Source: Amycolatopsis lexingtonensis
GTDB lineage: Bacteria > Actinomycetota > Actinomycetes > Mycobacteriales > Pseudonocardiaceae
Length of the DNA stretch: 64,000 bases
NCBI RefSeq assembly: GCF_014873755.1
Contig: NZ_JADBEG010000001.1
Location: 5,749,501 to 5,813,500 of the forward strand
Reading direction: 5' to 3'
Shown: positions 1 to 64,000 of the stretch, piece after piece
Numbering within the stretch: the stretch's first letter is position 1
How the letters are laid out: each line of letters starts with the position of its first letter
Notes under the pieces: model-generated
Told to the model about the DNA's origin: nothing
The model's input: only the letters and a program-made list of their open reading frames with translations
Databases searched by the model: none
Made by a program: the position numbers and the translations under genes

Positions 1-449
1 GGTTCGGGATGGCCGCCATCGACATCCTCGAGGTGCTGCCGGCGGACCACCCGCGGCGGGCCGCGCTGATCGACGTCGTGCGGTTCCTGGCCGCGGGCTA
101 CCAGCGGTACCAGGACCCGGCCACCGGCCGCTGGTACCAGGTCGTCGACCGCGGCGGCGACGCCAAGAACTGGCTGGAGACGTCGGCGTCGTCGATGTAC
201 ACGTTCACGATCGCCCGCGGCGTCCAGCGCGGCTACCTGCCCTCGACGTACCAGGCGGTGGCGGACAAGGGCTACGCCGGCGTGCTGAAGAAGATCTCCG
301 TCGGCGCCGACGGCCTCACGAACATCACCGACATCTGCGAGGGCACCAACGTCGGCGACCTGTCCTACTACTACGCCCGGGCCCGCAAGACCAACGACTT
401 CCACGGCCTCGGCGCGTTCCTGATCATGAACGAGCAGTTCCACCACTGA
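1..449 (+). CDS. GH105-type unsaturated rhamnogalacturonyl hydrolase, C-terminal part
   Basis: The reading frame is open from the left edge (codons begin at base 3), so the true start lies outside. The visible ~149 residues have the C-terminal half of a GH105 (YteR-like) alpha/alpha-barrel: a GMAAIDILEVLP helix, RWYQVVDRGG, then the conserved LETSASSMYTFTIARG segment and a closing GDLSYYYARARKTNDFHGLGAF stretch of which the last residues line the barrel. Enzymes of this family hydrate and release unsaturated uronic acid from pectin-lyase products. It converges on the GH28 gene at 505, which also fits pectin degradation. No catalytic Asp can be checked because the N-terminal half is missing. 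Confidence 0.85.
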   Translation, partial: FGMAAIDILEVLPADHPRRAALIDVVRFLAAGYQRYQDPATGRWYQVVDRGGDAKNWLETSASSMYTFTIARGVQRGYLPSTYQAVADKGYAGVLKKISVGADGLTNITDICEGTNVGDLSYYYARARKTNDFHGLGAFLIMNEQFHH

Positions 450-466
450 CCACGAGGCGCGCCGCA

Positions 467-500
467 GGAGGGGCCCCGGCTTTCCGGCCGGGGCCCCTCC
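467..500. terminator. Bidirectional GC-rich hairpin between converging genes
   Basis: A perfect 14-bp stem (GGAGGGGCCCCGGC, loop of 6, then its complement) fills the gap between the converging GH105 and GH28 stop codons. There is no T-run on either side, but strong stems without T-runs are common at actinobacterial gene ends. Confidence 0.7.
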
Positions 501-504
501 GTCG

Positions 505-1968
505 TCAGCAGTCCGAAGTGGACTCGGTCGCGTTCACGCGCAGCGCGGAGTCCTTGACGCAGTAGCCCGTCACCGACTGGAAGCCGATGTCGTACGGGCT
601 CTTCGCGCCCTTCTCCGCGGTGAAGTGGTCGAAGGTGATGTCCGAGCTGTTGTTCACGATGCTCGCCGGGCGGCCGTCGTCCTTCGCGAAGTCCACGGAG
701 CTGTTCACGAACCGGATGCCGGCCGCGTAGTGCAGGTACCAGCCGTAGGACGGGCGGGTGCCGATGCTCTTCGGGTTGTAGTCCGTCGCGTTGTTGCTCG
801 GGACGCCGGTCGACATGGTGCCGTTGCCGCCCGGCACGGTCAGCTTGACGCCGGTGAAGGTGACGTCGGAGACGCGATGACCGCTGTCCGCGCCCCAGAG
901 CGTCGGGCTGAAGTTGCTGCCGGTGTGCGTGCCGGTGACGTTGTCGAACGTGATCCCGCTGATCGAGCCGACGCCGGGATCGTTGCCGCACCGCTTCCGC
1001 GTGCCGATCTTCATCATGACCGGCGAATACGTCCCCGACATCGTGATGTCGCGGTAGTGCACGTCGGAGATCTTCGCGCCGTCCATCGAAACGATCCCGA
1101 TCCCCGATTTGTGCGCGCCGGTGATCGCGATCTCCGAGAACCGGTAGCCGGTGAAGTCACCGCAGGTCTCGGACCCGAACATCAGCGCGTTGCAGCACAC
1201 CGCCGAAAGTTTCGCGCCGGTCACCGTGACGTTCCCGTTCGGCAGTTTGGCGCCGAGCGCGTAATCGCTCTTGAACACGAGCGCGTCGTCGTTCGCCGCG
1301 ATGCTGGCGTTGGTGATGGTGACGTTCGTGGTGCTGATGATGTTCCAGCCGTCGCGGTCGCTCGCCGTGTCGATGGTCAGGTGGTCGGACACGACGTTCT
1401 TGCACCCGTTGATCAGCGCCGCGAAGTGCCCGCCGCGGCGCAGCTTGATGCCGGACAGCGTGAGCCCGTCGCACCGGGTGAGCGACAGGATCTTGTCCGC
1501 CTCACCGGATTTCGGGTTGCCGGTGATCAGGTTGCCGCCGCCGTCGATGGTGCCCGCGCCGGTGAAGCCGATGTTCGTCAGCTTGTCGCCGGTGAACATC
1601 GCGTTGTGGAAGTGGCTGTGGCCGTAGTCCTGGTAGGCGTCCCACGGGTTCGCTTCCGGCTTGTCGTAGGTGTCCGCACCGGACCCGGCGATCGTCGCGC
1701 CCGCGTCGAGCTGGATCGTCACGTTGCTCTTGAGGTGCACCGTGTGCGCCGACTTGTAGGTGCCCGAGGTGAACCGGACGGTACCGCCGCCCGCGGCGTT
1801 GGCCGCCTTGATCGCCTTGTCGACGGCGGGAGAATCGTCGGCGGAACCGTTGCCCTTGGCGCCGTAGTCCTTCACGTCGTAGACGCCGCCGGGTGCGGCG
1901 GCAGAGATTCCGGTACCGGCCATCACCAGCCCGGCGATCGCCAAGCTGACCAGCAAAGATCTTTTCAC
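505..1968 (-). CDS. Secreted GH28 polygalacturonase-like glycosidase
   Basis: 487 aa. An N-terminal signal peptide (MKRSLLVSLAIAGLVMAG, cleavage near ISAAA) is followed by the pectate-lyase-like beta-helix start VYDVKDYGAKGNGSADDSPA (about 29-48), typical of GH28 exo-enzymes. The catalytic region has ASDRDGWNI, ANDDALVFKSD (the DD pair) and FGSETCGD in place of GHG, a pattern seen in bacterial exo-polygalacturonase clades. Repeated beta-helix turns rich in GIT/NVT motifs fill the rest. It should act outside the cell on homogalacturonan or a related polyuronide. The start has a signal peptide right after it and a purine-rich site (AAGGCGGT) upstream. Substrate is inferred, not shown. Confidence 0.85.
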   Translation of the reverse strand: MKRSLLVSLAIAGLVMAGTGISAAAPGGVYDVKDYGAKGNGSADDSPAVDKAIKAANAAGGGTVRFTSGTYKSAHTVHLKSNVTIQLDAGATIAGSGADTYDKPEANPWDAYQDYGHSHFHNAMFTGDKLTNIGFTGAGTIDGGGNLITGNPKSGEADKILSLTRCDGLTLSGIKLRRGGHFAALINGCKNVVSDHLTIDTASDRDGWNIISTTNVTITNASIAANDDALVFKSDYALGAKLPNGNVTVTGAKLSAVCCNALMFGSETCGDFTGYRFSEIAITGAHKSGIGIVSMDGAKISDVHYRDITMSGTYSPVMMKIGTRKRCGNDPGVGSISGITFDNVTGTHTGSNFSPTLWGADSGHRVSDVTFTGVKLTVPGGNGTMSTGVPSNNATDYNPKSIGTRPSYGWYLHYAAGIRFVNSSVDFAKDDGRPASIVNNSSDITFDHFTAEKGAKSPYDIGFQSVTGYCVKDSALRVNATESTSDC

Positions 1969-2065
1969 CGTGAGACCGCCTTGTCATGGAATCGGGAAAT
2001 TCGGCATGACGGCGGAAAACCCAGGTTACGAGTGACGCGAAGGGACTGTCAAGATCGGCAGGATC

Positions 2066-2104
2066 GGGGGACCCGCGCCACCCCCAGCCGGACGCGGGTC
2101 CCCC
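2066..2104 (-). terminator. Hairpin downstream of the TetR gene
   Basis: GGGGGACCCGCG and its exact complement CGCGGGTCCCCC are separated by 15 bases in the gap between the TetR stop (2204) and the GH28 start. A 12-bp stem here would end the TetR/PhoD transcript. The rest of the 235-base gap shows no gene. Confidence 0.5.
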
Positions 2105-2203
2105 GGGGTCCGTTCGGGATTTCCGCAGTCTACCTTCGGAGAGCCCGGCGATAACGTGCGTTTCTCACGGTCCTGCCAGGAATCCCGCATGGTCGCGCGA
2201 AGG

Positions 2204-2830
2204 TCAGGCGAACCCTACTCCGGACGACAGCAGGGTGAACGCCCGTTCGGCGGCGGCGACGGCCGCGGGAAAGCGCTGTCCCGCGGGGACCCCGGCCGCG
2301 ACCGCGTCCATGTTGGCCGTGGCCAGGGTCCGGCGGACCGCCGAGATCTGCGCGGCCGCGAGGCTCGCGTCGAGGAGCGGGACCCCGGCCTTTTCGAGCT
2401 CGGCGGCCAGCGCCGCCTCCCCCGCGGAGGTGAACCCGGCCAGCCGGGCCACCAGCGCGGGGGTGCCGGTGACGAGCCGGAACACCGCGAGCACGGCGGG
2501 CTCGTCGCACAGCCCGGTCACCGGTTCCCGTGCGTCGAGCCCGCGCAGGAACGCCTCCCGCAGCGCTTCGAGCGGGCCCTGGCCGGGCCGGCGCGCGCGG
2601 ACGACGTCCGCCGCGTCGGTCTCGTGGTCGGCGAACCGGTGCAGCACCAGGTCCTCTTTGGTCGGGAAGTAGGCGAAGAGCGTCCGCTTGGACACCTCGG
2701 CCGCGCTCGCCACTTCGGCGACCCCGACGGCGTCGAACCCGCGCTCGAGGAAGAGCCGGATCGCCGCCGTCGAGATCGCCGTCCGCGTGCGCAGCTTCTT
2801 GCGCTCCCGGAGGCCTGGTTCATCGGTCAC
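2204..2830 (-). CDS. TetR/AcrR family transcriptional regulator
   Basis: 208 aa. Residues about 10-60 form the TetR N-terminal HTH: RTRTAISTAAIRLFLERGFD, then VAEVASAAEVSKRTLFAYFPTKEDLV, with the KRTLFxYFxxKEDL recognition-helix signature. The C-terminal two thirds are helical and Ala-rich, as expected for a ligand-binding/dimer domain, and give no clue to the ligand. It lies 25 bases downstream of phoD on the same strand and may be co-transcribed with it. No clear inverted-repeat operator was found near its start. Confidence 0.9.
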   Translation of the reverse strand: MTDEPGLRERKKLRTRTAISTAAIRLFLERGFDAVGVAEVASAAEVSKRTLFAYFPTKEDLVLHRFADHETDAADVVRARRPGQGPLEALREAFLRGLDAREPVTGLCDEPAVLAVFRLVTGTPALVARLAGFTSAGEAALAAELEKAGVPLLDASLAAAQISAVRRTLATANMDAVAAGVPAGQRFPAAVAAAERAFTLLSSGVGFA

Positions 2831-2855
2831 GTCACGCAGCGTAGCGCTCCCGGCG

Positions 2856-4427
2856 TCACACCTGCTGGAGGCCGGGCTTGCCCGCTTGCACTACGTAGCT
2901 GCGGTCGTTCTTGATCACGACCGACGCCGGGTCGTAGACGCTGGTGTCGGACGTGGTCATGAAATCCGCTCGCGTCTGCGTGGGTGTCGTCGTGACGCGG
3001 ACGTAGCCGCGCTCGCCCTTGCAGTACTTGACGTGCGGGTTGTTCGCGTACCAGGTCGAGCTGGGCGCCGTCGCGGTGTCGCTGTTGCTCGTCACCGACG
3101 TCGTGACCAGCTCGGAGCCGATGACCGGGTCGCTGTGGTCGAAGTAGTCCAGGCGCAGGTCGGCGGCCCAGTGCCGGTGGACGTCGCCGGTGAGCACGAC
3201 CGGGTTGGCGACCTTCCGGTCGACCCAGCCCTGCTGGATCCGGTTGCGGGAGGCCTCGTAGCCCTGCCAGGAGTCGGGGCTCTCGCAGGTGGCCTTGTCG
3301 CCGTCGCCGTCCCGCGTGGCGAAGAAGACCTGCTGGCCGAGGAAGTCCCAGGTCGTCGGGTGCGATTCGAACTGCTTGAGCAGCCACGCTTCCTCGGTGC
3401 TGCCGAGGATGCTGCGCGAGGTGCTGCGCATGTCCGTGCAGGCCGGCCCCGCGTCGCCCGACGGGTCGGTGACCTGCGCGCTGCGGTACTGGCGCGTGTC
3501 GAGCATGTGGAACCGGGCGAGGTTGCCCCAGAGGAACTGGCGGTACAGCTGGATCGACGAGCCGTTCGGCTTGGCCGTCGAGCGGATCGGGGTGTTCTCG
3601 TAGAAGGCCTGGAAACCGTTGGCCTTGCGCGTGGCCGACGCCGGCGAGGTGGTGCCGTTCCAGTTGTTCATCACTTCGTGGTCGTCGAACACCACGATCC
3701 ACGGCGCGATCGCGTGCGCGGCCTGCAGGTCGGCGTCGGTCTTGTGCTGGGCGTGGCGGGCGCGGTACTGCGCGAGCGTCGTCACGTCCTCGGTGAAGGC
3801 CAGGCTGCGCGGGTTACGCTCCTGCGCGGTCCGGCCCGACTTCTTCTCGTAGATGTAGTCGCCGAGGAACAGCACCAGGTCCGGGTCGTCGGCCACGATC
3901 CCCTTGTACGCGTGGTAGTAGCCCTCCTCCCAGTGCTGGCAGGAGCTGAAGCAGTACTTGAGCTGGTTGACCGCGGCGCCGGCGGCGGGCGCGGTGCGCG
4001 TGCGGCCGACGGGTGAGATGTAGCCGCCGGTCTTGAAGCGGTAGAAGTACTCCCGCGCGGGCTGCAGCCCGGCCGGTTCGATGTGGACGCTGTGCGCGGC
4101 CGCGCGGACCGCGTCCGCCGAGCCGCGCTGCACGATCGAGGTGAACGCCTCGTCGTTCGCGATCTCCCAGTCGACCGCGTAGGTGGCGTCCGGCATGCCG
4201 CCGAAGCCGTCCGGGTTGAGCGGCGCCGGCGCGAGTCTCGTCCACAGCACCACGCTGTCGGGGAGCGGATCGCCGGACGCGACCCCGAGCTGGAAGGGGT
4301 CGTGGATGGTGGGGGCGGCGGCCGTGGTGCGGGCGTTCGCCCACGACGGCAGCGCCGCCGAAGCCGCGGTTGCGGTGACCGCGGCGAGCCCGCCGAGGAG
4401 CACCTTGCGCCGGTTGACCTGACCCAT
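2856..4427 (-). CDS. phoD: PhoD-family alkaline phosphatase, Tat-exported
   Basis: 523 aa. The N-terminus has a twin-arginine signal (NRRKVLLGGLAAV), consistent with folded, metal-loaded export. An N-terminal PhoD_N beta-domain (about 42-135, FQLGVASGDPLPDSVVLWTR) precedes the metallophosphatase domain with the metal ligands FLGDYIYE, FDDHEVMNNWNG and LTGDVHRHWAADL. PhoD enzymes use Ca/Fe to hydrolyse phosphomonoesters and diesters outside the cell and are usually induced by phosphate starvation. I see no clear PHO box in the short gap upstream (4428-4460); the gene may be read from the promoter of the SH3 gene 33 bases upstream. Confidence 0.92.
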   Translation of the reverse strand: MGQVNRRKVLLGGLAAVTATAASAALPSWANARTTAAAPTIHDPFQLGVASGDPLPDSVVLWTRLAPAPLNPDGFGGMPDATYAVDWEIANDEAFTSIVQRGSADAVRAAAHSVHIEPAGLQPAREYFYRFKTGGYISPVGRTRTAPAAGAAVNQLKYCFSSCQHWEEGYYHAYKGIVADDPDLVLFLGDYIYEKKSGRTAQERNPRSLAFTEDVTTLAQYRARHAQHKTDADLQAAHAIAPWIVVFDDHEVMNNWNGTTSPASATRKANGFQAFYENTPIRSTAKPNGSSIQLYRQFLWGNLARFHMLDTRQYRSAQVTDPSGDAGPACTDMRSTSRSILGSTEEAWLLKQFESHPTTWDFLGQQVFFATRDGDGDKATCESPDSWQGYEASRNRIQQGWVDRKVANPVVLTGDVHRHWAADLRLDYFDHSDPVIGSELVTTSVTSNSDTATAPSSTWYANNPHVKYCKGERGYVRVTTTPTQTRADFMTTSDTSVYDPASVVIKNDRSYVVQAGKPGLQQV

Positions 4428-4460
4428 GGTGGAAAGCCCTTTCTTTCGGGGTGGACGCGG

Positions 4461-5117
4461 TCAGGCCGCGAAGTCGGTGAGGCCGTCGCTGCAGGACTTC
4501 AGGTCCGGCTTGCCGGTCGTGTAGTTGGCGACGCAGACCTTGTAGAAGACCCAGCCGCCGGCCGGGACGGACACGGCCTTGTCGACCTTCGTGCCCTCGC
4601 CACCGGAGTTCCAGACGTAGAACGGCCCGGCGCCGCCCTTGAGCCAGTAGGCGACGACGGCCGAGTAGCCGTCGGCGTTCGTGTCGTAGACCAGGAAGTG
4701 CGAGTCGGACGAGCGGTACTGCCCCTCGCCGGCGCAGGCGTCGGCGCACTGGGCGCTGCCCGTGCCGACCCCGCAGTCCGGCGCGATCCGCGTGTCGGAA
4801 CCGGTGTAGACGTAGGTGTCCGAGATGTACCCGCCGAGCGCGGGCACGTAGTCCCAGAGCGTGCTGGTGCCGTAGGTCCCGGTCACCGAGGAGCCGGTGA
4901 GCTGGCAGTCGATGGCCACGGTCGCGCCGTTCGCCACGGTCTTCACGGCCGTGGCGCTCGCGGTCGGTGCCCGGCGGACGTTGAGCGGGTCGCCCGCGGT
5001 CTTCACCGTGCCGCTCGCCGCGGCGGACGCCTCGAGCGCACCACCGACCGCGAGCCCGCCGACCGCCGCCACGATCACCCCGAGTCCGGCGATACGCCGG
5101 AGGTTCAAACGCTTCAT
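4461..5117 (-). CDS. Secreted SH3-domain protein, paralogue of the 8416 gene's C-terminus
   Basis: 218 aa from the ATG at 5117, chosen because a signal peptide follows at once (MKRLNLRRIAGLGVIVAAVG, cleavage after ASAAA). Residues about 38-115 are a bacterial SH3-like module (AGDPLNVRRAPTASATAVKT ... GTSTLWDYVPALGGYISDTY), closely matching residues 315-407 of the protein at 8416. The last ~100 residues (SSDSHFLVYDTNADGYSAVV ...) are Cys-containing and not recognised. It is divergent from the SARP regulator and has a SARP-like repeat 22 bases upstream of its start. The likely role is cell-wall binding, inferred from SH3b families; no enzyme motif is visible. Confidence 0.8.
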   Translation of the reverse strand: MKRLNLRRIAGLGVIVAAVGGLAVGGALEASAAASGTVKTAGDPLNVRRAPTASATAVKTVANGATVAIDCQLTGSSVTGTYGTSTLWDYVPALGGYISDTYVYTGSDTRIAPDCGVGTGSAQCADACAGEGQYRSSDSHFLVYDTNADGYSAVVAYWLKGGAGPFYVWNSGGEGTKVDKAVSVPAGGWVFYKVCVANYTTGKPDLKSCSDGLTDFAA

Positions 5118-5138
5118 GGCGGGAGCGTGACCGCGCCC

Positions 5139-5156
5139 CGTACACGTCTCGTACAA
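5139..5156 (-). promoter_or_regulatory. SARP-like direct repeat upstream of the SH3 gene
   Basis: Read on the minus strand: TTGTACG-agac-GTGTACG, two heptamers 11 bases apart start to start. Heptamer direct repeats with 4-base spacing are the usual binding site of SARP activators. A matching repeat lies upstream of the paralogous gene at 8416, and the SARP gene sits between the two. Confidence 0.5.
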
Positions 5157-5239
5157 AGCCCGTCCTCGCGCGCACGCGCGCGCACAGACACTCCGAATGG
5201 ATCTATCGCCCGAGGTCGGAGCGGTCATAGCATCCGGTC

Positions 5240-8173
5240 ATGGGGGAACTCATCGGGCAGGTTGAGACCACCTCGCTGACCATCCGCGTCCTCGGCCCGC
5301 TGGAAGTCACCGCCGCCGGGCAGGTGATCGCGCTGGGCGGGCCGAAACCCCGGCTGCTGCTGGCCGCGCTGGCGCTGCAGCCGAACGTCGTCGTGTCCAC
5401 CGACGTGCTGGTCGAGGTGCTGTGGCCGGAATCCGCCCCCCGGTCGGCGGCGGCGAACATCCGCACGTACGTCCATTCGCTGCGAAGGCGCTTCGCCGAA
5501 ATCGACCCCGGTCTCGGCGAGCGGATCAGCAGCCGCGCGTCCGGCTACCTGCTGACCGCGTCCCCGGACGAACTGGACCACCTCGCCTTCGCCGCGCTGG
5601 CGGCCGAGGCGCAGGAAGAGCTCGACGGCGACCGCGCCGAGAGCGCTCTCAAGCTCCTCGACCGGGCCGACGCGCTGTGGCGCGGCGAAGTCCTCGAAGG
5701 ACTCCCGCACGACCACAGCTGGGGCGCGACCGTCGCCCGGCTCGCCGAACTCCGGCTTTCGGTGCAGGAACAGCGCCTGCGCGCGCGGATCGGCCTCGGC
5801 CGCTGCGGCGAGGCCGTCGCCGAGCTGCGTGGGCTGGTCACCGAGCACCCGCTGCGCGAAGAGCTCTGGGCGCAGCTGATCGTCGCGTTGCAGGCCGCCG
5901 GCCGGACCGCGGACGCGATCGAGGCGTACGAGTCGGCCGAGCGCGTCCTGCGCGAAGAACTCGGCGCGCAGCCGGGCGCGAGGTTGCGCGAGCTGCGCGC
6001 GACGCTGGTGCCCGAAAGCATCGCCGCCCCGCGTCCCGCCGACGTCGCCCCGGTCTGCCAGCTGCCGCTCGACCTGCCCGACTTCACCGGCCGCGACGAC
6101 GTGATCGGCGAAGTCACCGCCCTGATGCGGGAGCGCGCCGACTCCGGCGCCCCCGCCGTGATCGTGCTGTCGGGCGCGCCCGGGGTCGGGAAGTCCGCGG
6201 TCGCCGTCCGGGTCGCGCACGCGGTCCGCGAGGAGTTCGCCGACGGCCAGCTGCACGTCGACCTGGCCGGCACGTCGTCGTCGCCGCGGGCGCCGATGGG
6301 CGTGCTCGCCGAGCTGCTGCACGCGCTCGGCGTCCCGGACGCGGGCCTGCCGCGGGAGCCGGCCGAGCGGTCGGCGCTGCTGCGGTCGCGGCTGGCCGGG
6401 CGGCGGATGTGCATCGTGCTCGACGACGCCGGGAGCGCCGCCCAGGTGCGGCCGCTGCTGCCCGGGGCCGGCGCGTGCGCGGTGCTGGTGACCAGCCGGA
6501 TCCGGCTGCCCGACCTGGCCGGCGCGCGGGCGGTCGACGTCGACCTGCTGCCCGAGGCCGAGGCCGCGCGGCTGCTGCAGGGCATCGTCGGCGCCGAGCG
6601 GGTGGCCGCCGAGCCGGAGAGCGCGGCGGCGATCCTCCGCCAGTGCGGGCACCTGCCGCTGGCGATCCGGGTGGCCGGCGCGAAGCTCACGCACCGGCCG
6701 GGCTGGACGCTGAAGCTGCTGGCCGACCGGCTGCGCGACGAGCGCCGTCGACTCGACGAACTGCGCGTCGGCGACCTCGCCGTCCGGGCGAGCGTGACGC
6801 TGTCCTACGACCTGCTGCCGATGTCGGCGGCCACCGCGTTCCGCGGGCTCGGGCTGCTCGGGCCGGTCCAGTTCCCGCCGTGGGCAGTCGCGGCCGTGCT
6901 GGGCCGCAGGGATGCCGAAGACGTGCTCGACGTGCTGGTCGACGGCCACCTCGTCGAGCTGGTCGGCTCCGATTCGGCCGGGCAGCCGCGCTACCGGCTC
7001 CACGACCTGCTGCGCGTGTACGCCGTCGAGCTGGCCGAACAGAGTGACGCGGCCAAGACGCGGGCCGGGCTGCGCCGGGTCCTGACCGGCTACCTGGCGC
7101 TGGCGCTGGAGGCCGCGCGCCGGATGCCGCTGCACTTCTTCGGCATGTACCGCGACGAGGAGCTGCCGCGCCCGGAGGTGCCCGCCGACGTCCTGCCCGA
7201 CGACCCGGCGGCGTGGTTCGCGGCCGAACGGCACACCAGCGTCGCGGCGGTTTCGCTGGCCGCGGAGAACGGCTTCGACGACCTGGCCTGGCAGCTGGCG
7301 TCGGCCCTGACGCCGTACTTCGACCTGCGCGGCCACCAGGACGACTGGCACAGCACGCACCTCATCGCCCTGGCCGCGGCCCGCCGGACGGGCTCGCTGC
7401 GCGCGGAGGCGATCGTCCAGCGCAACCTCGGGCAGTACCTGCTCTACCAGGACGAATACGCCGGTTCGCGGGTGGCGTTCGAGGAGTCCCGGACGTTGTT
7501 CGAGCGGGTCGGCGACTCCCAAGGCGTCGGCATCGCGCTGACCGGGCTCGCGACGATCCTGCGCATCGAGGGCGAGGACGACCGCGCGCTCGACCACTGT
7601 CACGAGGCACTGAAGCTGTTCGCGGAGGCGGACGACCCGCACGGCGAAGCGGTGGCGCGCATCGGCGCGGGCGCGGTCTGGATGTCCCGAGGCTGCTACG
7701 CGGCGGCGAAGCGCTGGTTCACCGACGCTCTCGAGCTGTCGGCGTCGATCGGCGACCGGCACCGCGAGGCGCACGCGTTCAAGCGCCTGGGCCTGCTGTT
7801 CCAGCACCAGGGCAACCTGGCGGCGGCCCGCGAGCACGTCGACCGCGCGATCGCGATCTTCACCGACCTCGGCGACGACCATTGTGTGGGGTACGCGAAC
7901 CAGAACCTGGGTGAGCTGTGCCTGCACAGCGGGGATTTCGCGCACGCTCAGCTGCTGCTGGTGAACTCGCTGTCGGTGCACCGCCGCAACGGGGACCGGC
8001 GGTCGGAGGCGGAGGTTTCGCAGCTGCTCGGTGAGCTGCACCGGGCGCTTTCGCAGCCGGAGCGGTCGAGGGATTACTCGGAGCGCGCTCTGGCGATCTG
8101 GCGCGAGCTGTCCTCGGCCCGCCCCGCGGAGCCCGCGGTTCCCGCCGAGCCCCCGCACATCGTTTCCGCCTGA
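5240..8173 (+). CDS. AfsR/SARP-family regulator with NB-ARC and TPR domains
   Basis: 977 aa. Domains in order: an OmpR-like DNA-binding domain (about 12-95, IRVLGPLEVTAAGQVIALGG ... LWPESAPRSAAANIRTYVHSLRRR), a bacterial transcriptional activation domain (about 100-250, DALWRGEVLEGLPHD), an NB-ARC ATPase with P-loop GAPGVGKSAV near 312 and Walker B MCIVLDDAGS, a winged-helix linker, and C-terminal tetratricopeptide repeats from about 700 (YLLYQDEYAGSRVAFEESRT and later copies). This is the AfsR architecture: an ATP-dependent STAND switch that activates sigma-70 promoters through direct repeats. Its likely local targets are the two flanking SH3 genes. The ATG at 5240 is used, although it has only a weak ribosome-binding site. 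Confidence 0.92.
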   Translation: MGELIGQVETTSLTIRVLGPLEVTAAGQVIALGGPKPRLLLAALALQPNVVVSTDVLVEVLWPESAPRSAAANIRTYVHSLRRRFAEIDPGLGERISSRASGYLLTASPDELDHLAFAALAAEAQEELDGDRAESALKLLDRADALWRGEVLEGLPHDHSWGATVARLAELRLSVQEQRLRARIGLGRCGEAVAELRGLVTEHPLREELWAQLIVALQAAGRTADAIEAYESAERVLREELGAQPGARLRELRATLVPESIAAPRPADVAPVCQLPLDLPDFTGRDDVIGEVTALMRERADSGAPAVIVLSGAPGVGKSAVAVRVAHAVREEFADGQLHVDLAGTSSSPRAPMGVLAELLHALGVPDAGLPREPAERSALLRSRLAGRRMCIVLDDAGSAAQVRPLLPGAGACAVLVTSRIRLPDLAGARAVDVDLLPEAEAARLLQGIVGAERVAAEPESAAAILRQCGHLPLAIRVAGAKLTHRPGWTLKLLADRLRDERRRLDELRVGDLAVRASVTLSYDLLPMSAATAFRGLGLLGPVQFPPWAVAAVLGRRDAEDVLDVLVDGHLVELVGSDSAGQPRYRLHDLLRVYAVELAEQSDAAKTRAGLRRVLTGYLALALEAARRMPLHFFGMYRDEELPRPEVPADVLPDDPAAWFAAERHTSVAAVSLAAENGFDDLAWQLASALTPYFDLRGHQDDWHSTHLIALAAARRTGSLRAEAIVQRNLGQYLLYQDEYAGSRVAFEESRTLFERVGDSQGVGIALTGLATILRIEGEDDRALDHCHEALKLFAEADDPHGEAVARIGAGAVWMSRGCYAAAKRWFTDALELSASIGDRHREAHAFKRLGLLFQHQGNLAAAREHVDRAIAIFTDLGDDHCVGYANQNLGELCLHSGDFAHAQLLLVNSLSVHRRNGDRRSEAEVSQLLGELHRALSQPERSRDYSERALAIWRELSSARPAEPAVPAEPPHIVSA

Positions 8174-8242
8174 CGCAAGGGTCTTGCGGGGCGCCAGATG
8201 CCCCCTCCCGGCGGCCCTGATCTCGCGGCGGCGAGCCCAGCC

Positions 8243-8303
8243 GGATGTCTTGAATGAGTCATTCAGGTCGTCGGAGGTCCTGAATGACTCATTCAAGACA
8301 TCC
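8243..8303. repeat. Palindromic family repeat, double-unit hairpin
   Basis: Two perfect 25-base complementary arms (8243-8267 and 8279-8303) with an 11-base loop. Each arm itself contains the small palindrome TGAATGAGTCATTCA or its complement. A relative lies at 40545-40598. It stands just after the SARP stop codon, so it probably acts as a transcription terminator or mRNA 3' end. Confidence 0.85.
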
Positions 8304-8340
8304 CGAGGTCGCCGCGAGCCGCACAAAGGCGCGGCTGTGC

Positions 8341-8358
8341 TTGTACGGATCATGTACG
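8341..8358 (+). promoter_or_regulatory. SARP-like direct repeat upstream of the 8416 gene
   Basis: TTGTACG-gatc-ATGTACG: heptamer, 4 bases, heptamer. It has the same architecture and six shared bases per half with the site at 5139-5156. It is 57 bases upstream of the ATG. No clear -10 hexamer was found at the standard distance. Confidence 0.5.
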
Positions 8359-8415
8359 CCGCCCGGCCAGTCTTTCGCCACGTTCGAGTGAACAGGTGCG
8401 AAGGGAGAACCGGGG

Positions 8416-9639
8416 ATGATCCGGATCAGGAAGGCCGGCCGCGTGACCGCGGCGGTTCTGGCCGCGGGGGCGGTGACGGCGCTGGCCGGAGCCCCCGCCC
8501 AGGCCGCGACGAAGGCCGACGGCGCGAGCTGGACCGCCGATGTGTCCACTGTGGACACCGATGACGTCAACGTCGCCGCCGCCGGCGGAACGCTGACGCT
8601 GGCCGATGCCGCGTGGCACAGAACCGCGCGGGTCTTCGCCGGCAGCGAAGGCAGTCTCACCACCGCCGAGCACGCGCTCGGGTCGGCCGCCAACCGCGTC
8701 AGCGCGGAGCTGGCCGCCGACACGCCGAAGGGCACGTCGATCGACGTCGACGTCCGCGGCCGGACCGGGGTGAACGACTGGACCGAGTGGACGCCCGCGG
8801 GCACCACGCTCAAGAGCGCCGTCAGTTCCGTGCAGGTGCGCATCAGCCTGCACAGCACCACCGACGGCGTGCGGCCGTCGGTGCGGAGTGTCAAGCTCAG
8901 CGCCGACAACGCCCCGCAGCTCAACGCGCTGGCCGAAACCGCCGCGCTGACGTACAAGGTCTACGGCACCCGTGAGGGCCTGATCGGCGGCACCACCGCC
9001 AACGGCCACGTCATCACCAGCCGGGACCACTTCGTCGCGCTGCCGTCCGGGAAGGGCTTGTCCAGCAAGGGAACCGGCACCTACTCCGTGCGCGTCTGCC
9101 GCACCGACGGCAGCAAGTGCGAATACGCGCCGGTGTGGGACATCGGCCCGTGGAACGAGCAGGACGACTACTGGAACCCGGCGGCGGAGCGGACCAAGTT
9201 CAAGGACCTGCCGCAGGGCCAGCCCGAGGCGTACGCCGCCTACTACAACGGTTACAACGGCGGCAAGAGCGGCCTCGGCTACAAGGTGGCGAACCCGGCA
9301 GGCATCGACCTCGCCGACGGCGTCTTCTGGGACGGGCTCGGCATGTCCGACAACGGCAACGTCAACGTCACCTACCTGTGGACCGGCTCCGGCCCGACCG
9401 GCGTCGTCAGCACCGCGGGCGACCCGATGAACGTCCGGGCCAGCGCGAGCACCACGGCCGCCATCAAGGGCCTCGCGGCGAACTACGCCAAGGTGAACAT
9501 CGAGTGCTACGTCGAGGGCGACACCGTCACCGGCAAGTTCGGCACCAGCAACATCTGGGACCGGATCGGCCCCGGCCACTACGTGTCGGACACCTACCTG
9601 CAGACCGGCTCCGACCTCCCGGTCGCGCCCAAGTGCTGA
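8416..9639 (+). CDS. Secreted double-psi-barrel-like / SH3-domain protein
   Basis: 407 aa with a signal peptide (RKAGRVTAAVLAAGAVTALA, cleavage after AQA near 31). The middle (about 150-310) carries KVYGTREGLIGGTTANGHVI, HFVALPS, APVWDIGPWNEQDDYWN and ANPAGIDLADGVFWDGLG, a pattern common in actinobacterial exported proteins and reminiscent of RlpA-type double-psi barrels. The C-terminal ~92 residues are an SH3b module (AGDPMNVRASASTTAAIKGL ... ISTWD-type ending IWDRIGPGHYVSDTYLQTG) paralogous to the 4461 protein. An AAGGGAGAA ribosome-binding site precedes the ATG. A role at the cell wall is inferred; no peptidase or lyase residues could be assigned. Confidence 0.75.
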   Translation: MIRIRKAGRVTAAVLAAGAVTALAGAPAQAATKADGASWTADVSTVDTDDVNVAAAGGTLTLADAAWHRTARVFAGSEGSLTTAEHALGSAANRVSAELAADTPKGTSIDVDVRGRTGVNDWTEWTPAGTTLKSAVSSVQVRISLHSTTDGVRPSVRSVKLSADNAPQLNALAETAALTYKVYGTREGLIGGTTANGHVITSRDHFVALPSGKGLSSKGTGTYSVRVCRTDGSKCEYAPVWDIGPWNEQDDYWNPAAERTKFKDLPQGQPEAYAAYYNGYNGGKSGLGYKVANPAGIDLADGVFWDGLGMSDNGNVNVTYLWTGSGPTGVVSTAGDPMNVRASASTTAAIKGLAANYAKVNIECYVEGDTVTGKFGTSNIWDRIGPGHYVSDTYLQTGSDLPVAPKC

Positions 9640-9707
9640 AGCACTGAACGCGGCTCGAGCGAGCCTCGATCATCGCGTGGTTGACTGCCCTCACCCCCGC
9701 GATAACA

Positions 9708-9748
9708 GCGAAGGCCCGGTGTCCCCCACCGGGCCTTCGCCCTTTTCT
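9708..9748 (+). terminator. Rho-independent terminator after the SH3 gene
   Basis: A perfect 13-bp stem GCGAAGGCCCGGT / ACCGGGCCTTCGC with a 7-base loop is followed by CCTTTTC. It ends the 8416 transcript about 70 bases past its stop. The remaining leader up to 9870 shows no other gene. Confidence 0.85.
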
Positions 9749-9870
9749 CCGCCATTCCGCTCACCGGGACCTCAATTCACAACCATGAATGCCGATCCGC
9801 CGGGTGTACAACGTCCGGGTGCCCGTGCAAAAATTCCGGGCACTTTCCCCACACGGAATGGCGGTCCCCT

Positions 9871-11100
9871 GTGAGCGTTTCCCGGAGAACCCTGCTGACG
9901 ACCGCGGCCGGTGCCGCGGTGGCCGCGAGCACGTCGACCCCTGCTTCCGCGGCCACGCCCGAAGTTCCCGACCAGGCCACGGTGACCCGGACGCTCCGCC
10001 AGGCGGCCGATTACGCGGTGGCCAAGCTGCGCGCGGTGGCCCCCGGCGTCACCGCGTTCCCGGTCGGCACGAAGTTCGAGAAATGGACCTATTCGCAGAA
10101 TGGCGACTGGGTCGGCGGATTCTGGCCCGGGCAGTTGTGGCTGGCCTGGCTGCACAGCGGCGAGGACCAATTCAAGACCCTCGCACTCGCGTCCGCGGAG
10201 AAACTCGCGCCGCGCCAGAACGACACCGGCACGCACGACCTCGGTTTCCTCTTCTACCCCTCCTGGGTGACCTCGTGGCGGCTCACCGGCGAGGAGAAGT
10301 GGCGCGCCGGCGCGATCCAGGCCGCGTCCTCGCTGATCAAGCGCTACAACCCGACCGGGAAGTTCATCCGCGCCTGGGGTGCGCTCACCGACCCGAACAA
10401 CGCGGGCCGGGTCATCATGGACACGATGATGAACCTGGACCTGCTGGCGTTCGCGAGCGCGCAGACCGGGGACCCGAAGTACCTGGACATCGCGGTGGCG
10501 CACGCCAAGACCGCGCAGCGGAACTTCCCGCGCCCGGACGGTTCGACGCCGCACGTGTTCGACTTCGACCCGGTCACCGGCGCGCCGATCGGGCCGAACA
10601 CCGTGCAGGGCTACAGCCCCACGTCGTGCTGGTCGCGCGGGCAGGCCTGGGGCGTCTACGGCTTCACCACGATCCACCGCCGCACCGGCGACCCGGAGTT
10701 CCTGGCCACGGCCCGCCGCCTCGCGGACTACGCGCTGTCCCGGCTGACCGCCGACCACGTGCCGGTGTGGGACTACCTGGCGCCGCAGGCCCCCGACGAC
10801 GTCAAGGACGCCTCCGCCGGCGTGATCATGGCGTGCGGCCTGCTGGACCTGGCGGAGCTCACGCACCGCCCGCAGTACCGGGAAAGCGCGCTGCGGATCC
10901 TGACCGCGGTCTCGCGGACGTGCCTGACGACGAAGTCCGCCCGCGCCGAGGCGAGCGTCGCCCGCTGCACCCGCAACCGCCCGGCCGAGGACGGCGTCGA
11001 GGTGTCCCTCCCCTACGCCGACTACTACCTGCTGGAAGGCATCCTGCGGGTGCTGGACCGGCGGAAGGTCGACCGCGCGGTCGACCTGTCGAGCGTGTAG
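9871..11100 (+). CDS. Secreted GH88 unsaturated glucuronyl hydrolase
   Basis: 409 aa from a GTG start. A Tat-like signal (SVSRRTLLTTAAGAAVAAS) precedes the alpha/alpha-barrel. Family landmarks: NGDWVGGFWPGQLWLAW (about 78-94), NDTGTHDLGFLFYPSW with the first catalytic Asp, IMDTMMNLDLL with the second, and SCWSRGQAWGVYGFTTI. GH88 enzymes release the 4,5-unsaturated uronic acid left by polysaccharide lyases acting on glycosaminoglycans, gellan or related polymers. It stands alone between two terminators, so it is a single-gene transcript. The exact substrate cannot be read from sequence. Confidence 0.9.
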   Translation: MSVSRRTLLTTAAGAAVAASTSTPASAATPEVPDQATVTRTLRQAADYAVAKLRAVAPGVTAFPVGTKFEKWTYSQNGDWVGGFWPGQLWLAWLHSGEDQFKTLALASAEKLAPRQNDTGTHDLGFLFYPSWVTSWRLTGEEKWRAGAIQAASSLIKRYNPTGKFIRAWGALTDPNNAGRVIMDTMMNLDLLAFASAQTGDPKYLDIAVAHAKTAQRNFPRPDGSTPHVFDFDPVTGAPIGPNTVQGYSPTSCWSRGQAWGVYGFTTIHRRTGDPEFLATARRLADYALSRLTADHVPVWDYLAPQAPDDVKDASAGVIMACGLLDLAELTHRPQYRESALRILTAVSRTCLTTKSARAEASVARCTRNRPAEDGVEVSLPYADYYLLEGILRVLDRRKVDRAVDLSSV

Positions 11101-11102
11101 CG

Positions 11103-11140
11103 GCGTCCGGGGAGGCCGCCACCTCCCCGGACGCGCTTTT
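11103..11140 (+). terminator. Terminator after the GH88 gene
   Basis: A perfect 13-bp stem GCGTCCGGGGAGG / CCTCCCCGGACGC with a 6-base loop is followed by GCTTTT. It starts 3 bases after the GH88 stop and lies at the 3' end of the converging DUF4396 gene. Confidence 0.85.
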
Positions 11141-11595
11141 CAGTGGTGGTGGTGCGCGTGCACCTTGGCGTGCCCGAGCCCCCGCCCGATCATCCACTTG
11201 TTGACCGGCACCGTGACGACGAACGCGATCGCCAGCGACAGCGCGAGAGCCAGCCAGAAGAGGAAGCTGGCCAGGCCCGCGTCCATCGCCCCCGGGATCG
11301 CCACGACCACGGTGTTGTCGATCAGCTCCATGACGGCGATCGACACGGTGTCCGCGGCCAGCGCGACCTTGAACGCGGCCTGCAGGTTCAGCCCCGACTT
11401 CAGGACGCCCCGCATGGTCAGGCCGTAGCCGAAGACGAAGGCCAGCGCGATCGAGAGGACCACGGTCGCCGCGTTGTGCAGGCCGAAAGCCGTGCCCAGC
11501 ACCATGCCGAGCACCTCACCGATGGCGCAGCCGGTGAGGCAGTGCAGAGTCGCCTGGATCGCCGTCGCCCACGAAGCCCCGTGCTGTTCGTTCAT
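11140..11595 (-). CDS. DUF4396 membrane protein with His-rich tail
   Basis: 151 aa from the ATG at 11595. It begins MNEQHGASWATAIQATLHCL with a Cys-containing first helix (LTGCAIGEVLGMVLG) and has about four membrane helices: GEVLGMVLGTAFGLH, ATVVLSIALAFVFGYGL, AVMELIDNTVVVAIPGAM and FLFWLALALSLAIAFVV. The C-terminus ends GHAKVHAHHHH, a natural metal-binding-like tail. A copper-type operator lies 10 bases upstream. DUF4396 proteins have no settled function; the operator and the His/Cys content suggest a metal-linked role. Longer in-frame starts upstream would include the operator in coding sequence and are less likely. Confidence 0.8.
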   Translation of the reverse strand: MNEQHGASWATAIQATLHCLTGCAIGEVLGMVLGTAFGLHNAATVVLSIALAFVFGYGLTMRGVLKSGLNLQAAFKVALAADTVSIAVMELIDNTVVVAIPGAMDAGLASFLFWLALALSLAIAFVVTVPVNKWMIGRGLGHAKVHAHHHH

Positions 11596-11604
11596 GCCGG
11601 TGAC

Positions 11605-11622
11605 TATACCCCCCAGGGGTAC
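11605..11622 (-). promoter_or_regulatory. CsoR-like copper-responsive operator candidate
   Basis: TATACCCCCCAGGGGTAC: a TACCCC/GGGGTA inverted repeat around a C-rich centre, resembling the G/C-tract operators of CsoR-family copper repressors. It lies immediately upstream of the DUF4396 start and would block that gene's ribosome-binding/transcript start region. No csoR gene is in the window. Confidence 0.5.
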
Positions 11623-11743
11623 TTGGAGCACGTTGCGCGCGTCACAGTCGTCACCCACTGTGGTGAATACCGCCGAGCAGGCGATCTCCCCCGCGTTCAC
11701 CCCGGAGCAGAACTCACTTCCGTAACCCTTTGCGCACATCCCG

Positions 11744-11772
11744 TTGACCTCCGTTACGCGGGGCCTTACCGT
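11744..11772 (+). promoter_or_regulatory. Sigma-70-type promoter for the orphan binding protein
   Basis: TTGACC, 17 bases, TACCGT, 57 bases upstream of the ATG at 11829. The same two hexamers and the same spacing occur upstream of the amino-acid transport operon (38842-38870, minus strand). Confidence 0.5.
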
Positions 11773-11828
11773 TCGCCCTTGGTCTCCACGGTGCGCAGGC
11801 CGTCCGAAAGTCGTGAGGAATGGGTGGG

Positions 11829-12845
11829 ATGCGAGGGCCGACGAAGACCTTCCGGCTGGTCGCGACGCTGGTGCTGGGTGCCGTGCTCGCCCTCGGGGGC
11901 TGCTCGGACCAGCTGAAGAGCGCGCCCGCGCCGGCCCCGGCCCGGATCGCGTTCGTCCCGAAGATCGGCCGCATCCCGTACTTCGAGGCGATGGACACCG
12001 GCGGGCAGGAAGCCGCGAAGCAGCTGGGCGTGACGTGGTCCACGACCGCTCCGGCCAGCGTCGACCCGGCCGCCCAGGTGAGCATCCTGCGCGAGCTGAT
12101 CGCGCAGAAGGTCGACGTCATCGCCGTGGCGCCCAACGACCCGGCCGCGCTGGCCGAGGTCATCGGCGAGGCCAGGGCGAAGGGCATCCACGTGCTGACC
12201 TCCGACACCGACGCGCCGGGCACGCAGCGTGAGGTGTTCGTCAACCAGGCCACCGCCAAGGGCATCGGCACCGCGCTCGTCGACGCGCTGATGAAGAAGA
12301 CCGGCGGCGCCGGCCAGTACGCGATCGTCTCCTGCGGCCCGGCCGCGGCGAACCTCAACGCGTGGATCGCGGTCCAGAAGGACTACGCGGCCGCGCAGTA
12401 CCCGAAGGCCCAGCTCGTCGAGACCGTGTACGCGGGCGAGGACCAGGACACCGCGACGAACCTCGCCAAGGAGCTGATGGCCCGCCACCCCGGCCTAAAC
12501 GGGCTGATCGGCGAGTGCACCACGTCGGCGCCGGGCGTCGCGAAAGCCGTGCGGGACACGGAGAAGATCGGCCAGGTGTTCACCGTCGGCGTCGGGACGC
12601 CGCAGGCGATCAAGCCGTACCTGCTCGACGGTTCGTGCTCGCAGTCGGTGCTGTGGAACGTCGAGTCGCTCGGCTACCTCACCGCGTGGACGGCGAAGCA
12701 GGTCGCCGACGGCAAGCCGCTGCAGCCGGTCAACAAGGTGAGCCTGGAGTTGCCGGCGGTGAAGTTCGACGCCCCGTCGAAGACCGTCCTGCTGGGCGAT
12801 CCGCTGCTCATCACCGCCGACAACGTCGACCAGTTCAAGTACTAG
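11829..12845 (+). CDS. Sugar-type ABC substrate-binding lipoprotein without a transporter
   Basis: 338 aa. The signal peptide ends in the lipobox LALGGC (Cys near 24), so it is anchored outside the membrane. The body is a periplasmic-binding-protein type 1 fold of the rhamnose/autoinducer-2 class (RIAFVPKIGRIPYFEAMDTG, VDVIAVAPNDPAALAEVI, VFTVGVGTPQAIKPYLLDGS, CSQSVLWNVESLGYLT). No permease or ATPase gene lies next to it; the nearest CUT2 set is at 22-26 kb and has its own binding protein. The ATG at 11829 has a GAGGA site at good distance, whereas the in-frame ATG at 11820 sits directly on that site. The stop shares the tetranucleotide CTAG with the converging gene. Confidence 0.85.
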   Translation: MRGPTKTFRLVATLVLGAVLALGGCSDQLKSAPAPAPARIAFVPKIGRIPYFEAMDTGGQEAAKQLGVTWSTTAPASVDPAAQVSILRELIAQKVDVIAVAPNDPAALAEVIGEARAKGIHVLTSDTDAPGTQREVFVNQATAKGIGTALVDALMKKTGGAGQYAIVSCGPAAANLNAWIAVQKDYAAAQYPKAQLVETVYAGEDQDTATNLAKELMARHPGLNGLIGECTTSAPGVAKAVRDTEKIGQVFTVGVGTPQAIKPYLLDGSCSQSVLWNVESLGYLTAWTAKQVADGKPLQPVNKVSLELPAVKFDAPSKTVLLGDPLLITADNVDQFKY

Positions 12846-14410
12846 CGCACGTCGATGGTGACCGTGGCGGTGCTCGTGGCCGCCGGGAGCCGGGTCGTGT
12901 CGACGGCCAGATACTCGCCGTCGTCCTGACGGCCGTCCGGCAGCGTCTTCGGGTGCAGCGCGTACGGCGGCGCCGTGTTCGTCACGCCGTCGATGCCGAA
13001 GTCGTTGTCGTTGCTGATCACGAGCGTGCGGCCGCCGTCGGTGGTCGCGACGCCTTCGACCTTGTCGTGCCCGAAGAAGCCGCCGCTGGGGTCCAGTCCG
13101 GTCACCAGGGCGCCGAGATCCAGGTAGAGCTTCTTCGAAACCGGCTTGATGCCGGCGGCGGCCAGGTCCGCGGTCGCCTGGGCCGTGGTGTCCTTGCCGA
13201 CGTAGGCGTCGATGCTCTTGCCGCCGACGAGCACCCCGCCCTTGACGGCGTCGTAGCCCGCCGCCCGCGGGCCGACGTCGGTCGCGCCGGTCAGGTCGAT
13301 CTCGTACAGCTTCTTGAAGGCGCCCGGTTCCGGCTTGCCGTCGCGCTCGTCCACCAGGAACCGCGTCGCCGACAGCGCGGTGATCTCGCTGACCGCCGTG
13401 CTCGTCGTGTCCGGGTCGTCGAGCAGGTAGAGGTATTCGTGCGTGGCGCGGGTCGGCAGGTCGACGGTGACGATCCGCAGCGTGGTCACGTTGCCCGGCT
13501 TCTTCGTCAGGTCCGGCTGCTGCAGCGCCGACTGCATGACGCCGACCAGCGTCCGGCCGTCCGGGGTGAGCGCGAGCCCTTCCATGCCCTTGTTCGGGAC
13601 GCGGTACTTCAACTCGCCCGGCAGCGAACCGTCATACGGGGAAAGGCGTTCGAGCGCGCGGCCGTCACGGCCGAAGTGCGTGAGGAAGGGGCCGTACTCG
13701 TCGGACACCCAGAACGTGCCGTCGCGCCCGGCGACGAGACCTTCGGAGTCGTAGCCGTTCGCCGACTTCGGCAGGACGTTGCCATCGAGGTCGACGATGG
13801 TCTCGCCGGTGTCGGCGAGCGGGCTGACCTGGCCGTTGTACGGCGTGCCGTCGGCCGCGCGCAGCGGGATCGCCTGCTCCAGCACGGCTTTCCCGCCGCG
13901 TAACCGGAACTTGCCGATCGCGGGCGTGAACGCGGGCAGCGGCTCGATCTTGCCGCCGCCGGGCGCGTCGACGTTGGGGCCGCGGTCGGCGAGGCCGTAG
14001 AACTCGTCCCGGGAGCCGGGCACCGGTGTCAGCGCCGAACCGTAGGCGCCGCCCTTGATCTCGACCCCGCCGATCGTCGCCAGCGGCGGCAGGGACGTCG
14101 GGTAGAGCTTCACCGCGTCGGAAACGGTGTAGGTGAAGGAATCCCGGCCGGTGAAGCCGGGTGCCGGGGTGTAGCGGAAGGTCCCGTCGGCGCCGATCGA
14201 CACCGTCCCGTGCGCGGCCGGCGTGTGCCGCACCACCGCCGTGGCGGACCGGTCGTTGCCGAGCACCTCGCCGCGCAACGGCTGTCCCGCGCGGACGCGG
14301 TAGTGGTCGTCCTTCGCCCGCGGGCCGTGGTCGTGGGCCGCGGCCGGTCCCGCCGCCACCAGCGGCAGCGCCAGGACCCCGGCCACCAGGGCGATTCGTA
14401 CCCGCTTCAT
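12842..14410 (-). CDS. Secreted phytase-like esterase with N-terminal Ig-like domain
   Basis: 522 aa. A signal peptide (KRVRIALVAGVLALPLVAAG, cleavage after AAA) is followed by an Ig-like module (about 34-100: KDDHYRVRAGQPLRGEVLGN ... GRDSFTYTVSD). The rest is the 'esterase-like activity of phytase' beta-propeller: GADRGPNVD-type LADRGPNVDAPGG, YDSEGLVAGRDGTFWVSDEYGPFL, NKGMEGLALTPDGRTLVGVM and HDKVEGVATTDGGRTLVISNDNDFG. Members are secreted and presumed to act on phosphate or carboxyl esters; the true substrate is unknown. Its ribosome-binding site lies inside a perfect hairpin (14418-14454). The end overlaps the converging 11829 gene by 4 bases. Confidence 0.85.
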   Translation of the reverse strand: MKRVRIALVAGVLALPLVAAGPAAAHDHGPRAKDDHYRVRAGQPLRGEVLGNDRSATAVVRHTPAAHGTVSIGADGTFRYTPAPGFTGRDSFTYTVSDAVKLYPTSLPPLATIGGVEIKGGAYGSALTPVPGSRDEFYGLADRGPNVDAPGGGKIEPLPAFTPAIGKFRLRGGKAVLEQAIPLRAADGTPYNGQVSPLADTGETIVDLDGNVLPKSANGYDSEGLVAGRDGTFWVSDEYGPFLTHFGRDGRALERLSPYDGSLPGELKYRVPNKGMEGLALTPDGRTLVGVMQSALQQPDLTKKPGNVTTLRIVTVDLPTRATHEYLYLLDDPDTTSTAVSEITALSATRFLVDERDGKPEPGAFKKLYEIDLTGATDVGPRAAGYDAVKGGVLVGGKSIDAYVGKDTTAQATADLAAAGIKPVSKKLYLDLGALVTGLDPSGGFFGHDKVEGVATTDGGRTLVISNDNDFGIDGVTNTAPPYALHPKTLPDGRQDDGEYLAVDTTRLPAATSTATVTIDVR

Positions 14411-14417
14411 CCGGTTT

Positions 14418-14454
14418 CTCCTCCTCCGGCGCGTGGATCGCGCCGGAGGAGGAG
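14418..14454 (-). promoter_or_regulatory. Hairpin that buries the ribosome-binding site of the phytase-like gene
   Basis: On the minus strand CTCCTCCTCCGGCGCG pairs perfectly with CGCGCCGGAGGAGGAG (loop of 5). The second arm holds the only Shine-Dalgarno sequence, 7 bases before the ATG at 14410. There is no T-run after it, so a pure terminator role is less favoured but possible, since the gene ending at 14503 lies just upstream. Confidence 0.6.
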
Positions 14455-14502
14455 TCTGAGCGGCCGAAGTGGACAACGGCCGTCTTCGAGAAGGCCGTGG
14501 CG

Positions 14503-15780
14503 TTAACGGTGCCGCCGCCCGTGCGCGGCCGCCGCTCCGCCGCCGAGCACCAGGATCAGGGCGGTCAGGCCCCAGCGGCGTTTCTCCTGGGTCCGCTGCC
14601 CGGTGTCGTCGACCACGGGTTCCGGTTTCTCGGTCGGCCGCGCGTGCGGTGTCGTCGGCGGCGGCTGTTCCGGTGCCGGGGTCGACGCCCGGGGCCGGAC
14701 CACCGGCGCCGGAGCGGGTGTCGGCGTCGGAGCCGGAGCGGCGGGCTGCTCGACCGGGGGTGGTTGCGACGGCGGCGGCGGTTCCGGCGCCGGAGTGGTC
14801 GGTGACGGTGTCGTCGGGGGCGGGGCCGGTGTCGTGGACGTGGCCGGCGGGGGTGACTCCGGGGACGACGTCGTGGGCGGCGGGGGCGGTGGTGGCGGTG
14901 GTGGCGGTGCTTCGGCGAAGCAGCCGGCCGCGTCCCCGCTCACCAGCACCGGCCCGGTCGCGACCTCGACCGCCGGGCCCGAGCCGTCGCGCGGCAGCCG
15001 GTAGGTGACGCTGCGCTGCCCGTCGCGGTTGGCTGTGGCGTAGATCGCTCCGGGCCCGAGCACGACCGACCCGTACGCACCGCCCTGGGGGAACCGCAGC
15101 CCGGGGACCGGCACGACCTTCCCGGTGGCCGGGTCCAGCGTGACGACCGAGGTGCCGCCGCGCGACGTCGTCGAGACGCCGTAGAGCAGCCCGTCCGCCG
15201 GGTCGTAGGCGAAGTCGTCGACGCCGACGGCCAGCGAGACCGGCCGCAGTGGGGTCCGGTGCACCACCCGCAGGTAGTCCTGGGTCGCCGGGCTGATGTC
15301 CACTGTGTACAGATCGCTGTCCTGCCGGACGTACCAGCGGTTCCCGGCGATCGCGCCGGCGGTGGCGCCGGTGACCAGGCTCCACACCGGACGCGTCGCG
15401 CCCGCGCGGCCGATCACCCCCAGATCGGTCACGGTGCCCTGGCCGTCGATCCGGACGGCGTGCGCGCCGTGGTCGTACCGGCCGCGGCGGGTGCCGTCGG
15501 CGACGCCGTAGACGACGTCCTGCGCGGCGGAGTAACCCATCGCGTTGATCCAGTACCCGGCCTGGGTCAGGCGTTTAGTCGCGCCGCCGGGCAGTTCCAG
15601 CAGCCGCAACCTCGTCGGGGCGCCGCCGCGTTCGTTTTCCGCCTGCAGGATCGTGCAGCGGTCCGGCGCCTGGGCCACCGGCCGCCGGGACGGCGCGAGC
15701 CAGCCCGTCGCCGCCAGCAGCGCCGAGACCGCCGCGGCGACGCCGAGCATCGCCGCCCAGCGGGCTCGCGAGCCGGTCAA
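14503..15780 (-). CDS. Exported beta-propeller-like protein with Pro-rich stalk and C-terminal anchor
   Basis: 425 aa from a TTG that overlaps the upstream stop (TTGA). This start is preferred over the ATG at 15750 because it supplies the positive residues (TGSRARW) before the hydrophobic segment MLGVAAAVSALLAATG. Residues about 45-290 have repeated propeller-like strands (NAMGYSAAQDVVYGVADG, DDFAYDPADGLLYGVSTTSR, GAYGSVVLGPGAIYATANRD), as in DUF6923-type domains. Then comes a long Pro/Thr/Ser stalk with an uninterrupted run of prolines, and a C-terminal membrane segment (WGLTALILVLGGGAAAA) with a basic tail. No LPxTG sortase motif is present. It looks like a surface-exposed stalked protein. 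It is probably translationally coupled to the DUF4239 gene. Confidence 0.65.
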   Translation of the reverse strand: MTGSRARWAAMLGVAAAVSALLAATGWLAPSRRPVAQAPDRCTILQAENERGGAPTRLRLLELPGGATKRLTQAGYWINAMGYSAAQDVVYGVADGTRRGRYDHGAHAVRIDGQGTVTDLGVIGRAGATRPVWSLVTGATAGAIAGNRWYVRQDSDLYTVDISPATQDYLRVVHRTPLRPVSLAVGVDDFAYDPADGLLYGVSTTSRGGTSVVTLDPATGKVVPVPGLRFPQGGAYGSVVLGPGAIYATANRDGQRSVTYRLPRDGSGPAVEVATGPVLVSGDAAGCFAEAPPPPPPPPPPPTTSSPESPPPATSTTPAPPPTTPSPTTPAPEPPPPSQPPPVEQPAAPAPTPTPAPAPVVRPRASTPAPEQPPPTTPHARPTEKPEPVVDDTGQRTQEKRRWGLTALILVLGGGAAAAHGRRHR

Positions 15781-16541
15781 ACCAGCCGGTCCAGCACCGT
15801 CGTGAACGCCTCCGGCGACACTTTCGCCCCGCCGCTGAACGGGTTCTGCAGTTCGTGGATCGCGAAGAGCAGCAACGTGATCGTGCCGGCCAGGGTCGAC
15901 ACGATGATGACGTGCGCGGCCAGCCGGGTGCCGCCGAACAGGTTGGGCAGCAGGATCGCGGTGATCAGGCTGCCGAGGATCAGCGCGAACCAGACGACCG
16001 CGCCGACGCCGCCACCGCCGGAGTTGGCCAGCCGCTGCTGGCGGGCCTGGTAGACCGACCAGAGCTGGTTGCTCGCCTCGGTCTTGCGGTCGATTTCCCA
16101 GTCGCCGTCGACTTCGGCGGCCGCGACCGCCTGGCGCATCTGGTCGAGCTGCGTCCAGCCGGTCGCCGGGATCGCGCCGCCGTCGGCCAGGCGCGGCCAC
16201 TCCTGCTCCTCGACCGTGCGCGCGTAGGCGACGGCGAGCTGGTGCACCCGGTCCTTCGTCTCACCGGGCAGCGCGTCGGCCGCCCAGGTGGCCGCGACCA
16301 GGCTGTCGGCCTCGGTCTGCGCGTCCCGGCTCGCGGAGCCGACCGAGTCGAACAGCGAGATGAGCACGAACGCGACCAGCACGGCGTGCAGCCCGCCGAC
16401 GATGGTGAACACCTGGCCCGCGGCGTCGTTGTTGTCGGGCCGGCCTTCGTCCCAGCCGAACCGGCGGACCAGGTAGGCGATCAGGCCCCCGACCAAGGCC
16501 GCGCCGGCCACCCAGAGCGCACCGGCCACGAAGATGTTCAT
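15777..16541 (-). CDS. DUF4239-family membrane protein
   Basis: 254 aa from the ATG at 16541. Two N-terminal membrane helices (VAGALWVAGAALVGGLIAYL; VFTIVGGLHAVLVAFVLISL) flank a short loop, a soluble helical region (about 85-185) follows, then two C-terminal helices (VGAVVWFALILGSLITAILL; HVIIVSTLAGTITLLLFAIH). This 2+2 layout and the ADSLVAATW ... LPNLFG pattern match DUF4239 (bestrophin-like) proteins of unknown function. It forms a two-gene unit with the stalked protein downstream. Confidence 0.75.
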   Translation of the reverse strand: MNIFVAGALWVAGAALVGGLIAYLVRRFGWDEGRPDNNDAAGQVFTIVGGLHAVLVAFVLISLFDSVGSASRDAQTEADSLVAATWAADALPGETKDRVHQLAVAYARTVEEQEWPRLADGGAIPATGWTQLDQMRQAVAAAEVDGDWEIDRKTEASNQLWSVYQARQQRLANSGGGGVGAVVWFALILGSLITAILLPNLFGGTRLAAHVIIVSTLAGTITLLLFAIHELQNPFSGGAKVSPEAFTTVLDRLV

Positions 16542-16951
16542 CCACGTCCTTTCCCCACCGGGGTTTTCCACCACCGGAGCCGCCCAAGTTAGTCACACGT
16601 TTACGGCCCGACAACCGTACATTGTTCGATTCATCCGGGTGGCCTCACCCTGGCCCGGTTTGTCGCCGATTCGGCCCAGTTCGCACCTCCCGGACCGCGG
16701 CGTTCACTGCGCCCGGCAACCGGCATTTCCCCTTACGAGCTGGGCACTTCCCGACCGGGTGACGGCCGCACACCCGGGGTGACCAAGCCTCCGCCGCCGG
16801 GTGGCGGAAATGGCGAAGCCCGCCGCGTCAATCGACCCCGGTGACCCGATCGTGGCATTGTGCGGTGGCACGGCGTTGCTATGTTGATTTCGCGACTTTC
16901 GCTTGACCGCGCGAATTTGGCTCCGACGCGAATGATGGGTGGTTTTTCGTT
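16542..16951 (+). promoter_or_regulatory. Intergenic region with candidate promoter of the encapsulin operon
   Basis: No gene is visible in these 410 bases. The best promoter candidate for the encapsulin operon is TTGTGC (16858-16863), 16 bases, TATGTT (16880-16885), about 70 bases before the GTG at 16952. The segment 16870-16950 is more AT-rich than its surroundings. The ribosome-binding site is weak (GGGTGG). The opposite end should hold the DUF4239 promoter but no convincing hexamers were found. Confidence 0.35.
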
Positions 16952-18355
16952 GTGACTGTCACCGACCCGGTGGAATCCGAGCAGGCACCCCTGAGCCTGG
17001 GCCGGGCCGCCGCCCGCACACTGGCGACGACAACCAAGTCCGTCCCCCAGATGCAAGGCATCTCCACCCGCTGGCTGCTCAAAGCCCTCCCCTGGGTCGA
17101 CGTCGCCGCCGGCTCCTACCGCGTCAACCGCCGCCTCTCCTACTCCGTCGGCGACGGCCGCGTCACCTTCACCACCACCGGCGCCACCGTCCGCGTCATC
17201 CCACCCGAACTCGGCGAACTCGCCCCCCTACGCGGCTACGACAACGAAGACGTCCTCACCGAACTCGCCGGCCGGTTCACCCAGCAGCACTACGACCCCG
17301 GCGACGCCCTCGTCGAATTCGGCTCCCCCGCCGACCAGGTCTTCCTCATCGCCCACGGCAAAATCACCAAAACCGGCACCGGCGCCTACGGCGACCACAC
17401 CGTCCTGGGCACCCTCGCCGACGGCGACCACTTCGGCGAAACCACCCTCACCCACACCGACGGCATCTGGGAATTCACCGCCAAAGCCGTCACCGCCTGC
17501 ACCGTCCTCACCCTCCCCCGCGCCGCCTTCGACGACGTCCTCACCCGCGCCGAAACCCTGCAAGCCCACCTGGAGTCCTACCGGGCACGGGGGTCGGCGG
17601 CCAGCAACGACCACGGCGAAGCCGAAATCTCCCTCGCCTCCGGCCACGACGGCGAACCCCACCTGCCCGGCACCTTCGTCGACTACGACACCCAACCCCG
17701 CGAATACGAACTCTCCGTCGCCCAAACCGTCCTGCGCGTGCACTCCCGCGTCGCGGACCTCTACAACCAGCCGATGAACCAGATCGAACAACAACTCCGC
17801 CTCACCGTCGAAGCCCTCCGCGAACGCCAAGAGCACGAGCTGGTCAACAACACCGACTTCGGGCTGCTGCACAACGCCGACTTCGCCCAGCGCATCCCCA
17901 CCCGCACCGGCCCACCCACCCCCGACGACCTCGACGAACTGCTCACCCTGGTCTGGAAAGACCCCGGGTTCTTCCTCGCCCACCCCGCCACCATCGCCGC
18001 GTTCGGCCGCGAATGCACCAAAGCCGGCATCTACCCCGCCTCCGTCGACCTGGGCGGGCACCAGGTCCCCGCCTGGCGCGGGGTCCCGATCCTGCCCTGC
18101 AACAAGATCCCGGTCTCGGACACCCGTACCAGCTCGATCATGCTGATGCGCACCGGGGAGCAGGCCCAGGGTGTGGTCGGGCTGCACCAGACCGGGTTGC
18201 CGGATGAGTACCAGCCGGGGCTGAACGTGCGGTTCATGGGCATCAGCGAGCAGGCCATCATCTCCTACCTGGTCTCGGCCTACTACTCCGCCGCGGTGCT
18301 GGTCCCGGACGCGCTGGCGGTGCTGGAAAGCGTCGAACTCGGCCGGGAGAGCTGA
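16952..18355 (+). CDS. Family 2B encapsulin shell protein, first copy
   Basis: 467 aa from GTG. The N-terminal arm contains [20 protein letters not shown] and [11 protein letters not shown], hallmarks of family 2 encapsulins. Residues about 85-210 are the inserted cyclic-nucleotide-binding-like domain ([35 protein letters not shown]). The HK97-fold shell domain resumes at about 240 ([79 protein letters not shown]). Family 2B shells self-assemble into icosahedral compartments around terpenoid enzymes. The phosphate-binding cassette keeps Gly162-Glu163 but lacks the usual Pro-Arg-Ala. The second shell gene follows after 2 bases. Confidence 0.93.
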
Positions 18356-18357
18356 CC

Positions 18358-19746
18358 GTGACCCTCACCGACGAACCGTCGGTGCAGCTGTCCCTCGGGG
18401 TTGCCGCGGCGCGGACCCTGGCCACCACCACCAAAACCCGCCCGCAGATGCGGAGCATCACCCCCCGCTGGCTGCTCTCGCAGCTGCCGTGGGTCGAGGT
18501 TCCCGCGGGGAGTTACCGTGTCAACCGGCGCCTGACCTACACCCTCGGTGACGGGAAACTCTCCTTCTACACCACCGGCACCCGCGTCCACGTCGTGCCC
18601 GCCGAACTCACCGAACTCGCCCTCCTGCGCCACTTCAGCGACGAGGCCGCGTTGGGGGCGCTGGCGGAGGCGTTCGAGCAACGCGAATACGACCCCGGCG
18701 CGACCCTGTTCACCGAGGGCAGCCCGCTGGACATGGTGGTGCTGATCGCGCACGGGAAAGTCACCCGTCACCGCACCGGCCCCTACGGCGACGAGGCCGT
18801 CCTGTCCACCGCCACCGACGGCGACCACCTCGGCGCCGACCTCCTCACCCGTGACGACGCCACCTGGGACTTCACCGCCCGCGCCGCCACCCGCGTCATC
18901 GCACTGGTGTTGCCCGCCCCGGTGTATGCGCGGCTCAACGGGCGGCTGGAATCGTTGCGCACCCACGTCGCCGAAGCAGCTACCCGGCCGCGGAAGCCGC
19001 AGAACACCAAAGGCGAAGCCAGCATCGACCTGACCGCCGGGCACGACGGGGAACCGCTGCTGGCCGGGACCTACGTCGACTACGACCCCGCACCCAGGGA
19101 GTACGAGCTAGCGGTCGCGCAGACCGTCCTGCATGTCCACAACCGGGTCACCGACCTCTACAACCAGCCGCACAACCAGCTCGAGCAACAACTTCGGCTG
19201 ACGGTGGAAGCGTTGCGGGAACGCCAGGAACACGACCTGATCAACAACACCGACTTCGGGCTCCTGCACAACGCCGGACTCAAACACCGACTCACCACCC
19301 GCAGCGGCCCACCGACACCGCTGGACATGGACGATCTGCTGTGCCGGCGGCGGAAAACCAAGTTCTTCCTCGCCCATCCGCGGGCGATCGCCGCGTTCGG
19401 GCGGGCCTGCACCGCCCACCGGGTCTATCCGGACACCGCCGTGCTGGACGGGAAACGCGTGAACGCCTGGCGCGGGGTGCCGATCCTGCCCTGCGACAAG
19501 ATCCCCGTCACCGACACCGGAACCACCTCGATCCTCGCGATGCGCACCGGGGAAGACGACGCCGGGGTGATCGGGTTGCGGCCCAAGGAACTCCCCGACC
19601 AGCACCAGCCCGGGTTGAACGTGCGGCTGATGGGGACCGGCGACCGTGCCGTGACCTCCTACCTCGTCTCCGCCTACCACTCCGCCGCCGTGCTCGTCCC
19701 CGACGCGCTCGGCGTGCTCGACGACGTGGAGGTCGGGCTCGCATGA
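18358..19746 (+). CDS. Family 2B encapsulin shell protein, second copy
   Basis: 462 aa from GTG, 2 bases after the first shell gene. It is a clear paralogue with the same domain order: arm ([20 protein letters not shown]), nucleotide-binding-like insert (about 80-210, [20 protein letters not shown]), linker, and shell domain ([63 protein letters not shown]). The nucleotide-binding cassette is more eroded than in copy one: GDHLGADLL has Ala160 in place of the conserved Glu. Tight coupling suggests both subunits are made in a fixed ratio for a mixed shell. Its stop overlaps the synthase start (ATGA). Two separate single-component shells remain possible. Confidence 0.93.
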
Positions 19747-20753
19747 CGACGATGGACGCACGTACCGCGGCCCGTCCCCTCGCCGACGTCCTCGCGTGGA
19801 GCAAGGGGCTGGTCGACCCGGCGCTGCGCGCCACCGCGGACCGGCTGCCGGAGGTGATGCGGCGCGTGGCCGGCTACCACTTCGGCTGGTGGGACGCCCA
19901 GGGCACGCCGTCGGTGGCGGACGGCGGCAAGGCACTGCGGCCCGCGCTGGTCCTGCTGTGCGCGGAGGCGGCGGGCGGCGATCCGGCGGACGCCCTGCCC
20001 GCGGCCGTCGCGGTGGAGCTCGTGCACAACTTTTCGCTGCTGCACGACGACATCATGGACGGCGACACGACCCGCCGTCACCGCCCGACGGCGTGGACGG
20101 TGTTCGGCACCGGCCCCGCGGTGCTCGCCGGGGACGCGTTGCTGAGCCTGGCGTTCGAGGAACTCACCCCCGACGGCGCGAAGCTGCTGTCCCAGGGCGT
20201 ACTCGCGCTGTTGGAAGGCCAGGCCGCCGATCTGGACTTCGAGCAGCGCGACGACGTGACGCCCCCGGAGTGCGTCCGGATGGCCACCGGCAAGACGGCG
20301 GCCCTGATCGGCGCGGCCTGCGAACTCGGCGCCCACCACGGCACCCGGGCCCCGGACCCGTTCGGCGCGTTCGGCCGCGCGGTCGGCCTGGCGTTCCAGC
20401 ACGTCGACGACCTGCTCGGCATTTGGGGCGACCCCGCCGAAACGGGCAAGCCGGTGTACTCGGACCTGCAGAACCGCAAGAAGTCCCTCCCGGTGGTGAC
20501 GGCCCTGTCGTCGGGCACCGAGGCGGGTGCGGAACTGGCGTCCCTCTACGACGGCACGGATCCCTTGGACGACGCGGCCCTGACCCGCGCGGCTTCGCTG
20601 GTGGAGTCCGCGGGCGGCCGCCAGTGGAGCCAGGCCCAGGCGTCGGCGCTGGTGGCGAAGGGACTTCGGGAGCTGGCATCGGTCAACCCGGTCCCCCGCC
20701 CGGCGGCGGAGCTGGCCGCACTGGCGCGGCTGATCACGACCCGGACGCACTGA
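19743..20753 (+). CDS. Polyprenyl diphosphate synthase, likely encapsulin cargo
   Basis: 336 aa. All prenyl-elongating motifs are present: GGKALRP (61-67), first Asp-rich motif DDIMD (102-106) followed by [10 protein letters not shown], and second motif DDLLGIWGD (222-230). Phe97, five residues before the first motif, is the position where a bulky residue limits chain length, so a short product such as FPP or GGPP is inferred. It condenses IPP with allylic diphosphates. The start overlaps the second shell stop by 4 bases, giving strong translational coupling. Polyprenyl transferases are a known cargo class of family 2B shells. The N-terminus ([20 protein letters not shown]) is short, with no long disordered loading segment. 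Confidence 0.93.
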
Positions 20754-20772
20754 GAACACGGGAGGAATGGCT

Positions 20773-20870
20773 CGGCGCGCGGGTTGGGCGCGCCGACGGG
20801 GTAGCACGTGCGGTCGGCGCGGCCGCACGTGCGAGCGGCCCGGCCCAGGCGACGGGGTGCCGCCTGGGCC
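20773..20870 (+). terminator. Three consecutive hairpins after the encapsulin operon
   Basis: Stem 1 CGGCGCGC/GCGCGCCG (20773-20795), stem 2 GCACGTGCGG/CCGCACGTGC (20804-20832), stem 3 GGCCCAGGCG/CGCCTGGGCC (20842-20870). All are perfect. None has a T-run. They separate the synthase gene from the converging CapA gene. Confidence 0.65.
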
Positions 20871-20935
20871 GCGCCGACGCGCGAAGTCAACGAGGCTGCA
20901 TCCCGCCGCAGTGGCGAAGCCCGGCCCCGCCCACG

Positions 20936-22060
20936 TCACTTGCCCGGGCGGGTCAAGCCGTCCTTGTCCGCGGCCAAGCTCAGGATGTTCTTGTCCGTGT
21001 CCGACAGAGCCTTCGTGACCTGCGCCGATACCGGAGCAGTCGACAAGTCGACCAGCCGGATCGGATCGTCCAGCTTGATCAACGTAGGCACATACTCCGC
21101 CTTGTCGACCTTCCACCGATCCCCGTCACGCACGAACCGGAACCGCGCCGCCGCCCCCTCCTCGGTGTCGCCGCGAGGCTCGGAATGCCGGGCGATGCTG
21201 TTGCCCAGCCCATAAGCCACCCACTTGTCGCCGAGCTTCTCGAACGGCTGGACCACGTGGGCGTGGTGACCGATGATCAAGTCGACGTCGTCCGACGCCA
21301 GGATCTTCTTGGCCTGCGACCGCTGCTCCGCCGTCGGCTCGTGCTGGTACTCGACACCCCAGTGCAGGCTCGCGATCACGACCTGCGCCCCCGCCTCGCG
21401 CGCCTTGCGCGCCGCCGACAGGACGTCGTCCACGTCGATCTGGTTGGCCAACCACGGCTTGCCGGCCGGGACCTTGATGCCGTTGAAGCCGAAGGCGTAC
21501 GACACCTGCGCCACCTTGACGCCGTGGACGTCCATGATCAGCGGTTTCGCCGCTTCCGCCGCCGACCGCGCCGAGCCGGTGTGCTTGATGCCGGTGGCGT
21601 CGAGCTTGTCCAGCGTCCGCTTCACCCCGTCGGCGCCCTGGTCGATCGTGTGGTTGGACGACGTCGAGCACGTGTCGTAGCCGGTGTCCTTGAGCGCGTC
21701 CGCTATCTCCGGCGGCGCGCTGAACGACGGATACCCGCTGTAGGGCCCGCCTTCCGGCGCCAGCGGCGTCTCGAGGTGGCAGATCCCGAGGTCGGCGCCG
21801 GAGATCAGCGGCTTGATCCCGGCCAGCAGCGGCCGGTAGTCGATCTTGCCGCCGCCGTCGGCCTGTGCCTGCTCGGTCAGCGCCGGGTGGATCAGGACGT
21901 CGCCGGTCGCGACGACGCTGAACGAACCGTCCGGGGCCGCGGCCGACGATGACGCCGTCTCCGGGAACGGTGTCGGGGCCGGGCCGGATTGCGGCGGGCT
22001 GCTGCAGCCGGCCACCAGGACGGCGAGCCCGGCGAGCGCGGCGACGCGGTGCTTCGTCAT
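20936..22060 (-). CDS. CapA/PgsA-like metallophosphoesterase lipoprotein
   Basis: 374 aa from the ATG at 22060, which has an AGGAGGGGACCG ribosome-binding site. The signal peptide ends in lipobox VLVAGC. The body is a CapA (calcineurin-like) domain: FSVVATGDVLIHPALTEQAQ, GADLGICHLETPLAPEGGPY, DTCSTSSNHTIDQGADGVKR, VVIASLHWGVEYQHEPTAEQ and IIGHHAHVVQPFEKLGDKWV. In Bacillus, CapA homologues take part in poly-gamma-glutamate capsule handling; in actinobacteria the role is unsettled and no capB/capC genes are here. It is divergent from the sugar transport operon. Confidence 0.88.
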   Translation of the reverse strand: MTKHRVAALAGLAVLVAGCSSPPQSGPAPTPFPETASSSAAAPDGSFSVVATGDVLIHPALTEQAQADGGGKIDYRPLLAGIKPLISGADLGICHLETPLAPEGGPYSGYPSFSAPPEIADALKDTGYDTCSTSSNHTIDQGADGVKRTLDKLDATGIKHTGSARSAAEAAKPLIMDVHGVKVAQVSYAFGFNGIKVPAGKPWLANQIDVDDVLSAARKAREAGAQVVIASLHWGVEYQHEPTAEQRSQAKKILASDDVDLIIGHHAHVVQPFEKLGDKWVAYGLGNSIARHSEPRGDTEEGAAARFRFVRDGDRWKVDKAEYVPTLIKLDDPIRLVDLSTAPVSAQVTKALSDTDKNILSLAADKDGLTRPGK

Positions 22061-22287
22061 CGGTCCCCTCCTGATGTCGTCCGGCCATCCTGCCAGCCGG
22101 GCGAAACCGGCAGAGACGGCATCCCGGTCATCGACAACTCCCACCACAGTCGACAACACCGATCAGAACATTCGCACAGGACAAAACCGGACAACGCGCA
22201 GCCCAGCAGGGAAAAAATACGATAAATGACCCCTGCTAATGCCACGATGCAACTACGGAGAGTAGGTCTCGCTCCGCTAACTGCGCC

Positions 22288-22321
22288 TTGACGCTCCACG
22301 AACGGGTGTTTTGTAATACCA
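22288..22321 (+). promoter_or_regulatory. Promoter with overlapping FadR-type operator for the sugar ABC operon
   Basis: TTGACG, 18 bases, TGTAAT gives a good sigma-70-type promoter 60 bases before the ATG at 22378. TTGTAATACCA (22311-22321) covers the -10 and fits the FadR-subfamily GntR consensus T-N-GT-N3-AC-N-A exactly. The operon's last gene (26048) encodes a FadR-type regulator. The rest of the 317-base divergent gap is AT-richer (AAAAAATACGATAAATGA) with AGCAGGG/CCCTGCT flanks; no other gene is seen there. Confidence 0.6.
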
Positions 22322-22377
22322 GTCACTCGGAAGTAACCGAGCCGCAACACTCGTCCCCGGTCCCATGGGAGCACTCG

Positions 22378-23403
22378 ATGTCCACATACCCGCACAGGTC
22401 TCGGACCTGGAGCGCTGTTGGTTGTTGTTTGATTTCCGGTGTCCTGATGGCTTCGTGCTCCTCCGGCAAAGACACGGCGGCACCGCAGCAGCAGGCTCCG
22501 GCCACCGGCAAGATCACGCTGTACTACCTGCAGAAGCAGGGTGACCAGCAGTACTTCGTCGAGCAGGCGCAGGGGGCACAGGAGAAGGCGAAGGAGCTCG
22601 GCGTCGAGCTCAAGGTCGTCAACCTCGGCCAGGACGCCAACAAGGCGATCACCGAACTCGACGCCGCGGTCGCCCAGGGCGCCAACGGCGTCGCCATCGT
22701 CGTGCCGGACCAGGCCATCGGCCCGCAGGTGATCGACAAGGCCAAGAGCGCGGGCATCCCGCTCATCGCCTCCGACGACGTCATCAAGGACGGGACCGGC
22801 GCGAAGGCCCCGTTCGTCGGCTTCAACGGCAGCCAGATGGGCGACTCGGTCGGCACCGAGGCCGGGAAGCTGTTCAAGGCCGCCGGCTGGACCGCCGCCG
22901 ACACGAAGATCATCAGCGCGTACAAGCAGGATCTCACCGTCTGCACCGACCGCGTCAACGCCGCCAAGGCCGCCTTCCAGAAGTCCGGCGGCGCGGACGT
23001 CCCGGTGATCGACGTCGGCACCGACAACTCCCCCGTCGACGCGCAGAACCGCTCCGGCGCGGTGATCGGCTCCAACCCGGGCGTCAAGCACTGGGTCGTC
23101 TGGGGTTGCAACGACGAGAACGAAACCGGCGTCGTGACCGCGCTGGCCAACTCCGGCGTGCAGGCGAACAACATCATCGGCGTCGGGCTCGGCGCGTACC
23201 TCACCTGCAAGGACTGGGCCGCGGGCAAGGACACCGGCAACAAGTCCGCGCTCTACATCTCCGGCGCCGAGGTCGGCCGCTCGGCGATCCAGGTGCTGGT
23301 GGACAAGGTGAAGAACGGCAAGGAGCTGCCCGCGGAGACGATCGCGAAGACCACGATCGTCAACAAGGACAACTACAAGCAGGCCGGCGTCAACTGCACC
23401 TGA
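22378..23403 (+). CDS. Arabinose-type sugar ABC substrate-binding lipoprotein
   Basis: 341 aa. The signal peptide ends at a lipoprotein Cys (VLMASC). The type-1 periplasmic fold has ITLYYLQKQGDQQYFVEQAQ, GANGVAIVVPDQAIGPQVID, SAGIPLIASDD, PGVKHWVVWGCNDENETGVV and ANNIIGVGLGAYLTCKDW. These segments parallel E. coli AraF (VKHWL, NDs, ADIIGIG, and a closing DNFKE/DNYKQ segment), so L-arabinose or a similar sugar is the best guess. It opens a four-gene operon with an ATPase, permease and regulator. Start chosen by the GGGAG site 7 bases upstream. Arabinan side chains of pectin would fit the neighbouring glycosidases. Confidence 0.88.
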   Translation: MSTYPHRSRTWSAVGCCLISGVLMASCSSGKDTAAPQQQAPATGKITLYYLQKQGDQQYFVEQAQGAQEKAKELGVELKVVNLGQDANKAITELDAAVAQGANGVAIVVPDQAIGPQVIDKAKSAGIPLIASDDVIKDGTGAKAPFVGFNGSQMGDSVGTEAGKLFKAAGWTAADTKIISAYKQDLTVCTDRVNAAKAAFQKSGGADVPVIDVGTDNSPVDAQNRSGAVIGSNPGVKHWVVWGCNDENETGVVTALANSGVQANNIIGVGLGAYLTCKDWAAGKDTGNKSALYISGAEVGRSAIQVLVDKVKNGKELPAETIAKTTIVNKDNYKQAGVNCT

Positions 23404-23410
23404 CCGAACT

Positions 23411-23450
23411 CCCGGACCCGGCACTTTCACGTGAAAGTGCCGGGTCCGGG
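23411..23450 (+). terminator. 40-base perfect palindrome inside the sugar operon
   Basis: A loopless perfect inverted repeat: 20-base arms meet at CAC|GTG, with CCCGGACCCGGCACTTTCAC as the left arm. It lies between the binding-protein stop and the ATPase start. It may act as a partial terminator or RNA-stabilising hairpin that lets more binding protein be made than transporter. Confidence 0.7.
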
Positions 23451-23471
23451 CTCGACCGCCGAAGGGCGACC

Positions 23472-25010
23472 ATGTCCTCCTCTTCACCCGCGCTCGCCGT
23501 CGAGGGCATCGGCAAGCGCTTCTCCGGGGTCACCGCCCTCGACGACGTCTCGCTGGAGTTCCGCGCCGGCGAAGTCCTCGCGCTGATGGGCGAAAACGGC
23601 GCCGGGAAGTCGACGCTGCTGCGCGTCCTCTCCGGCGACCAGGGCCCCGACGACGGCCGGCTCCTCCTCGACGGCACCGAGGTCGCGTTCGACACCCCGC
23701 GCGCGGCGATGGCCGCCGGGGTCCGCGTGATCTACCAGGAACCCGAGATCATCCCGCACGTTTCGGTGGCGGAGAACGTCTTCGTCGGCGAACTCCCCGC
23801 GAAGGGCCGGGTCTTCAACCGCCGCACGCTCTTGAAGGCCACGCACGACGCCCTCGTCGAGTACGGCTTCGAGGGCGTGCTCAACCCGGCCACGCTGGGC
23901 GTCGCGCTCTCCGCCGCGCAGCGCCAGCTCGTCGAGATCCTGCGCGTGCTCACCGCGGCCACGCCGCCGAAGGTGATCGCCTTCGACGAGCCGACGTCGT
24001 CGCTGTCGGAGCACGAGGTCGAGGCGCTGTTCCGGCTGATCGGGCGGCTGCGCGACAGCGGGGTCGCGGTCGTCTACGTCTCGCACCGGATGAAGGAGAT
24101 CTTCCAGCTCGCCGACCGCGTCGCCGTGCTGCGCGACGGCAAGCTCGTCGGCGTCCAGCAGGTCGCCGAGACCGACGAGCCCGGCCTGGTCCGGATGATG
24201 ATCGGCCGCGACCTCTCGGCGCTGGAGCGCCGCGTCACCCAGGACACCGGCGACGTCGTGCTCAAGCTCGACGACGTCACGACCGACGACGTCACCGGCA
24301 TCTCGCTGCAGGTGCGCGCGGGCGAGGTCGTCTGCCTGGCCGGGCTGGTCGGCGCCGGGCGCTCGGAGCTGGCCCGCGCGATCGTCGGCGACCTGCCGAT
24401 CCGGTCCGGGACGGTGGAACTCGCCGGGAAGCGCCTTCGCGCGCACAACCCGGGTGACGCCGTGAAGGCGGGCATCGGCTTCGCGCCCGAAGAGCGCAAG
24501 ACGGACGCGTTGCTGATGCAGCGGTCCGTGCGCGACAACATCTCCATCTCGGTCCTGGACCGCCTTCGCCGCTTCCGCGTCGTGAAGCGCGCGAAGGAAC
24601 GCGCGCTCGTCGAGGAGTACGTGCGCGAGCTTCGCGTGCGAACGCCGTCGATGGAGCAGGAAGTCCGGAAGCTCTCCGGCGGCAACCAGCAGAAGGCCGT
24701 CCTCGCGCGCTGGCTCGCGCGGCGGCCGAAGCTGCTGATCCTCGACGAGCCGACGCGCGGGGTCGACGTCGGCGCGAAGGCCGAGATCTACCGGATCATC
24801 GACGGCCTCGCCGCGGAAGGCATCGCGCTGCTGGTCATCTCGTCCGACCTGCCCGAGGTGCTGACGCTCGCCGACCGCATCCTCGTGATGCGCGCCGGGC
24901 GCCTGGCCGGTGAGATCGGCCGCGAAGAAGCGACCGAGGAAGCCGTGCTGACCCTCGCCATCCCCGAAACCGAACCAGCCGTGGAAGAAGCCCAGGAGAT
25001 CGGCGCATGA
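23472..25010 (+). CDS. CUT2 sugar ABC transporter ATPase (AraG/RbsA type)
   Basis: 512 aa with two ABC domains, the layout of RbsA/AraG/XylG. N-half: Walker A GENGAGKSTLL, degenerate signature LSAAQRQ, Walker B VIAFDEPTSSLSE. C-half: degenerate Walker A LVGAGRSELARAI, intact signature LSGGNQQKAVLARWL, Walker B LLILDEPTRGVDVGAK. Complementary degeneration of the two sites is normal in this family. It powers import through the 25007 permease, whose start overlaps this stop by 4 bases. Confidence 0.93.
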   Translation: MSSSSPALAVEGIGKRFSGVTALDDVSLEFRAGEVLALMGENGAGKSTLLRVLSGDQGPDDGRLLLDGTEVAFDTPRAAMAAGVRVIYQEPEIIPHVSVAENVFVGELPAKGRVFNRRTLLKATHDALVEYGFEGVLNPATLGVALSAAQRQLVEILRVLTAATPPKVIAFDEPTSSLSEHEVEALFRLIGRLRDSGVAVVYVSHRMKEIFQLADRVAVLRDGKLVGVQQVAETDEPGLVRMMIGRDLSALERRVTQDTGDVVLKLDDVTTDDVTGISLQVRAGEVVCLAGLVGAGRSELARAIVGDLPIRSGTVELAGKRLRAHNPGDAVKAGIGFAPEERKTDALLMQRSVRDNISISVLDRLRRFRVVKRAKERALVEEYVRELRVRTPSMEQEVRKLSGGNQQKAVLARWLARRPKLLILDEPTRGVDVGAKAEIYRIIDGLAAEGIALLVISSDLPEVLTLADRILVMRAGRLAGEIGREEATEEAVLTLAIPETEPAVEEAQEIGA

Positions 25011-26032
25011 CCACCCCCACCAAGGAAACCTCGGCCCCCGCCGCACCCGCGCAGCCGAGCGCCGCACGCCGGGTGCTGACCGGCATCGGCGTGCAGAACT
25101 CGAGCCTGATCATCACGCTCATCGCGCTGGTGATCCTGCTGAGCGTGCTGAACGAGAACTTCTTCCGCACCAACAACCTGCTGCTGATCGGCAGCGCGAT
25201 CACCATCATGGGGCTGCTGGCCCTGGTGCAGACCCTGGTGATCATCCTGGGCGCGCTGGACATCTCGGTCGGCTCGATGGCCGGGCTCGCCTCGGTCGTC
25301 TCGGCGATGGTGTTCACCTCGACCGGCAACTCCGAGGTCGGCATCCTCGCCGCGGTCGGCGTCGGCATCCTCTGCGGCCTGGTCAACGGCATGATCATCA
25401 TCTTCGGCCGGGTCAACCCGGTGGTCGCGACGCTGGCGATGCTCGCCACCTACAAGGGCATCGCGCAGGTGATCTCCGACGGCAAGGCGCAGGGCTACAC
25501 CGGCGGCGACGACCTGTTCATCTTCCTGGCCAAGGGGTCCGTGCTCGGGCTGCCGTCGCTGGTGTGGGTGTTCCTGATCGTCGCGGCGCTGCTGCACTTC
25601 CTGCTGAAGTACACCGACATCGGCCGCAACGTCTACGCCATCGGCGGCAACGACACCGCCGCGCGGCTGGCCGGCATCAACATCAACCGGTACATCATCG
25701 GCGTGTACGCGCTGGTCGGCGTGGTCGCGGCGATCGCGGGCGTGCTGATCACCGCGCGCACCGGCTCCGGCCAGCCGACGTCCGGCTCGGAAGGCCTGGA
25801 GCTGCAGGCCGTCACCGGCGCCGCGCTCGGCGGGACGATGCTCAAGGGCGGCCGCGGCTCGATCATCTCCACCGTGCTCGCGGTGATCATCCTGGGCGTG
25901 CTCGACAACGGCATGTCCGGGCTGGGCATCAACCCGTTCTGGCAGAACGTCGCGCACGGCGCCCTGCTCGTGATCGCGGTGGTGCTGCAGCAACTGCGCA
26001 GCGGGGAGCGCCGCGTCGGCCTGCCCGAGTAG
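25007..26032 (+). CDS. CUT2 sugar ABC transporter permease (AraH/RbsC type)
   Basis: 341 aa, with a Pro/Ala-rich cytoplasmic start then 8-10 membrane helices (SLIITLIALVILLSVLNENF, TIMGLLALVQTLVIILGALD, IIIFGRVNPVVATLAMLATY). The family loop ISVGSMAGLASVV and the EAA-like region GGNDTAARLAGININRYIIG are intact. It should form a homodimeric channel with the ATPase upstream. The ATGA overlap indicates coupled translation. Confidence 0.93.
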   Translation: MTTPTKETSAPAAPAQPSAARRVLTGIGVQNSSLIITLIALVILLSVLNENFFRTNNLLLIGSAITIMGLLALVQTLVIILGALDISVGSMAGLASVVSAMVFTSTGNSEVGILAAVGVGILCGLVNGMIIIFGRVNPVVATLAMLATYKGIAQVISDGKAQGYTGGDDLFIFLAKGSVLGLPSLVWVFLIVAALLHFLLKYTDIGRNVYAIGGNDTAARLAGININRYIIGVYALVGVVAAIAGVLITARTGSGQPTSGSEGLELQAVTGAALGGTMLKGGRGSIISTVLAVIILGVLDNGMSGLGINPFWQNVAHGALLVIAVVLQQLRSGERRVGLPE

Positions 26033-26047
26033 CGCGGGCGGGCGGCG

Positions 26048-26716
26048 GTGAGCGGTCCACGGAGCCTGCACGCGCGCATCGTCGACGAACTGGGCAGGCT
26101 CATCGTCGAAGGCGTCCTCGGGGACGGGCAGCCGCTCGTCCCCGAGGAGCTCGGGCGGCGCTTCTCGGCGTCCCGCACGGTGGTGCGCGAGGCGCTGCGC
26201 GTCCTGGAGTCCAAGGGCATGGTCACCGCGCGCCCGCGGGTCGGCACGTGGACGCTGCCGCCCGAGGCGTGGGACGCGATCGACCCGGACGTCATCGCCT
26301 GGCGCGTCAACGGTCCCGACCGCCTCCGCCATCTGCGCGAACTGCTGGAGCTGCGGCTGATGCTCGAGCCCCAGGCGGCGAGGATGGCCGCACAGCACCG
26401 GCGTCCGGACGAGCTTTCGGCGATGGCCGCGGCGTACGAACTGATGGCGGACGCGGTCGAGCGGTCCGACGCGGTGGCGTTCCGGGACGCCGACTCGCGG
26501 TTCCACGCGGCGCTGATCCGCGCGTCCGGGAACGCGTTGATCGCGCAGCTGCAGGTGCCCGTCGTGGCGGCGTTGCGGGCGCACGGCGAACCGATGGAGC
26601 TGGTCGCGCATTCCCGCGTGCTGACGCTGGTGCTGGCTAAGAACGCCGACGGGGCCGAAGCCGCGTCGCGCAGATTGCTGGAAACCGTTGCGCCGTACCG
26701 CTCACCGGCACCTTGA
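26048..26716 (+). CDS. FadR/GntR-family regulator of the sugar operon
   Basis: 222 aa from GTG, 15 bases after the permease. The N-terminal winged helix (about 8-75) has the GntR pattern IVDELGRLIVEGVLGDGQPL, EELGRRFSASRTVVREALRVLESKGMVTARP split over two helices. The C-terminal all-helical FCD domain (about 95-215) shows the family ligands LELRLMLEPQAARMAA, DADSRFHAALIRASGN and H-rich AHSRV, which often bind a metal plus a carboxylic acid ligand. As the last gene of the transport operon it is likely an autoregulator acting at 22311-22321. An aldonic or uronic acid effector would suit both FCD chemistry and pectin use (inference). Confidence 0.9.
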   Translation: MSGPRSLHARIVDELGRLIVEGVLGDGQPLVPEELGRRFSASRTVVREALRVLESKGMVTARPRVGTWTLPPEAWDAIDPDVIAWRVNGPDRLRHLRELLELRLMLEPQAARMAAQHRRPDELSAMAAAYELMADAVERSDAVAFRDADSRFHAALIRASGNALIAQLQVPVVAALRAHGEPMELVAHSRVLTLVLAKNADGAEAASRRLLETVAPYRSPAP

Positions 26717-26741
26717 CACGTCCACCGGGAAGCGCTTCACT
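26713..26741 (+). promoter_or_regulatory. Promoter with LacI-type operator before the GH105 gene
   Basis: A consensus -35 TTGACA (26713-26718) overlaps the stop of the GntR gene; 17 bases on is a weak -10 TTCACT. In the spacer lies GAAGCGCTTC (26729-26738), the core of LacI-family carbohydrate operators (extended: GGGAAGCGCTTCAC). No lacI gene is in the window. Confidence 0.55.
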
Positions 26742-26786
26742 CGCTGCGGATGACCGCCGCCATGACGTGCTGAGGAGGACGCTTCC

Positions 26787-27866
26787 ATGCGTTTCCCGGG
26801 AATTCGCGGCTTTGGCGTGCTCGCGGCCGCGGCCCTGGCAGGCGGTCTGTTGACGGCCCCCGTCGCTGCCGCTGCCGTTTCCTGCGCCGTTTCGGACGAG
26901 ATGGTCGCCGCGGGCAACTACTGGGCCGCGAACGGGACGAACCCGGCCCCGGCCGACTGGCAGAACGCGACGTTCCACGTCGGCAACCTGGCCCTGGTCC
27001 GGACCACCGGCCAGTCCAACCACAAGACGTACCCGTGGGCGCAGGCGAACGGCTACCAGCTGCCGTCCGATCCGAAGCGCCCGTTCTTCCCGGACAACCA
27101 GGCAGCGGGCGAGGCGTACCTGGACCTGTACACCTACTTCCACCCGGAGATCCCGCTCGACTCGATCCGCACGCGGATCCGTGACGAGGTGGCGTCCGTG
27201 CAGGCGGGGCACCGCGATTACTGGAACTACGTCGACGCGCTGAACATGGCGATGCCGTCCTTCGCCCGGATGGGCCTGATCGACCACGATCCGTCCTATT
27301 TGGACGCGATGGACCGGCTCTTCCGGACGTCGGAACACAAGCTGTACCACGAGTTCACCGGGTTGTGGTACCGCGACGAGCGGTTCAAGGGCTCGGGCGT
27401 GTTCTGGTCGCGCGGCAACGGCTGGGCGCTGGCGGCGCTGACGAAGGTGCTGCAGGTCCTGCCGTCCGACGACCCGCGACGGCCGGAGTACCTGCGGGTG
27501 TTCAAGAAAATGGCGTCGACGCTGGCACTCGCCCAGCGCCGCGACGGCTTCTGGAACGCGGACCTGCTGAACCCGTGGAACCACGGCGGCCCGGAGACGA
27601 GCGGCACGGCGTTCTTCACGTTCGGCATCGGCTGGGGCATCACCGCGGGCATCCTGGACGCGGCGCGGTACCGCCCGGTGGTGGACAAGGCGTGGACGGC
27701 GCTGTCGACGAAGGCGTTGCAGCCCAGCGGTTTGGTCGGCTACGTCCAGCCGGTGGGCGACCGCCCGGCAACGGCGAAACCGACGGACACCGCGGCCTAC
27801 GGCGTCGGCGCGTTCCTGCTGGCGGGTCAGGAAGTGGCCAAGCTCCAGGGCTGCCCGGCGGAGTAG
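26787..27866 (+). CDS. Secreted GH105/GH88-clan unsaturated uronyl hydrolase
   Basis: 359 aa with signal peptide (RGFGVLAAAALAGGLLTAPV, cleavage near AAA). Family landmarks: FHVGNLALVRTTG (about 67-79), YWNYVDALNMAMPSFARMG with the catalytic-type Asp, FTGLWYRDERFKGSGVFWSR and RGNGWALAALTKVLQVLP, ETSGTAFFTFGIGWGI. It removes unsaturated galacturonate from rhamnogalacturonan-type oligomers; exact linkage unknown. It has a strong GAGGAGG ribosome-binding site. It follows the sugar transporter operon but has its own promoter/operator and terminator. Confidence 0.88.
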   Translation: MRFPGIRGFGVLAAAALAGGLLTAPVAAAAVSCAVSDEMVAAGNYWAANGTNPAPADWQNATFHVGNLALVRTTGQSNHKTYPWAQANGYQLPSDPKRPFFPDNQAAGEAYLDLYTYFHPEIPLDSIRTRIRDEVASVQAGHRDYWNYVDALNMAMPSFARMGLIDHDPSYLDAMDRLFRTSEHKLYHEFTGLWYRDERFKGSGVFWSRGNGWALAALTKVLQVLPSDDPRRPEYLRVFKKMASTLALAQRRDGFWNADLLNPWNHGGPETSGTAFFTFGIGWGITAGILDAARYRPVVDKAWTALSTKALQPSGLVGYVQPVGDRPATAKPTDTAAYGVGAFLLAGQEVAKLQGCPAE

Positions 27867-27870
27867 ACCA

Positions 27871-27927
27871 AAGTCCGTGAATGCCACATCGAGGGACTAA
27901 GTGTCCGTGAATGTGGCATTCACGGAC
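27871..27927. repeat. Palindromic family repeat between converging genes
   Basis: 27903-27927 is a hairpin with stem GTCCGTGAATG / CATTCACGGAC and loop TGG. A partial copy (AGTCCGTGAATGCCACAT) lies just before it at 27872. It ends on the first base of the dinB stop codon, so it serves both converging transcripts. Confidence 0.8.
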
Positions 27928-29240
27928 TATCGACGCAGGCAGTCGCCGGGGTCGCCGCGGGTCAGGGCCGGGTCGGACTGGGGGAAGGTGCGGGCCACGC
28001 CGGGGCCGGACGAGCGGTGCTCGAACCGGACCGTCACGCGGCCGTGGCCCGCGCCCTGGACCCAGCCCGTGCCGAACTCCTCGTGGACCACGTCATCACC
28101 CTGGCGCCACTCCGAAGGGGCCGTGGGCGCCGGGGTCGCCGCCGTGACCACCGTCGACGTCGAAGGGACCGGAGGGGCGGCCAGGGTGAACAGGGCGTCC
28201 TGGTGCGGTACCGAAAGGCCGCTGTAGGCCACGCCCGCCAGCCGGATGCCGCCGAACTCCGCCGGGTCCAGCAGCAGGCGCTCCGCCGTCGCCGCCAGTT
28301 CGGCCAGGTCGTCGGTCGGGGCGGAGATCGTCTCCGACCGGGTCACCGTGTGCATGTCCGTGTGCCGCAGCTTGATCACCACCGTCCGGGCCACGCGCTC
28401 GGCCTTGAGCAGCCGCTGGTGCGCGCCGGCGGCGATGCGCCGGACCTCCGCTTTCAACGACGGCAGGTCCTTGATGTCGGTGTCGAACGTCGTCTCGGCG
28501 CTGACCTGCTTGGTCTCGGCGCGGCCGGCCACCGGGCGGTCGTCAGCGCCGGTCGCGAGGCGGCGCAGGTCGCGGCCGACCACGCCGCCGAGGGTCGCGA
28601 CCGCGTCCTGTTCGGACAGTGCCGCCAGCTGCCCGAGCGTCTGGACGCCGATGAACCGCAGCTTGCCTTCGGCGACCGGGCCGATCCCCCACAGCGCGCG
28701 CACCGGCAGCGGCGCCAGGAACTCCCGCTCGGTGCCCTGCGGCACGACCAGCAGCCCGTCCGGCTTGGCCTCGTCGGACGCGATCTTCGCGATCTGCTTG
28801 CCGTTCCCCGCGCCGATCGACGCCACCAGGCCGGTTTCCGCGCGGATCCGCGCGCGCAGCGAGGCGCAGAACTCCGTGACCTCGTCCAGCGAAGCACCGA
28901 CGAGCGACGGCGGTTCGGCGAAGGCTTCGTCGAGCGAGATCTTCTCCAGCACCGGCGCCACCGCGGAGACGACGGCGAACACCTCATGGCTGAGCCGCTC
29001 GTAGACGCGGAACCGCGGCGGCACGATGACGCCGTTCGCCGGCAGCAGCCGCCGTGCCTGCGCCATCGGCATCGCCGACTTGATGCCGAACGCGCGGGAC
29101 TCGTAACTGGCGCCGGCGACGACCCCGCGCGGGCCGAGGCCGCCGACGAGCACCGGGCGCCCGGCCAGCGTCGGACGGGTGAGCTGCTCGGCCGAGGCGT
29201 AGAAGGCGTCCAGGTCGAGGTGGATCACCCAGCGGGCCAC
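27927..29240 (-). CDS. dinB: DNA polymerase IV (DinB), Y-family
   Basis: 437 aa from GTG. Palm/catalytic motifs are intact: VIHLDLDAFYASAEQ (first carboxylates), YESRAFGIKSAMPMAQA and VLEKISLDEAFAE (catalytic SLDE). Thumb helix-hairpin-helix region at about 170-230 (LWGIGPVAEGKLRFIGVQTL). The little-finger domain ends near 350. An extra C-terminal tail (EWRQGDDVVHEEFGTGWVQG ... RVTVRFEHRSSGPGVARTF) is found in actinobacterial relatives. It performs translesion synthesis. It is the last gene of the ABC-exporter operon, one base after the HTH gene, so its expression may follow exporter control. I see no LexA box nearby. Confidence 0.93.
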   Translation of the reverse strand: MARWVIHLDLDAFYASAEQLTRPTLAGRPVLVGGLGPRGVVAGASYESRAFGIKSAMPMAQARRLLPANGVIVPPRFRVYERLSHEVFAVVSAVAPVLEKISLDEAFAEPPSLVGASLDEVTEFCASLRARIRAETGLVASIGAGNGKQIAKIASDEAKPDGLLVVPQGTEREFLAPLPVRALWGIGPVAEGKLRFIGVQTLGQLAALSEQDAVATLGGVVGRDLRRLATGADDRPVAGRAETKQVSAETTFDTDIKDLPSLKAEVRRIAAGAHQRLLKAERVARTVVIKLRHTDMHTVTRSETISAPTDDLAELAATAERLLLDPAEFGGIRLAGVAYSGLSVPHQDALFTLAAPPVPSTSTVVTAATPAPTAPSEWRQGDDVVHEEFGTGWVQGAGHGRVTVRFEHRSSGPGVARTFPQSDPALTRGDPGDCLRR

Positions 29241-29241
29241 G

Positions 29242-29553
29242 TCAGTCCCCGCCGGTGGCGTCCAGCAGCTGGTGGAGCGCCTTGGTGTAGCTCTCGAACG
29301 CCGCGCGCCCGGCCGCGGTGAGCCGGACCAGGGTGACCGGCGTGCGGTGCTCGTAGGCCTTGGTGATCTCGACGTACTCGGCGTCCTCGAGCTTGCGCAG
29401 GTGCGTCGAAAGGTTGCCCGCCGTCATGTCCAGGAGCTGCTGCAGCCGCGGGAAGGTGATCTGGTCGCCGGTGCGCAGCCCGGCCAGCGCGACGGTGACC
29501 CGCAGCCGGGCCTGGGCGTGGATGACGGGGTCGAGCTGCGGCAGTTCGCTCAT
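29242..29553 (-). CDS. Small winged-helix transcriptional regulator
   Basis: 103 aa. It is a single MarR/ArsR-like winged helix: QARLRVTVALAGLRTGDQIT, FPRLQQLLDMTAGNLSTHLRKLEDAEYVEI (helix-turn-helix with recognition helix TAGNLSTHLRKLE), then wing KAYEHRTPVTLVRLTAAGRA. This matches the HTH_34-type regulators that accompany ABC-2 exporters. The start overlaps the stop of the membrane protein gene by 4 bases. Two 17-base inverted repeats at the operon promoter (31863-31905) are its likely operators. Confidence 0.85.
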   Translation of the reverse strand: MSELPQLDPVIHAQARLRVTVALAGLRTGDQITFPRLQQLLDMTAGNLSTHLRKLEDAEYVEITKAYEHRTPVTLVRLTAAGRAAFESYTKALHQLLDATGGD

Positions 29554-30155
29554 CGGCGCCGCTCGCGGGCGAAGTACACGATCGAGGCGAGCAGGAACCC
29601 GCCACCGCCGCAGATCGTGAGCACGAGGAAGTTGTGCGGGTAGCCCACGAGCACGCTCAGCGCGGCCGACACGATCATCCACGCGCCGAGGCCGTACATC
29701 AGCTTGTCCTGCCAGACCATGCCACCCGCCAGGTACATCACCCCGGTGAGCAGCAGCCAGGTGCCCGACCACAGCAGCGACACCTGGTCCGCCGAGAGCA
29801 CCTGGAACCACGTGATCCGGATGTCGACGACCATCAGCCCGAGCGCGGAAAGCGCCCAGCCGTAGCCGTACATCGCGCCGACCGTCCGGGACGGCCCGCG
29901 GATGCCGCGGCCGGAGCGGATGCTGGTGTAGGTGGTGTAGGCCATGGCCCCGAGGAACAGCACCGGGACGACGACGGCGCCGGCGACCCAGCCGGGCACC
30001 GCCGTCCAGAACCGCGTGGTGCCGTAGGTGAAGCCCCAGCCGACGATCCAGGCGAAGGCCCAGGCCGCGAGCATCCGCGCCGGTCCCCCGCCGAATTCGC
30101 GCTGGTTGCGCCGGGACTGCCGGGCGATCAGGTCCAGCGACTCCTCGGCCGACAT
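29550..30155 (-). CDS. Integral membrane protein of the ABC exporter operon
   Basis: 201 aa, six predicted helices (MLAAWAFAWIVGWGFTYGTT, VAGAVVVPVLFLGAMAYTTY, ALSALGLMVVDI, LLWSGTWLLLTGVMYLAGGM, GAWMIVSAALSVLVGYPHNF, LVLTICGGGGFLLASIVYFA). Proteins of this kind sit beside HTH_34 regulators and ABC-2 transporters and have no assigned function; a sensor or accessory subunit is possible. A GTG at 30170 would add five residues; both starts have only moderate ribosome-binding sites. Confidence 0.75.
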   Translation of the reverse strand: MSAEESLDLIARQSRRNQREFGGGPARMLAAWAFAWIVGWGFTYGTTRFWTAVPGWVAGAVVVPVLFLGAMAYTTYTSIRSGRGIRGPSRTVGAMYGYGWALSALGLMVVDIRITWFQVLSADQVSLLWSGTWLLLTGVMYLAGGMVWQDKLMYGLGAWMIVSAALSVLVGYPHNFLVLTICGGGGFLLASIVYFARERRR

Positions 30156-30216
30156 CGGCTCGTCTTCCACCCGCTCCGCCCTCCTCCCGTGCACCTGCAC
30201 GGAAGCTAACACGCAC

Positions 30217-30948
30217 TCAGAGCCGGGCCGTGTCCAGCCGGAACCGCCGCACCACGATCAACGCCGGGACGACCAGCCAGCCCGCCAGCACGAGCACCGC
30301 GACCCACGTGCCGGACGCGTGCGTCAGCGGGTCGAGACCGACCCGGCGCAGCCAGTAGGTCGGCACGAAGTGCGCCACCGTCGCCATCCAGCCCGGCAGG
30401 ATCTCCAGCGGGATCCACAGCCCGCCGAGCATGCCCAGCGGCATCATCAGGGCGCCGGTGACCGCGCCGACCGTGTCGCCCTTGCCGAACAGGCCGATGG
30501 CCAGGCCGAGGACGGCGAACGGGAGGGTGGCCGCCCACAGGAACACCAGCTGACGGCCCCATTCGGCCGGGGTGAGCGGTTCCCCGCGCAGGAAGCCGAC
30601 GAAGAAGATCGCCAGCAGCACCGGCAGGGCGACGGCCATCGCCGACGCGACCTTGACGGCGAGGTAGCCGGGGCCGCGCATCGGCGTGAGCCGCAACTGC
30701 CGCTGCCAGCCGTCCGTGCGTTCCTGCGCCACCCTCGTGCCGGTGAACAGGGCGCCGCCGCTGGCGCCGTACGCGGCCATGCCGATCATCGTCTGCGTGC
30801 TCGAGTGCAGGCCGTTGTCCAGGACGTAGTCGCCGAAGATGGCCCCGAAGAGCAGGTACATCGCGACCGGCATGCCGATGGTGAAGATCGTGAACTGCGG
30901 GCTGCGGACGATCCGCTTGATCTCGAGGCTCAGGTAGGTGGTGTTCAC
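30217..30948 (-). CDS. ABC-2 type exporter permease
   Basis: 243 aa with six helices in the ABC-2 pattern: first helix (FTIFTIGMPVAMYLLFGAIF) after a short LEIKRIVRSPQ amphipathic start, ERTDGWQRQLRLTPMRGPGYL coupling region, then paired helices ending in AVLVLAGWLVVPALIVVRRF. Works with the ATPase at 30945 (starts overlap by 4 bases) to export drugs, lipids or peptides; substrate unknown. Confidence 0.9.
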   Translation of the reverse strand: MNTTYLSLEIKRIVRSPQFTIFTIGMPVAMYLLFGAIFGDYVLDNGLHSSTQTMIGMAAYGASGGALFTGTRVAQERTDGWQRQLRLTPMRGPGYLAVKVASAMAVALPVLLAIFFVGFLRGEPLTPAEWGRQLVFLWAATLPFAVLGLAIGLFGKGDTVGAVTGALMMPLGMLGGLWIPLEILPGWMATVAHFVPTYWLRRVGLDPLTHASGTWVAVLVLAGWLVVPALIVVRRFRLDTARL

Positions 30949-31844
30949 GCGGCGGCCTCCTCGGCGGTGAGCGCCAGGAAAGCCTCTTCGAGGCCCAGCG
31001 CGGTGATTTCGATGTCGGACGCCGCCGGGTGCGCGGCGAGCAGGGCGCGGACGGCGGCGTCGGAGTCGGCGCAGGCCAGCTCGGAGCGGCCGGCGCGCAA
31101 CTGCACGCTCGTGACGCCGGGGAGCGCGGCCAGCTCGGCTTCCGTCGCGCCGGGCACGACGGCCTTGAGCACGCGGCCGGACACCGCGGCCCGGACCTCG
31201 GCGACCGGCCCGTCGGCGACGACGAGGCCGTGGCGCATCAGCACCACGCGGTCGGCGTAGTCCTCGGCTTCGGCGAGGTAGTGCGTCGCGAACAGGACGG
31301 TCCGGCCGGTGGCGGCGAACTCACGGATGGCCGCCCAGAACGCCCGCCTGCCGTCGACGTCCATCGCGGCGGTGGGCTCGTCGAGCACGAGCAGCTGCGG
31401 GTCGCCGGCCAGCGCGAGCGCGAACCGCACGCGCTGCCGCTCGCCGCCGGAAAGCTTGCCGCAGCGGCGTTTGACGAGGTTCGTCAGGCCGGCGCGGGCG
31501 AGCACCTCGGCCGCGGGCAGCGGCTTCGCGTGCGTCGAAACGATGAGGTCGACGAGCTCGCCGACCGTGGCGTCCGGCAGCAGCGCGCCGTTCTGCATCA
31601 TCGCGCCGACCAGCCCGCGGTCGACGGCCTCGCGCGGGCTGCCACCCGCGACGGTCACCTCCCCCGCGTCCGGCTCGGTCAGGCCGAGCAGCATGTCGAC
31701 GGTGGTCGACTTGCCCGCGCCGTTCGGCCCGAGCAGCGCGACGACCTCGCCGCGCGCGACCTCGACGGACACGCCGCCGACCGCCGTGACCCGGCCGAAC
31801 CGCTTGGTCAAGCCGTGGAGTGCGAACGCCGGTCCCCCAGTCAT
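30945..31844 (-). CDS. ABC exporter ATP-binding protein
   Basis: 299 aa. Walker A GPNGAGKSTTVDML (about 40-53), Q-loop GAMMQNGALLPDATVGEL, signature LSGGERQRVRFALAL, Walker B LLVLDEPTAAMDVDGRR, H-loop LFATHYLAEAEDYADR. The C-terminal ~75 residues (LPGVTSVQLRAGRSELACAD) resemble the extra domain of DrrA-type multidrug exporters. It has an ideal AAAGGAGG ribosome-binding site 5 bases before the ATG and heads a five-gene operon (ATPase, permease, membrane protein, regulator, dinB). Confidence 0.93.
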   Translation of the reverse strand: MTGGPAFALHGLTKRFGRVTAVGGVSVEVARGEVVALLGPNGAGKSTTVDMLLGLTEPDAGEVTVAGGSPREAVDRGLVGAMMQNGALLPDATVGELVDLIVSTHAKPLPAAEVLARAGLTNLVKRRCGKLSGGERQRVRFALALAGDPQLLVLDEPTAAMDVDGRRAFWAAIREFAATGRTVLFATHYLAEAEDYADRVVLMRHGLVVADGPVAEVRAAVSGRVLKAVVPGATEAELAALPGVTSVQLRAGRSELACADSDAAVRALLAAHPAASDIEITALGLEEAFLALTAEEAAA

Positions 31845-31862
31845 GGCGTCCTCCTTTCGTGG

Positions 31863-31919
31863 ACTTTGCGTTTCAAACTCGATGGTGCACTTTGTAACAC
31901 AAAGTCCACGGACCTTCAA
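31863..31919 (-). promoter_or_regulatory. Promoter with two matching operators for the ABC exporter operon
   Basis: On the minus strand: -35 TTGAAG (31919-31914), 17 bases, -10 TACAAA (31896-31891). Site A, ACTTTGTAACACAAAGT (31889-31905), is a perfect 6-5-6 inverted repeat over the -10. Site B, ACTTTGCGTTTCAAACT (31863-31879), is the same length with one mismatched pair and lies between promoter and gene. Centres are 26 bases apart. The regulator encoded at 29242 is the natural candidate. Confidence 0.65.
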
Positions 31920-31930
31920 AGCCCGTGGCA

Positions 31931-31969
31931 CGAAAACGGGGTGCCGGGCAGTGTGCCCGGCACCCCGTT
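31931..31969 (-). terminator. Rho-independent terminator of the peptidase gene
   Basis: A 16-bp perfect stem (left arm AACGGGGTGCCGGGCA, loop of 3) is followed on the minus strand by TTTTCG. It lies about 20 bases past the S33 peptidase stop codon. Confidence 0.85.
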
Positions 31970-31987
31970 CCTCAGGGTTTCCGCAGG

Positions 31988-33559
31988 TCAGCCGGCGAAC
32001 CGCCCGGCGACCAAGCCCTGCGTCGCGGCGACGTCGGCCTTCGCGGCGGTCGGCGCCGGCGGCGTCGGCTGCGGCAGCGGCGCGCACTCGACGTCGGCGG
32101 TGCGGCCCGGCTTGCGGGCCGGGAGCGCGCCCGTCGCCAGGTAGTCGGCGATCTTGGTGTCGACGCAGGCGTTGCCGCGCGGGGTGATCGCGTGGCTGGT
32201 GCCGCCCGGCTCCGCGATCAGCGAAGCACCCGGGAACCGGCTGCGGACCTCGAGGCTGCCCTCGTACGGCGTCGCCGCGTCGAGCGTCTCGTCGATCATC
32301 AGCACGCTCTGCACACCGCGGCCGTCGACCTTGGTCGGCTTGCCTGCCTTCGCGGGCCAGTACAGGCAAGGCGCGTTGAACCAGGCGTTCTGCCAGGTGA
32401 AGTACGGCGCCTTGGCGAAGGTCTTCCAGTTGTCGCGCTTCCAGGTGTTCCAGCTCTGCGGCCACTGGACGTCGGTGCACTGCACGGCGAGGTAGACCGC
32501 GTAGCCGTTGTCGTCGCCGCGGCCACCGAAGGCCTCGAACAGCGTCTTCCAGTTCTGCCAGTCACCCTTGTTCACGAACCGGGACAGCGCGTCGCCCAGC
32601 AGCGTCCACCGCAGCTGGTAGTAGCTGGCCTGCTGGATGACGTCGAGGATCTCGTCCGGGCCGATCACGCCGCCGGCCGGGTTGAACGACGTCTTGAGCA
32701 GCTGCTCGTTGACCACGTGCTGCACCGCGGACTGCGTCTTGCCGAGGTGGTAGACGTCGTCGTGCTGGGCGAGCCAGCCGAACCAGATGAGGATGTTCTG
32801 GTCGAAGGCGATGTCCTGGTTGAGGTTGTCGCCGTACCAGACGCCGCGCGGGTCGACCGTCGAGTCGAGCACCATCCGGCGCACGTTCTGCGGGTACAGC
32901 GTGCCGTACACCTGGCCGAGGTAGGTGCCGTAGGAGTAGCCGTAGAAGTTGAGCTGCTTCTGGCCGAGCGCCTTGCGGATGGAGTCCATGTCCTGGACCG
33001 TGTCGGTCGTCTTCATGTTCTCCAGCAGGGCCTTGGAGTTGTTCTTCGCGCAGGCCTCGGCGTACCCCTTGGAGCGATTCAGCCAGGTCTTCTCCAGCTG
33101 CGGCGTGAACGGCACGTACTGGGGGCGGTTGTAGTCCATGTAGTTCGGGTCGCAGCTCAGCGCCGGCTTGCTGGCGCCGACACCGCGCGGGTCGAAGCCG
33201 ACCCAGTCGTAGGCGTCCCCGGCGTGGTTGGGCACGCGCGGCCCGCGGGTGGCCAGCAGCAGGCCGGACCCGCCGGGCCCGCCCGGGTTGGTGAGCATGA
33301 CGCCCTGGTACTGCGCGTCGGCGACCTTGTGCTTGACCCGGCTGACGGCGAGCTGAACCTGCTCGCCGTCCGGCTTGCGGTAGTCGAGCGGCACCCCCAG
33401 GAACCCGCACTCGGCACCGGCGGCGACCAGCGTCGGATCGGTGCACGCACCCCAGGCGATCGACGCCGCCTTCGCGGGCGCGGCACCCGCGGCCGGCGCG
33501 GCCACGAGCGTCGACGCCACCGCGGCGGCGGCGACCAGGGCAAACCTGGCACGTCTCAC
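31988..33559 (-). CDS. Secreted S33 tripeptidyl aminopeptidase-like hydrolase
   Basis: 523 aa from GTG with a GGGAG ribosome-binding site. Signal peptide RRARFALVAAAAVASTLVAA, cleavage near AGA. Alpha/beta-hydrolase features: oxyanion region LTNPGGPGGSGL, nucleophile elbow YGYSYGTYLG (Ser of GYSYG), a helical cap in the middle, TAP-type C-terminal domain with catalytic Asp in LMIDETLDAATPYEGS and His in GGTSHAITPRGN. Streptomyces relatives cleave tripeptides from N-termini of secreted proteins. It is a single-gene transcript. Confidence 0.92.
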   Translation of the reverse strand: MRRARFALVAAAAVASTLVAAPAAGAAPAKAASIAWGACTDPTLVAAGAECGFLGVPLDYRKPDGEQVQLAVSRVKHKVADAQYQGVMLTNPGGPGGSGLLLATRGPRVPNHAGDAYDWVGFDPRGVGASKPALSCDPNYMDYNRPQYVPFTPQLEKTWLNRSKGYAEACAKNNSKALLENMKTTDTVQDMDSIRKALGQKQLNFYGYSYGTYLGQVYGTLYPQNVRRMVLDSTVDPRGVWYGDNLNQDIAFDQNILIWFGWLAQHDDVYHLGKTQSAVQHVVNEQLLKTSFNPAGGVIGPDEILDVIQQASYYQLRWTLLGDALSRFVNKGDWQNWKTLFEAFGGRGDDNGYAVYLAVQCTDVQWPQSWNTWKRDNWKTFAKAPYFTWQNAWFNAPCLYWPAKAGKPTKVDGRGVQSVLMIDETLDAATPYEGSLEVRSRFPGASLIAEPGGTSHAITPRGNACVDTKIADYLATGALPARKPGRTADVECAPLPQPTPPAPTAAKADVAATQGLVAGRFAG

Positions 33560-33734
33560 TGTTTTCTCCCTTTCCCCTGCGACTTCGGGCGGGTGAACCC
33601 TAGTCCCGGACGCGCTTTTCGGGCAGGTACGAAGGGGCAGGGCCCTACTAAAGGCGGAAATCGGGTGCACCGGACGACCGGGGTGCCGTACGGTGGCCGG
33701 ACAGTCCTTTGTGGAGCAACGGGAGGAGCGCCGG

Positions 33735-34097
33735 ATGCTCGCCCCGGACGACGTGGTCCGCGACTTCGCCGCCGGTGCGCCGGATCGGGAAGCCGTCGCG
33801 TGGATCGGCGCGGTGACCTGGTCGATGTCGGACGATGGAGGCGCGTACCGGGTACTGGTGACCGCCGCCGACGGGACCGCCTTCGGCTTCGCGGCCCGGC
33901 GCGACAGCCCGGCGCTCGCGCTGTGCGACGTGGCGGACCGGTTCCAGGACTTCGTGGCCGACAACCTCCGGGTCGGGCTCCCGCCGGTCCCGGGCACGGC
34001 GCGGCCCGCCGTGCCGGCCGTCGTCGGCGGCGAGGCGTGCTGGACCGACGCCAAGACCGGCTGGCGGTGCCCGATCGGCGCTTACGCGGCCCCCTGA
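33735..34097 (+). CDS. Small conserved-looking protein of unknown function
   Basis: 120 aa from the ATG at 33735, which has a GGGAGGAG site at ideal distance; an in-frame ATG at 33693 would add 14 residues but lacks such a site. The sequence (LAPDDVVRDFAAGAPDREAV, FGFAARRDSPALALCDVADR, FQDFVADNLRVGLPPVPGTA) looks like a compact alpha/beta soluble domain and gives no family I recognise. Two late cysteines (EACWTD, WRCPIG) could pair. It overlaps the converging EACC1-like gene by 16 bases. Confidence 0.6.
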   Translation: MLAPDDVVRDFAAGAPDREAVAWIGAVTWSMSDDGGAYRVLVTAADGTAFGFAARRDSPALALCDVADRFQDFVADNLRVGLPPVPGTARPAVPAVVGGEACWTDAKTGWRCPIGAYAAP

Positions 34098-34480
34098 GCG
34101 TGCCGCCGGACGAAGGCGTCGATCAGCTCCTGCCGCTCCGCCGACGTGGCCCGCTCCAGCTCCACCGTGTCCCCGTCGATCGTCACCTTGATCCGGTGCT
34201 TGCCCGCCTGGCGGCCGAGCCACTCCTTCAGCGTCTCCACCAGTCCCGGGAACACGCCGCCGGCCGCGCTGAACGCCACCACCAGGGAACCGATCGTCAC
34301 CGGGTCCGCGGCTTTCGCGCCCGGCGGGAGCTCGCCGGGCGCGGCCAGCAGGTCGACGTCCAGCTCGCCCAGCTCGGCGCGCAGCCGGCGGGCGAGCCGG
34401 TCGAGTTCCTCCTCGTCGGCCCCGCCCTCCCCTTCGAGCCGCACCAGCGCCCGGGTGTCCGGTTCGGTCATGCGCGCCAT
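34082..34480 (-). CDS. EACC1-like effector-associated protein
   Basis: 132 aa. Residues about 25-120 match the 'effector-associated constant component 1' pattern as I remember it: an LRAELGELDVDLLAAPGELP start, the hydrophobic helix TIGSLVVAFSAAGGVFPGLV, a Trp-containing helix ETLKEWLGRQAGKH and a beta-strand RIKVTIDGDTVELERAT. EACC1 proteins usually sit beside caspase, trypsin or STAND effectors of actinobacterial conflict systems. No such effector is adjacent here, so this is a lone copy. Several near starts (34480, 34471) exist and none has a clear ribosome-binding site. Confidence 0.55.
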   Translation of the reverse strand: MARMTEPDTRALVRLEGEGGADEEELDRLARRLRAELGELDVDLLAAPGELPPGAKAADPVTIGSLVVAFSAAGGVFPGLVETLKEWLGRQAGKHRIKVTIDGDTVELERATSAERQELIDAFVRRHAQGAA

Positions 34481-34524
34481 GGTGCGCCCGGCCGGATCCC
34501 GAATCAAGGTCCGTTCGGGCAGCG

Positions 34525-36243
34525 TCAGGCGCGGATTTCGTTGAGGTAGTTGTAGATCGTGTAGCGCGTGACGTCGAGCCGCCCGGCCAGGTGGTCGACC
34601 GCGTCCTTGATCAGGAAATAACCGGCTTCGTCGAGCTCACGGACCACCGCGGCCTTGTGCCGCTTCTTCATCAGGTCCACCGGGATCCCGGCCTTGGTGA
34701 CCGCCCGGTCGACGAGGAACCGCTGCAGGCTGTCGACGTCCGGTGGGAAAGTCTCCGGCTCGCCGTTGCCGCCGGCCGACGCCGACGCGTCCACGCTGTT
34801 GACGCAGAGACAGCCGACCGCGATGCCGTCGGCGTCGCGCAGGAACAGCGTCGACGAGCGGATCGGGCGGCCGTCCGGGCCGTGCGTGCGGTAGTTCGTC
34901 AGGTCCTGCGTGGTGCCGCGGCGGACCAGGCCGAGCAGCAGGTCGGTCATCGGCCCGCCGACGCTGCGGCCGGTCAGGTCGCCGGCGATGGCGACGATCG
35001 AGTCCGGGAGCCGGCTCAGGTCGTGCAGCAGCACCTCGTTGCCCGGCCCCAGCATCGCCGCCAGTCCCGGGATCGCCGGGACCAGCGCGGTGAGCACCTC
35101 GTGCGTGGTCGCGCCCGCGGCCGGGACGACCAGGGGTTCTCGCGGCTTGGTCAACGTCTCCAGCGCGGAACGCAGCAAGTCCGCCGCGGCCGCCGGCGTC
35201 GAGGCGTGCGGCGAAAGCCGGACGTGCTCGGGCCGCACGGTCGCCGCGATCCCGGCGTTGGCCAGCGCCGCGCCGACCTGCTCGGCGGGGTGCCCGGGCA
35301 GCGTGAACGCCAGGATCCCCGCCCGCCGGTCCACCGCGGACACCACTTCGGCGCCGCACGAGGCCAGCACCTCCTCGAACGACCCGATCCGCTCGGCGAT
35401 CCGCGCCGCGATGGCGGGCACGCCGGCGTCCTCGACGAGTTCGAGGGCCTCGGCGAACGCGCCGGACGTGATCGGGCTGAGGTTGGAGATCGACCAGGCC
35501 TGCGCGGTGGCGTCGGGCGCGTGGATCTCGTCGTCGAACAGGCCGGGGTCGCGCGCGCCGGTCCAGCCCGACAGCACCGGGTCCATCCGCTCCAGGGCGG
35601 TGTCGGACAGCACCGCGAAGCCGGTGCCCCAGCCCGCGCGCAGCCACTTCTGGCCGCCGACGACCAGCACGTCCGCGACCTCCCACGGCGCCTCGATCAC
35701 GCCGAAGCCCTGGATGCCGTCGACGACCAGCAGCCGGTCGCCGACGACGTCGCGCAGCCCGGCCAAGTCGGCGCGGAAGCCGGTGCGGAAGTCGACCGCG
35801 CTGACGCTGACCGTGGTGATCTCCGGTGTCAGCGCTTCCGCGACCCGCTCAGGCGTCACGTAACCGCTGCCCAGCCGGCGGACGCGCAGCCGCCCGGCCT
35901 GCTCGGCGCGCGCCCACGGGTAGGTGTTGGCCGGGAACTCCGACGCCGACACCAGCACTTCGCCCGAGCTGTGGAACGCGGCCTGGAACAGCCCGAGGCT
36001 GGTGTGCGGGAGCAGCACGGTGTGGTCGGTGTCCGAACCGGACAGCCGCGCCGCGGCGGCCTTGGCCCGGATCTCCTGCCGCATCAGCTCGTCCACAGTG
36101 GACGGACCGGCCGTGGTCGCCTGGTGCAGCAGGGCGGCGGTCGTGTCGAGCACCGCGTGCGACGGCGGGCCGAACCGGGCGAAGTCGAGGTACCCGGCGG
36201 GCTCGTCGAACTGCAGCAGGTACCGGGGCGAAATCCGCGTCAC
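34525..36243 (-). CDS. PLP aminotransferase fold fused to YheO-like PAS and HTH domains
   Basis: 572 aa. Residues 1-370 are a class V (fold I) PLP enzyme: FGPPSHAVLDTTAALLHQAT, VLVSASEFPANTYPWARAEQ, Asp175 in LVVDGIQGFG and the Schiff-base lysine K199 in VVGGQKWLRAGWG. Residues about 385-490 resemble the YheO PAS-like sensor (LGPGNEVLLHDLSRLPDSIV, TNYRTHGPDGRPIRSSTLFL, VGCLCVNSVD). Residues about 515-572 are the DauR/YheO-type HTH (DAVDHLAGRLDVTRYTIYNY). MocR regulators have the opposite order (HTH first) and a different HTH family. It is the last gene of an amino-acid uptake operon and overlaps the ATPase gene by 4 bases. It could sense or convert the imported amino acid and control the operon. 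Confidence 0.85.
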   Translation of the reverse strand: MTRISPRYLLQFDEPAGYLDFARFGPPSHAVLDTTAALLHQATTAGPSTVDELMRQEIRAKAAAARLSGSDTDHTVLLPHTSLGLFQAAFHSSGEVLVSASEFPANTYPWARAEQAGRLRVRRLGSGYVTPERVAEALTPEITTVSVSAVDFRTGFRADLAGLRDVVGDRLLVVDGIQGFGVIEAPWEVADVLVVGGQKWLRAGWGTGFAVLSDTALERMDPVLSGWTGARDPGLFDDEIHAPDATAQAWSISNLSPITSGAFAEALELVEDAGVPAIAARIAERIGSFEEVLASCGAEVVSAVDRRAGILAFTLPGHPAEQVGAALANAGIAATVRPEHVRLSPHASTPAAAADLLRSALETLTKPREPLVVPAAGATTHEVLTALVPAIPGLAAMLGPGNEVLLHDLSRLPDSIVAIAGDLTGRSVGGPMTDLLLGLVRRGTTQDLTNYRTHGPDGRPIRSSTLFLRDADGIAVGCLCVNSVDASASAGGNGEPETFPPDVDSLQRFLVDRAVTKAGIPVDLMKKRHKAAVVRELDEAGYFLIKDAVDHLAGRLDVTRYTIYNYLNEIRA

Positions 36244-37013
36244 GCGAGGATCCTCGCCAGGAACTGCCGCGTCCGCTCGTGCTTCGGCGCGCTCAGCACC
36301 TCCGACGGCGGCCCGGTTTCGACCACGGCGCCGTCGGCCAGGAACACCACCTCGTCGGCGGCCTCCGCGGCGAAACTCATCTCGTGCGTCACGACGACCA
36401 TCGTCATCCCCTCCCCCGCCAACGTACTCATCACTTCCAGCACTTCACCGACCAGCTCCGGGTCGAGCGCGGACGTCGGCTCGTCGAACAGCATCAGCTT
36501 CGGCTTCATCGCCAGCGACCGCGCGATCGCCACGCGCTGCTGCTGCCCGCCGGACAGCTGCGCCGGGTAGGCGTCGGCGCGGTGCGCGAGCCCGACCCGG
36601 TCGAGCAGCTCGAGGCCCTGCTTCCGCGCGTCCTCGGGCTTCAGGCCGAGCACCCGGATCGGGCCCTCGACGACGTTCTCCAGCGCCGTCCGGTGCGCGA
36701 ACAGGTTGAACCGCTGGAACACCATCCCGATGTCCCGGCGCTGGCGGGCGACGTCGCGTTCGCGCAGCTCGTACAGCTTGCCGCCGCGCTGCCGGAACCC
36801 GATCGGCTCGCCGTCGACCCAGATCTGGCCGGCGTCGATCGTCTCCAGGTGGTTGATGCAGCGCAGGAACGTGCTCTTCCCGGCGCCGGACGGGCCGAGC
36901 AGGCAGACGACCTGCCCCTTGCGGACTTCCAGGTCGATGCCGCCGAGGACTTCGGTGTGGCCGTAGGACTTCTTGACGCCGACGGCGCGCAGCAGTGGCT
37001 CAGACACGGGCAC
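36240..37013 (-). CDS. Polar amino-acid ABC transporter ATPase (GlnQ/HisP type)
   Basis: 257 aa. Walker A GPSGAGKSTFLRCINHLE (CINHLE is typical of this family), signature LSGGQQQRVAIARSLAM, Walker B LMLFDEPTSALDPELVGEV and H-loop VVVTHEMSFA. The start region overlaps the permease end by 14 bases. Imports a polar amino acid with the genes upstream. Confidence 0.94.
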   Translation of the reverse strand: MPVSEPLLRAVGVKKSYGHTEVLGGIDLEVRKGQVVCLLGPSGAGKSTFLRCINHLETIDAGQIWVDGEPIGFRQRGGKLYELRERDVARQRRDIGMVFQRFNLFAHRTALENVVEGPIRVLGLKPEDARKQGLELLDRVGLAHRADAYPAQLSGGQQQRVAIARSLAMKPKLMLFDEPTSALDPELVGEVLEVMSTLAGEGMTMVVVTHEMSFAAEAADEVVFLADGAVVETGPPSEVLSAPKHERTRQFLARILA

Positions 37014-37878
37014 TCCTCACCAGCGGCACGCCGCGCAGAGCCTTGCCGGCGCGGGCGAGCGGCCCGCGGTCGGCCTGCCCGAACGAGCGTTCCAGGTAGT
37101 GCTGGCCGACGCCGGCGACGGTCACGACCACCATGTACCAGACGGCCGCGGCCAGCAGCGTCTCCATGACCAGCAGGTTGTTGGACGAGATGTTGTTGGC
37201 CGCGTGGATCAGCTCGGTCACGCCGATCACCGACGCCATCGACGTGCCCTTGAGCATGTTGATGAAGTCGTTGCCGGTCGGCGGGATGATCACGCGCATC
37301 GCCTGCGGCAGCACGACCCGGCGCAGCGTCGCGGCCGGCGTCATGCCGATCGACTTCGCCGCCTCGGTCTGCCCGCTGTCCACACTGTTCAGCCCGGCGC
37401 GGACGATCTCGGCCATGTACGCGCTTTCGTTGAGCGCCAGGCCGAGGAACGCGGCGGTGAACGCGCTGATCAGCACGTTCGTCTGCTCGTGGACCAGGAA
37501 CGGGATGTCGATCACCGGGAAGACCAGCGCCAGGTTGTACCAGAGCAGGATCTGCAGCAGCACCGGAAGCCCGCGGAAGATCCAGATGTAGCCGGCGGCG
37601 AACCACCGGGCGACCGGGTTGGCGCTGCGGCGCAGCAGGGCGATGACGATGCCGAGCACGATCGCGACGGCCTGGGACAGCACCGCCAGCACGACGGTGT
37701 TGAGCAGGCCGGTCGCCATCACCTTGTAGAACACGAAGTCCGGGACCTGGTTCCACTCGATCTGCGCGTTGCCGAGCGCGATGCCCAGCAGCACGAGCAG
37801 CGCGAGGATGATCGCGGCGGCGACCCACCGGCCCCAGTGCCGGAGCCGGACGATCGGCAGCGGTTCAGGACCCGCCAT
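37000..37878 (-). CDS. Polar amino-acid ABC transporter permease
   Basis: 292 aa, with a membrane anchor (WGRWVAAAIILALLVLLGIA) and five further helices. The HisMQ-type loop is intact: GLALNESAYMAEIVRAGLNS ... GQTEAAKSIGMTPAATLRRV ... LPQAMRVIIPPTGNDFI. Overlaps the binding-protein gene end by 14 bases, so translation of all four genes is coupled. Confidence 0.94.
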   Translation of the reverse strand: MAGPEPLPIVRLRHWGRWVAAAIILALLVLLGIALGNAQIEWNQVPDFVFYKVMATGLLNTVVLAVLSQAVAIVLGIVIALLRRSANPVARWFAAGYIWIFRGLPVLLQILLWYNLALVFPVIDIPFLVHEQTNVLISAFTAAFLGLALNESAYMAEIVRAGLNSVDSGQTEAAKSIGMTPAATLRRVVLPQAMRVIIPPTGNDFINMLKGTSMASVIGVTELIHAANNISSNNLLVMETLLAAAVWYMVVVTVAGVGQHYLERSFGQADRGPLARAGKALRGVPLVRSARV

Positions 37879-38812
37879 TGACCGCGGCCTCCTTGATCGC
37901 GCCCTGCTCGACGCCCCAGGCCTGCAGGATCTTGCCGTAGGTGCCGTCGGCGATCAGGGCCTGCAACGCCTTCTGCACGGAGTCGCGCAGCGCCGTGTTC
38001 GCCTTGTTGACGCCGATGCCGTACGGCCCGCCCTCGATCGGCTCGCCCGGGACGACCTCGAAGAACTTGCCGTCGCCGGCCGTCCGCGAGATGTAAACCG
38101 CGCTCGGCAGGTCGTTGAGGATCGCGGCGACGCGGCCGGTGCGCAGCTGGTTCTGGTTCTGGTTGTCGCTGTCGGTCGCGGTGACGTTCACCGCGGGCTT
38201 GCCCGCCTGCGTGCACTTGGTGCTCTGCGCCTCGGCGAACTTCTGGTGGCTGGTGCCCTGCACGACGGCGACGTTCTTGCCGCAGAGCGTGTCCGGGCCG
38301 GTGATGCCGTCCGGGTTGCCCTTGCGGATCATGATCGTGATGCCCGAGGTGAAGTAGTCGACGAAGTCGATCTGCGCCTGGCGGGCCTTGGTGTCGTTCA
38401 TGCCGGCCATGGTCAGGTCGATGCGGCCGGACTGGAGGCTGGTGATGAGCGAGCCGAACGCCATGTCCTGGTGGGCCACCGTGACGCCGAGCTTGGCGGC
38501 GATCGCCTTGGCGAGGTCGACCTCGTAGCCGATGGGGGTCTTGCCGTCGGCGGCGTAGAAGTTGTTGGGCGCGGACTGCAGGTTCGACGCCAGGTGCAGG
38601 CCCGCCTGCTTGACGTTGGCGGGCAGGGCCGCGTTGAGCTGGGCGTCCTTCTGCACGCCTTGGACGATCGCGGCGGTGTCCGGGATGCCGGACGCGGGCG
38701 CGCCGGCGGCCTGCGACGTCCCGCCCGCGCCGTCCGGACCACCACCGCACGCCGTCACCAGCACGGCCAGGCTCGCGAGCAACACCGCCTGCGCGGCACG
38801 GGAACGGGACAT
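37865..38812 (-). CDS. Amino-acid ABC substrate-binding lipoprotein (family 3)
   Basis: 315 aa. The signal peptide ends with lipobox LVTACGGG. The family-3 fold shows PIGYEVDLAKAIAAKLGVTV, SGRIDLTMAGMNDTKARQAQ, VDYFTSGITIMIRKGNPDGI, GKNVAVVQGTSHQKFAEAQS and EPIEGGPYGIGVNKANTALR. It is first in the operon. A cationic or aromatic amino acid cannot be told apart by eye; the DauR-like domain downstream hints at a basic or D-amino acid (weak inference). Confidence 0.92.
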   Translation of the reverse strand: MSRSRAAQAVLLASLAVLVTACGGGPDGAGGTSQAAGAPASGIPDTAAIVQGVQKDAQLNAALPANVKQAGLHLASNLQSAPNNFYAADGKTPIGYEVDLAKAIAAKLGVTVAHQDMAFGSLITSLQSGRIDLTMAGMNDTKARQAQIDFVDYFTSGITIMIRKGNPDGITGPDTLCGKNVAVVQGTSHQKFAEAQSTKCTQAGKPAVNVTATDSDNQNQNQLRTGRVAAILNDLPSAVYISRTAGDGKFFEVVPGEPIEGGPYGIGVNKANTALRDSVQKALQALIADGTYGKILQAWGVEQGAIKEAAVNGGS

Positions 38813-38841
38813 AACGGACCTCCACTGTTCGACTGGCCGGA

Positions 38842-38871
38842 ACGGTACAACCCGTTGTTGAAGAGGTCAAC
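38842..38871 (-). promoter_or_regulatory. Promoter and inverted-repeat operator of the amino-acid operon
   Basis: Minus strand: -35 TTGACC (38870-38865), 17 bases, -10 TACCGT (38847-38842). GTTGAAGAGGTCAAC (38857-38871), a perfect 5-5-5 inverted repeat, covers the -35. It is the likely operator of the fused HTH protein at 34525. The divergent oxidoreductase gene starts 38 bases away and may share control. Confidence 0.6.
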
Positions 38872-38908
38872 TGGCTGTTGAAATCTTGATTGGTGCTAGC
38901 TTCGCGGC

Positions 38909-39892
38909 ATGAGCCTGCGGATCGGCGTCCTGGGAGCGGCTCGCATCGCCCCCGCCGCCCTGGTCAAGCCCGCTTCTTCGCACTCTTCGGTCTCGGTCGA
39001 CGCCGTCGCGGCGCGCTCCCTCGAACGCGCGCAAGCGTTTGCGACCAGGCACGGAATCCCCCGGGCTTACGCCGGGTACGAGGATTTGCTGGCCGATCCG
39101 GACATCGACGCCGTCTACAACCCGCTCCCGAACGGCCTCCACGGCAAGTGGACGCGGGCGGCACTGGAAGCCGGCAAGCACGTGCTGTGCGAGAAGCCGT
39201 TCGCGGCCAACGCGGCGGAGGCCCGGGAGATCGCCGCGCTGGCTTCTTCGTCGGACCGCGTCGTGATGGAGGCGTTTCACTACCGCTACCACCCACTGGC
39301 GCTGCGGGTGGAGGAGATCGTCGCGTCCGGCGCGCTGGGCACGCTGGAGCGCGTCGAGACGGCGTTGTGCTTCCCGCTGCCGAAGTTCTCGGACATCCGC
39401 TACGACTACGGGCTGGCGGGCGGCGCCACGATGGACGCCGGTTGCTACGCGGTCCACATGGCCCGGCTGTTCGGCGGCGAGACCCCTTCGGTGGTCTCGG
39501 CCACGGCCCGGTTGCGGTCACCCAAGGTCGACCGTGCGATGACGGCGGAGCTGGCGTACCCGTCGGGCCACACGGGCCGGGTGACGTGCTCGATGTGGTC
39601 GTCGTCGGTGCTCCGGATCAGCGCGAAGGTGACGGGCTCACGCGGCTCGATCAGCGTGCTCAACCCGCTGATGCCCCAGGCGTACCACCGGGTGTCGATC
39701 CGGGTGGACGGCGTCCACCGCACGGAGAAGTTCCCGCGCCGGGCCACGTACGCGTATCAGCTGGACGCGTTCGCGGCGGCGGTGCTGGAGGGCGCGCCGG
39801 TGAAGACGTCGGCGGCGGACGCGGTGGAGACGATGACGGTGATCGACGAGATCTACCGCGCGGCCGGGCTGCCGGTGCGCGAACCGAGCTGA
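38909..39892 (+). CDS. Gfo/Idh/MocA-family NAD(P)-dependent oxidoreductase
   Basis: 327 aa. N-terminal Rossmann domain (RIGVLGAARIAPAALVKPAS), DAVYNPLPNGLHGKW, the family lysine motif CEKPFAANAAEA (EKP), then HYRYHPLALRVEEIV and GGATMDAGCYAVHMARLFGG of the C-terminal beta-sheet domain. Oxidises or reduces sugars, inositols or related hydroxyl compounds; substrate unknown. It overlaps the converging NADAR gene by 40 bases. Confidence 0.9.
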   Translation: MSLRIGVLGAARIAPAALVKPASSHSSVSVDAVAARSLERAQAFATRHGIPRAYAGYEDLLADPDIDAVYNPLPNGLHGKWTRAALEAGKHVLCEKPFAANAAEAREIAALASSSDRVVMEAFHYRYHPLALRVEEIVASGALGTLERVETALCFPLPKFSDIRYDYGLAGGATMDAGCYAVHMARLFGGETPSVVSATARLRSPKVDRAMTAELAYPSGHTGRVTCSMWSSSVLRISAKVTGSRGSISVLNPLMPQAYHRVSIRVDGVHRTEKFPRRATYAYQLDAFAAAVLEGAPVKTSAADAVETMTVIDEIYRAAGLPVREPS

Positions 39893-40434
39893 GCCCGGAC
39901 GTCCGCCAGGGCGAAGCCGAGGAGGTTGAGGCCCCGCCACGCGCGCGGCTTCTCCGCCCGAGGGTCGTCCGCCCCCAGGCCGATACCCCACACCCGGTCG
40001 ACCGGACTCGCTTCGACGAGCACCCGGCCGCCCGTACCGCTCAGGTACCTCCCCAGCTCGGGGTGCTGGGCGAACTTGGCGGCGTTCCCCTCGACCACGA
40101 TCCCGAAGCGATGGGCGACCCAAGCCTCTTCGTCGAACCGCCGCACCCGGCGGCCGAAGTCCTTGGCCTGCTTCGGATACACGGCGGTGAGCACCTGCGC
40201 GGCTACCTCTTCGTCGCCGAAGAGCAGCGCCTTGCGCCACATCATGTAGTGCTCGGCGGTGGCGAACCGGACGCCGTCGACTTCGAACGGCGCCGGCCAC
40301 CACTGACTGAAGCACCCTGAGCCCACCCCTCCGCCGCGCGGTGGCTGGTGGCCCCAGAAATAGACGTACTTGAACCGCTTCCCCGCGTCGAGCGCGCGGG
40401 TCAGCTCCTCGACGCTGCGCGGGTGACCGGTCAT
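39853..40434 (-). CDS. NADAR family N-glycosidase-like protein
   Basis: 193 aa from the ATG at 40434. The NADAR/YbiA core is plain: KYVYFWGH, CFSQWWPAPFEVDGVRFATA, EHYMMWRKALLFGDEEVAAQ, AYPKQAKDFGRRVRRFD-type VYPKQAKDFG, WGIGLGADDPRAEKPRAWRG and GLNLLGFALADVRAQL. Known members cleave N-glycosidic bonds of ADP-ribosyl or riboflavin-pathway intermediates, so a housecleaning or ADP-ribose role is expected. Confidence 0.9.
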   Translation of the reverse strand: MTGHPRSVEELTRALDAGKRFKYVYFWGHQPPRGGGVGSGCFSQWWPAPFEVDGVRFATAEHYMMWRKALLFGDEEVAAQVLTAVYPKQAKDFGRRVRRFDEEAWVAHRFGIVVEGNAAKFAQHPELGRYLSGTGGRVLVEASPVDRVWGIGLGADDPRAEKPRAWRGLNLLGFALADVRAQLGSRTGSPAAR

Positions 40435-40544
40435 GCCGCCAGTCTCGCCGACCGCTCCGCCGTCCCGCACGCGCTTTTCCGCGTGCCGGGAGGGGCACCT
40501 TCATGGCTTATGAAGCCGTGGCGAGTGGCGCCGCGCGGACCCGC

Positions 40545-40598
40545 GATGTCTTGAATGAGTCATTCAAGACATCCGAAGACCTGAATGAGTCATTCAAG
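40545..40598. repeat. Palindromic family repeat downstream of GH8
   Basis: 40545-40573 is an odd perfect palindrome with 14-base arms (GATGTCTTGAATGA around a central G). A second partial unit (CTGAATGAGTCATTCAAG) follows at 40581-40598. It belongs to the same family as 8243-8303 and lies just past the GH8 stop, as a terminator would. Confidence 0.85.
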
Positions 40599-40623
40599 AC
40601 GCCGGTGAGGTCCGGTGACACCG

Positions 40624-41829
40624 CTAGGCAGCCACGTAATTGCCGCTCAGGATGAGCAGGACCTGGATCGTGATGCCCGTGCCGTAGTAGTCCGTCGAGT
40701 CCGGGGACCACGACGACACCGCCGTCCACAGCTTGTCCAGCCAGGCCTGGCTACCCGGGTCCGCCATCGCCGCCACCGCGAACGGGGCCGTGAAGCACGG
40801 GTGCTGACCACTCTCGGTCTTCGAGCCCGACAGCGAGTAGCCGCTCTGGATCTTCGCCGGGTCGCCGCCTGTGGTGGACTTGATCCACGTCGTCATCTTG
40901 CGGACCTGCGCGGCCGCCGCGCTGTTCGGGGCCGTGATCGCGTCCACGCCGAGGCGCCACGGGTCGCGGCAGGCGTTCCAGCTGTACTTGCCGTCGTACG
41001 GACCTTCCAGGAAGTCCGCCGGAGCCGGCTTCGGGGTCGTGTTCGTGCTGACCACGAAGTCCGGCAGCAGGCCGGTGTTCGGCGCGTACTGCGACTGCAG
41101 CTGGCTCACCGCCGTCTCGGAGCGGGTCCGGACCGAGTCCCAGAAGCTGTCGCCGGTCGCCTTCGCGAAGGCGCGCAGGTGCCCCGGCATCCAGTCCGAC
41201 GAGCGCGAGCTGTTCTTGTACTCCGCGTCGTTGCCCCAGTCGCCGAGCAAGGTGAACTTCGTGGTGCCGTTGACCTCGCTCTTCTTGATCGCGTTGATGA
41301 TCCGGACGGCCTCGGCCTTGTAGTTCACCGAGCCGGCGCTGCCCCACTTCTGGTCCGCGATCAGCAGGCCGTAGGCGATTTCGAGGTCGCCGTCAGTCGC
41401 GGAGTCGCTGCCGTTGACGCTCCGGCAGTTCGAGTCCTGCTCGGCCGCGTGCAGGTCCTTGTTGTTGACCGACGGGTGCGCCTTCACGAACTTCAGGATC
41501 CCGTCGACGATCGAGCGCGCCTGCGAGTCCTTGTCCGCCATCATCGCCGAGATCGTCAGGCCGTAGCCCTCGCCCTCGGCGACGAACGAGTGGTCGGCGT
41601 CCTTCGACAGCACGGCGTAGGTGCCGCTGCCGCACTTGGTCGTCAGGAAGTTCTGCTTCCAGAAGGCGTAGTACTTCTGCAGCGCGGCATCCTGCGTGGC
41701 CTGCGAGACGGACGGCCGCAGCGTGCCCGGCACGTACGGGGTGCCCGCCGCGGCCGCGGTCGTCGGCACGCTCAGCAGCCCGGCGGCCAGCGCGGCCGAA
41801 GCCACCACCGCCCGGACGATCTTCTTCAT
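40624..41829 (-). CDS. Secreted GH8 glycosidase (endoglucanase or chitosanase)
   Basis: 401 aa from the ATG at 41829 (ribosome-binding site GGAGG). Signal peptide KKIVRAVVASAALAAGLLSV, cleavage after AAA. GH8 catalytic landmarks are intact: VAEGEGYGLTISAMMADKDS with the proton-donor Glu, SATDGDLEIAYGLLIADQKW with Asp, and YSWNACRDPWRLGVDA with the base region. Substrates in GH8 are beta-1,4-glucan, lichenan, chitosan or xylan. The AGGAAACTTTCCT palindrome upstream resembles chitosanase operators and tips the guess towards chitosan. Confidence 0.9.
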   Translation of the reverse strand: MKKIVRAVVASAALAAGLLSVPTTAAAAGTPYVPGTLRPSVSQATQDAALQKYYAFWKQNFLTTKCGSGTYAVLSKDADHSFVAEGEGYGLTISAMMADKDSQARSIVDGILKFVKAHPSVNNKDLHAAEQDSNCRSVNGSDSATDGDLEIAYGLLIADQKWGSAGSVNYKAEAVRIINAIKKSEVNGTTKFTLLGDWGNDAEYKNSSRSSDWMPGHLRAFAKATGDSFWDSVRTRSETAVSQLQSQYAPNTGLLPDFVVSTNTTPKPAPADFLEGPYDGKYSWNACRDPWRLGVDAITAPNSAAAAQVRKMTTWIKSTTGGDPAKIQSGYSLSGSKTESGQHPCFTAPFAVAAMADPGSQAWLDKLWTAVSSWSPDSTDYYGTGITIQVLLILSGNYVAA

Positions 41830-41908
41830 CGGTCCTCCGTAAAGACATCGTTGGCTGCGGCGACGGCGATGTGAGCGTGACAGAAGGTTCAAGACCGGGT
41901 CAAGACTG

Positions 41909-41925
41909 TTAGGAAACTTTCCTTA
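41909..41925 (-). promoter_or_regulatory. CsnR/ROK-like palindrome upstream of GH8
   Basis: TTAGGAAACTTTCCTTA contains the perfect palindrome AGGAAA-C-TTTCCT. It resembles the operator I recall for CsnR, the ROK-family repressor of Streptomyces chitosanase genes. A TTGACC -35 follows on the minus strand (41903-41898) but its -10 is weak. Confidence 0.5.
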
Positions 41926-41985
41926 CTATGACCGTGAGTGGTCTCACCAGGACCCGGGCCACCCGGACGGACTAGCGTGGACCCC

Positions 41986-42381
41986 ATGAAGATCGACGAC
42001 CGCGGCCCCGACTTCCGGACGTTCTGGACCGAGCGCCGGCTGGCCACCCTCACCACGGTCCGGCCCGACGGCACCCCGCACGTCGTCGCGGTCGGCGTCA
42101 CGGTGGACTTCGACGCCGGTGTCGCCCGCGTGATCACGTTCGCGACCTCGGTCAAGGCGCGGCTGATCCGGGCCGCGGGCGAGGCAGGCGTCCCCGTCGC
42201 CGTCTGCCAGCTCGAAGGACCGAAGTGGTCCACTTTGGAGGGACGCGCGGTGCTGCGCGACGACCCGGAGTCGGTGCGGGACGCCGAAAACCGCTACGCC
42301 GCCCGGTACCGCCAGCCCAAGCCGAACCCGCAGCGAGTCGTCCTCGAGATCGCGGTGACCCGGGTGCTCGGCAACGCCTAG
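41986..42381 (+). CDS. PPOX-class F420-dependent flavin-type reductase
   Basis: 131 aa from the ATG at 41986. A split-barrel FMN/F420-binding protein: FRTFWTERRLATLTTVRPDG, TPHVVAVGVTVDFDAGVARV, VKARLIRAAGEAGVPVAVCQ, KWSTLEGRAVLRDDPESVRD. Such small actinobacterial proteins bind F420 or heme-pathway cofactors and reduce quinone-like compounds. The stop shares CTAG with the converging hydrolase gene. Confidence 0.85.
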   Translation: MKIDDRGPDFRTFWTERRLATLTTVRPDGTPHVVAVGVTVDFDAGVARVITFATSVKARLIRAAGEAGVPVAVCQLEGPKWSTLEGRAVLRDDPESVRDAENRYAARYRQPKPNPQRVVLEIAVTRVLGNA

Positions 42382-43346
42382 GCGCCGACCCCGGGCACGC
42401 TTCCGACGGCAGCTCGCCGCTCCAGCCAGTCCAGGATCGCCTGGTTCGTTTCGTCCGGCAGTTCCTGCTGGATCCAGTGACCGCAGTCCAGGCCGGTCAC
42501 TTCCACGCCGGGCACGAACTCCGTCAGTCGTTCGGACCTCGGGATCGGGTCACGGTCGCCGTAGATCATGAGTGCGGGCTGCCGGATGACCGGGTCCGCG
42601 TCGGCCAGCAGACGCCAGTTGAGGTCGAGGTTCCGGTACCAGTTGATACTGCTCGTGAAGCCGGTCGACTCGAAGGCGGAGACGAAGACGGCCAGTTCGC
42701 GGTCGCTCATGACGGGCTCGCCGAGGGGTGTCGCCGCCCGGGCGAGCTCGATCATCGCCATCCCCGGCCGAGGCGGTTCCGGGGGCTGGTTCTTCCGGAA
42801 CACGTTGCGCAGGAACCGGGCCGTGTGCTCGTCGAGCACGGCGTCCGCGACGCCCGGCTGCCGGTTGAAGTGGACGAAGTAGAAGTCGGCGCCGAACACG
42901 GCCTCCATGAACTCGATCCAGGGCAGCTCTCCGCGCTCTTGGTAGGGCAGGCTCAGCGCCGCCACGCCGTTCACCCGGTCCGGGTGCAGCAAGGTCAGGC
43001 CCCAGACGACGAACGCGCCCCAGTCATGGCCGACGAAGGTGGCGTCTTCGTAGCCGTAATGATCGAGGAGTGCGACGAGGTCACCCGACAGGTGCTCGAT
43101 GTCGTAGTCCGTCACTTCGGCGGGACGGGACGAATTGCCGTAGCCGCGCTGGTTCGGGACGATGACGTGATAGCCCGCCGCGGCCAGGGCCGGCACCTGG
43201 TGGCGCCAGGAAAAGGCGTGCTCCGGCCAGCCGTGGCAGAGCACGATGGGCTTTCCCGCGTTCTCCCGGCCCGCTTCGAAGACCTCGAGTTCCACACCGT
43301 TGACGGAGACGAGCGTGGGTTCGGGAAAGTCGGTCGGATCGAACAT
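42378..43346 (-). CDS. Epoxide-hydrolase-like alpha/beta hydrolase
   Basis: 322 aa. Oxyanion motif CHGWPEHAFSWRHQVPALAA (HGxP), nucleophile Asp in FVGHDWGAFVVWGL, cap domain, acid Asp in LMIYGDRDPIPRSE and His in GLDCGHWIQQELPDET. An Asp nucleophile with HGWPE is the epoxide hydrolase/haloalkane dehalogenase signature. Divergent from the WYL regulator at 43430, with a perfect inverted repeat between them, so it is probably that regulator's target. Confidence 0.9.
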   Translation of the reverse strand: MFDPTDFPEPTLVSVNGVELEVFEAGRENAGKPIVLCHGWPEHAFSWRHQVPALAAAGYHVIVPNQRGYGNSSRPAEVTDYDIEHLSGDLVALLDHYGYEDATFVGHDWGAFVVWGLTLLHPDRVNGVAALSLPYQERGELPWIEFMEAVFGADFYFVHFNRQPGVADAVLDEHTARFLRNVFRKNQPPEPPRPGMAMIELARAATPLGEPVMSDRELAVFVSAFESTGFTSSINWYRNLDLNWRLLADADPVIRQPALMIYGDRDPIPRSERLTEFVPGVEVTGLDCGHWIQQELPDETNQAILDWLERRAAVGSVPGVGA

Positions 43347-43384
43347 CTGGTTCCTCTCGGTCGGTTGGCGCCATCGTGCCGACC

Positions 43385-43411
43385 GAAACCGGTCATCCCG
43401 TGACCGGTTTC
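43385..43411. promoter_or_regulatory. Perfect inverted repeat between hydrolase and WYL regulator
   Basis: GAAACCGGTCA-TCCCG-TGACCGGTTTC: 11-base arms, 5-base spacer. It lies 19 bases before the regulator's GTG and 39 bases before the hydrolase ATG. Likely operator of the 43430 protein. Confidence 0.65.
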
Positions 43412-43429
43412 CTGTGGGAGTGTTGGCGG

Positions 43430-44380
43430 GTGCGAGCCGACCGGCTGATGGCCATCCTCCTGCTGCTGCAACAGCGCGAGCAGCTGACAGCGGCGGACGC
43501 CGCCCGGGAGCTGGAGGTGTCCGAGCGCACCGCCCGCCGTGACTTCGACGCCCTGGCCATGGCCGGCGTGCCCGTCTACTCCATCCAGGGCCGGGGCGGC
43601 GGCTGGCGCCTCGTGGGCGGCGCCCGCACCGACTTGTCCGGGCTGACCGCGGGTGAGGCACGCGCCCTGTTCCTGGTCGCCGGCCCGGCCTCGGCCGCGA
43701 CGCCGGCTGTGAAAGCGGCGCTGCGCAAGCTTGTCCGTGCCCTGCCGGAGCCGTTCCGGGTGCAGGCCGAGGCGGCGGCGTCGGCGTTGGTCGTGGACCC
43801 GCAACGGTGGGGAGTGAGCCGGGTCGAGCACCGGCCGCCGCCTCGCTTCCTCGACGAGCTCCAGGACGCGGTGATCCGCGGCGTCCAGGTGCGGCTCGGC
43901 TACGTCGACAGCGACGGCGCCGAAACCGAGAGAACCATCCACCCGCTGGGCATCGTCGCCAAGGGCCCGTCGTGGTACCTCGTCTGCACCACCGACGCGG
44001 GCCGGCGGACCTTCCGGGTCGACCGCGTGTCCTCCGCCCTCCCGACCGGCGATCCCGTGCGGCGGCCCGGCGGATTCGACCTCGCCGAGAGCTGGCGCGA
44101 GATCGCCGACGAGGTCGACCGCAGGCGGACTCCCCTCGAGATCCAGGCGGCCTGCACACCCGACGGGCTGGCCCGGCTCCGGATGGTGCTCGGCGACCGG
44201 CTCGAGGTCGGCGGTGCCATGACCGACGGCCGCATCGAGGTCGTGATCCGGGGGTACAACGAGTACGCGCTCGCCGGCGAGCTCGCCGGGCTGGTCGAAT
44301 GGCTCGAGGTGACCGGCCCGGCGGGGGTGCGAGACCACCTGGCCTCGATCGGCACCGCACTCGTCGACCGGTACGGCTGA
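43430..44380 (+). CDS. YafY-type HTH/WYL transcriptional regulator
   Basis: 316 aa from GTG (VRADRLMAILLLLQQREQLT). N-terminal DeoR-like HTH (AADAARELEVSERTARRDFD), then the WYL domain at about 140-220 (VQVRLGYVDSDGAETERTIH, KGPSWYLVCTTDAGRRTFRV) and a WCX C-terminal part. WYL proteins sense small ligands or nucleic acids; here an enzyme substrate is likely, given the adjacent divergent hydrolase. Its relative at 47072 has the same layout. Confidence 0.9.
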   Translation: MRADRLMAILLLLQQREQLTAADAARELEVSERTARRDFDALAMAGVPVYSIQGRGGGWRLVGGARTDLSGLTAGEARALFLVAGPASAATPAVKAALRKLVRALPEPFRVQAEAAASALVVDPQRWGVSRVEHRPPPRFLDELQDAVIRGVQVRLGYVDSDGAETERTIHPLGIVAKGPSWYLVCTTDAGRRTFRVDRVSSALPTGDPVRRPGGFDLAESWREIADEVDRRRTPLEIQAACTPDGLARLRMVLGDRLEVGGAMTDGRIEVVIRGYNEYALAGELAGLVEWLEVTGPAGVRDHLASIGTALVDRYG

Positions 44381-44398
44381 GACGATCTCATGGTGCCT

Positions 44399-44955
44399 TC
44401 AGAGCGCTGTACGCCGACCCGCGCGCGAGTGCACCAGCCGGGTGTACTCCGCCAGCAGGGTGGCCAGCTCGCTGTGCTCCCCCGCCGAGGCCAGCTGCTG
44501 GTGGCCCACCAGCATCGCCATGCCGAGCGAGGTCAGCGTCCGCGCGAGGTCGCCGTCGCCGACGATGCCCTTGACCGCCTTGCCGACCGTCCGCACCCGC
44601 GCGGAGTCGACGCGCTTCTGCGCCGCCCGCACGGTTTCGTCGTTCGCCGCCCACGCCCGGATGGCCGCCTCGGCCTCGTGCGGCAGCCCGAGCGTCAGGT
44701 CCATCAGCGCGGCGAAGTCCGCCGCCGGGCCGCCGCGGCCGAAGTTCCGTTCGCGCAGGATGCGCACCTGCCGGTGTTCCCAGTGCTCCAGGAGCTGCTC
44801 GACGAACCCCGGCCAGCCGCCGAAGTGGTGGTAGAACGACCCGCTCGTGACACCGAGGCCGCGGCACAGCCGGCCGACGTTCAGCTCGGTGAACCCGTGT
44901 TCCGCCAGCACGTCCAGCGCGGCCGCGAAGTACGCGTCCCGCGTCACCGAGGGCA

Positions 44956-44956
<1 letters not shown>
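44399..44956 (-). CDS. TetR-family regulator, probable repressor of the acyl-CoA ligase gene
   Basis: 185 aa. HTH at about 6-55: RDAYFAAALDVLAEHGFTEL, RLCRGLGVTSGSFYHHFGGW. The start overlaps the ligase stop by one base (TGATG), so the two are one operon with the regulator last. A 20-base perfect palindrome upstream of the ligase (46527-46546) is its likely site, giving autoregulation. Confidence 0.88.
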
Positions 44957-46500
<1,544 letters not shown>

Positions 46501-46526
46501 GGCGGATTCCCTCCGGCCGGCGCTGG

Positions 46527-46546
46527 ACCATAGACCGGTCTATGGT
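46527..46546 (-). promoter_or_regulatory. 20-base perfect palindrome upstream of the ligase
   Basis: ACCATAGACCGGTCTATGGT, 26 bases before the ligase ATG. The core TAGACCGGTCTA resembles TetR-family operators that control acyl-CoA genes. Probable binding site of the 44399 regulator. Confidence 0.7.
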
Positions 46547-46581
46547 GCGCCGCGGCCGTCCGCCCGTCAATACCGGGCTTT

Positions 46582-46983
46582 TCAGGCGACAGCAGTACCT
46601 TCCAGCTCGACCAGCAGCGTGGGAATCGCCAACCGCGTGACGCCGAGCATCGTCGTGGCCGGTGCGGCCCCGGCCGCGCCCAGCCGTCCCGCCAGTACGC
46701 CGTAGTGCCGGAAGAGCAGGTCGACGTCGGTGGTGTAGACGGTCAGCCGGACGAGGTCGGCCAGCGACATCCCGGCCGCGCCGAGGACGGCCTCCAGGTT
46801 GTCGAGGCTCATCGCCAGCTGCGCCGCCAGGTCGCCGGTGTGCTGCGGCTCGCCGTCGGCGCTCATCGCGGTCTGCCCCGCGCAGTACAGGGTCCGGGTC
46901 GGCTCGGAGACGACTTCCCCCTGGTGGTACCCCAGTTCGACCGACCAGTTCCACGGGTTGACCGCGGTTCGCCGCACAGCCAC
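46582..46983 (-). CDS. RidA-family enamine/imine deaminase
   Basis: 133 aa from the GTG at 46983 (GGAG site 6 bases upstream; a second GTG lies at 46977). RidA fold with LYCAGQTAMSADGEPQHTGD, LAAQLAMSLDNLEAVLGAAG, MSLADLVRLTVYTTDVDLLF and TMLGVTRLAIPTLLVELEGT. RidA proteins hydrolyse reactive enamines. The C-terminal Arg-containing motif VTRLAxPxxLVE(L/I)E is typical. Divergent from the WYL regulator at 47072. Confidence 0.88.
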   Translation of the reverse strand: MAVRRTAVNPWNWSVELGYHQGEVVSEPTRTLYCAGQTAMSADGEPQHTGDLAAQLAMSLDNLEAVLGAAGMSLADLVRLTVYTTDVDLLFRHYGVLAGRLGAAGAAPATTMLGVTRLAIPTLLVELEGTAVA

Positions 46984-47031
46984 TTCAGCTCCATCCGTTT
47001 GATCGACAGTGCGGAGAGCCTCGCAACGAAT

Positions 47032-47050
47032 CACGACACCTTCTGTCGTG
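47032..47050. promoter_or_regulatory. Inverted repeat between RidA and WYL regulator genes
   Basis: CACGACA-CCTTC-TGTCGTG: perfect 7-base arms with a 5-base spacer, 21 bases before the regulator's GTG. Same spacing and position as the site of the first WYL regulator (43385-43411), with different arms. Confidence 0.6.
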
Positions 47051-47071
47051 TTTTCGGCTACGGTTTTCCCC

Positions 47072-48037
47072 GTGCGCGCCGACCGGCTGGTCTCGCTGGT
47101 GCTGCTGCTGCGCCGGCGCGGCCGGTTGTCCGCGGCCACCCTCGCGCGCGAGCTGGAGGTGTCGACCCGCACGGTGCTGCGCGACATCGAGGCGCTGTCC
47201 GCGGCGGGCGTCCCGGTCTACGCCGAACGCGGCCGCCACGGCGGGTTCGAGCTGCTGCCCGGGTTCCACACGGAGCTCACCGGCCTGAACCACGACGAGG
47301 CCCTCGCCCTGCTGATCGCCGGCTCCCGCCCCGGCGCGCAGGCGTTCGGCCTCGGTTCGGCACTCGCCTCGGCGATGCTCAAGGTGCTCGACGCGCTGCC
47401 CGAGAGCCAACGCGAGGCCGCGGCGGGCGTGGCCGGACGGCTGCTCGTCGACCCGGAGACCGACCTCCTCGCCCGCCGGGTGCCCGCCGACGAGGTCCCC
47501 GGCGAGATCGCGGCCGAGGTCCGCCGCGCGGTGCTGGCCGGGCACCGGCTGCGCCTCCACTACGCGGCCGCGGAGCGTTCCCCGGAGTGGCGCACGGTGG
47601 ACCCGATCGGCCTGGTCACCGTCCGCGGCCAGGGTTACCTGCTGGCCACGAGGTCGGGCGCCGACCGCACGTACCGGCTGTCCCGGGTGCTGGCCGCCGA
47701 GGCCCTCGACGAGCCCGCGCGGCGAGCGGACCACGTCGACCTGGAACGTGCTTGGCGGGAGCGCAGCACGCGTTTCCGCACCGGCGGCGACCAGGTGACG
47801 GTGCTGGCCCGGGTCTCCCCTGCTCGACGGGATGAGCTTGCGGGGACCGCACTGGCCGCCGTCGAGTCGACCGACGCCGACGGGTGGCTGCGGCTGTCGA
47901 CGACGTTCCAGGACGCCCGGCACGCCGAGTGGGCCCTGTGGCAGCTCGGCGCGGACGCGGAAGTCCTTGCGCCGCAATGGCTGCGCACGGCGTTGCGCGA
48001 CCGGGCCGCTGCGATCGCCGCCCGCTACGAAACCTAG
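47072..48037 (+). CDS. YafY-type HTH/WYL transcriptional regulator
   Basis: 321 aa from GTG (VRADRLVSLVLLLRRRGRLS). HTH: AATLARELEVSTRTVLRDIE; linker AGVPVYAERGRHGGFELLPG; WYL domain at about 150-225 (HRLRLHYAAAERSPEWRTVD, RGQGYLLATRSGADRTYRLS) with Trp-Tyr-Leu partly replaced (GYLLATR). C-terminal WCX region follows. Probably controls the divergent ridA-like gene and itself. Confidence 0.9.
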   Translation: MRADRLVSLVLLLRRRGRLSAATLARELEVSTRTVLRDIEALSAAGVPVYAERGRHGGFELLPGFHTELTGLNHDEALALLIAGSRPGAQAFGLGSALASAMLKVLDALPESQREAAAGVAGRLLVDPETDLLARRVPADEVPGEIAAEVRRAVLAGHRLRLHYAAAERSPEWRTVDPIGLVTVRGQGYLLATRSGADRTYRLSRVLAAEALDEPARRADHVDLERAWRERSTRFRTGGDQVTVLARVSPARRDELAGTALAAVESTDADGWLRLSTTFQDARHAEWALWQLGADAEVLAPQWLRTALRDRAAAIAARYET

Positions 48038-48044
48038 GCGCGAG

Positions 48045-48127
48045 CGCCCCAATGTGGCGTTGGTTGCGTCAGACGCACCGAACGCCACATTGGGTGCGCT
48101 GGACGCACCGAACGCCACATTGGGGCG
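48045..48127. repeat. Palindromic family repeat with 30-base tandem duplication
   Basis: One left arm CGCCCCAATGTGGCGTT (48045-48061) can pair with either of two right arms (AACGCCACATTGGG at 48081 and 48111). The unit GACGCACCGAACGCCACATT occurs at 48072 and 48102, 30 bases apart. It separates the converging WYL and iniC-like genes, where terminators are needed. Confidence 0.8.
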
Positions 48128-48148
48128 CGTCGCCGGACCGAGCGGCCG

Positions 48149-49351
48149 CTAGGCGAACAACGACAGCAGTCCCTCGGTCGACCGCACCACTACGTGCGCC
48201 GCCGTCCGCTCCGCGTGCGGCCGATCAGGTCGCTCCGCCTCATGACGCCACCGCCGCAACGCGTCCAAGCCCGCGTCGTAGATCTCGCCCGGATCCGCGT
48301 CCGGCTCCAGGCCCAGGCGGTCGGCGGGGGCCGTGCCCTGGGCACCGAGCAAGCGGACCGCCTCCTCCGCGGGATCGCCGGACAGCGCGGTGCGGCCGCC
48401 GCGGATGTCCGCGATCAGGCGCAGCTCGCGGAAGTCGTGGGCGGCCGCCGCGAAGCGCTCGACCCGGGACACCAGGCGGTCGCCGCCCGGGCGAGGCTGG
48501 GCCGCCAGCAGTGCTTCCAGGCGGATGATCGCCGTGCGGGCCTTCAGTGCCTCCGCCCGCGCGACGAAACAGCCCGCGAGGGTGTCCCGCAGTTCGCCGA
48601 GACCGCTGCGGCGCACCAACTCCGCCGAAAGCTTGATTCGGTCGTCGCAGCCGGTGCGGATCAGCGTCAGCGCCAGGCGGACGCCGAACATCCCGAAGCG
48701 CACCACCAGCGAGCGCCGCGTCTCGACCGGGATCGGGCCGGGGAACGCCGGGTCGGTGAACGAATCCACCGACAGCACGTGGCGTTCCAGCTCCTCCCGC
48801 GGCACGGCGGCGAACGCGGCCAGGAGGTCGAATTCGTCGTCGCGCAAGGACCGGCCGCCGTACGCCAGCTGGCCGGCCACCGCGATCACGCCCAGGAACC
48901 CCGTGCACAGCGGGTCTTCGCGCCAAGCCCGGCGCGCGAGCTGCTTCGCGGTCAGCAGCGCGTCGATCCGGCCCGCGCCGACCTCGTCGGCCCGCGACAG
49001 CACCAGCACCGAGTTGACCGCGCTCTGCCGCGCGAACGGCGAGCCGCCCGGCGGGTGCGCCGCCGCGAGTTCGTCCGGTTCCAGGTGGCGGACCAGCCGG
49101 ACCGTCGCGTCCGGGACGTCGTCGGCCGGGCCGGGGTCGTCGAGGAGCACGAGGTCGCGCAGCGCGCGCGTCGGCCATTCGCCGAGCGCCGCGGCGAGCG
49201 TCGACTTGCCCGACGACGGCGCGCCGGTGAACGCGACGCGCAGCGGCTGGTCCAGCCGGTTCAGGCAGTCGTGCAGCAGCGCCGAAGCCCGCGGGTCGTC
49301 CCGGTAGAGCCCGGCCGCGGCGGCCAGGAGGTCGCGGACGTCCCGGGTCAC
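48149..49351 (-). CDS. iniC: IniC-like dynamin-family GTPase
   Basis: 400 aa from GTG. Walker A is canonical: FTGAPSSGKSTLAAALGE (G43-T51). The G3-like LVLLDDPGPADD and a G4-like VLSRADEVGAG follow. The rest is long amphipathic helix (ELVRRSGLGELRDTLAGCFV, AEALKARTAIIRLEALLAAQ), as in bacterial dynamin-like proteins. Smaller partner of the 49348 protein, as IniC is of IniA in mycobacteria. The start overlaps the iniA-like stop by 4 bases. Likely a membrane-remodelling or stress-protection complex. Confidence 0.8.
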   Translation of the reverse strand: MTRDVRDLLAAAAGLYRDDPRASALLHDCLNRLDQPLRVAFTGAPSSGKSTLAAALGEWPTRALRDLVLLDDPGPADDVPDATVRLVRHLEPDELAAAHPPGGSPFARQSAVNSVLVLSRADEVGAGRIDALLTAKQLARRAWREDPLCTGFLGVIAVAGQLAYGGRSLRDDEFDLLAAFAAVPREELERHVLSVDSFTDPAFPGPIPVETRRSLVVRFGMFGVRLALTLIRTGCDDRIKLSAELVRRSGLGELRDTLAGCFVARAEALKARTAIIRLEALLAAQPRPGGDRLVSRVERFAAAAHDFRELRLIADIRGGRTALSGDPAEEAVRLLGAQGTAPADRLGLEPDADPGEIYDAGLDALRRWRHEAERPDRPHAERTAAHVVVRSTEGLLSLFA

Positions 49352-51126
49352 GCCGAAAGCTCCCGCCGCTGCCGTCCGGCGATCGTGCCCAGCTCGCCCG
49401 CGCGCTGGTGCAGGCCGGCCAGCCGGTCGATCTCGCGTCTGATGTGGACGGTCCGGCGCTCGCGTTCGGCGGTGCCGGCCATGATCGTCTCGCGCTCGCG
49501 CGTGAGCTCGTCGGCGAGTTCCTCGGCCAGCGCGGTGAAGTGGTCGCGCAGCCGCCGCTGGACGACGCGGATCGAGTCGCGGCATTCCTTGCTGAAGCGC
49601 AGGAACACGTCGTCGACGTGCCGTTGCGCCGCCTGCTTGGCGACGGCCTGACGGCGCTGCAGCCGCATCCCGCCTTCGTCCTTGATCGTCTTCGCGGCGA
49701 ACGCCGCACCGGCGCCGATCGAGACCGGGTTGATCAGCGGCAGCCCGGCGAGGCTGGTGACCAGGCCGAACATCAGCACGCCACCGTAGGACCCGCGCAA
49801 CCCGGTGAAAGCCTGCTGCCCCACCTTGAACTTCTCGATCTTCGGGCGCCGGACGTCGTCGAGGCCCTCCACCCCGGAGCCGTCGAGCCTCAGGTCCGGC
49901 AGCGCGCGGTCGTACTGGGCGCCGAAGCACTGGGCGACCGCCTGCGCGATCCACTCCGCGCGGTCGGCGAGCCACGTGTAGTTGACGTCGACGGCTTCGG
50001 CCAGCGCGTTGTCCAGCCACGGCGCGAATTCGTCCCACACCTTGGCCGGGTCGCCCTCGTCGAAGGTGCGGTCGATGGTGTTGACGATCTTGCGGGTCCG
50101 CTCGCGCAGGTCGTACTCGGCGTCGGACAGCAGATCGGTGATCTCGTCGGACAGCAGATTCTGCCACTTGGTGTTCTGCCGCCGCAGGTCGTCGGCGCGG
50201 CGCTGCGCACGCTGCAGCAGCGCGGCCTGCCCGAGCCCGGCATCCTGCCCGGCCGCCTCGACGCGATCACGCAACGACTCCACGAGCTCCGCGGCGGCGG
50301 CGCGCACGCCCACCGCGGCGAGCAGCGCGCGGGACTGCTCCGGCGGGCGCGCGGCCTGTTCGGCGATCCAGTTCAGCAGCTCGGGAAAACCGGAGCGGGC
50401 GTTGAGATCCGCGTCACCGGCCTTCGCGGCGGCCTGGCGCACCACGGCGGAAACCGGCTGGACGGGCGCGTCGATCCCGGCCTCGGCGAGCATCGCGCGG
50501 TTGCGCTCGGCCACCGCGCGCCAGCCCGGGGAGGCGTCGATCTTGGTCAGCGCGACCAGCACGTGCGGGCACCAGGTGCGCACGTGCCGGGCGAGCGCGA
50601 GTTCGGCGGGGCTCAGCGGCGCGGTCGCGTCGGAGACGAGGATCACGGCGTCCGCTTCGGCGAGCAGGTCGAGGGCGGCGGCGGTCCGCGGTGACCGCGG
50701 GTCACCGACCGGCGGGGTGTCGACGAGGACGAGGCCGGCCGACAGGAGTTCGCGCGGCACACCGACTTCCACGCGGCTGAGCGTGCCGGCGGGGCGGGCG
50801 CCGAGTTCGCCGGTGAGCCGTTCGACCGCGACGGGGATCCGTTCGCGGGACCGGCCGACCAGGGTCGCGGCGGGTTCGGCGGAGTAGGCGATTTCGGTGG
50901 GCACGGCCGGGGTCGGGGCGTCGCCGACCGCGCAGACCGGCGCGTTCAGCACCGCGTTGAGCAGGTAACCCTTGCCCTGTTTGGGAAAGCCGAGCACACC
51001 GAGCCGGATCTGCCCGGCCGGGGCGTCACGGCGTCTGCGCAGGCGCTCGGCGAGATCGGCGCGGCCGTGCGTGCGGCACGCGTCCATCGTCTCGTTGAGC
51101 ACTTCGAGCCATGCGGGGGCGGTCAC
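49348..51126 (-). CDS. iniA: IniA-like dynamin-family GTPase with altered P-loop
   Basis: 592 aa from GTG. GTPase domain: P-loop GFPKQGKGYLLNAVL (46-60), where the Ser/Thr after GK is Gly52-Gly... read as GKGY, so the usual Mg-binding hydroxyl is missing; G2-like TPAVPTEIAYS; G3 LVLVDTPPVGDPRS; G4 LVALTKIDASPGW. C-terminal stalk of long helices contains a hydrophobic hairpin GGVLMFGLVTSLAGLPLINP ... GAGAAFAAKTI that should insert into membrane, as in mycobacterial IniA. Part of the iniB-iniA-iniC order. Activity may rely on the partner GTPase. Confidence 0.82.
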   Translation of the reverse strand: MTAPAWLEVLNETMDACRTHGRADLAERLRRRRDAPAGQIRLGVLGFPKQGKGYLLNAVLNAPVCAVGDAPTPAVPTEIAYSAEPAATLVGRSRERIPVAVERLTGELGARPAGTLSRVEVGVPRELLSAGLVLVDTPPVGDPRSPRTAAALDLLAEADAVILVSDATAPLSPAELALARHVRTWCPHVLVALTKIDASPGWRAVAERNRAMLAEAGIDAPVQPVSAVVRQAAAKAGDADLNARSGFPELLNWIAEQAARPPEQSRALLAAVGVRAAAAELVESLRDRVEAAGQDAGLGQAALLQRAQRRADDLRRQNTKWQNLLSDEITDLLSDAEYDLRERTRKIVNTIDRTFDEGDPAKVWDEFAPWLDNALAEAVDVNYTWLADRAEWIAQAVAQCFGAQYDRALPDLRLDGSGVEGLDDVRRPKIEKFKVGQQAFTGLRGSYGGVLMFGLVTSLAGLPLINPVSIGAGAAFAAKTIKDEGGMRLQRRQAVAKQAAQRHVDDVFLRFSKECRDSIRVVQRRLRDHFTALAEELADELTRERETIMAGTAERERRTVHIRREIDRLAGLHQRAGELGTIAGRQRRELSA

Positions 51127-51227
51127 AGCGAAGGAGTGTCCCCGGTTTACTCCCCGTGCGCACACCGGGTGCCCGTCCCGCGGTCGCACCCAGACCGCGG
51201 GACGGGCACCGGTGACCGGTTCGGGGC

Positions 51228-52238
51228 TCAGTGCCCGATGTGGATGTCGTTGTTCGACGCGATGTCGCCGATGTGCAGGTTGCCCAGCGCGTTGTGGCTG
51301 ACGTCGGAGACGTCGGAGACGACGTCGTGGACGGCCGAGCCGTTGCCGCTGGCCAGCTCGCCGACCTGGCCGAGCGCGTTGTGGTCGGCGCTGATGCCGG
51401 TGGCGTTCGTCACGACGGAGGTGACCTCGCCCAGCGGGCCGTGGCCGGCGCCGTGGTGCTCGCCACCCTCGGAGCGGGCCGAGGCGAGGTCGCCGGCGCC
51501 CTGCAGGATGCCGGTGAAGTCGCCGACCTGGCCGACGAGGCCGTTGACCGTGTGGGTCAGGTCACCGCTGACGTCGCCGACCTGCGACGCGCCTTCGTAG
51601 ACCGGGGCGGTCACGTTGTTGGAGACGTTGCCCACGACGTCGCCACCGAGGTGCGAAACCTCGCTGGTGGCGCCGACGACCGAGCTGTGGTCGACGTCGG
51701 TGACCGAGTACACGAGGTTGCCCGCGACCTGGACCGCGTCGAGGCTCGAGCCGAGGTCGCCCGCGGTGCCGAAGGCGCCGGTCGGGTCGCCGGCCAGCGC
51801 GGTGACGCCGGCGGCCGTGGTGGTGAGGTCGTTCACGCCGGGCAGGCTGCCGACGCCCGGGACGGCGGGCAGGCCAAGGTCGCCGATGGCGGGCAGCTCG
51901 GAGCCGAGGTCGCCGACGCCCGGCAGCGCCGAGGTGGCCGGCAGGCCGAGGCCCGCGGTGAGGGCGGTGAGCTGGTCGATCGCGCCCTGGATGCCCGGGG
52001 CGTCGGTGCCGACCGAGGACAGGCCGCCGACGGCCGGGAGGCTGTCCACGGCGGGGAGGCTGTCGACCGGCACGAAGTCGAGCACCAGCGGGATGACCTC
52101 GTGCACGTCGGCGGCGCTGACGTCACCGAGACCGGCGGCGGCGAGGGCGCCCTGCGGGTCCGTCCCGAAGGCCGCGAGCGCGGTCGGGTCGTTGAGCAGG
52201 TTCAGGGCGAAGTCGTGCAACGTCTGCACGGAGTCCAT
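51228..52238 (-). CDS. iniB: IniB-like Gly/Ala/Val-rich protein
   Basis: 336 aa from the ATG at 52238 (AGGAG site). The first ~55 residues are the IniB N-terminal domain: SVQTLHDFALNLLNDPTALA, FGTDPQGALAAAGLGDVSAA, DVHEVIPLVLDFVP. The rest is low-complexity and rich in Gly, Val, Asp and Ser, with quasi-repeats (GDLG/VGDL, VSDVSDVSHNALGNLHIGDI). In mycobacteria iniB heads the cell-wall-stress operon iniBAC; the same order here supports the name. No signal peptide is visible. Confidence 0.85.
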   Translation of the reverse strand: MDSVQTLHDFALNLLNDPTALAAFGTDPQGALAAAGLGDVSAADVHEVIPLVLDFVPVDSLPAVDSLPAVGGLSSVGTDAPGIQGAIDQLTALTAGLGLPATSALPGVGDLGSELPAIGDLGLPAVPGVGSLPGVNDLTTTAAGVTALAGDPTGAFGTAGDLGSSLDAVQVAGNLVYSVTDVDHSSVVGATSEVSHLGGDVVGNVSNNVTAPVYEGASQVGDVSGDLTHTVNGLVGQVGDFTGILQGAGDLASARSEGGEHHGAGHGPLGEVTSVVTNATGISADHNALGQVGELASGNGSAVHDVVSDVSDVSHNALGNLHIGDIASNNDIHIGH

Positions 52239-52539
52239 GGGTTCTCCTGGTCCGGTGGTTCTGGGGGACAGCACCGGCCGCAAGGACCGGTGCTCCGTGA
52301 TCAAGGTAGGGAGACGACCCCCCAGCGCACATCGGGGATCACTCCGAGTCGCGGGCCGGTCAGCCGATAGGGGATCGATATGTCATCGTTAGGGAGTTAG
52401 GGGCTCATCCGAGACGCGCTCAGTTGGGTTAAATCCCTCCAGCCCCTTGATTGACTAACCCGTTTGGGTGAGGATGCCCCGAGCCCTAGGGGGATTCCGT
52501 ACCCCTGTTCGGCCCCCGCGAGGTGAGGAGGAACCGCCG
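52239..52539. promoter_or_regulatory. Divergent control region between iniB and the Hsp70-like gene
   Basis: No gene in these 301 bases. A perfect hairpin AGCACCGG/CCGGTGCT (52270-52294) lies in the iniB leader. Near 52426-52461 GGGTTA ... TAACCC forms an inverted repeat around GATT/AATC, followed by ACCCGTTTGGGT (52459-52470). TTGACT (52451-52456) could be a -35 for the Hsp70-like gene, with only a weak -10 17 bases on. These are the best candidates for the site of the LuxR-type regulator. Confidence 0.4.
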
Positions 52540-53682
52540 TTGCCCTACGTCCTCGGGATCGATGTGGCACAGGGGCGGACCCACGCCGCGACCTGCCGCC
52601 GTCTTGGCCCCGGCTGGGGCGAGCCCGAACCCCTCTGGCTGGGTGAGCGGTCCCCGGCCGCCGCGTCCGCGCTCTTCCTGGACGACGAGGGCTACCTGCT
52701 CACCGGCGACGCGGCCGCGCAGGCGGGCGCCCGGGTCCCGTCCCGGCTGCTCACCGGCTTCCACCGGCGGATCGGCGACGACGTCCCGATGCTCGTCGAA
52801 GGCGAGGCGTTCCCGCCCGAGACGCTGACCACCGTGCTCGTCGAGGGGATCGCCGAGCACGCCGCGAACGTCCTCGGCGGGCCCCCGGAGCACCTGGTGC
52901 TGACCCACCCCGGCGACTGGGGCGGCTACCGCCGTGACGTGCTGCGGCGGGCGCTGGCCGACGCCGGGTTCCCCGCCGTCACGCTGGTCCCCGGCGCGAT
53001 CGCCGCGCTCGGCGCGCACCTGGCCGTCCCCGGGCCCGGCGCGACCGCGGCCGGGGTGTGCGAGTTCGGCGCCGACGGCGTGAGCGTCACGCTGGCGACG
53101 GCGACCGCCGCCAGCGGCTGGCAGCTCGGCACGAGCGCCGAGGGCGTGGCCCCGGCGGCCGCGCTGAGCACGCTGTTCGCCCTCGCCGGCGCGGCGACGA
53201 CGTCCCCCAAGGGCCTGGCCGGCGTGGTGTTCTGCGGCGACGTGCCCCCGCACGCGCTGCCCGCCCGGCCGCCGTGCCCGATGTTCGCGGGACCGGTTCC
53301 GCCGGCGACCGCCGCACTCGGCGCGGCCGCCCTCGGGGCACTGCGCGCCGAGGGCCGGGGTGGCCTCCAGGAACCCCCGGCCGTCGAGACCACCTTGCTC
53401 CCCCAGGTGGACACGCTCGGTGAGCTCGGCGAGCGGCCACCCCGCCCGCCCGTCGAGATCACGCCGTTCGAACTGCCCGAGCGCGTCACCCCGATGAATC
53501 TGTTCCGGCGGCGGCGCCCCCTCGCCGCCGCGATCCTGGTGCTCGCCGCGGCCGTCTCCGCCGGGGCGATCACCATCACCGCCCGCGAAGCCACCGCAGG
53601 CCCCAGCACGACCCCCGCTCCCTCCCCCGCCCCGAGCCACTGCGCCCGCCCCGGCGCCCCCTCCGGTGAAGGTCACTGTTGA
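52540..53682 (+). CDS. Hsp70-like protein with C-terminal membrane anchor
   Basis: 380 aa from a TTG preceded by AGGAGGAACCGCCG. The N-terminal ATPase-like part keeps an actin-fold start (YVLGIDVAQGRTHAATCRRL), LLTGDAAAQAGARVPSRLLT, EHLVLTHPGDWGGYRRDVLR and ALADAGFPAVTLVPGAIAAL, as in actinobacterial Hsp70-like proteins. It is shorter than DnaK and lacks the substrate domain. A basic stretch (NLFRRRRPL) precedes one membrane helix (AAAILVLAAAVSAGAITITA) and a Pro-rich tail. It forms an operon with the LuxR regulator, whose TTG overlaps its stop, and is divergent from iniB. Confidence 0.8.
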   Translation: MPYVLGIDVAQGRTHAATCRRLGPGWGEPEPLWLGERSPAAASALFLDDEGYLLTGDAAAQAGARVPSRLLTGFHRRIGDDVPMLVEGEAFPPETLTTVLVEGIAEHAANVLGGPPEHLVLTHPGDWGGYRRDVLRRALADAGFPAVTLVPGAIAALGAHLAVPGPGATAAGVCEFGADGVSVTLATATAASGWQLGTSAEGVAPAAALSTLFALAGAATTSPKGLAGVVFCGDVPPHALPARPPCPMFAGPVPPATAALGAAALGALRAEGRGGLQEPPAVETTLLPQVDTLGELGERPPRPPVEITPFELPERVTPMNLFRRRRPLAAAILVLAAAVSAGAITITAREATAGPSTTPAPSPAPSHCARPGAPSGEGHC

Positions 53683-56087
53683 ACACTCTGCTCACGCAGG
53701 TTCCCCCGCTTCACACCGTCCCCGCGCACCCGGCGGCCCGGCAGCTCCTCGACCGGGTCGCGGCCGAACCCGCCGAACCGCTGCGGCTCGCCGTCGTCGC
53801 CCCCGGTGGGTACGGCAAGAGCGTGCTGCTCGCCGCGCTCGACCGCTGCTACCGCGAAGCGGGTGTCGACGCCGTGCTCGTCGACGACGCCGACCGGCTC
53901 GGCCCCGACCAGCTCGAGGAGCTGCTCGCCGGCGCGGACGGCCCGATCGTCGTCGCGCACCGGCCGGCCCCGGTGGCGCCCGGCTGGACGCTGCTGCAGC
54001 TCGGCCCGCTCGGCGTCGAGGACATCGCCCGGCTGATGACGGCGGTGACGGGTTCGCCCACCGACCCGGCAGAGGCGGCGGACCTGCACGCGCGCAGCGG
54101 CGGCGTGCCGAGGCTGGCCGAGCGCGCGCTGCTCGGGCGGCTCGAGGAGTTCCGGCCGGAACTCGACGAGCTCGACGACGCCGTGCTGCGGTACCTGATC
54201 GCGGCCGAAGCCGGGGCGGGCCGCAACCTCGACCTGTTGTCCGCGCTGCTCGACCGCGAACCCGACCAGCTGCCCGCCGTCGTCGACGGCGCCCGCGCGA
54301 CCGGCCTGCTCGCCCCGGACGACACGCTGCTGCCCCTGGCCGCGGCCGCCGTCCGCGACTTCGGCCCGCCCGCCCGCCGGCTGACGACGGTGCAGCGGCT
54401 GGTCGAGCTGCAGCTGGCGAACGGCCTGCCGGTGCTCGACCTCGCGCGGTCCCTGCTCGGCACGGGCAGCTCCGGCGCGTCCGCGGCGGCGGCCTTCGCG
54501 GCGGCGGCCGGGGAAGCGCTGTCGTCAGACGCGCCCCTGGCGGCCCGCCTGTTCGAAGCCGCCGCCGAAGCGGGCGACCGCTCCCCAGCCGCGACGGCGG
54601 GCTGGGCGCGCGCGGCGGCGCTGTCCGGCGACCTCGACACGGCACTGCGGCTCGGCGACGGCATGCTCGGCGCGGAGGACGCCCAGACCCGGGCGGCCGG
54701 CGCCGCGATCGCCGCGACGGTGCTGGCCCACCGCGGCGAGCTGGCCCGCAGCGCGGAGCTCTACCACTGGGCCTCCCGCACGGCCGACCTCCCCGCGACG
54801 AGCTGGGCGGGCGCCGACGCGTTCGCGGCCATCGCCCTGGTCGGCACCGGCGACCTCCCCAGTGCCCGCCGGTTGCTCGAGACCCCCTCCCCCGGCGTCG
54901 CCCCGACGTTGTTCGCGGGCGCGGCCACCCGGATGGCCGGCGGCATCGCGGATTCGGTGTCCGGCTGCGCGACGGAGACGTTGTCGACGTTGCTGGGCGC
55001 GGCGGCGATGCTGGAGCCCGCCCTGGGCGGCACGCTGCTGCCCGACAGCCCGGCGGCCCTCGCCGCGCTGGCGGCGTTGCACACCGGCGAGCTGGCCTTG
55101 GCGGAGTCGGTGTTGACCCGCGCCTTGGAGGGCCGCACGGGCGGAGACCTCCTGGCGACGCGCCACCGCCTGCTGCTGGGCTGGGTGGCCATGACGGCCG
55201 GCGACCTGGCCACGGCGGCCGAACACCGCGACGCCGTCGCCGGCCGGACGCTGGAGGCGCGCGACGAGCTGTTCTTCGCGACCCTGGACCTCGGCCTGGC
55301 CCGCCGGGCGAGTGATCTGGTCGGGCTGCAGCGGTCGTGGAACCGCGCGTACCAGGCGTCGATGCGGTACCAGACGGACCTTTTTTCGTTGCTGCCGTTG
55401 GGTGAGCTGGCGATCGCGGCGGCCCGCACGGGCGCGTTCGCCAAGCTGGCTCCCCAGCTGGAGCGCGCCCACAACCTCCTGTCCCGCCTCGGCGAACCTC
55501 CACTGTGGACGGTCTCGCTGGTCTGGCACGAGCTCCACGCGGCGATCACGCTGGAGGACGCCGAAGCCGCGAAGGCCCACCTGGCGACGTTGACCACCCA
55601 CGCCCACTGCGGCCGCCACCCCCGCGCACTGGCCACGGCGGCCCAGTGCTGGCTGGCGGTCCTCAGCGGAACGTTCGCCCCCGACCCGATCGCGGCCGCG
55701 GCGGCGGAACTCCACGACCTCGACCTCCGCTGGGACGCGGCCCGCCTGGCCGGCCAGGCGGCGATCCGCACGTCCGACCGCAAGGCGATGGTCCGGCTCC
55801 TGGAGGCGGCCCGCCAGTTCCAGGGAACGGCGGCCCGCCGCGAGCAGGGAACGACGGAACCGGCCGCGGCGGGAACCGGCCTGGCGGCGTTGAGCGAGCG
55901 CGAGCTGGAGGTCGCCCGCCTGGTGGTGGAGGGGCTGACGTACAAGCAGGCGGGCAGCAAGCTGTTCATTTCCGGGAAGACGGTGGAACACCACATGGCC
56001 CGGATCCGAGGGAAGCTGGGGGCGGCGGACCGGCGGGAGCTGCTGGCGACGCTGCGGGAGCTGCTTTCTCGGCCGGACGCCCCCTGA
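53679..56087 (+). CDS. STAND/LuxR-family regulator, IniR-like
   Basis: 802 aa from a TTG overlapping the upstream stop. N-terminal ATPase: Walker A APGGYGKSVLLAALD (about 43-57), Walker B VDAVLVDDADRLGPD. A long Ala-rich helical TPR-like middle (about 250-720) follows. C-terminal LuxR HTH: LSERELEVARLVVEGLTYKQ, AGSKLFISGKTVEHHMARIR. This is the MalT-type layout. In mycobacteria a regulator of this class (IniR, Rv0339c, from memory) lies upstream of iniBAC and activates it, so this protein probably senses envelope stress or a sugar and controls iniBAC. Confidence 0.85.
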   Translation: MNTLLTQVPPLHTVPAHPAARQLLDRVAAEPAEPLRLAVVAPGGYGKSVLLAALDRCYREAGVDAVLVDDADRLGPDQLEELLAGADGPIVVAHRPAPVAPGWTLLQLGPLGVEDIARLMTAVTGSPTDPAEAADLHARSGGVPRLAERALLGRLEEFRPELDELDDAVLRYLIAAEAGAGRNLDLLSALLDREPDQLPAVVDGARATGLLAPDDTLLPLAAAAVRDFGPPARRLTTVQRLVELQLANGLPVLDLARSLLGTGSSGASAAAAFAAAAGEALSSDAPLAARLFEAAAEAGDRSPAATAGWARAAALSGDLDTALRLGDGMLGAEDAQTRAAGAAIAATVLAHRGELARSAELYHWASRTADLPATSWAGADAFAAIALVGTGDLPSARRLLETPSPGVAPTLFAGAATRMAGGIADSVSGCATETLSTLLGAAAMLEPALGGTLLPDSPAALAALAALHTGELALAESVLTRALEGRTGGDLLATRHRLLLGWVAMTAGDLATAAEHRDAVAGRTLEARDELFFATLDLGLARRASDLVGLQRSWNRAYQASMRYQTDLFSLLPLGELAIAAARTGAFAKLAPQLERAHNLLSRLGEPPLWTVSLVWHELHAAITLEDAEAAKAHLATLTTHAHCGRHPRALATAAQCWLAVLSGTFAPDPIAAAAAELHDLDLRWDAARLAGQAAIRTSDRKAMVRLLEAARQFQGTAARREQGTTEPAAAGTGLAALSERELEVARLVVEGLTYKQAGSKLFISGKTVEHHMARIRGKLGAADRRELLATLRELLSRPDAP

Positions 56088-56319
56088 CCTGTTTCGGGCG
56101 GCTTCGGGTGGCTCCGCCGCTTCGGCGCACCTGGCCGGGCCGCGGGGCGCGCTGAACCGGGCTCGAGACGCGCCCGGCGGCCGACCTGCGGTGCGGGCAG
56201 GCGCGGCGCGGGTGATGCAGGCGGGCTGCGCGCAGGGCGTGGTGCGGTGGGCTGCCGCGCGGTGCTGTGCGGTGGAAGACGGCACAGTCTGGCCGGCCGA
56301 GCGCGCGGGCGTCGTGGGG

Positions 56320-57063
56320 TCAGTCGCGGCTGGGGCCGAAGCGTTCTGTGCGGATGCGGTGCGGGTCGTGGCCCAGGGCCAGCAGGATGTCGGCCGCGGT
56401 TTCGACGAAGGCTGTCGGGCCGCAGATGAACGACGTCGCGCCGAACTCGGCGGGCCAGGCTGCCGTGTTCAGGGTGGCCACGTCGATGCGCTTGGGGATG
56501 CCCGGGCGGCCTTCGGGGAGCTCGCGGGTGTAGACGTACGTGATGTCCAGGCCCGCAACCGGGGTGCGGAGCTCGTCGGCGTAGTACCGCTCGGCCGGGC
56601 TGCGCAGGGAGTAGATCAGCTTGAACGGGGTGCGGACGCCCGCCGCGCGGCGGGCGCGGATCATCGCCATCAGGGGGACGATGCCCGAGCCGCCCGCGAT
56701 GAGGAGGACCGGTTCCGGGTTCGTGGGGCGCCAGGCGAACCAACCACCGATCGGGCCGCGGATTTCCACCGGGTCGCCGATCGCGTACGGGCCGGTGAGG
56801 TGCTCGGAGACTTCGCCGTCGGTCACGCGCTGGACCGTCAGCTCCACCCGGTCGCCGTCCGCGGGGGCGGCGAGGGAGTAGCTGCGCTGGGCGCGGTAGC
56901 CATCCGCTGCCGTGAGGCGGACGTCGACGTGCTGGCCCGCCAGGTGTCCCGGCCAGCCGGGCAGGTCGAAGACGAGCGTGCGGGCCGTCGGGGTCTCGTC
57001 ACGGAATTCGGCCAGGCGGGCGACCCGCCAGGCTAGTCGCCCTGATACCGCTGTTCGCGCCAT
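56320..57063 (-). CDS. FAD/NAD(P)-dependent ferredoxin-reductase-type oxidoreductase
   Basis: 247 aa. FAD domain: GHLAGQHVDVRLTAADGYRA, QRSYSLAAPADGDRVELTVQ (RSYS FAD motif). NAD(P) domain: LLIAGGSGIVPLMAMIRARR, FICGPTAFVETAADILLALG. No 2Fe-2S domain is present. It overlaps the molybdopterin gene by 31 bases and probably feeds it electrons, as in actinobacterial sulfite-oxidase/FNR pairs. The 232 bases before it on the + side (56088-56319) are GC-rich with no gene. Confidence 0.88.
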   Translation of the reverse strand: MARTAVSGRLAWRVARLAEFRDETPTARTLVFDLPGWPGHLAGQHVDVRLTAADGYRAQRSYSLAAPADGDRVELTVQRVTDGEVSEHLTGPYAIGDPVEIRGPIGGWFAWRPTNPEPVLLIAGGSGIVPLMAMIRARRAAGVRTPFKLIYSLRSPAERYYADELRTPVAGLDITYVYTRELPEGRPGIPKRIDVATLNTAAWPAEFGATSFICGPTAFVETAADILLALGHDPHRIRTERFGPSRD

Positions 57064-57632
57064 GGATCCCCGTAGTCGTGGTAGCCGGCGTTCTCCCAGA
57101 AGCCCGGCTCGTCCCGGGTCTTCAGCTCCAGCCCGCGCACCCACTTCGCGGACTTCCAGAAGTACAGGTGCGGCACCAGCAGCCGCGCCGGGCCGCCGTG
57201 CTCGGGGGTGAGGAGCTTGCCGCCGTACTCGTAGGCGATCCAGGCCTGGCCGTCGAGCAGGTCGGCCAGCGGCAGGTTCGTCGTGTAACCGCCGTAGGAG
57301 TGGACCATGACGTAGTCGGCTTCGGTGTCGAGCCCGCCGACCAGCGTGTCGATCGAGACGCCGCGCCACCGCGTGTCCAGTTTGGACCACTGGGTGACGC
57401 AGTGGATATCCACCGTGGGCTTTTCGCTCGGCAAGGCCATCAGCTCGGCCCAGCTCCACGTGTGCTTGTCACCCTTTTCGGTGGTGACCGCGAACTCCCA
57501 CGTCTCGGTCCGCACGCGCGGCGTCGGCCCCGCGGACAGCACCGGGAAGTCCTCGGCCAGGTACTGACCGGGTGGCAGGCGCGGGTTGCCGCTGCGGGCC
57601 CGGCCCTGGAAACCCGGTGTCACGACACCCAT
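57033..57632 (-). CDS. Sulfite-oxidase-family molybdopterin oxidoreductase
   Basis: 199 aa, the minimal Moco domain: PTVDIHCVTQWSKLDTRWRG with the Mo-coordinating Cys, VMVHSYGGYTTNLPLADLLD, AYEYGGKLLTPEHGGPARLL, VPHLYFWKSAKWVRGLEL. No Tat signal or heme domain, so it is cytoplasmic. Its reductase partner is encoded next. Natural substrate may be sulfite, a methionine sulfoxide-type compound or another small oxide. Confidence 0.9.
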   Translation of the reverse strand: MGVVTPGFQGRARSGNPRLPPGQYLAEDFPVLSAGPTPRVRTETWEFAVTTEKGDKHTWSWAELMALPSEKPTVDIHCVTQWSKLDTRWRGVSIDTLVGGLDTEADYVMVHSYGGYTTNLPLADLLDGQAWIAYEYGGKLLTPEHGGPARLLVPHLYFWKSAKWVRGLELKTRDEPGFWENAGYHDYGDPWREQRYQGD

Positions 57633-57661
57633 GCGGCACTCCCTTCGCGGTCCCGCCGAGC

Positions 57662-58270
57662 CTACGCCCGGACCCGCAGCCCGAGCGACGTGACGAGCAC
57701 CGCAGCCTGTTCGGGTGACACGATCGCGCCCGCCAGCTCGGCGTTCAGCGGGTCGAGCGCCGACAGGTCGCTGCCCCGCAGCTCGGCGCGCGGCAGCTTG
57801 ACCGCGTGCAGCAGCGCCGCGGACAGGTCGACGTCGGCGAACACCGCACCGCCGCAATCGGCCCCGGTCAGGTCGGCTTCCCGCATCCGCACGCCCTGGA
57901 AGCTCACCGAACGCAGGTCGGCACCGGCCAGCCCGGCGAACGACCAGTCGCCGCCGACGACCCGCAGCGGGCGCAGCTCGCACTCGGTGAAGGTGGCGCC
58001 GACGAGCTTGCAGCCGGTGAACTCGGCGTCGAAGAAGTTGCACCGCTTGAAGGCGCAGCCGGCGAACGACGAGTCCAGGTGCCGCGACGCGTTGAAGCGC
58101 ACGTTGCCGAACACGCAGTCGGTGAACACGGAGTTCCGCGTGACGGCCTCCGAGAAGTCGACCTCCAGGAACTCGCACCGCACGTAGTGCCGCCCGGTGA
58201 TCTCCTCTCCGTACCAGTCGTCGCGGGAGAACCTCTGCTCTTCGACGGGATCTTGCGCGGCCTCGGACAC
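57662..58270 (-). CDS. Pentapeptide-repeat protein
   Basis: 202 aa from GTG. Tandem A(D/N)LxX-type repeats run from about 30 to 180: CEFLEVDFSEA, CVFGNVRFNASRHLDSSFAG, CAFKRCNFFDAEFTGCKLVG, ADLTGADCGGAVFADVDLSA, AELRGSDLSALDPLNAELAG. They fold into a right-handed quadrilateral beta-helix. MfpA/Qnr relatives mimic DNA and protect gyrase, but many members have other roles. The short 17-base gap to the divergent 58288 gene holds both promoters or neither. Confidence 0.9.
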   Translation of the reverse strand: MSEAAQDPVEEQRFSRDDWYGEEITGRHYVRCEFLEVDFSEAVTRNSVFTDCVFGNVRFNASRHLDSSFAGCAFKRCNFFDAEFTGCKLVGATFTECELRPLRVVGGDWSFAGLAGADLRSVSFQGVRMREADLTGADCGGAVFADVDLSAALLHAVKLPRAELRGSDLSALDPLNAELAGAIVSPEQAAVLVTSLGLRVRA

Positions 58271-58287
58271 CCCGCCAGGCTAGCGGC

Positions 58288-59193
58288 ATGCTCGACGCCG
58301 ACGAGGTCCGGAACGCCGTGCCGATGAGCGCCGCCGTCGACGCGGTGCGGGAGGCGTTCCTCGACCTCGCCGCCGGCCGTTTCGCGGTGCCGCAACGGTT
58401 GTCGTTCGGCGGCGGCACGACGCTCGTGATGAGCGCCTGCCACACCCCGTCGTCGACGACCGTCGTGAAGACGCTCAACCTGGCCGCCGGGCGGACCCCG
58501 ATGATCCTGGGCACGCTGGTCTGGAACACCGCCGAGGGTCAGGTGGTCGCGGACGCGGTCGAGATCACCACGCTGCGCACCGGCGCCGTTTCCGGTGTCG
58601 CCACGGACCTGCTGGCCCCGGCCGGCGCGAGCAAGCTCGCCCTGCTGGGCACCGGAGCACAGGCCGCCGACCAGGTGCGCGCGGTGGCCGCGGTGCGCCC
58701 GGTGCGGCACTTGGCCGTGTTCGGCCGCGACCGGTCGCGCGCGTCGGCCTTCACGGCCCGGTTGGCCGCCGAGTTCCCGGAGGTGACGACGCGGGTCGCC
58801 GCGAGCGCGGAAGACGCGGTTTCCGATGCGGAAGTCGTTTGTTGTGCTACGTCGTCGAGTACTCCTCTCTTCGCTGCCGATGCCTTGCCCGAACGGGTTC
58901 ACGTCAACGCGATCGGGTCCTATCTACCGTCCATGCGGGAGCTTCCCGCGGAGCTGCTCGCCACGGCGACGTGCGTGGTGGTGGATCAGGTCGAAGCCGC
59001 TCTCGAGGAAGCCGGTGAGGTGATCCACGCCGTGGACACCGGACTTCTCGGCCGTGGCGAGCTGGTCGAGCTGGGACACGCGCTGCGCGAGCACCCGGCG
59101 GTGGGCGGGCGGACGGTGTTCAAGTCCGTCGGGCTCGCCGTGCAGGATTGGGCCGTGGCCCGGCTCCTCGGTGCCGCGCTTGACCGGAACTAG
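58288..59193 (+). CDS. Ornithine cyclodeaminase / mu-crystallin family protein
   Basis: 301 aa. AVDAVREAFLDLAAGRFAVP, MSACHTPSSTTVVKTLNLAA, VADAVEITTLRTGAVSGVAT, ASKLALLGTGAQAADQVRAV (Rossmann GxGxxA), VHVNAIGSYLPSMRELPAEL and a final FKSVGLAVQDWAVARLL are family landmarks. It binds NAD(P) and acts on ornithine, alanine or imino acids. The family includes ketimine reductases, so the reaction is not fixed by sequence. Confidence 0.9.
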   Translation: MLDADEVRNAVPMSAAVDAVREAFLDLAAGRFAVPQRLSFGGGTTLVMSACHTPSSTTVVKTLNLAAGRTPMILGTLVWNTAEGQVVADAVEITTLRTGAVSGVATDLLAPAGASKLALLGTGAQAADQVRAVAAVRPVRHLAVFGRDRSRASAFTARLAAEFPEVTTRVAASAEDAVSDAEVVCCATSSSTPLFAADALPERVHVNAIGSYLPSMRELPAELLATATCVVVDQVEAALEEAGEVIHAVDTGLLGRGELVELGHALREHPAVGGRTVFKSVGLAVQDWAVARLLGAALDRN

Positions 59194-59302
59194 CTCACCG
59201 CCCGTGTCCGGAGCGAGGCGGAGAGCAATAGTGCGCGGCCAAACGGCGCAATCTGCACCCTGGAGCGTTTGATCGGTCACCCGATCCGGGAATTTTCGCG
59301 GC

Positions 59303-59596
59303 ATGTCTCCTTGGCGAACCACCACCAGACGGAACACGGCCGTGCGAGTCATCACGGCGATCGGCGCGATCTTCGCGGGGATCGAAGTTCTCTACATGAT
59401 CATGGTGCTCGCCGGCGCCAACGCCGGCAACGCGTTCTTCGTCTTCATCAAGTCACTGGCGGTTCCTCTCGCCTTGTTCTTCCCGGGGCTCTTCCCCGTG
59501 AGCAACCCGAGCCTGGCCGTCATCCTCGACTTCGGCTTGGCCGCGGTGTTCTGGCTGGTCGTGACCGGCATCATCGCCCGCTTCGCCGGCCGGTGA
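59303..59596 (+). CDS. Small two-to-three-helix membrane protein
   Basis: 97 aa. Three hydrophobic stretches: VITAIGAIFAGIEVLYMIMV, FVFIKSLAVPLALFFPGLFP and VILDFGLAAVFWLVVTGIIA. Starts with a basic SPWRTTTRRNTAVR. No family recognised. Coding character (codon bias towards G/C in position three) and clean hydrophobic periodicity support a real gene. Confidence 0.6.
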   Translation: MSPWRTTTRRNTAVRVITAIGAIFAGIEVLYMIMVLAGANAGNAFFVFIKSLAVPLALFFPGLFPVSNPSLAVILDFGLAAVFWLVVTGIIARFAGR

Positions 59597-59677
59597 CCGG
59601 CTGCGGCCCGCCGCTTCGCACCACCGTCGGGCCACCCGCCCTCGCCATCCGCAGCGTCCTTCGGCGACACTGGAGAG

Positions 59678-60490
59678 ATGAGCGACGGCAGGTGGTTCGA
59701 CGGCTGGTCGCCCTGGCCTGAGCTGGCCGGGCTGGCCGCGGCCGGGCGTTCGCTGCTGCCGAACGTCCCGGTCACGCCGGCCGCGCTGGCGCGGACCGTC
59801 ACCGAGCAGCTCGTCGGACGGCGGCTGACCGCGAAGGTCGACGACCGCGAGGTCGGCCTGACGCTCGCGGAACTCGACTACCCGGCCGGCAGCCTCCGGC
59901 TGGCCACCGGACGGATCGGCGACGTCCGGATCGTCGCCGAAGACGTCGACTGGCCCGAACCCGAAGGCGGCAGCATTCCGCTGCGCCGGGTCACCGTGCT
60001 CGCCGAAGACGTCCGCCTCCGCTCACTTCCCACACCGGCCGCCAAGCCCGCTCGCGTCGAGCTGCAGATCGCCGTTTCCGCAGATGTCCTGCGGGAACGG
60101 GTGGCGAAAGTCCGCCCCGGGATCGTTGCGGCCCCGGCCGGCAGCGGGCTGCTGCAGATCCACTGGGCGAAGCGCCCGCTCTGGGGCCACTTGACCCTGC
60201 GCCCCGAGGTGGGCGACGACGCCGTCGTGCTCGTGCCGCAGACCCTCCACATCGGACAACGGCGACTACGGCCGCCACGCCGCTTCCAGCCCATCGTGCT
60301 TCCGCTGCCGGAACTTCCGCCGGGCATAAGGCTGACGAAGGTGGAGCCGCGGCACGACGAACTGGTGCTGCACACCGTGGCGGAGGAATGGCCGGAACGC
60401 CTTTCGCGCATCCCGCTGCCCGACCTGCTGAGCTGGCTGACCACGGCCGCGGTGACGCTGACACTGCCCAAACTCGGCGCTCGTTCATGA
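59678..60490 (+). CDS. LmeA-like (DUF2993) phospholipid-binding protein
   Basis: 270 aa. It shows the DUF2993 layout: VTPAALARTVTEQLVGRRLT, LAELDYPAGSLRLATGRIGD, VRIVAEDVDWPEPEGGSIPL, RRVTVLAEDVRLRS, then strand-rich regions and PELPPGIRLTKVEPRHDELV. LmeA proteins bind lipids in the mycobacterial envelope and help maintain it. Unlike most, this one lacks an obvious N-terminal signal or membrane helix. Confidence 0.7.
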   Translation: MSDGRWFDGWSPWPELAGLAAAGRSLLPNVPVTPAALARTVTEQLVGRRLTAKVDDREVGLTLAELDYPAGSLRLATGRIGDVRIVAEDVDWPEPEGGSIPLRRVTVLAEDVRLRSLPTPAAKPARVELQIAVSADVLRERVAKVRPGIVAAPAGSGLLQIHWAKRPLWGHLTLRPEVGDDAVVLVPQTLHIGQRRLRPPRRFQPIVLPLPELPPGIRLTKVEPRHDELVLHTVAEEWPERLSRIPLPDLLSWLTTAAVTLTLPKLGARS

Positions 60491-60506
60491 CTCTCCCTCG
60501 CGTGCG

Positions 60507-60526
60507 GTGAGCCGGTAGTGGCTCAC
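60507..60526. terminator. Small hairpin between converging genes
   Basis: GTGAGCC/GGCTCAC with a 6-base loop, in the 123-base gap between the LmeA-like gene and the 60614 gene. A second stem TCGAACG/CGTTCGA lies at about 60540-60556. Confidence 0.4.
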
Positions 60527-60613
60527 ACCAGCCAACGTACTCGAACGCCCGTTCGAACACATCACTCACACGGGTAGAGCCGGGAAGGTGTTGCGCGGCA
60601 ACGGAAACCCGGA

Positions 60614-61180
60614 TCAGGCGTCCCGGTCCCGCAGGTACCGGGTGTGGTCCGCCTGCCGGTCGATCTCCGTCGCGTAGAACCGCTCGGCCACCCGGTGCGC
60701 CTCCGTCTCCAGCAAACCCAGCTGGGCGACCAATTCCTCCCCCGCACTCGCCCGGCGGGCCGCGAACCACCACGGCAGGTTCAGGTACGTCTGCACCGAC
60801 AGCGGCAGGTCTGTCCCCGCCAGCCGGACCACCGCGTGGTGCAGGTCGGGGTCGGCCGCGAGCCGGTCCGGCCGGGAAAGCAGGTCGGAAAGCACCTCCG
60901 CGATCCGCCGCACAGCGTCCACAGAGGACGAAGGAAGCCGCGAAGACTGCGCATTCACCGAAGCGACCAGCGTCTCCAGCGAAGACCGCAGCGAAGCGGA
61001 AGTGTCCGGGACCAGCCGCACCTTCTCCCCCGGCGCGAGCAACGCCCCCGCCAGGTACAACGCCACGACGACGAACGGCCAGAACCACCCGACCACCCCG
61101 GTCAGGTACAGCACGACACCGAGCAGGCCGCCGACGCAGCCGGCGAGGTTCTTGGTCGAGCCCAGATAGCGCAGCATCAT
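60614..61180 (-). CDS. Membrane-anchored helical protein of the TelA operon
   Basis: 188 aa. A double hydrophobic hairpin at the N-terminus (CVGGLLGVVLYLTGVVGWFW, PFVVVALYLAGALLAPG) precedes a soluble helical domain (LRSSLETLVASVNAQSSRLP, SVDAVRRIAEVLSDLLSRPD, LPLSVQTYLNLPWWFAARRA). No named family recognised. Start ATGATG overlaps the VWA gene stop by 4 bases. The operon context suggests a membrane scaffold for the neighbouring proteins. Confidence 0.75.
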   Translation of the reverse strand: MMLRYLGSTKNLAGCVGGLLGVVLYLTGVVGWFWPFVVVALYLAGALLAPGEKVRLVPDTSASLRSSLETLVASVNAQSSRLPSSSVDAVRRIAEVLSDLLSRPDRLAADPDLHHAVVRLAGTDLPLSVQTYLNLPWWFAARRASAGEELVAQLGLLETEAHRVAERFYATEIDRQADHTRYLRDRDA

Positions 61181-62790
61181 TGGTACCCGCGGATCTCCTT
61201 GAACACATCGGACAGCTGGACCTTGCGGGCGTCGAACACCTTCCCGCCGGTCATCGTGGCGACGTCGGTCAGCTCGTCGCCGCTGCCCTCGCCGAACAGC
61301 ACGGTGAACACCGGGACCTGCTTCACCGACGGCGGCATCGTCCCGAACGCGAGCTTGAAGTCCGAGAGCGACGAGCCGTTCGCGTTCTCGCCGTCGGTCA
61401 TCAGCACGATGGAGGTGAACCGGTCGGGATCGCGCGCCTGCAACGGTTCCAGCTCCCGGTATGCCTCCGACAGGCTGTCGTAGATCGCCGTCCCGCCGCT
61501 CGCCGACAGGCCCTCGGCGAACGCCTTGATGCGCGCCAGTTCGCCCGACGGGTCCTGTTCCGGCACGGTGAACGTCGTGGCCCCCGACGGCCGCGTGTTG
61601 AACGGCAGCATCAACACCTCCTCTCGGCTCCGGAAACGCCGGTACCGCCCGGTGAGCGAGTTGTCCGCCCCGGTCAGCCCGGCCAGCGCCGACCGCAGCG
61701 ACTCGATCCGGTCCCCCTTCATCGACCCGGAAGTGTCGAGCACGTACAGCGTCCGCGACGGACGGCGGATCTTGTCGAAGTACGCCTGGAGCAGCGCGTC
61801 CACGGCCTGCTGCGTGGCCGGGAACGGCAGTTCGACGAGGTCCCGCTGCGTGAACTGCGCCCCCAGCGCGACACCCGGGACGACCGGACGCCGTTGCGTC
61901 GTCTCCATGATCCGCTTCTGGACGTCGGGAGTGCGCAAGTAGTCCGACAGCTTCTGGTGCGCCGAGCGCGCGTCGGAATTGGCGTCCGCCAGCAGGGTCA
62001 GCGGGTAGTCGGCCGTGACGACGCCGTCGCTCGGGTAGACCAGCGTGAGCGGCTCGGGCAGCTTCCCGGACGCGTTCGCCGACAGCAGGACGGACTCGTA
62101 GTTGATCAGCCCGTCGACCTTCTGCCCGGGGTCCTGCCCGGTCGCGCGCCGCGTGTAGGCGTCCGACAGCCAGCCCGACGAACCCGCCGAAAGCGCCTGC
62201 GCGCCGAAGAACTGTGTCAGCTGCGGCGTCACCGAGGCGATCTGCCGGGCGTCGATCGCGTTGCCCGCGCCTGCCAGCGCCGAAGCGACACCGACCAGCG
62301 CGGAGAACCCGGAGTTCGACGCCGACGGGTCGGTCATCCCGTAGCTGAACGCCTTCTTCCCCGCCTGCGCGGCGATTTCGCCCCAGCTCACCGGCTTCCC
62401 GGCCCAGCCGAGCCGCTGCACCACCGACGTCGCCAGCCCGAGCACCACCGGCGAACTCATGATCTTGACCTGGTTCCCCAGCCGCTTCGCCGCTTCGGGA
62501 ATGCCTGCCGGGTACCGGTTCGACGAGAACCACACGGCGTCGTACTTCCCGTCGACGCTGCCGTTCGCCAGCGCTTCGGCGCCTTCCAAGGTCCCGGTGA
62601 AGGTGAACTTGACCTGCACCCCGGTCGCCTTCGCGGCTTCGTCGAGCACCGGCTGCAGATCCGCCAGCTCACTCCCCGCGAGCACCCTGAGCACCCCCGG
62701 CTCAGGATCCCCCAACGGGGCGGACGACGAATCCGAACACCCCGCCAGCAGCAACACCCCCAGGGCCAGCGCCCCCAGCTTCCTGATCAT
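61177..62790 (-). CDS. Substrate-binding/VWA fusion lipoprotein
   Basis: 537 aa. Lipobox VLLLAGCSD at the N-terminus. Residues about 30-320 are a type-2 periplasmic-binding domain (GVLRVLAGSELADLQPVLDE, FTGTLEGAEALANGSVDGKY, GLINYESVLLSANASGKLPE). Residues about 340-525 are a von Willebrand A domain with MIDAS: LYVLDTSGSMKGDRIESLRS (DxSxS), TIY region GGTAIYDSLSEAYREL and VLMTDGENANGSS. Such fusions occur in actinobacteria beside TelA. It probably binds a ligand outside the membrane and signals or scaffolds through the VWA domain. Confidence 0.88.
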   Translation of the reverse strand: MIRKLGALALGVLLLAGCSDSSSAPLGDPEPGVLRVLAGSELADLQPVLDEAAKATGVQVKFTFTGTLEGAEALANGSVDGKYDAVWFSSNRYPAGIPEAAKRLGNQVKIMSSPVVLGLATSVVQRLGWAGKPVSWGEIAAQAGKKAFSYGMTDPSASNSGFSALVGVASALAGAGNAIDARQIASVTPQLTQFFGAQALSAGSSGWLSDAYTRRATGQDPGQKVDGLINYESVLLSANASGKLPEPLTLVYPSDGVVTADYPLTLLADANSDARSAHQKLSDYLRTPDVQKRIMETTQRRPVVPGVALGAQFTQRDLVELPFPATQQAVDALLQAYFDKIRRPSRTLYVLDTSGSMKGDRIESLRSALAGLTGADNSLTGRYRRFRSREEVLMLPFNTRPSGATTFTVPEQDPSGELARIKAFAEGLSASGGTAIYDSLSEAYRELEPLQARDPDRFTSIVLMTDGENANGSSLSDFKLAFGTMPPSVKQVPVFTVLFGEGSGDELTDVATMTGGKVFDARKVQLSDVFKEIRGYQ

Positions 62791-63914
62791 GCTTCCCCCT
62801 CGTGCGAACGGCGCAGGTGGTCTTCGGCACGGCGGATCTCGCCGGACAGCGACTCGACGGTCGCCGCCATCGACCGGACGGCGTCGGCGCGGAACCCGTC
62901 GATCGCGTCGATCGAGGCGTAGATCCGGTCGAACGACTGCCGGATCGTCTCGGTCGCGACGGCCGGGTCGCTGCTCGCCTTCCGGATCTCCGCGGACTGC
63001 AGGTCCAGCAGCTCAGTGTTGGCGCGGATCAGCCCGTCCGTGGTCGCCTGCAACGCCGCGACCTCGTCGAGGACGTCCCGCTGGCTCGCCAGCGCACCAC
63101 TGACCAGCAACGCGACCCGCAACGCCGACACGGTCGTCGACACCGCCCGCTCGACGCCGCGGATCAGCTCGTCGTTGTTCTTGCGCACCAGGTCCAGCGC
63201 GAGGTAGCCCTGCGCGCTGACCGCGAGCTGGGTGAGCAGGTCCTGGTGCCGCTGCCGGATCGGGTACAGCACGTCCCCGCGCAACGCCTGCGCGCGCACT
63301 GGGTCCGTCAAGTCGAAGACGGAGGCCTGCCGCTCGATGGCGCCGTCGACGGCCTCGGCGAAGGCAGCCGCCTCGGCGAGCTTCCCCATCACCTTCCACA
63401 GCCGTTCGCGCTCGCCCTTGATCGCGGCGTTGTCGCGGCGCAGGACGTCCTGGCGCCCGCGCAGGTCGACGACGAGCGCGTTGACCGGCTCGTTCGCCGC
63501 CCGGTAGCGGTCCAGCGCGCGCTTCGCGCCGGCGGCGACCGGGAACATCCCGAGCAGCTTCCGTCCGGTCAGCGGCAGTTTCGCGGGGTCCAGCTCGGCG
63601 ACCGTGCGGCGCAGGCTCGTCAGGCTCGTCGTGACCCCGTCCTGCGGGGACGCCACGCTGCGCAGGGACCGGTCGAGCATCGTCCCGGCGACGCCCGCCG
63701 CGGCCCGCATGTCGGCCTCGCCGACGGCCAGCAACTCGTCCAGCAGGTCGGTGAACTCCGGCGACCGGACGTCCAGCTCCGCCAGCCGCGTCGCGAACCC
63801 GTCGGCGCGCGCGGTCACGTCGGCGCGGGTGTCTTCGCCGAGCGTGATGAGCCCGGCGGCGCGCTCGACGGGGATCGCGGCGACCGGTTCGGGTGGGGTG
63901 AGCGCGAAGTCCAT
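62787..63914 (-). CDS. TelA/KlaA-family toxic-anion-resistance protein
   Basis: 375 aa, largely coiled and helical. Family landmarks: DLLDELLAVGEADMRAAAGV, KLLGMFPVAAGAKRALDRYR, DNAAIKGERERLWKVMGKLA, VLYPIRQRHQDLLTQLAVSA, YLALDLVRKNNDELIRGVER, AVSTTVSALRVALLVSGALA and TEIxRNASxx-like TELLDLQSAEIRKASSDPAV. TelA proteins are linked to tellurite and other stress in ter-type systems. Stop overlaps the VWA gene start by 4 bases. Confidence 0.9.
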   Translation of the reverse strand: MDFALTPPEPVAAIPVERAAGLITLGEDTRADVTARADGFATRLAELDVRSPEFTDLLDELLAVGEADMRAAAGVAGTMLDRSLRSVASPQDGVTTSLTSLRRTVAELDPAKLPLTGRKLLGMFPVAAGAKRALDRYRAANEPVNALVVDLRGRQDVLRRDNAAIKGERERLWKVMGKLAEAAAFAEAVDGAIERQASVFDLTDPVRAQALRGDVLYPIRQRHQDLLTQLAVSAQGYLALDLVRKNNDELIRGVERAVSTTVSALRVALLVSGALASQRDVLDEVAALQATTDGLIRANTELLDLQSAEIRKASSDPAVATETIRQSFDRIYASIDAIDGFRADAVRSMAATVESLSGEIRRAEDHLRRSHEGEA

Positions 63915-63915
63915 G

Positions 63916-64000
63916 TCAGTACTGCTTGCCGACGGCGTCGAGCAGCCGCTCGAGCGTTTCGAACGACGGCGGTTCGACGGCGTCCACCAGGTCGGCCGGC
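63916..64000 (-). CDS. C-terminal end of an upstream operon gene, cut by the window edge
   Basis: Only the last ~27 codons are in the window, reading DLVDAVEPPSFETLERLLDA then VGKQY and TGA. It stops one base before the TelA ATG, so it belongs to the same operon. The fragment is too short to name. Confidence 0.6.
   Translation of the reverse strand, partial: PADLVDAVEPPSFETLERLLDAVGKQY

Follow-up and report, generated by a model that had tools for sequence, protein, structure and literature searches.

Family 2B encapsulin operons that encode two shell proteins together with a prenyl synthase were catalogued in 2021 (PMC8346489; also PMC12407261), and mixed Family 2B shells were demonstrated in 2025 in a relative, S. 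lydicus (PMC12407261); the idea of a mixed shell is therefore not new. S. lydicus Enc1 alone is reported to form no shells and to co-assemble with Enc2 (PMC12407261). The operon described here resembles this Sl-Enc1/Sl-Enc2 pair (9BJE/9BIX) in its adjacent 2B genes, Enc1 first, in their VWK and RRRK versions of motif 1 and in their length; both of its shell proteins find their S. lydicus counterparts as top PDB hits, with only a small lead in the case of Enc1. It differs in that the S. lydicus system is described as xylulose-kinase type, whereas the present operon is of the prenyl-synthase type and shares its genome with another, near-identical shell pair.

With the PT and TC/PT 2B operons, as presented in PMC8346489 and PMC12407261, it shares the order Enc1-(cyclase)-Enc2-prenyl synthase and a shell identity of about 60%. 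Unlike them, it has no cyclase between Enc1 and Enc2, motif-bearing cyclases being encoded elsewhere in the genome, and its synthase lacks the N-terminal extension of 50-100 residues described for encapsulin prenyl synthases (PMC8346489). Synthases of this type are treated as putative cargo in published work (PMC8346489, PMC12407261). The 2-methylisoborneol operons with two flanking cnb genes surveyed in PMC3072421, A. mediterranei U32 included, resemble a second locus of the same genome (L013), which comprises a methyltransferase, a cyclase and two cnb-like shell genes. That survey regards the cnb genes as likely regulators, and the passages of it on which we draw name no prenyl synthase and no near-identical second cnb pair. 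More than one shell paralogue per container is also found in bacterial microcompartments and in phage T4 (gp23/gp24; PMC12407261), but microcompartments have another fold, and gp23 and gp24 occupy fixed positions.

In the open-licence PubMed Central papers searched, we found no second near-identical shell pair, no shared or unlinked shells among the 12 of 231 matches listed, and among the papers listed nothing relevant on gene conversion or concerted evolution of encapsulins. A study on the encapsulation of 2-methylisoborneol synthesis reportedly exists. We know of no homogenised duplicate gene sets for microcompartment shells or for T4 gp23/gp24.

Results

Two shell genes and a prenyl synthase gene form a compact operon

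The window, a stretch of 64,000 nucleotides from Amycolatopsis lexingtonensis, carries a plus-strand operon of three genes (Enc1, Enc2 and prenyl synthase) at positions 16952..20753 (Table 1). Two bases separate the Enc1 stop from the Enc2 start, and the Enc2 stop and synthase start overlap by four bases (ATGA, from 19743). These coordinates agree with the original prediction of two paralogous full-length shell genes followed by an overlapping synthase gene, and the spacing supports the tight coupling of the three genes that it proposed. The operon is taken to comprise these genes only, since the flanking genes identified on the two sides (15777-16574 and 20936-22159) run on the minus strand. 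Neighbours of the synthase locus are the same across the Amycolatopsis genomes compared.

Table 1. Features of the shell operon (window positions)
Feature	Position	Strand	Remarks
Stretch 99.39% identical to second shell pair L013 (reverse strand)	16936..19738	+	alignment
Enc1, Family 2B encapsulin shell protein, 467 aa	16952..18355	+	GTG start, TGA stop
cNMP-binding-like insert of Enc1, residues 112-198	17285..17545	+	PF00027, 57.5 bits
Enc1 diagnostic motif 1, LVWK	17948..17959	+	S. lydicus Enc1 counterpart TVWK; definition PMC12407261
Shine-Dalgarno-like GGGAG	18345..18349	+	upstream of Enc2 start, by-eye reading
Enc2, Family 2B encapsulin shell protein, 462 aa	18358..19746	+	GTG start, TGA stop
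cNMP-binding-like insert of Enc2, residues 109-189	18682..18924	+	PF00027, 46.1 bits
Enc2 diagnostic motif 1, RRRK	19345..19356	+	definition PMC12407261
Shine-Dalgarno-like GGAGG	19728..19732	+	upstream of prenyl synthase start, by-eye reading
Trans-prenyl diphosphate synthase, 336 aa	19743..20753	+	ATG start

Enc1 and Enc2 are two-component Family 2B shell proteins

Both proteins matched the SrpI-like HK97 shell domain (PF19307; Enc1 462 bits, Enc2 423 bits, Pfam cut-off 22.8) and, with 778 bits for Enc1 and 700 bits for Enc2 against a cut-off of 400, the NCBIfam model NF041163 ('family 2B encapsulin shell protein'), which upholds the Family 2B identity first proposed for them. On the strength of these encapsulin-specific NF041163 matches and of the conserved chromosomal context, a phage origin of the locus was rejected. 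Two shells of 467 and 462 residues encoded 2 bases apart qualify as a two-component 2B system, defined as two 2B shell genes of at least 400 residues each within 10 kb; the Family 2B definition also includes assembly into a T=1 shell roughly 28 nm across, which is predicted for the window proteins.

Enc1 and Enc2 of the window are 60% identical. The top PDB match of Enc1 was 9BJE (S. lydicus Enc1, 655 bits), with 9BIX following at a narrow margin (649 bits), and that of Enc2 was 9BIX (S. lydicus Enc2, 572 bits). By eye, the second diagnostic motif (luminal loop) of window Enc1 is like that of S. lydicus Enc1; the likeness is less clear for Enc2. The two-subunit shell of the original prediction gains support by analogy, as the window proteins carry motif 1 of the co-assembling S. 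lydicus Enc1 and Enc2 (PMC12407261), and most likely they build a single mixed T=1 shell together.

Among hits spanning at least 400 residues (among them two broken genes and L088, a locus of another family), the first gene of two-gene loci was of Enc1 type by motif 1 in 76 of 76 cases and the second of Enc2 type in 74 of 76. Open genes were counted in 73 genomes: 48 with a single locus, 20 with two loci and 5 that were set aside; 7 further genomes had no full-length gene (G017, G061, G068, G069, G072, G083 and G097). Both genes were open in 47 of the 48 single-locus Amycolatopsis genomes; in the one exception, G074, Enc1 is unusual, some of its segments being repeated within an open frame of 609 residues. 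Decay of one shell gene was thus not seen in single-locus genomes and was rejected, and neither copy is sporadic in the co-conservation check suggested at the outset. All 20 dual-locus genomes kept at least one full pair. Nine of them have an Enc1-only locus, and among the genomes counted such loci were found solely where another locus has Enc2.

The prenyl synthase lacks a recognisable loading signal

The third gene product matched polyprenyl_synt (Pfam, 187 bits) and carries the Asp-rich motifs DDIMD (first) and DDLLG (second). It scored 447 bits with its best NCBIfam match, NF041169 ('encapsulin cargo polyprenyl transferase'), slightly below the cut-off of 450; a member above the cut-off is present in 70 of 80 Amycolatopsis genomes. 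The published putative cargo motif GLGTSAAR is absent from the window synthase and, in all of the 80 named loci, from the upstream frame and the first 35 residues of the synthase; no recognisable loading signal was seen in that region (0 of 80). Nor does the window synthase have the N-terminal domain of 50-100 residues, described as disordered, of such synthases: judged by eye, only about 13 residues precede a stretch that is alike in the relatives compared.

A second, near-identical shell pair adjoins a terpene cyclase gene

A second Enc1-Enc2 pair (L013) lies in the same genome, 5.27 Mb from the window pair. The two pairs are 99.39% identical over an alignment of 2804 columns with 16 mismatches and 1 gap; the near-identical stretch spans Enc1 and Enc2 to 8 bases short of the Enc2 end, and the cargo genes lie outside it. 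An assembly artefact was rejected, as the two pairs have different flanks in a genome assembled into a single contig; the same pattern was observed in G003, G084 and G089, from assemblies of one or two contigs. The L013 shells adjoin a GPP methyltransferase (NF041943, geranyl diphosphate 2-C-methyltransferase, 520 bits, cut-off 400) and a 2-methylisoborneol-type cyclase (NF041167, encapsulin-type terpene cyclase, 483 bits, cut-off 400), family matches by which L013 is a 2-methylisoborneol-type locus with that product predicted. A C-run in the L013 Enc1 contains a frameshift of one base, so L013 may be decaying or mis-sequenced.

A PF19086 search found three terpene-cyclase genes in the genome. 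Two of the three products carry GLGTSAAR, outside the catalytic domains: the L013 cyclase and a geosmin-type cyclase encoded about 205 kb away. The motif count alone is weak, because the reversed control pattern also matched once in the genome. GLGTSAAR was not seen in 6 of 30 geosmin-type loci, these being the best-scoring 30 of those found in 78 genomes.

Shell copies within a genome are often more alike than between genomes

Of 19 Amycolatopsis genomes with more than one Enc1 locus, 11 had Enc1 copies that were 98.6-100% identical to each other at the DNA level, against 86.6-94.7% for the best match in another genome. Leaving out G085 and G088, where the copies are at the ends of contigs and could be one collapsed sequence reported repeatedly, the count is 9 of 17. 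In 8 of the 19 the copies were merely 76.7-81.4% alike, so shared shells are not universal; G021, counted among the non-homogenised, has copies 79.6% alike versus 79.2% to the best other genome. In an Enc1 tree of 45 of the 91 sequences, within-genome copies were sisters in 11 of 12 dual genomes (9 of 10 without G085 and G088), and a single clade of cyclase-locus copies was rejected (p-AU 0.00012). The near-identical tracts stop at or near the ends of the shell genes. Cargo dS was computed for 36 pairs from 9 dual genomes. As G071 shows, homogenised shells are not a constant feature of such cyclase loci.

The simplest reading of these near-identical copies would be recurrent gene conversion, which may itself be a neutral outcome of long near-identical repeats. 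Synteny was observed in part: cyclase-locus neighbours, which differ from those of the synthase locus, are common to G000, G003 and G084, and partly to G005, G025, G085 and G088. None of the three neighbours tested was present in the fetched stretch of G062, G076, G089 or G099, and the old age of the cyclase locus is therefore not established in these four genomes. Divergence along the shell pair is uneven in G003, G005 and G084; this is weak evidence for piecemeal conversion because Enc2 is also the faster-diverging of the two genes when species are compared. An orthologous cyclase locus without shells, recognised by its neighbours on both sides in G027 and on one side in G091, means that the shell pair could have been copied in.

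Shells are linked to the synthase, to the cyclase or to both

Linkage was scored in 69 of 80 Amycolatopsis genomes, the 11 with shells cut by contig ends being set aside, and 'beside' meant inside the fetched stretch (about 5-9 kb). Intact shells lay only with the synthase in 15 genomes, the methyltransferase-cyclase genes being elsewhere, and only with the methyltransferase-cyclase genes in 24, the synthase being elsewhere. Nineteen genomes had shells beside both (G006 and G015 were scored so, though their extra shell adjoins a distant synthase of about 50% identity), 10 had shells with the synthase and no methyltransferase over the cut-off, and 1 had neither. GLGTSAAR was present in 13 of 14 shell-less Amycolatopsis cyclases, and five more genomes of the family have the same pattern of a shell-less, motif-bearing cyclase. 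A gene resembling a geosmin-type cyclase was found in 20 of the 80 named synthase loci.

Discussion

On balance it is probable that mixed Enc1/Enc2 shells are a pool common to two loci, the synthase supplying precursor and the motif-bearing cyclases being loaded in trans. Enc1 and Enc2 from the window would co-assemble into a mixed T=1 shell, and the window and L013 pairs, kept alike by recurrent gene conversion, would be two near-identical sources feeding one pool, so that the window shell would not be private to the adjacent synthase. The synthase would provide short prenyl diphosphates, and the GLGTSAAR-bearing cyclases of 2-methylisoborneol and geosmin type, encoded elsewhere, would be loaded into the same shells and make the end products. 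This explanation draws on the linkage patterns no less than on gene conversion; contrary to it, the shell-less cyclases could work unencapsulated. Its widest form can be offered only tentatively, as something short of probable: one mixed nanocompartment would serve as shared chassis, the conversion-kept pairs packaging 2-methylisoborneol and geosmin cyclases in trans with the synthase as common precursor supplier. The prenyl diphosphate, initially proposed as end product for want of an adjacent cyclase, is unlikely to be so if the pool is shared, because cargo would then be served in trans, the geosmin-type cyclase included, and two motif-bearing cyclases are encoded elsewhere in the genome.

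The near-identical pairs may instead reflect recent independent duplications, or neutral conversion without function, the loci being independent. Long repeats in bacteria convert readily, the cyclase locus is shell-less in G027 and G091 and lacks the tested neighbours in four genomes, and diverged copies are retained in eight. We nevertheless regard this as rather unlikely: both loci have the same respective neighbours in G000, G003 and G084 (partly in G005), which would require repeated insertions at the same sites; the differences along the pair are uneven in three genomes, though Enc2 evolves faster; and neutral conversion leaves the shell-less motif-bearing cyclases unexplained. Shells could also be shared with the cyclases as true cargo and the synthase outside, feeding precursor and linked for co-expression. 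The position of GLGTSAAR outside the catalytic domains of the cyclases, the lack of motif and extension in the synthase and its separation from shells in 24 genomes agree with such an arrangement, which is unlikely given that the literature treats such synthases as putative cargo (PMC8346489, PMC12407261), that NF041169 is named as cargo and that the Enc2-synthase neighbourhood recurs in several genera among the named loci.

It appears quite improbable that the window shell is self-contained, holding only the adjacent synthase and exporting prenyl diphosphate while the second operon has its own 2-methylisoborneol shell. The tight operon with its 4-base overlap, the Enc1-Enc2-synthase arrangement seen with the probes used in 39 of 80 named loci (some of which also hold a geosmin-type gene) and the 10 Amycolatopsis genomes with synthase-linked shells and no methyltransferase over the cut-off speak for it. 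Against it, the products of 99.4% identical pairs could hardly sort into separate shells, Enc1-only loci would give no shell alone if Enc1 behaves like that of S. lydicus, the synthase lies away from any shell gene in 24 genomes, and it has no known loading signal. Two separate homomeric shells of Enc1 and Enc2, a possibility left open in PMC8346489, are very improbable, considering the failure of S. lydicus Enc1 to form shells without Enc2 (PMC12407261) and the restriction of Enc1-only loci, in the genomes counted, to genomes with Enc2 at another locus.

Encapsulin cargo is mostly assigned from gene neighbourhood. If shells are common to unlinked loci, cargo lists derived from operons miss part of the cargo, and what is called a 'prenyl-synthase compartment' may in some cases in fact serve geosmin or 2-methylisoborneol formation; these being major earthy odour compounds, their site of production has practical interest. 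Near-identical duplicates provide evidence of a genetic kind, not dependent on biochemistry, that subunits of different loci may have to stay compatible. The natural linkage variants (synthase only, cyclase only or both) provide ready-made strains to learn which enzymes need the shell. The fully linked form, Enc1-Enc2-synthase-methyltransferase-cyclase, was found in L088 and, partly decayed, in L097.

The window operon and its published relatives

The original prediction described two shell genes 2 bases apart and a prenyl synthase gene overlapping the second by 4 bases (ATGA); all three genes were recovered at the coordinates claimed, and the assignment of both shells to Family 2B was borne out by NF041163 (family 2B encapsulin shell, cut-off 400 bits). 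The synthase scored slightly below the 450-bit cut-off of NF041169 (encapsulin cargo polyprenyl transferase).

Genes of the window operon, with positions in the window
Gene	Position	Matches
Enc1, Family 2B encapsulin shell	16952-18355	SrpI-like HK97 domain and cNMP-binding match; NF041163, 778 bits
Enc2, Family 2B encapsulin shell	18358-19746	SrpI-like HK97 domain and cNMP-binding match; NF041163, 700 bits
Prenyl synthase	19743-20753	NF041169, 447 bits

Enc1 and Enc2 are 60% identical and carry the diagnostic motif 1 as LVWK and RRRK respectively. Their top PDB matches are the corresponding subunits of the Streptomyces lydicus two-component encapsulin (9BJE for Enc1, 9BIX for Enc2), Enc1 with a slight preference (655 versus 649 bits). 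PMC8346489 (2021) reports 900 prenyl-synthase operons and 165 with cyclase and synthase together, describes two shells about 60% identical as frequent in 2B operons, and puts forward two-component shells as a possibility. PMC12407261 (2025) counts 503 two-component operons, the prenyl-synthase type among them; in S. lydicus Enc2 alone formed shells, Enc1 alone formed none, and the two co-assembled with irregular tiling. The central idea of a shell with two subunit types is therefore sound, given motif 1 and the PDB matches, but already published in these sources, and the window operon belongs to a known kind.

A second, nearly identical shell pair beside unrelated cargo

Besides the shell genes of the window, its genome (one contig, 10.74 Mb) contains two more at C1:494457-497204 (locus L013), four in all; the order at L013 is methyltransferase, cyclase, Enc1, Enc2. 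Both enzyme genes clear the 400-bit cut-off of their families: the methyltransferase scores 520 bits against NF041943 (geranyl diphosphate 2-C-methyltransferase), and the cyclase reaches 483 bits with NF041167 (encapsulin-cargo terpene cyclase). The N-terminus of the cyclase carries GPFGLGTSAAR, which includes the published putative loading motif GLGTSAAR. Window positions 16936-19738 are 99.39% identical to this shell pair over 2804 aligned columns, from 16 bases upstream of Enc1 to 8 bases short of the Enc2 end, and the cargo genes adjoining the two pairs are unrelated to each other. In the assembly, L013 Enc1 (reverse strand) is frameshifted about 270 bases into the gene, after about 92 codons, by a C-run of 7 instead of 6; the extra C could stem from phase variation or decay, or be a sequencing error.

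By eye, the N-termini of the window shells resemble that of the L013 cyclase (GPFGLGTSAARIAT; LG..AAR), and the shell N-arm may possibly mimic the loading peptide.

Both shell types are kept in the Amycolatopsis genomes counted

NF041163 was above cut-off in 75 of 80 Amycolatopsis genomes. In 107 annotated loci (the window, L013 and L044-L148, L088 being from another family), shell hits spanning at least 400 residues were typed by motif 1: 90 of the 175 genes were Enc1, 80 Enc2 and 5 other. At the 76 two-gene loci the first gene was Enc1 in all 76 and the second Enc2 in 74. Both genes were open in 47/48 single-locus genomes, and at least one full pair was present in 20/20 dual-locus genomes, so the co-conservation of the two copies, by which the original prediction proposed to judge itself, holds. 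Among these 20, an Enc1-only locus occurs in nine, an additional Enc2-like single shell in two, and a broken shell copy in three (the window's genome at L013, G035 and G077).

In G074, Enc1 has repeated internal segments in a single 609-aa open frame (L118, 7403-9157), and the cyclase locus (L119) holds shell remnants only. A divergent single shell (motif RRRN) adjoins a two-domain-cyclase-like gene and a distant prenyl synthase in L052 (G006) and L064 (G015). This is perhaps a single-shell system of its own, alongside the Enc1-Enc2 pair that each of the two genomes has.

Near-identical shell copies within genomes

Two or more full-length Enc1 loci occur in 19 genomes, and their Enc1 DNA was compared. 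The copies were 98.6-100% identical in 11, where the closest Enc1 from another genome reached 86.6-94.7%, and only 76.7-81.4% alike in the remaining 8. Identity in G085 and G088 may be an assembly effect, since their copies lie at contig ends; without them the count is 9/17. Enc2 copies were nearer each other (94.0-99.2%) than to those of any other genome in 5/8 such genomes. In an Enc1 DNA tree (45 rows), the copies were sisters in 11 of 12 genomes that combine a synthase locus with a methyltransferase-cyclase-Enc1 locus (9/10 without contig-end genomes), G071 alone showing the orthologue pattern. Forcing ten cyclase-locus Enc1 copies into one clade was rejected (log-likelihood 2343 lower, p-AU 0.00012).

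In 11 of the 80 assemblies (G068, G069, G072, G083, G085, G088, G082, G023, G017, G097, G102), contigs break off within or next to shell genes or the adjacent cyclase, as expected if identical shell copies collapse during assembly.

The homogenized tract corresponds to the shell genes in G000 (the window's genome), G003, G005 and G084, and in G025 and G099 to Enc1, the one shell gene duplicated there; it extends some way beyond Enc1 in G062 and G076, and in G089 the match falls into two stretches, one for Enc1 and one for Enc2. The synthase-locus neighbours (bestrophin-like, PGA_cap and putative substrate-binding protein genes) have counterparts of 91-98% identity in G003, G005 and G084. Of the cyclase-locus neighbours (multicopper oxidase, glucuronyl esterase, NAD-epimerase-like gene), G003 shares all at 94-95% identity, G084 two and G005 one; the oxidase is retained in G025, G085 and G088, and none of the three was found within the fetched stretch in G062, G076, G089 and G099. 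With neighbours shared to such different degrees, the case that both loci are old and orthologous is good in only some of the genomes.

Recurrent gene conversion is the simplest reading of the near-identical copies. It is also possible that the shell pair was copied in and converted afterwards, since the syntenic cyclase locus lacks shells in G027 and, with synteny on one side, in G091. Copy differences are unevenly spread in 3 of 4 pairs (14 versus 82 in G005, 2 versus 21 in G084, 2 versus 14 in G003; 6 versus 12 in G000, not significant). As support for piecemeal conversion this is weak, because Enc2 diverges faster between species too: the Enc2/Enc1 dS ratio is about 3 to 8 within genomes and about 2 to 5 between them. 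Within genomes, Enc1 has a dS of 0-0.05 and Enc2 one of 0.016-0.19.

Between genomes, in the pairs compared, synonymous divergence is lower for Enc1 (0.10-0.21) than for Enc2 (0.35-0.56), a hint of interspecies recombination or of a codon constraint acting on Enc1. Over all 36 pairs of nine genomes, Enc1 dS ranged from 0.096 to 0.71 (median 0.23); median cargo dS was 0.44 (synthase), 0.28 (cyclase) and 0.24 (methyltransferase).

Shells and cargo are often unlinked

The synthase was detected at E <= 1e-100 in 78/80 genomes and the methyltransferase above cut-off in 69/80. A geosmin-type cyclase, a label based on its pair of cyclase domains and on where PMC8346489 places the motif, was found at E <= 1e-100 in 78/80, only 3 passing the strict cut-off. 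With 11 genomes cut by contig ends set aside, shells in the other 69 lay only beside methyltransferase-cyclase, the synthase being elsewhere, in 24; only beside the synthase, methyltransferase-cyclase being elsewhere, in 15 (including G074, with its odd Enc1 and shell remnants); and at both in 19. Ten had synthase-linked shells and no methyltransferase above cut-off, and one had no shells.

For 14 Amycolatopsis cyclases the stretch fetched contained no shell gene; 13 of them carried G[LI]GTSA(AR), two reading no further than GIGTS or GIGTSA. In five genomes of the same family (G443, G295, G394, G287, G424), the methyltransferase-cyclase locus is shell-less with the motif present (GLGTAAAR in G424), and the sole shell pair adjoins a synthase; in the last four, a geosmin-type-cyclase-like gene lies between the two shells. 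Such a gene occurs in 20/80 named synthase loci (E <= 1e-100) and in 6/107 annotated loci (E <= 1e-60), between Enc1 and Enc2 in G021 and G077. Linked forms exist: Enc1-Enc2-synthase-methyltransferase-cyclase in L088, the same order with Enc2 broken and the synthase shortened in L097, and shell-cyclase-methyltransferase-synthase in L180.

The window genome's geosmin-type cyclase, about 205 kb away, has GLGTSAAR between its domains. A degenerate DNA motif pattern matched this genome twice, exactly at this gene and the L013 cyclase (reversed control, one match). Among the 30 best-scoring geosmin-type loci, 24 had a GLGTSAAR-type motif, and none was seen in the other 6.

No account of unlinked cargo with near-identical duplicate shell pairs in one genome was found in the literature searched, where this variant is apparently undescribed. 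It weakens the earlier inference that the pathway has to stop at the prenyl diphosphate, and it makes a clear prediction for native particles.

A possible role for the synthase

In the most probable mechanism, the Enc1 and Enc2 of both loci would enter a single mixed shell, motif-bearing cyclases would be loaded into it, and the prenyl synthase would provide GPP or FPP. Judged from sequence, loading of the synthase itself seems doubtful, because no loading motif was found in it or in the examined N-terminal region of any of 80 named relatives, and because it starts close to its conserved part, unlike the encapsulin prenyl synthases described in PMC8346489. Its second Asp-rich motif reads DDLLG, without the usual last Asp, in 51/53 loci (window synthase and relatives). 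A prenyl synthase-cyclase-methyltransferase cluster with neither shells nor motif was seen in G013 (L284, 3692-6825).
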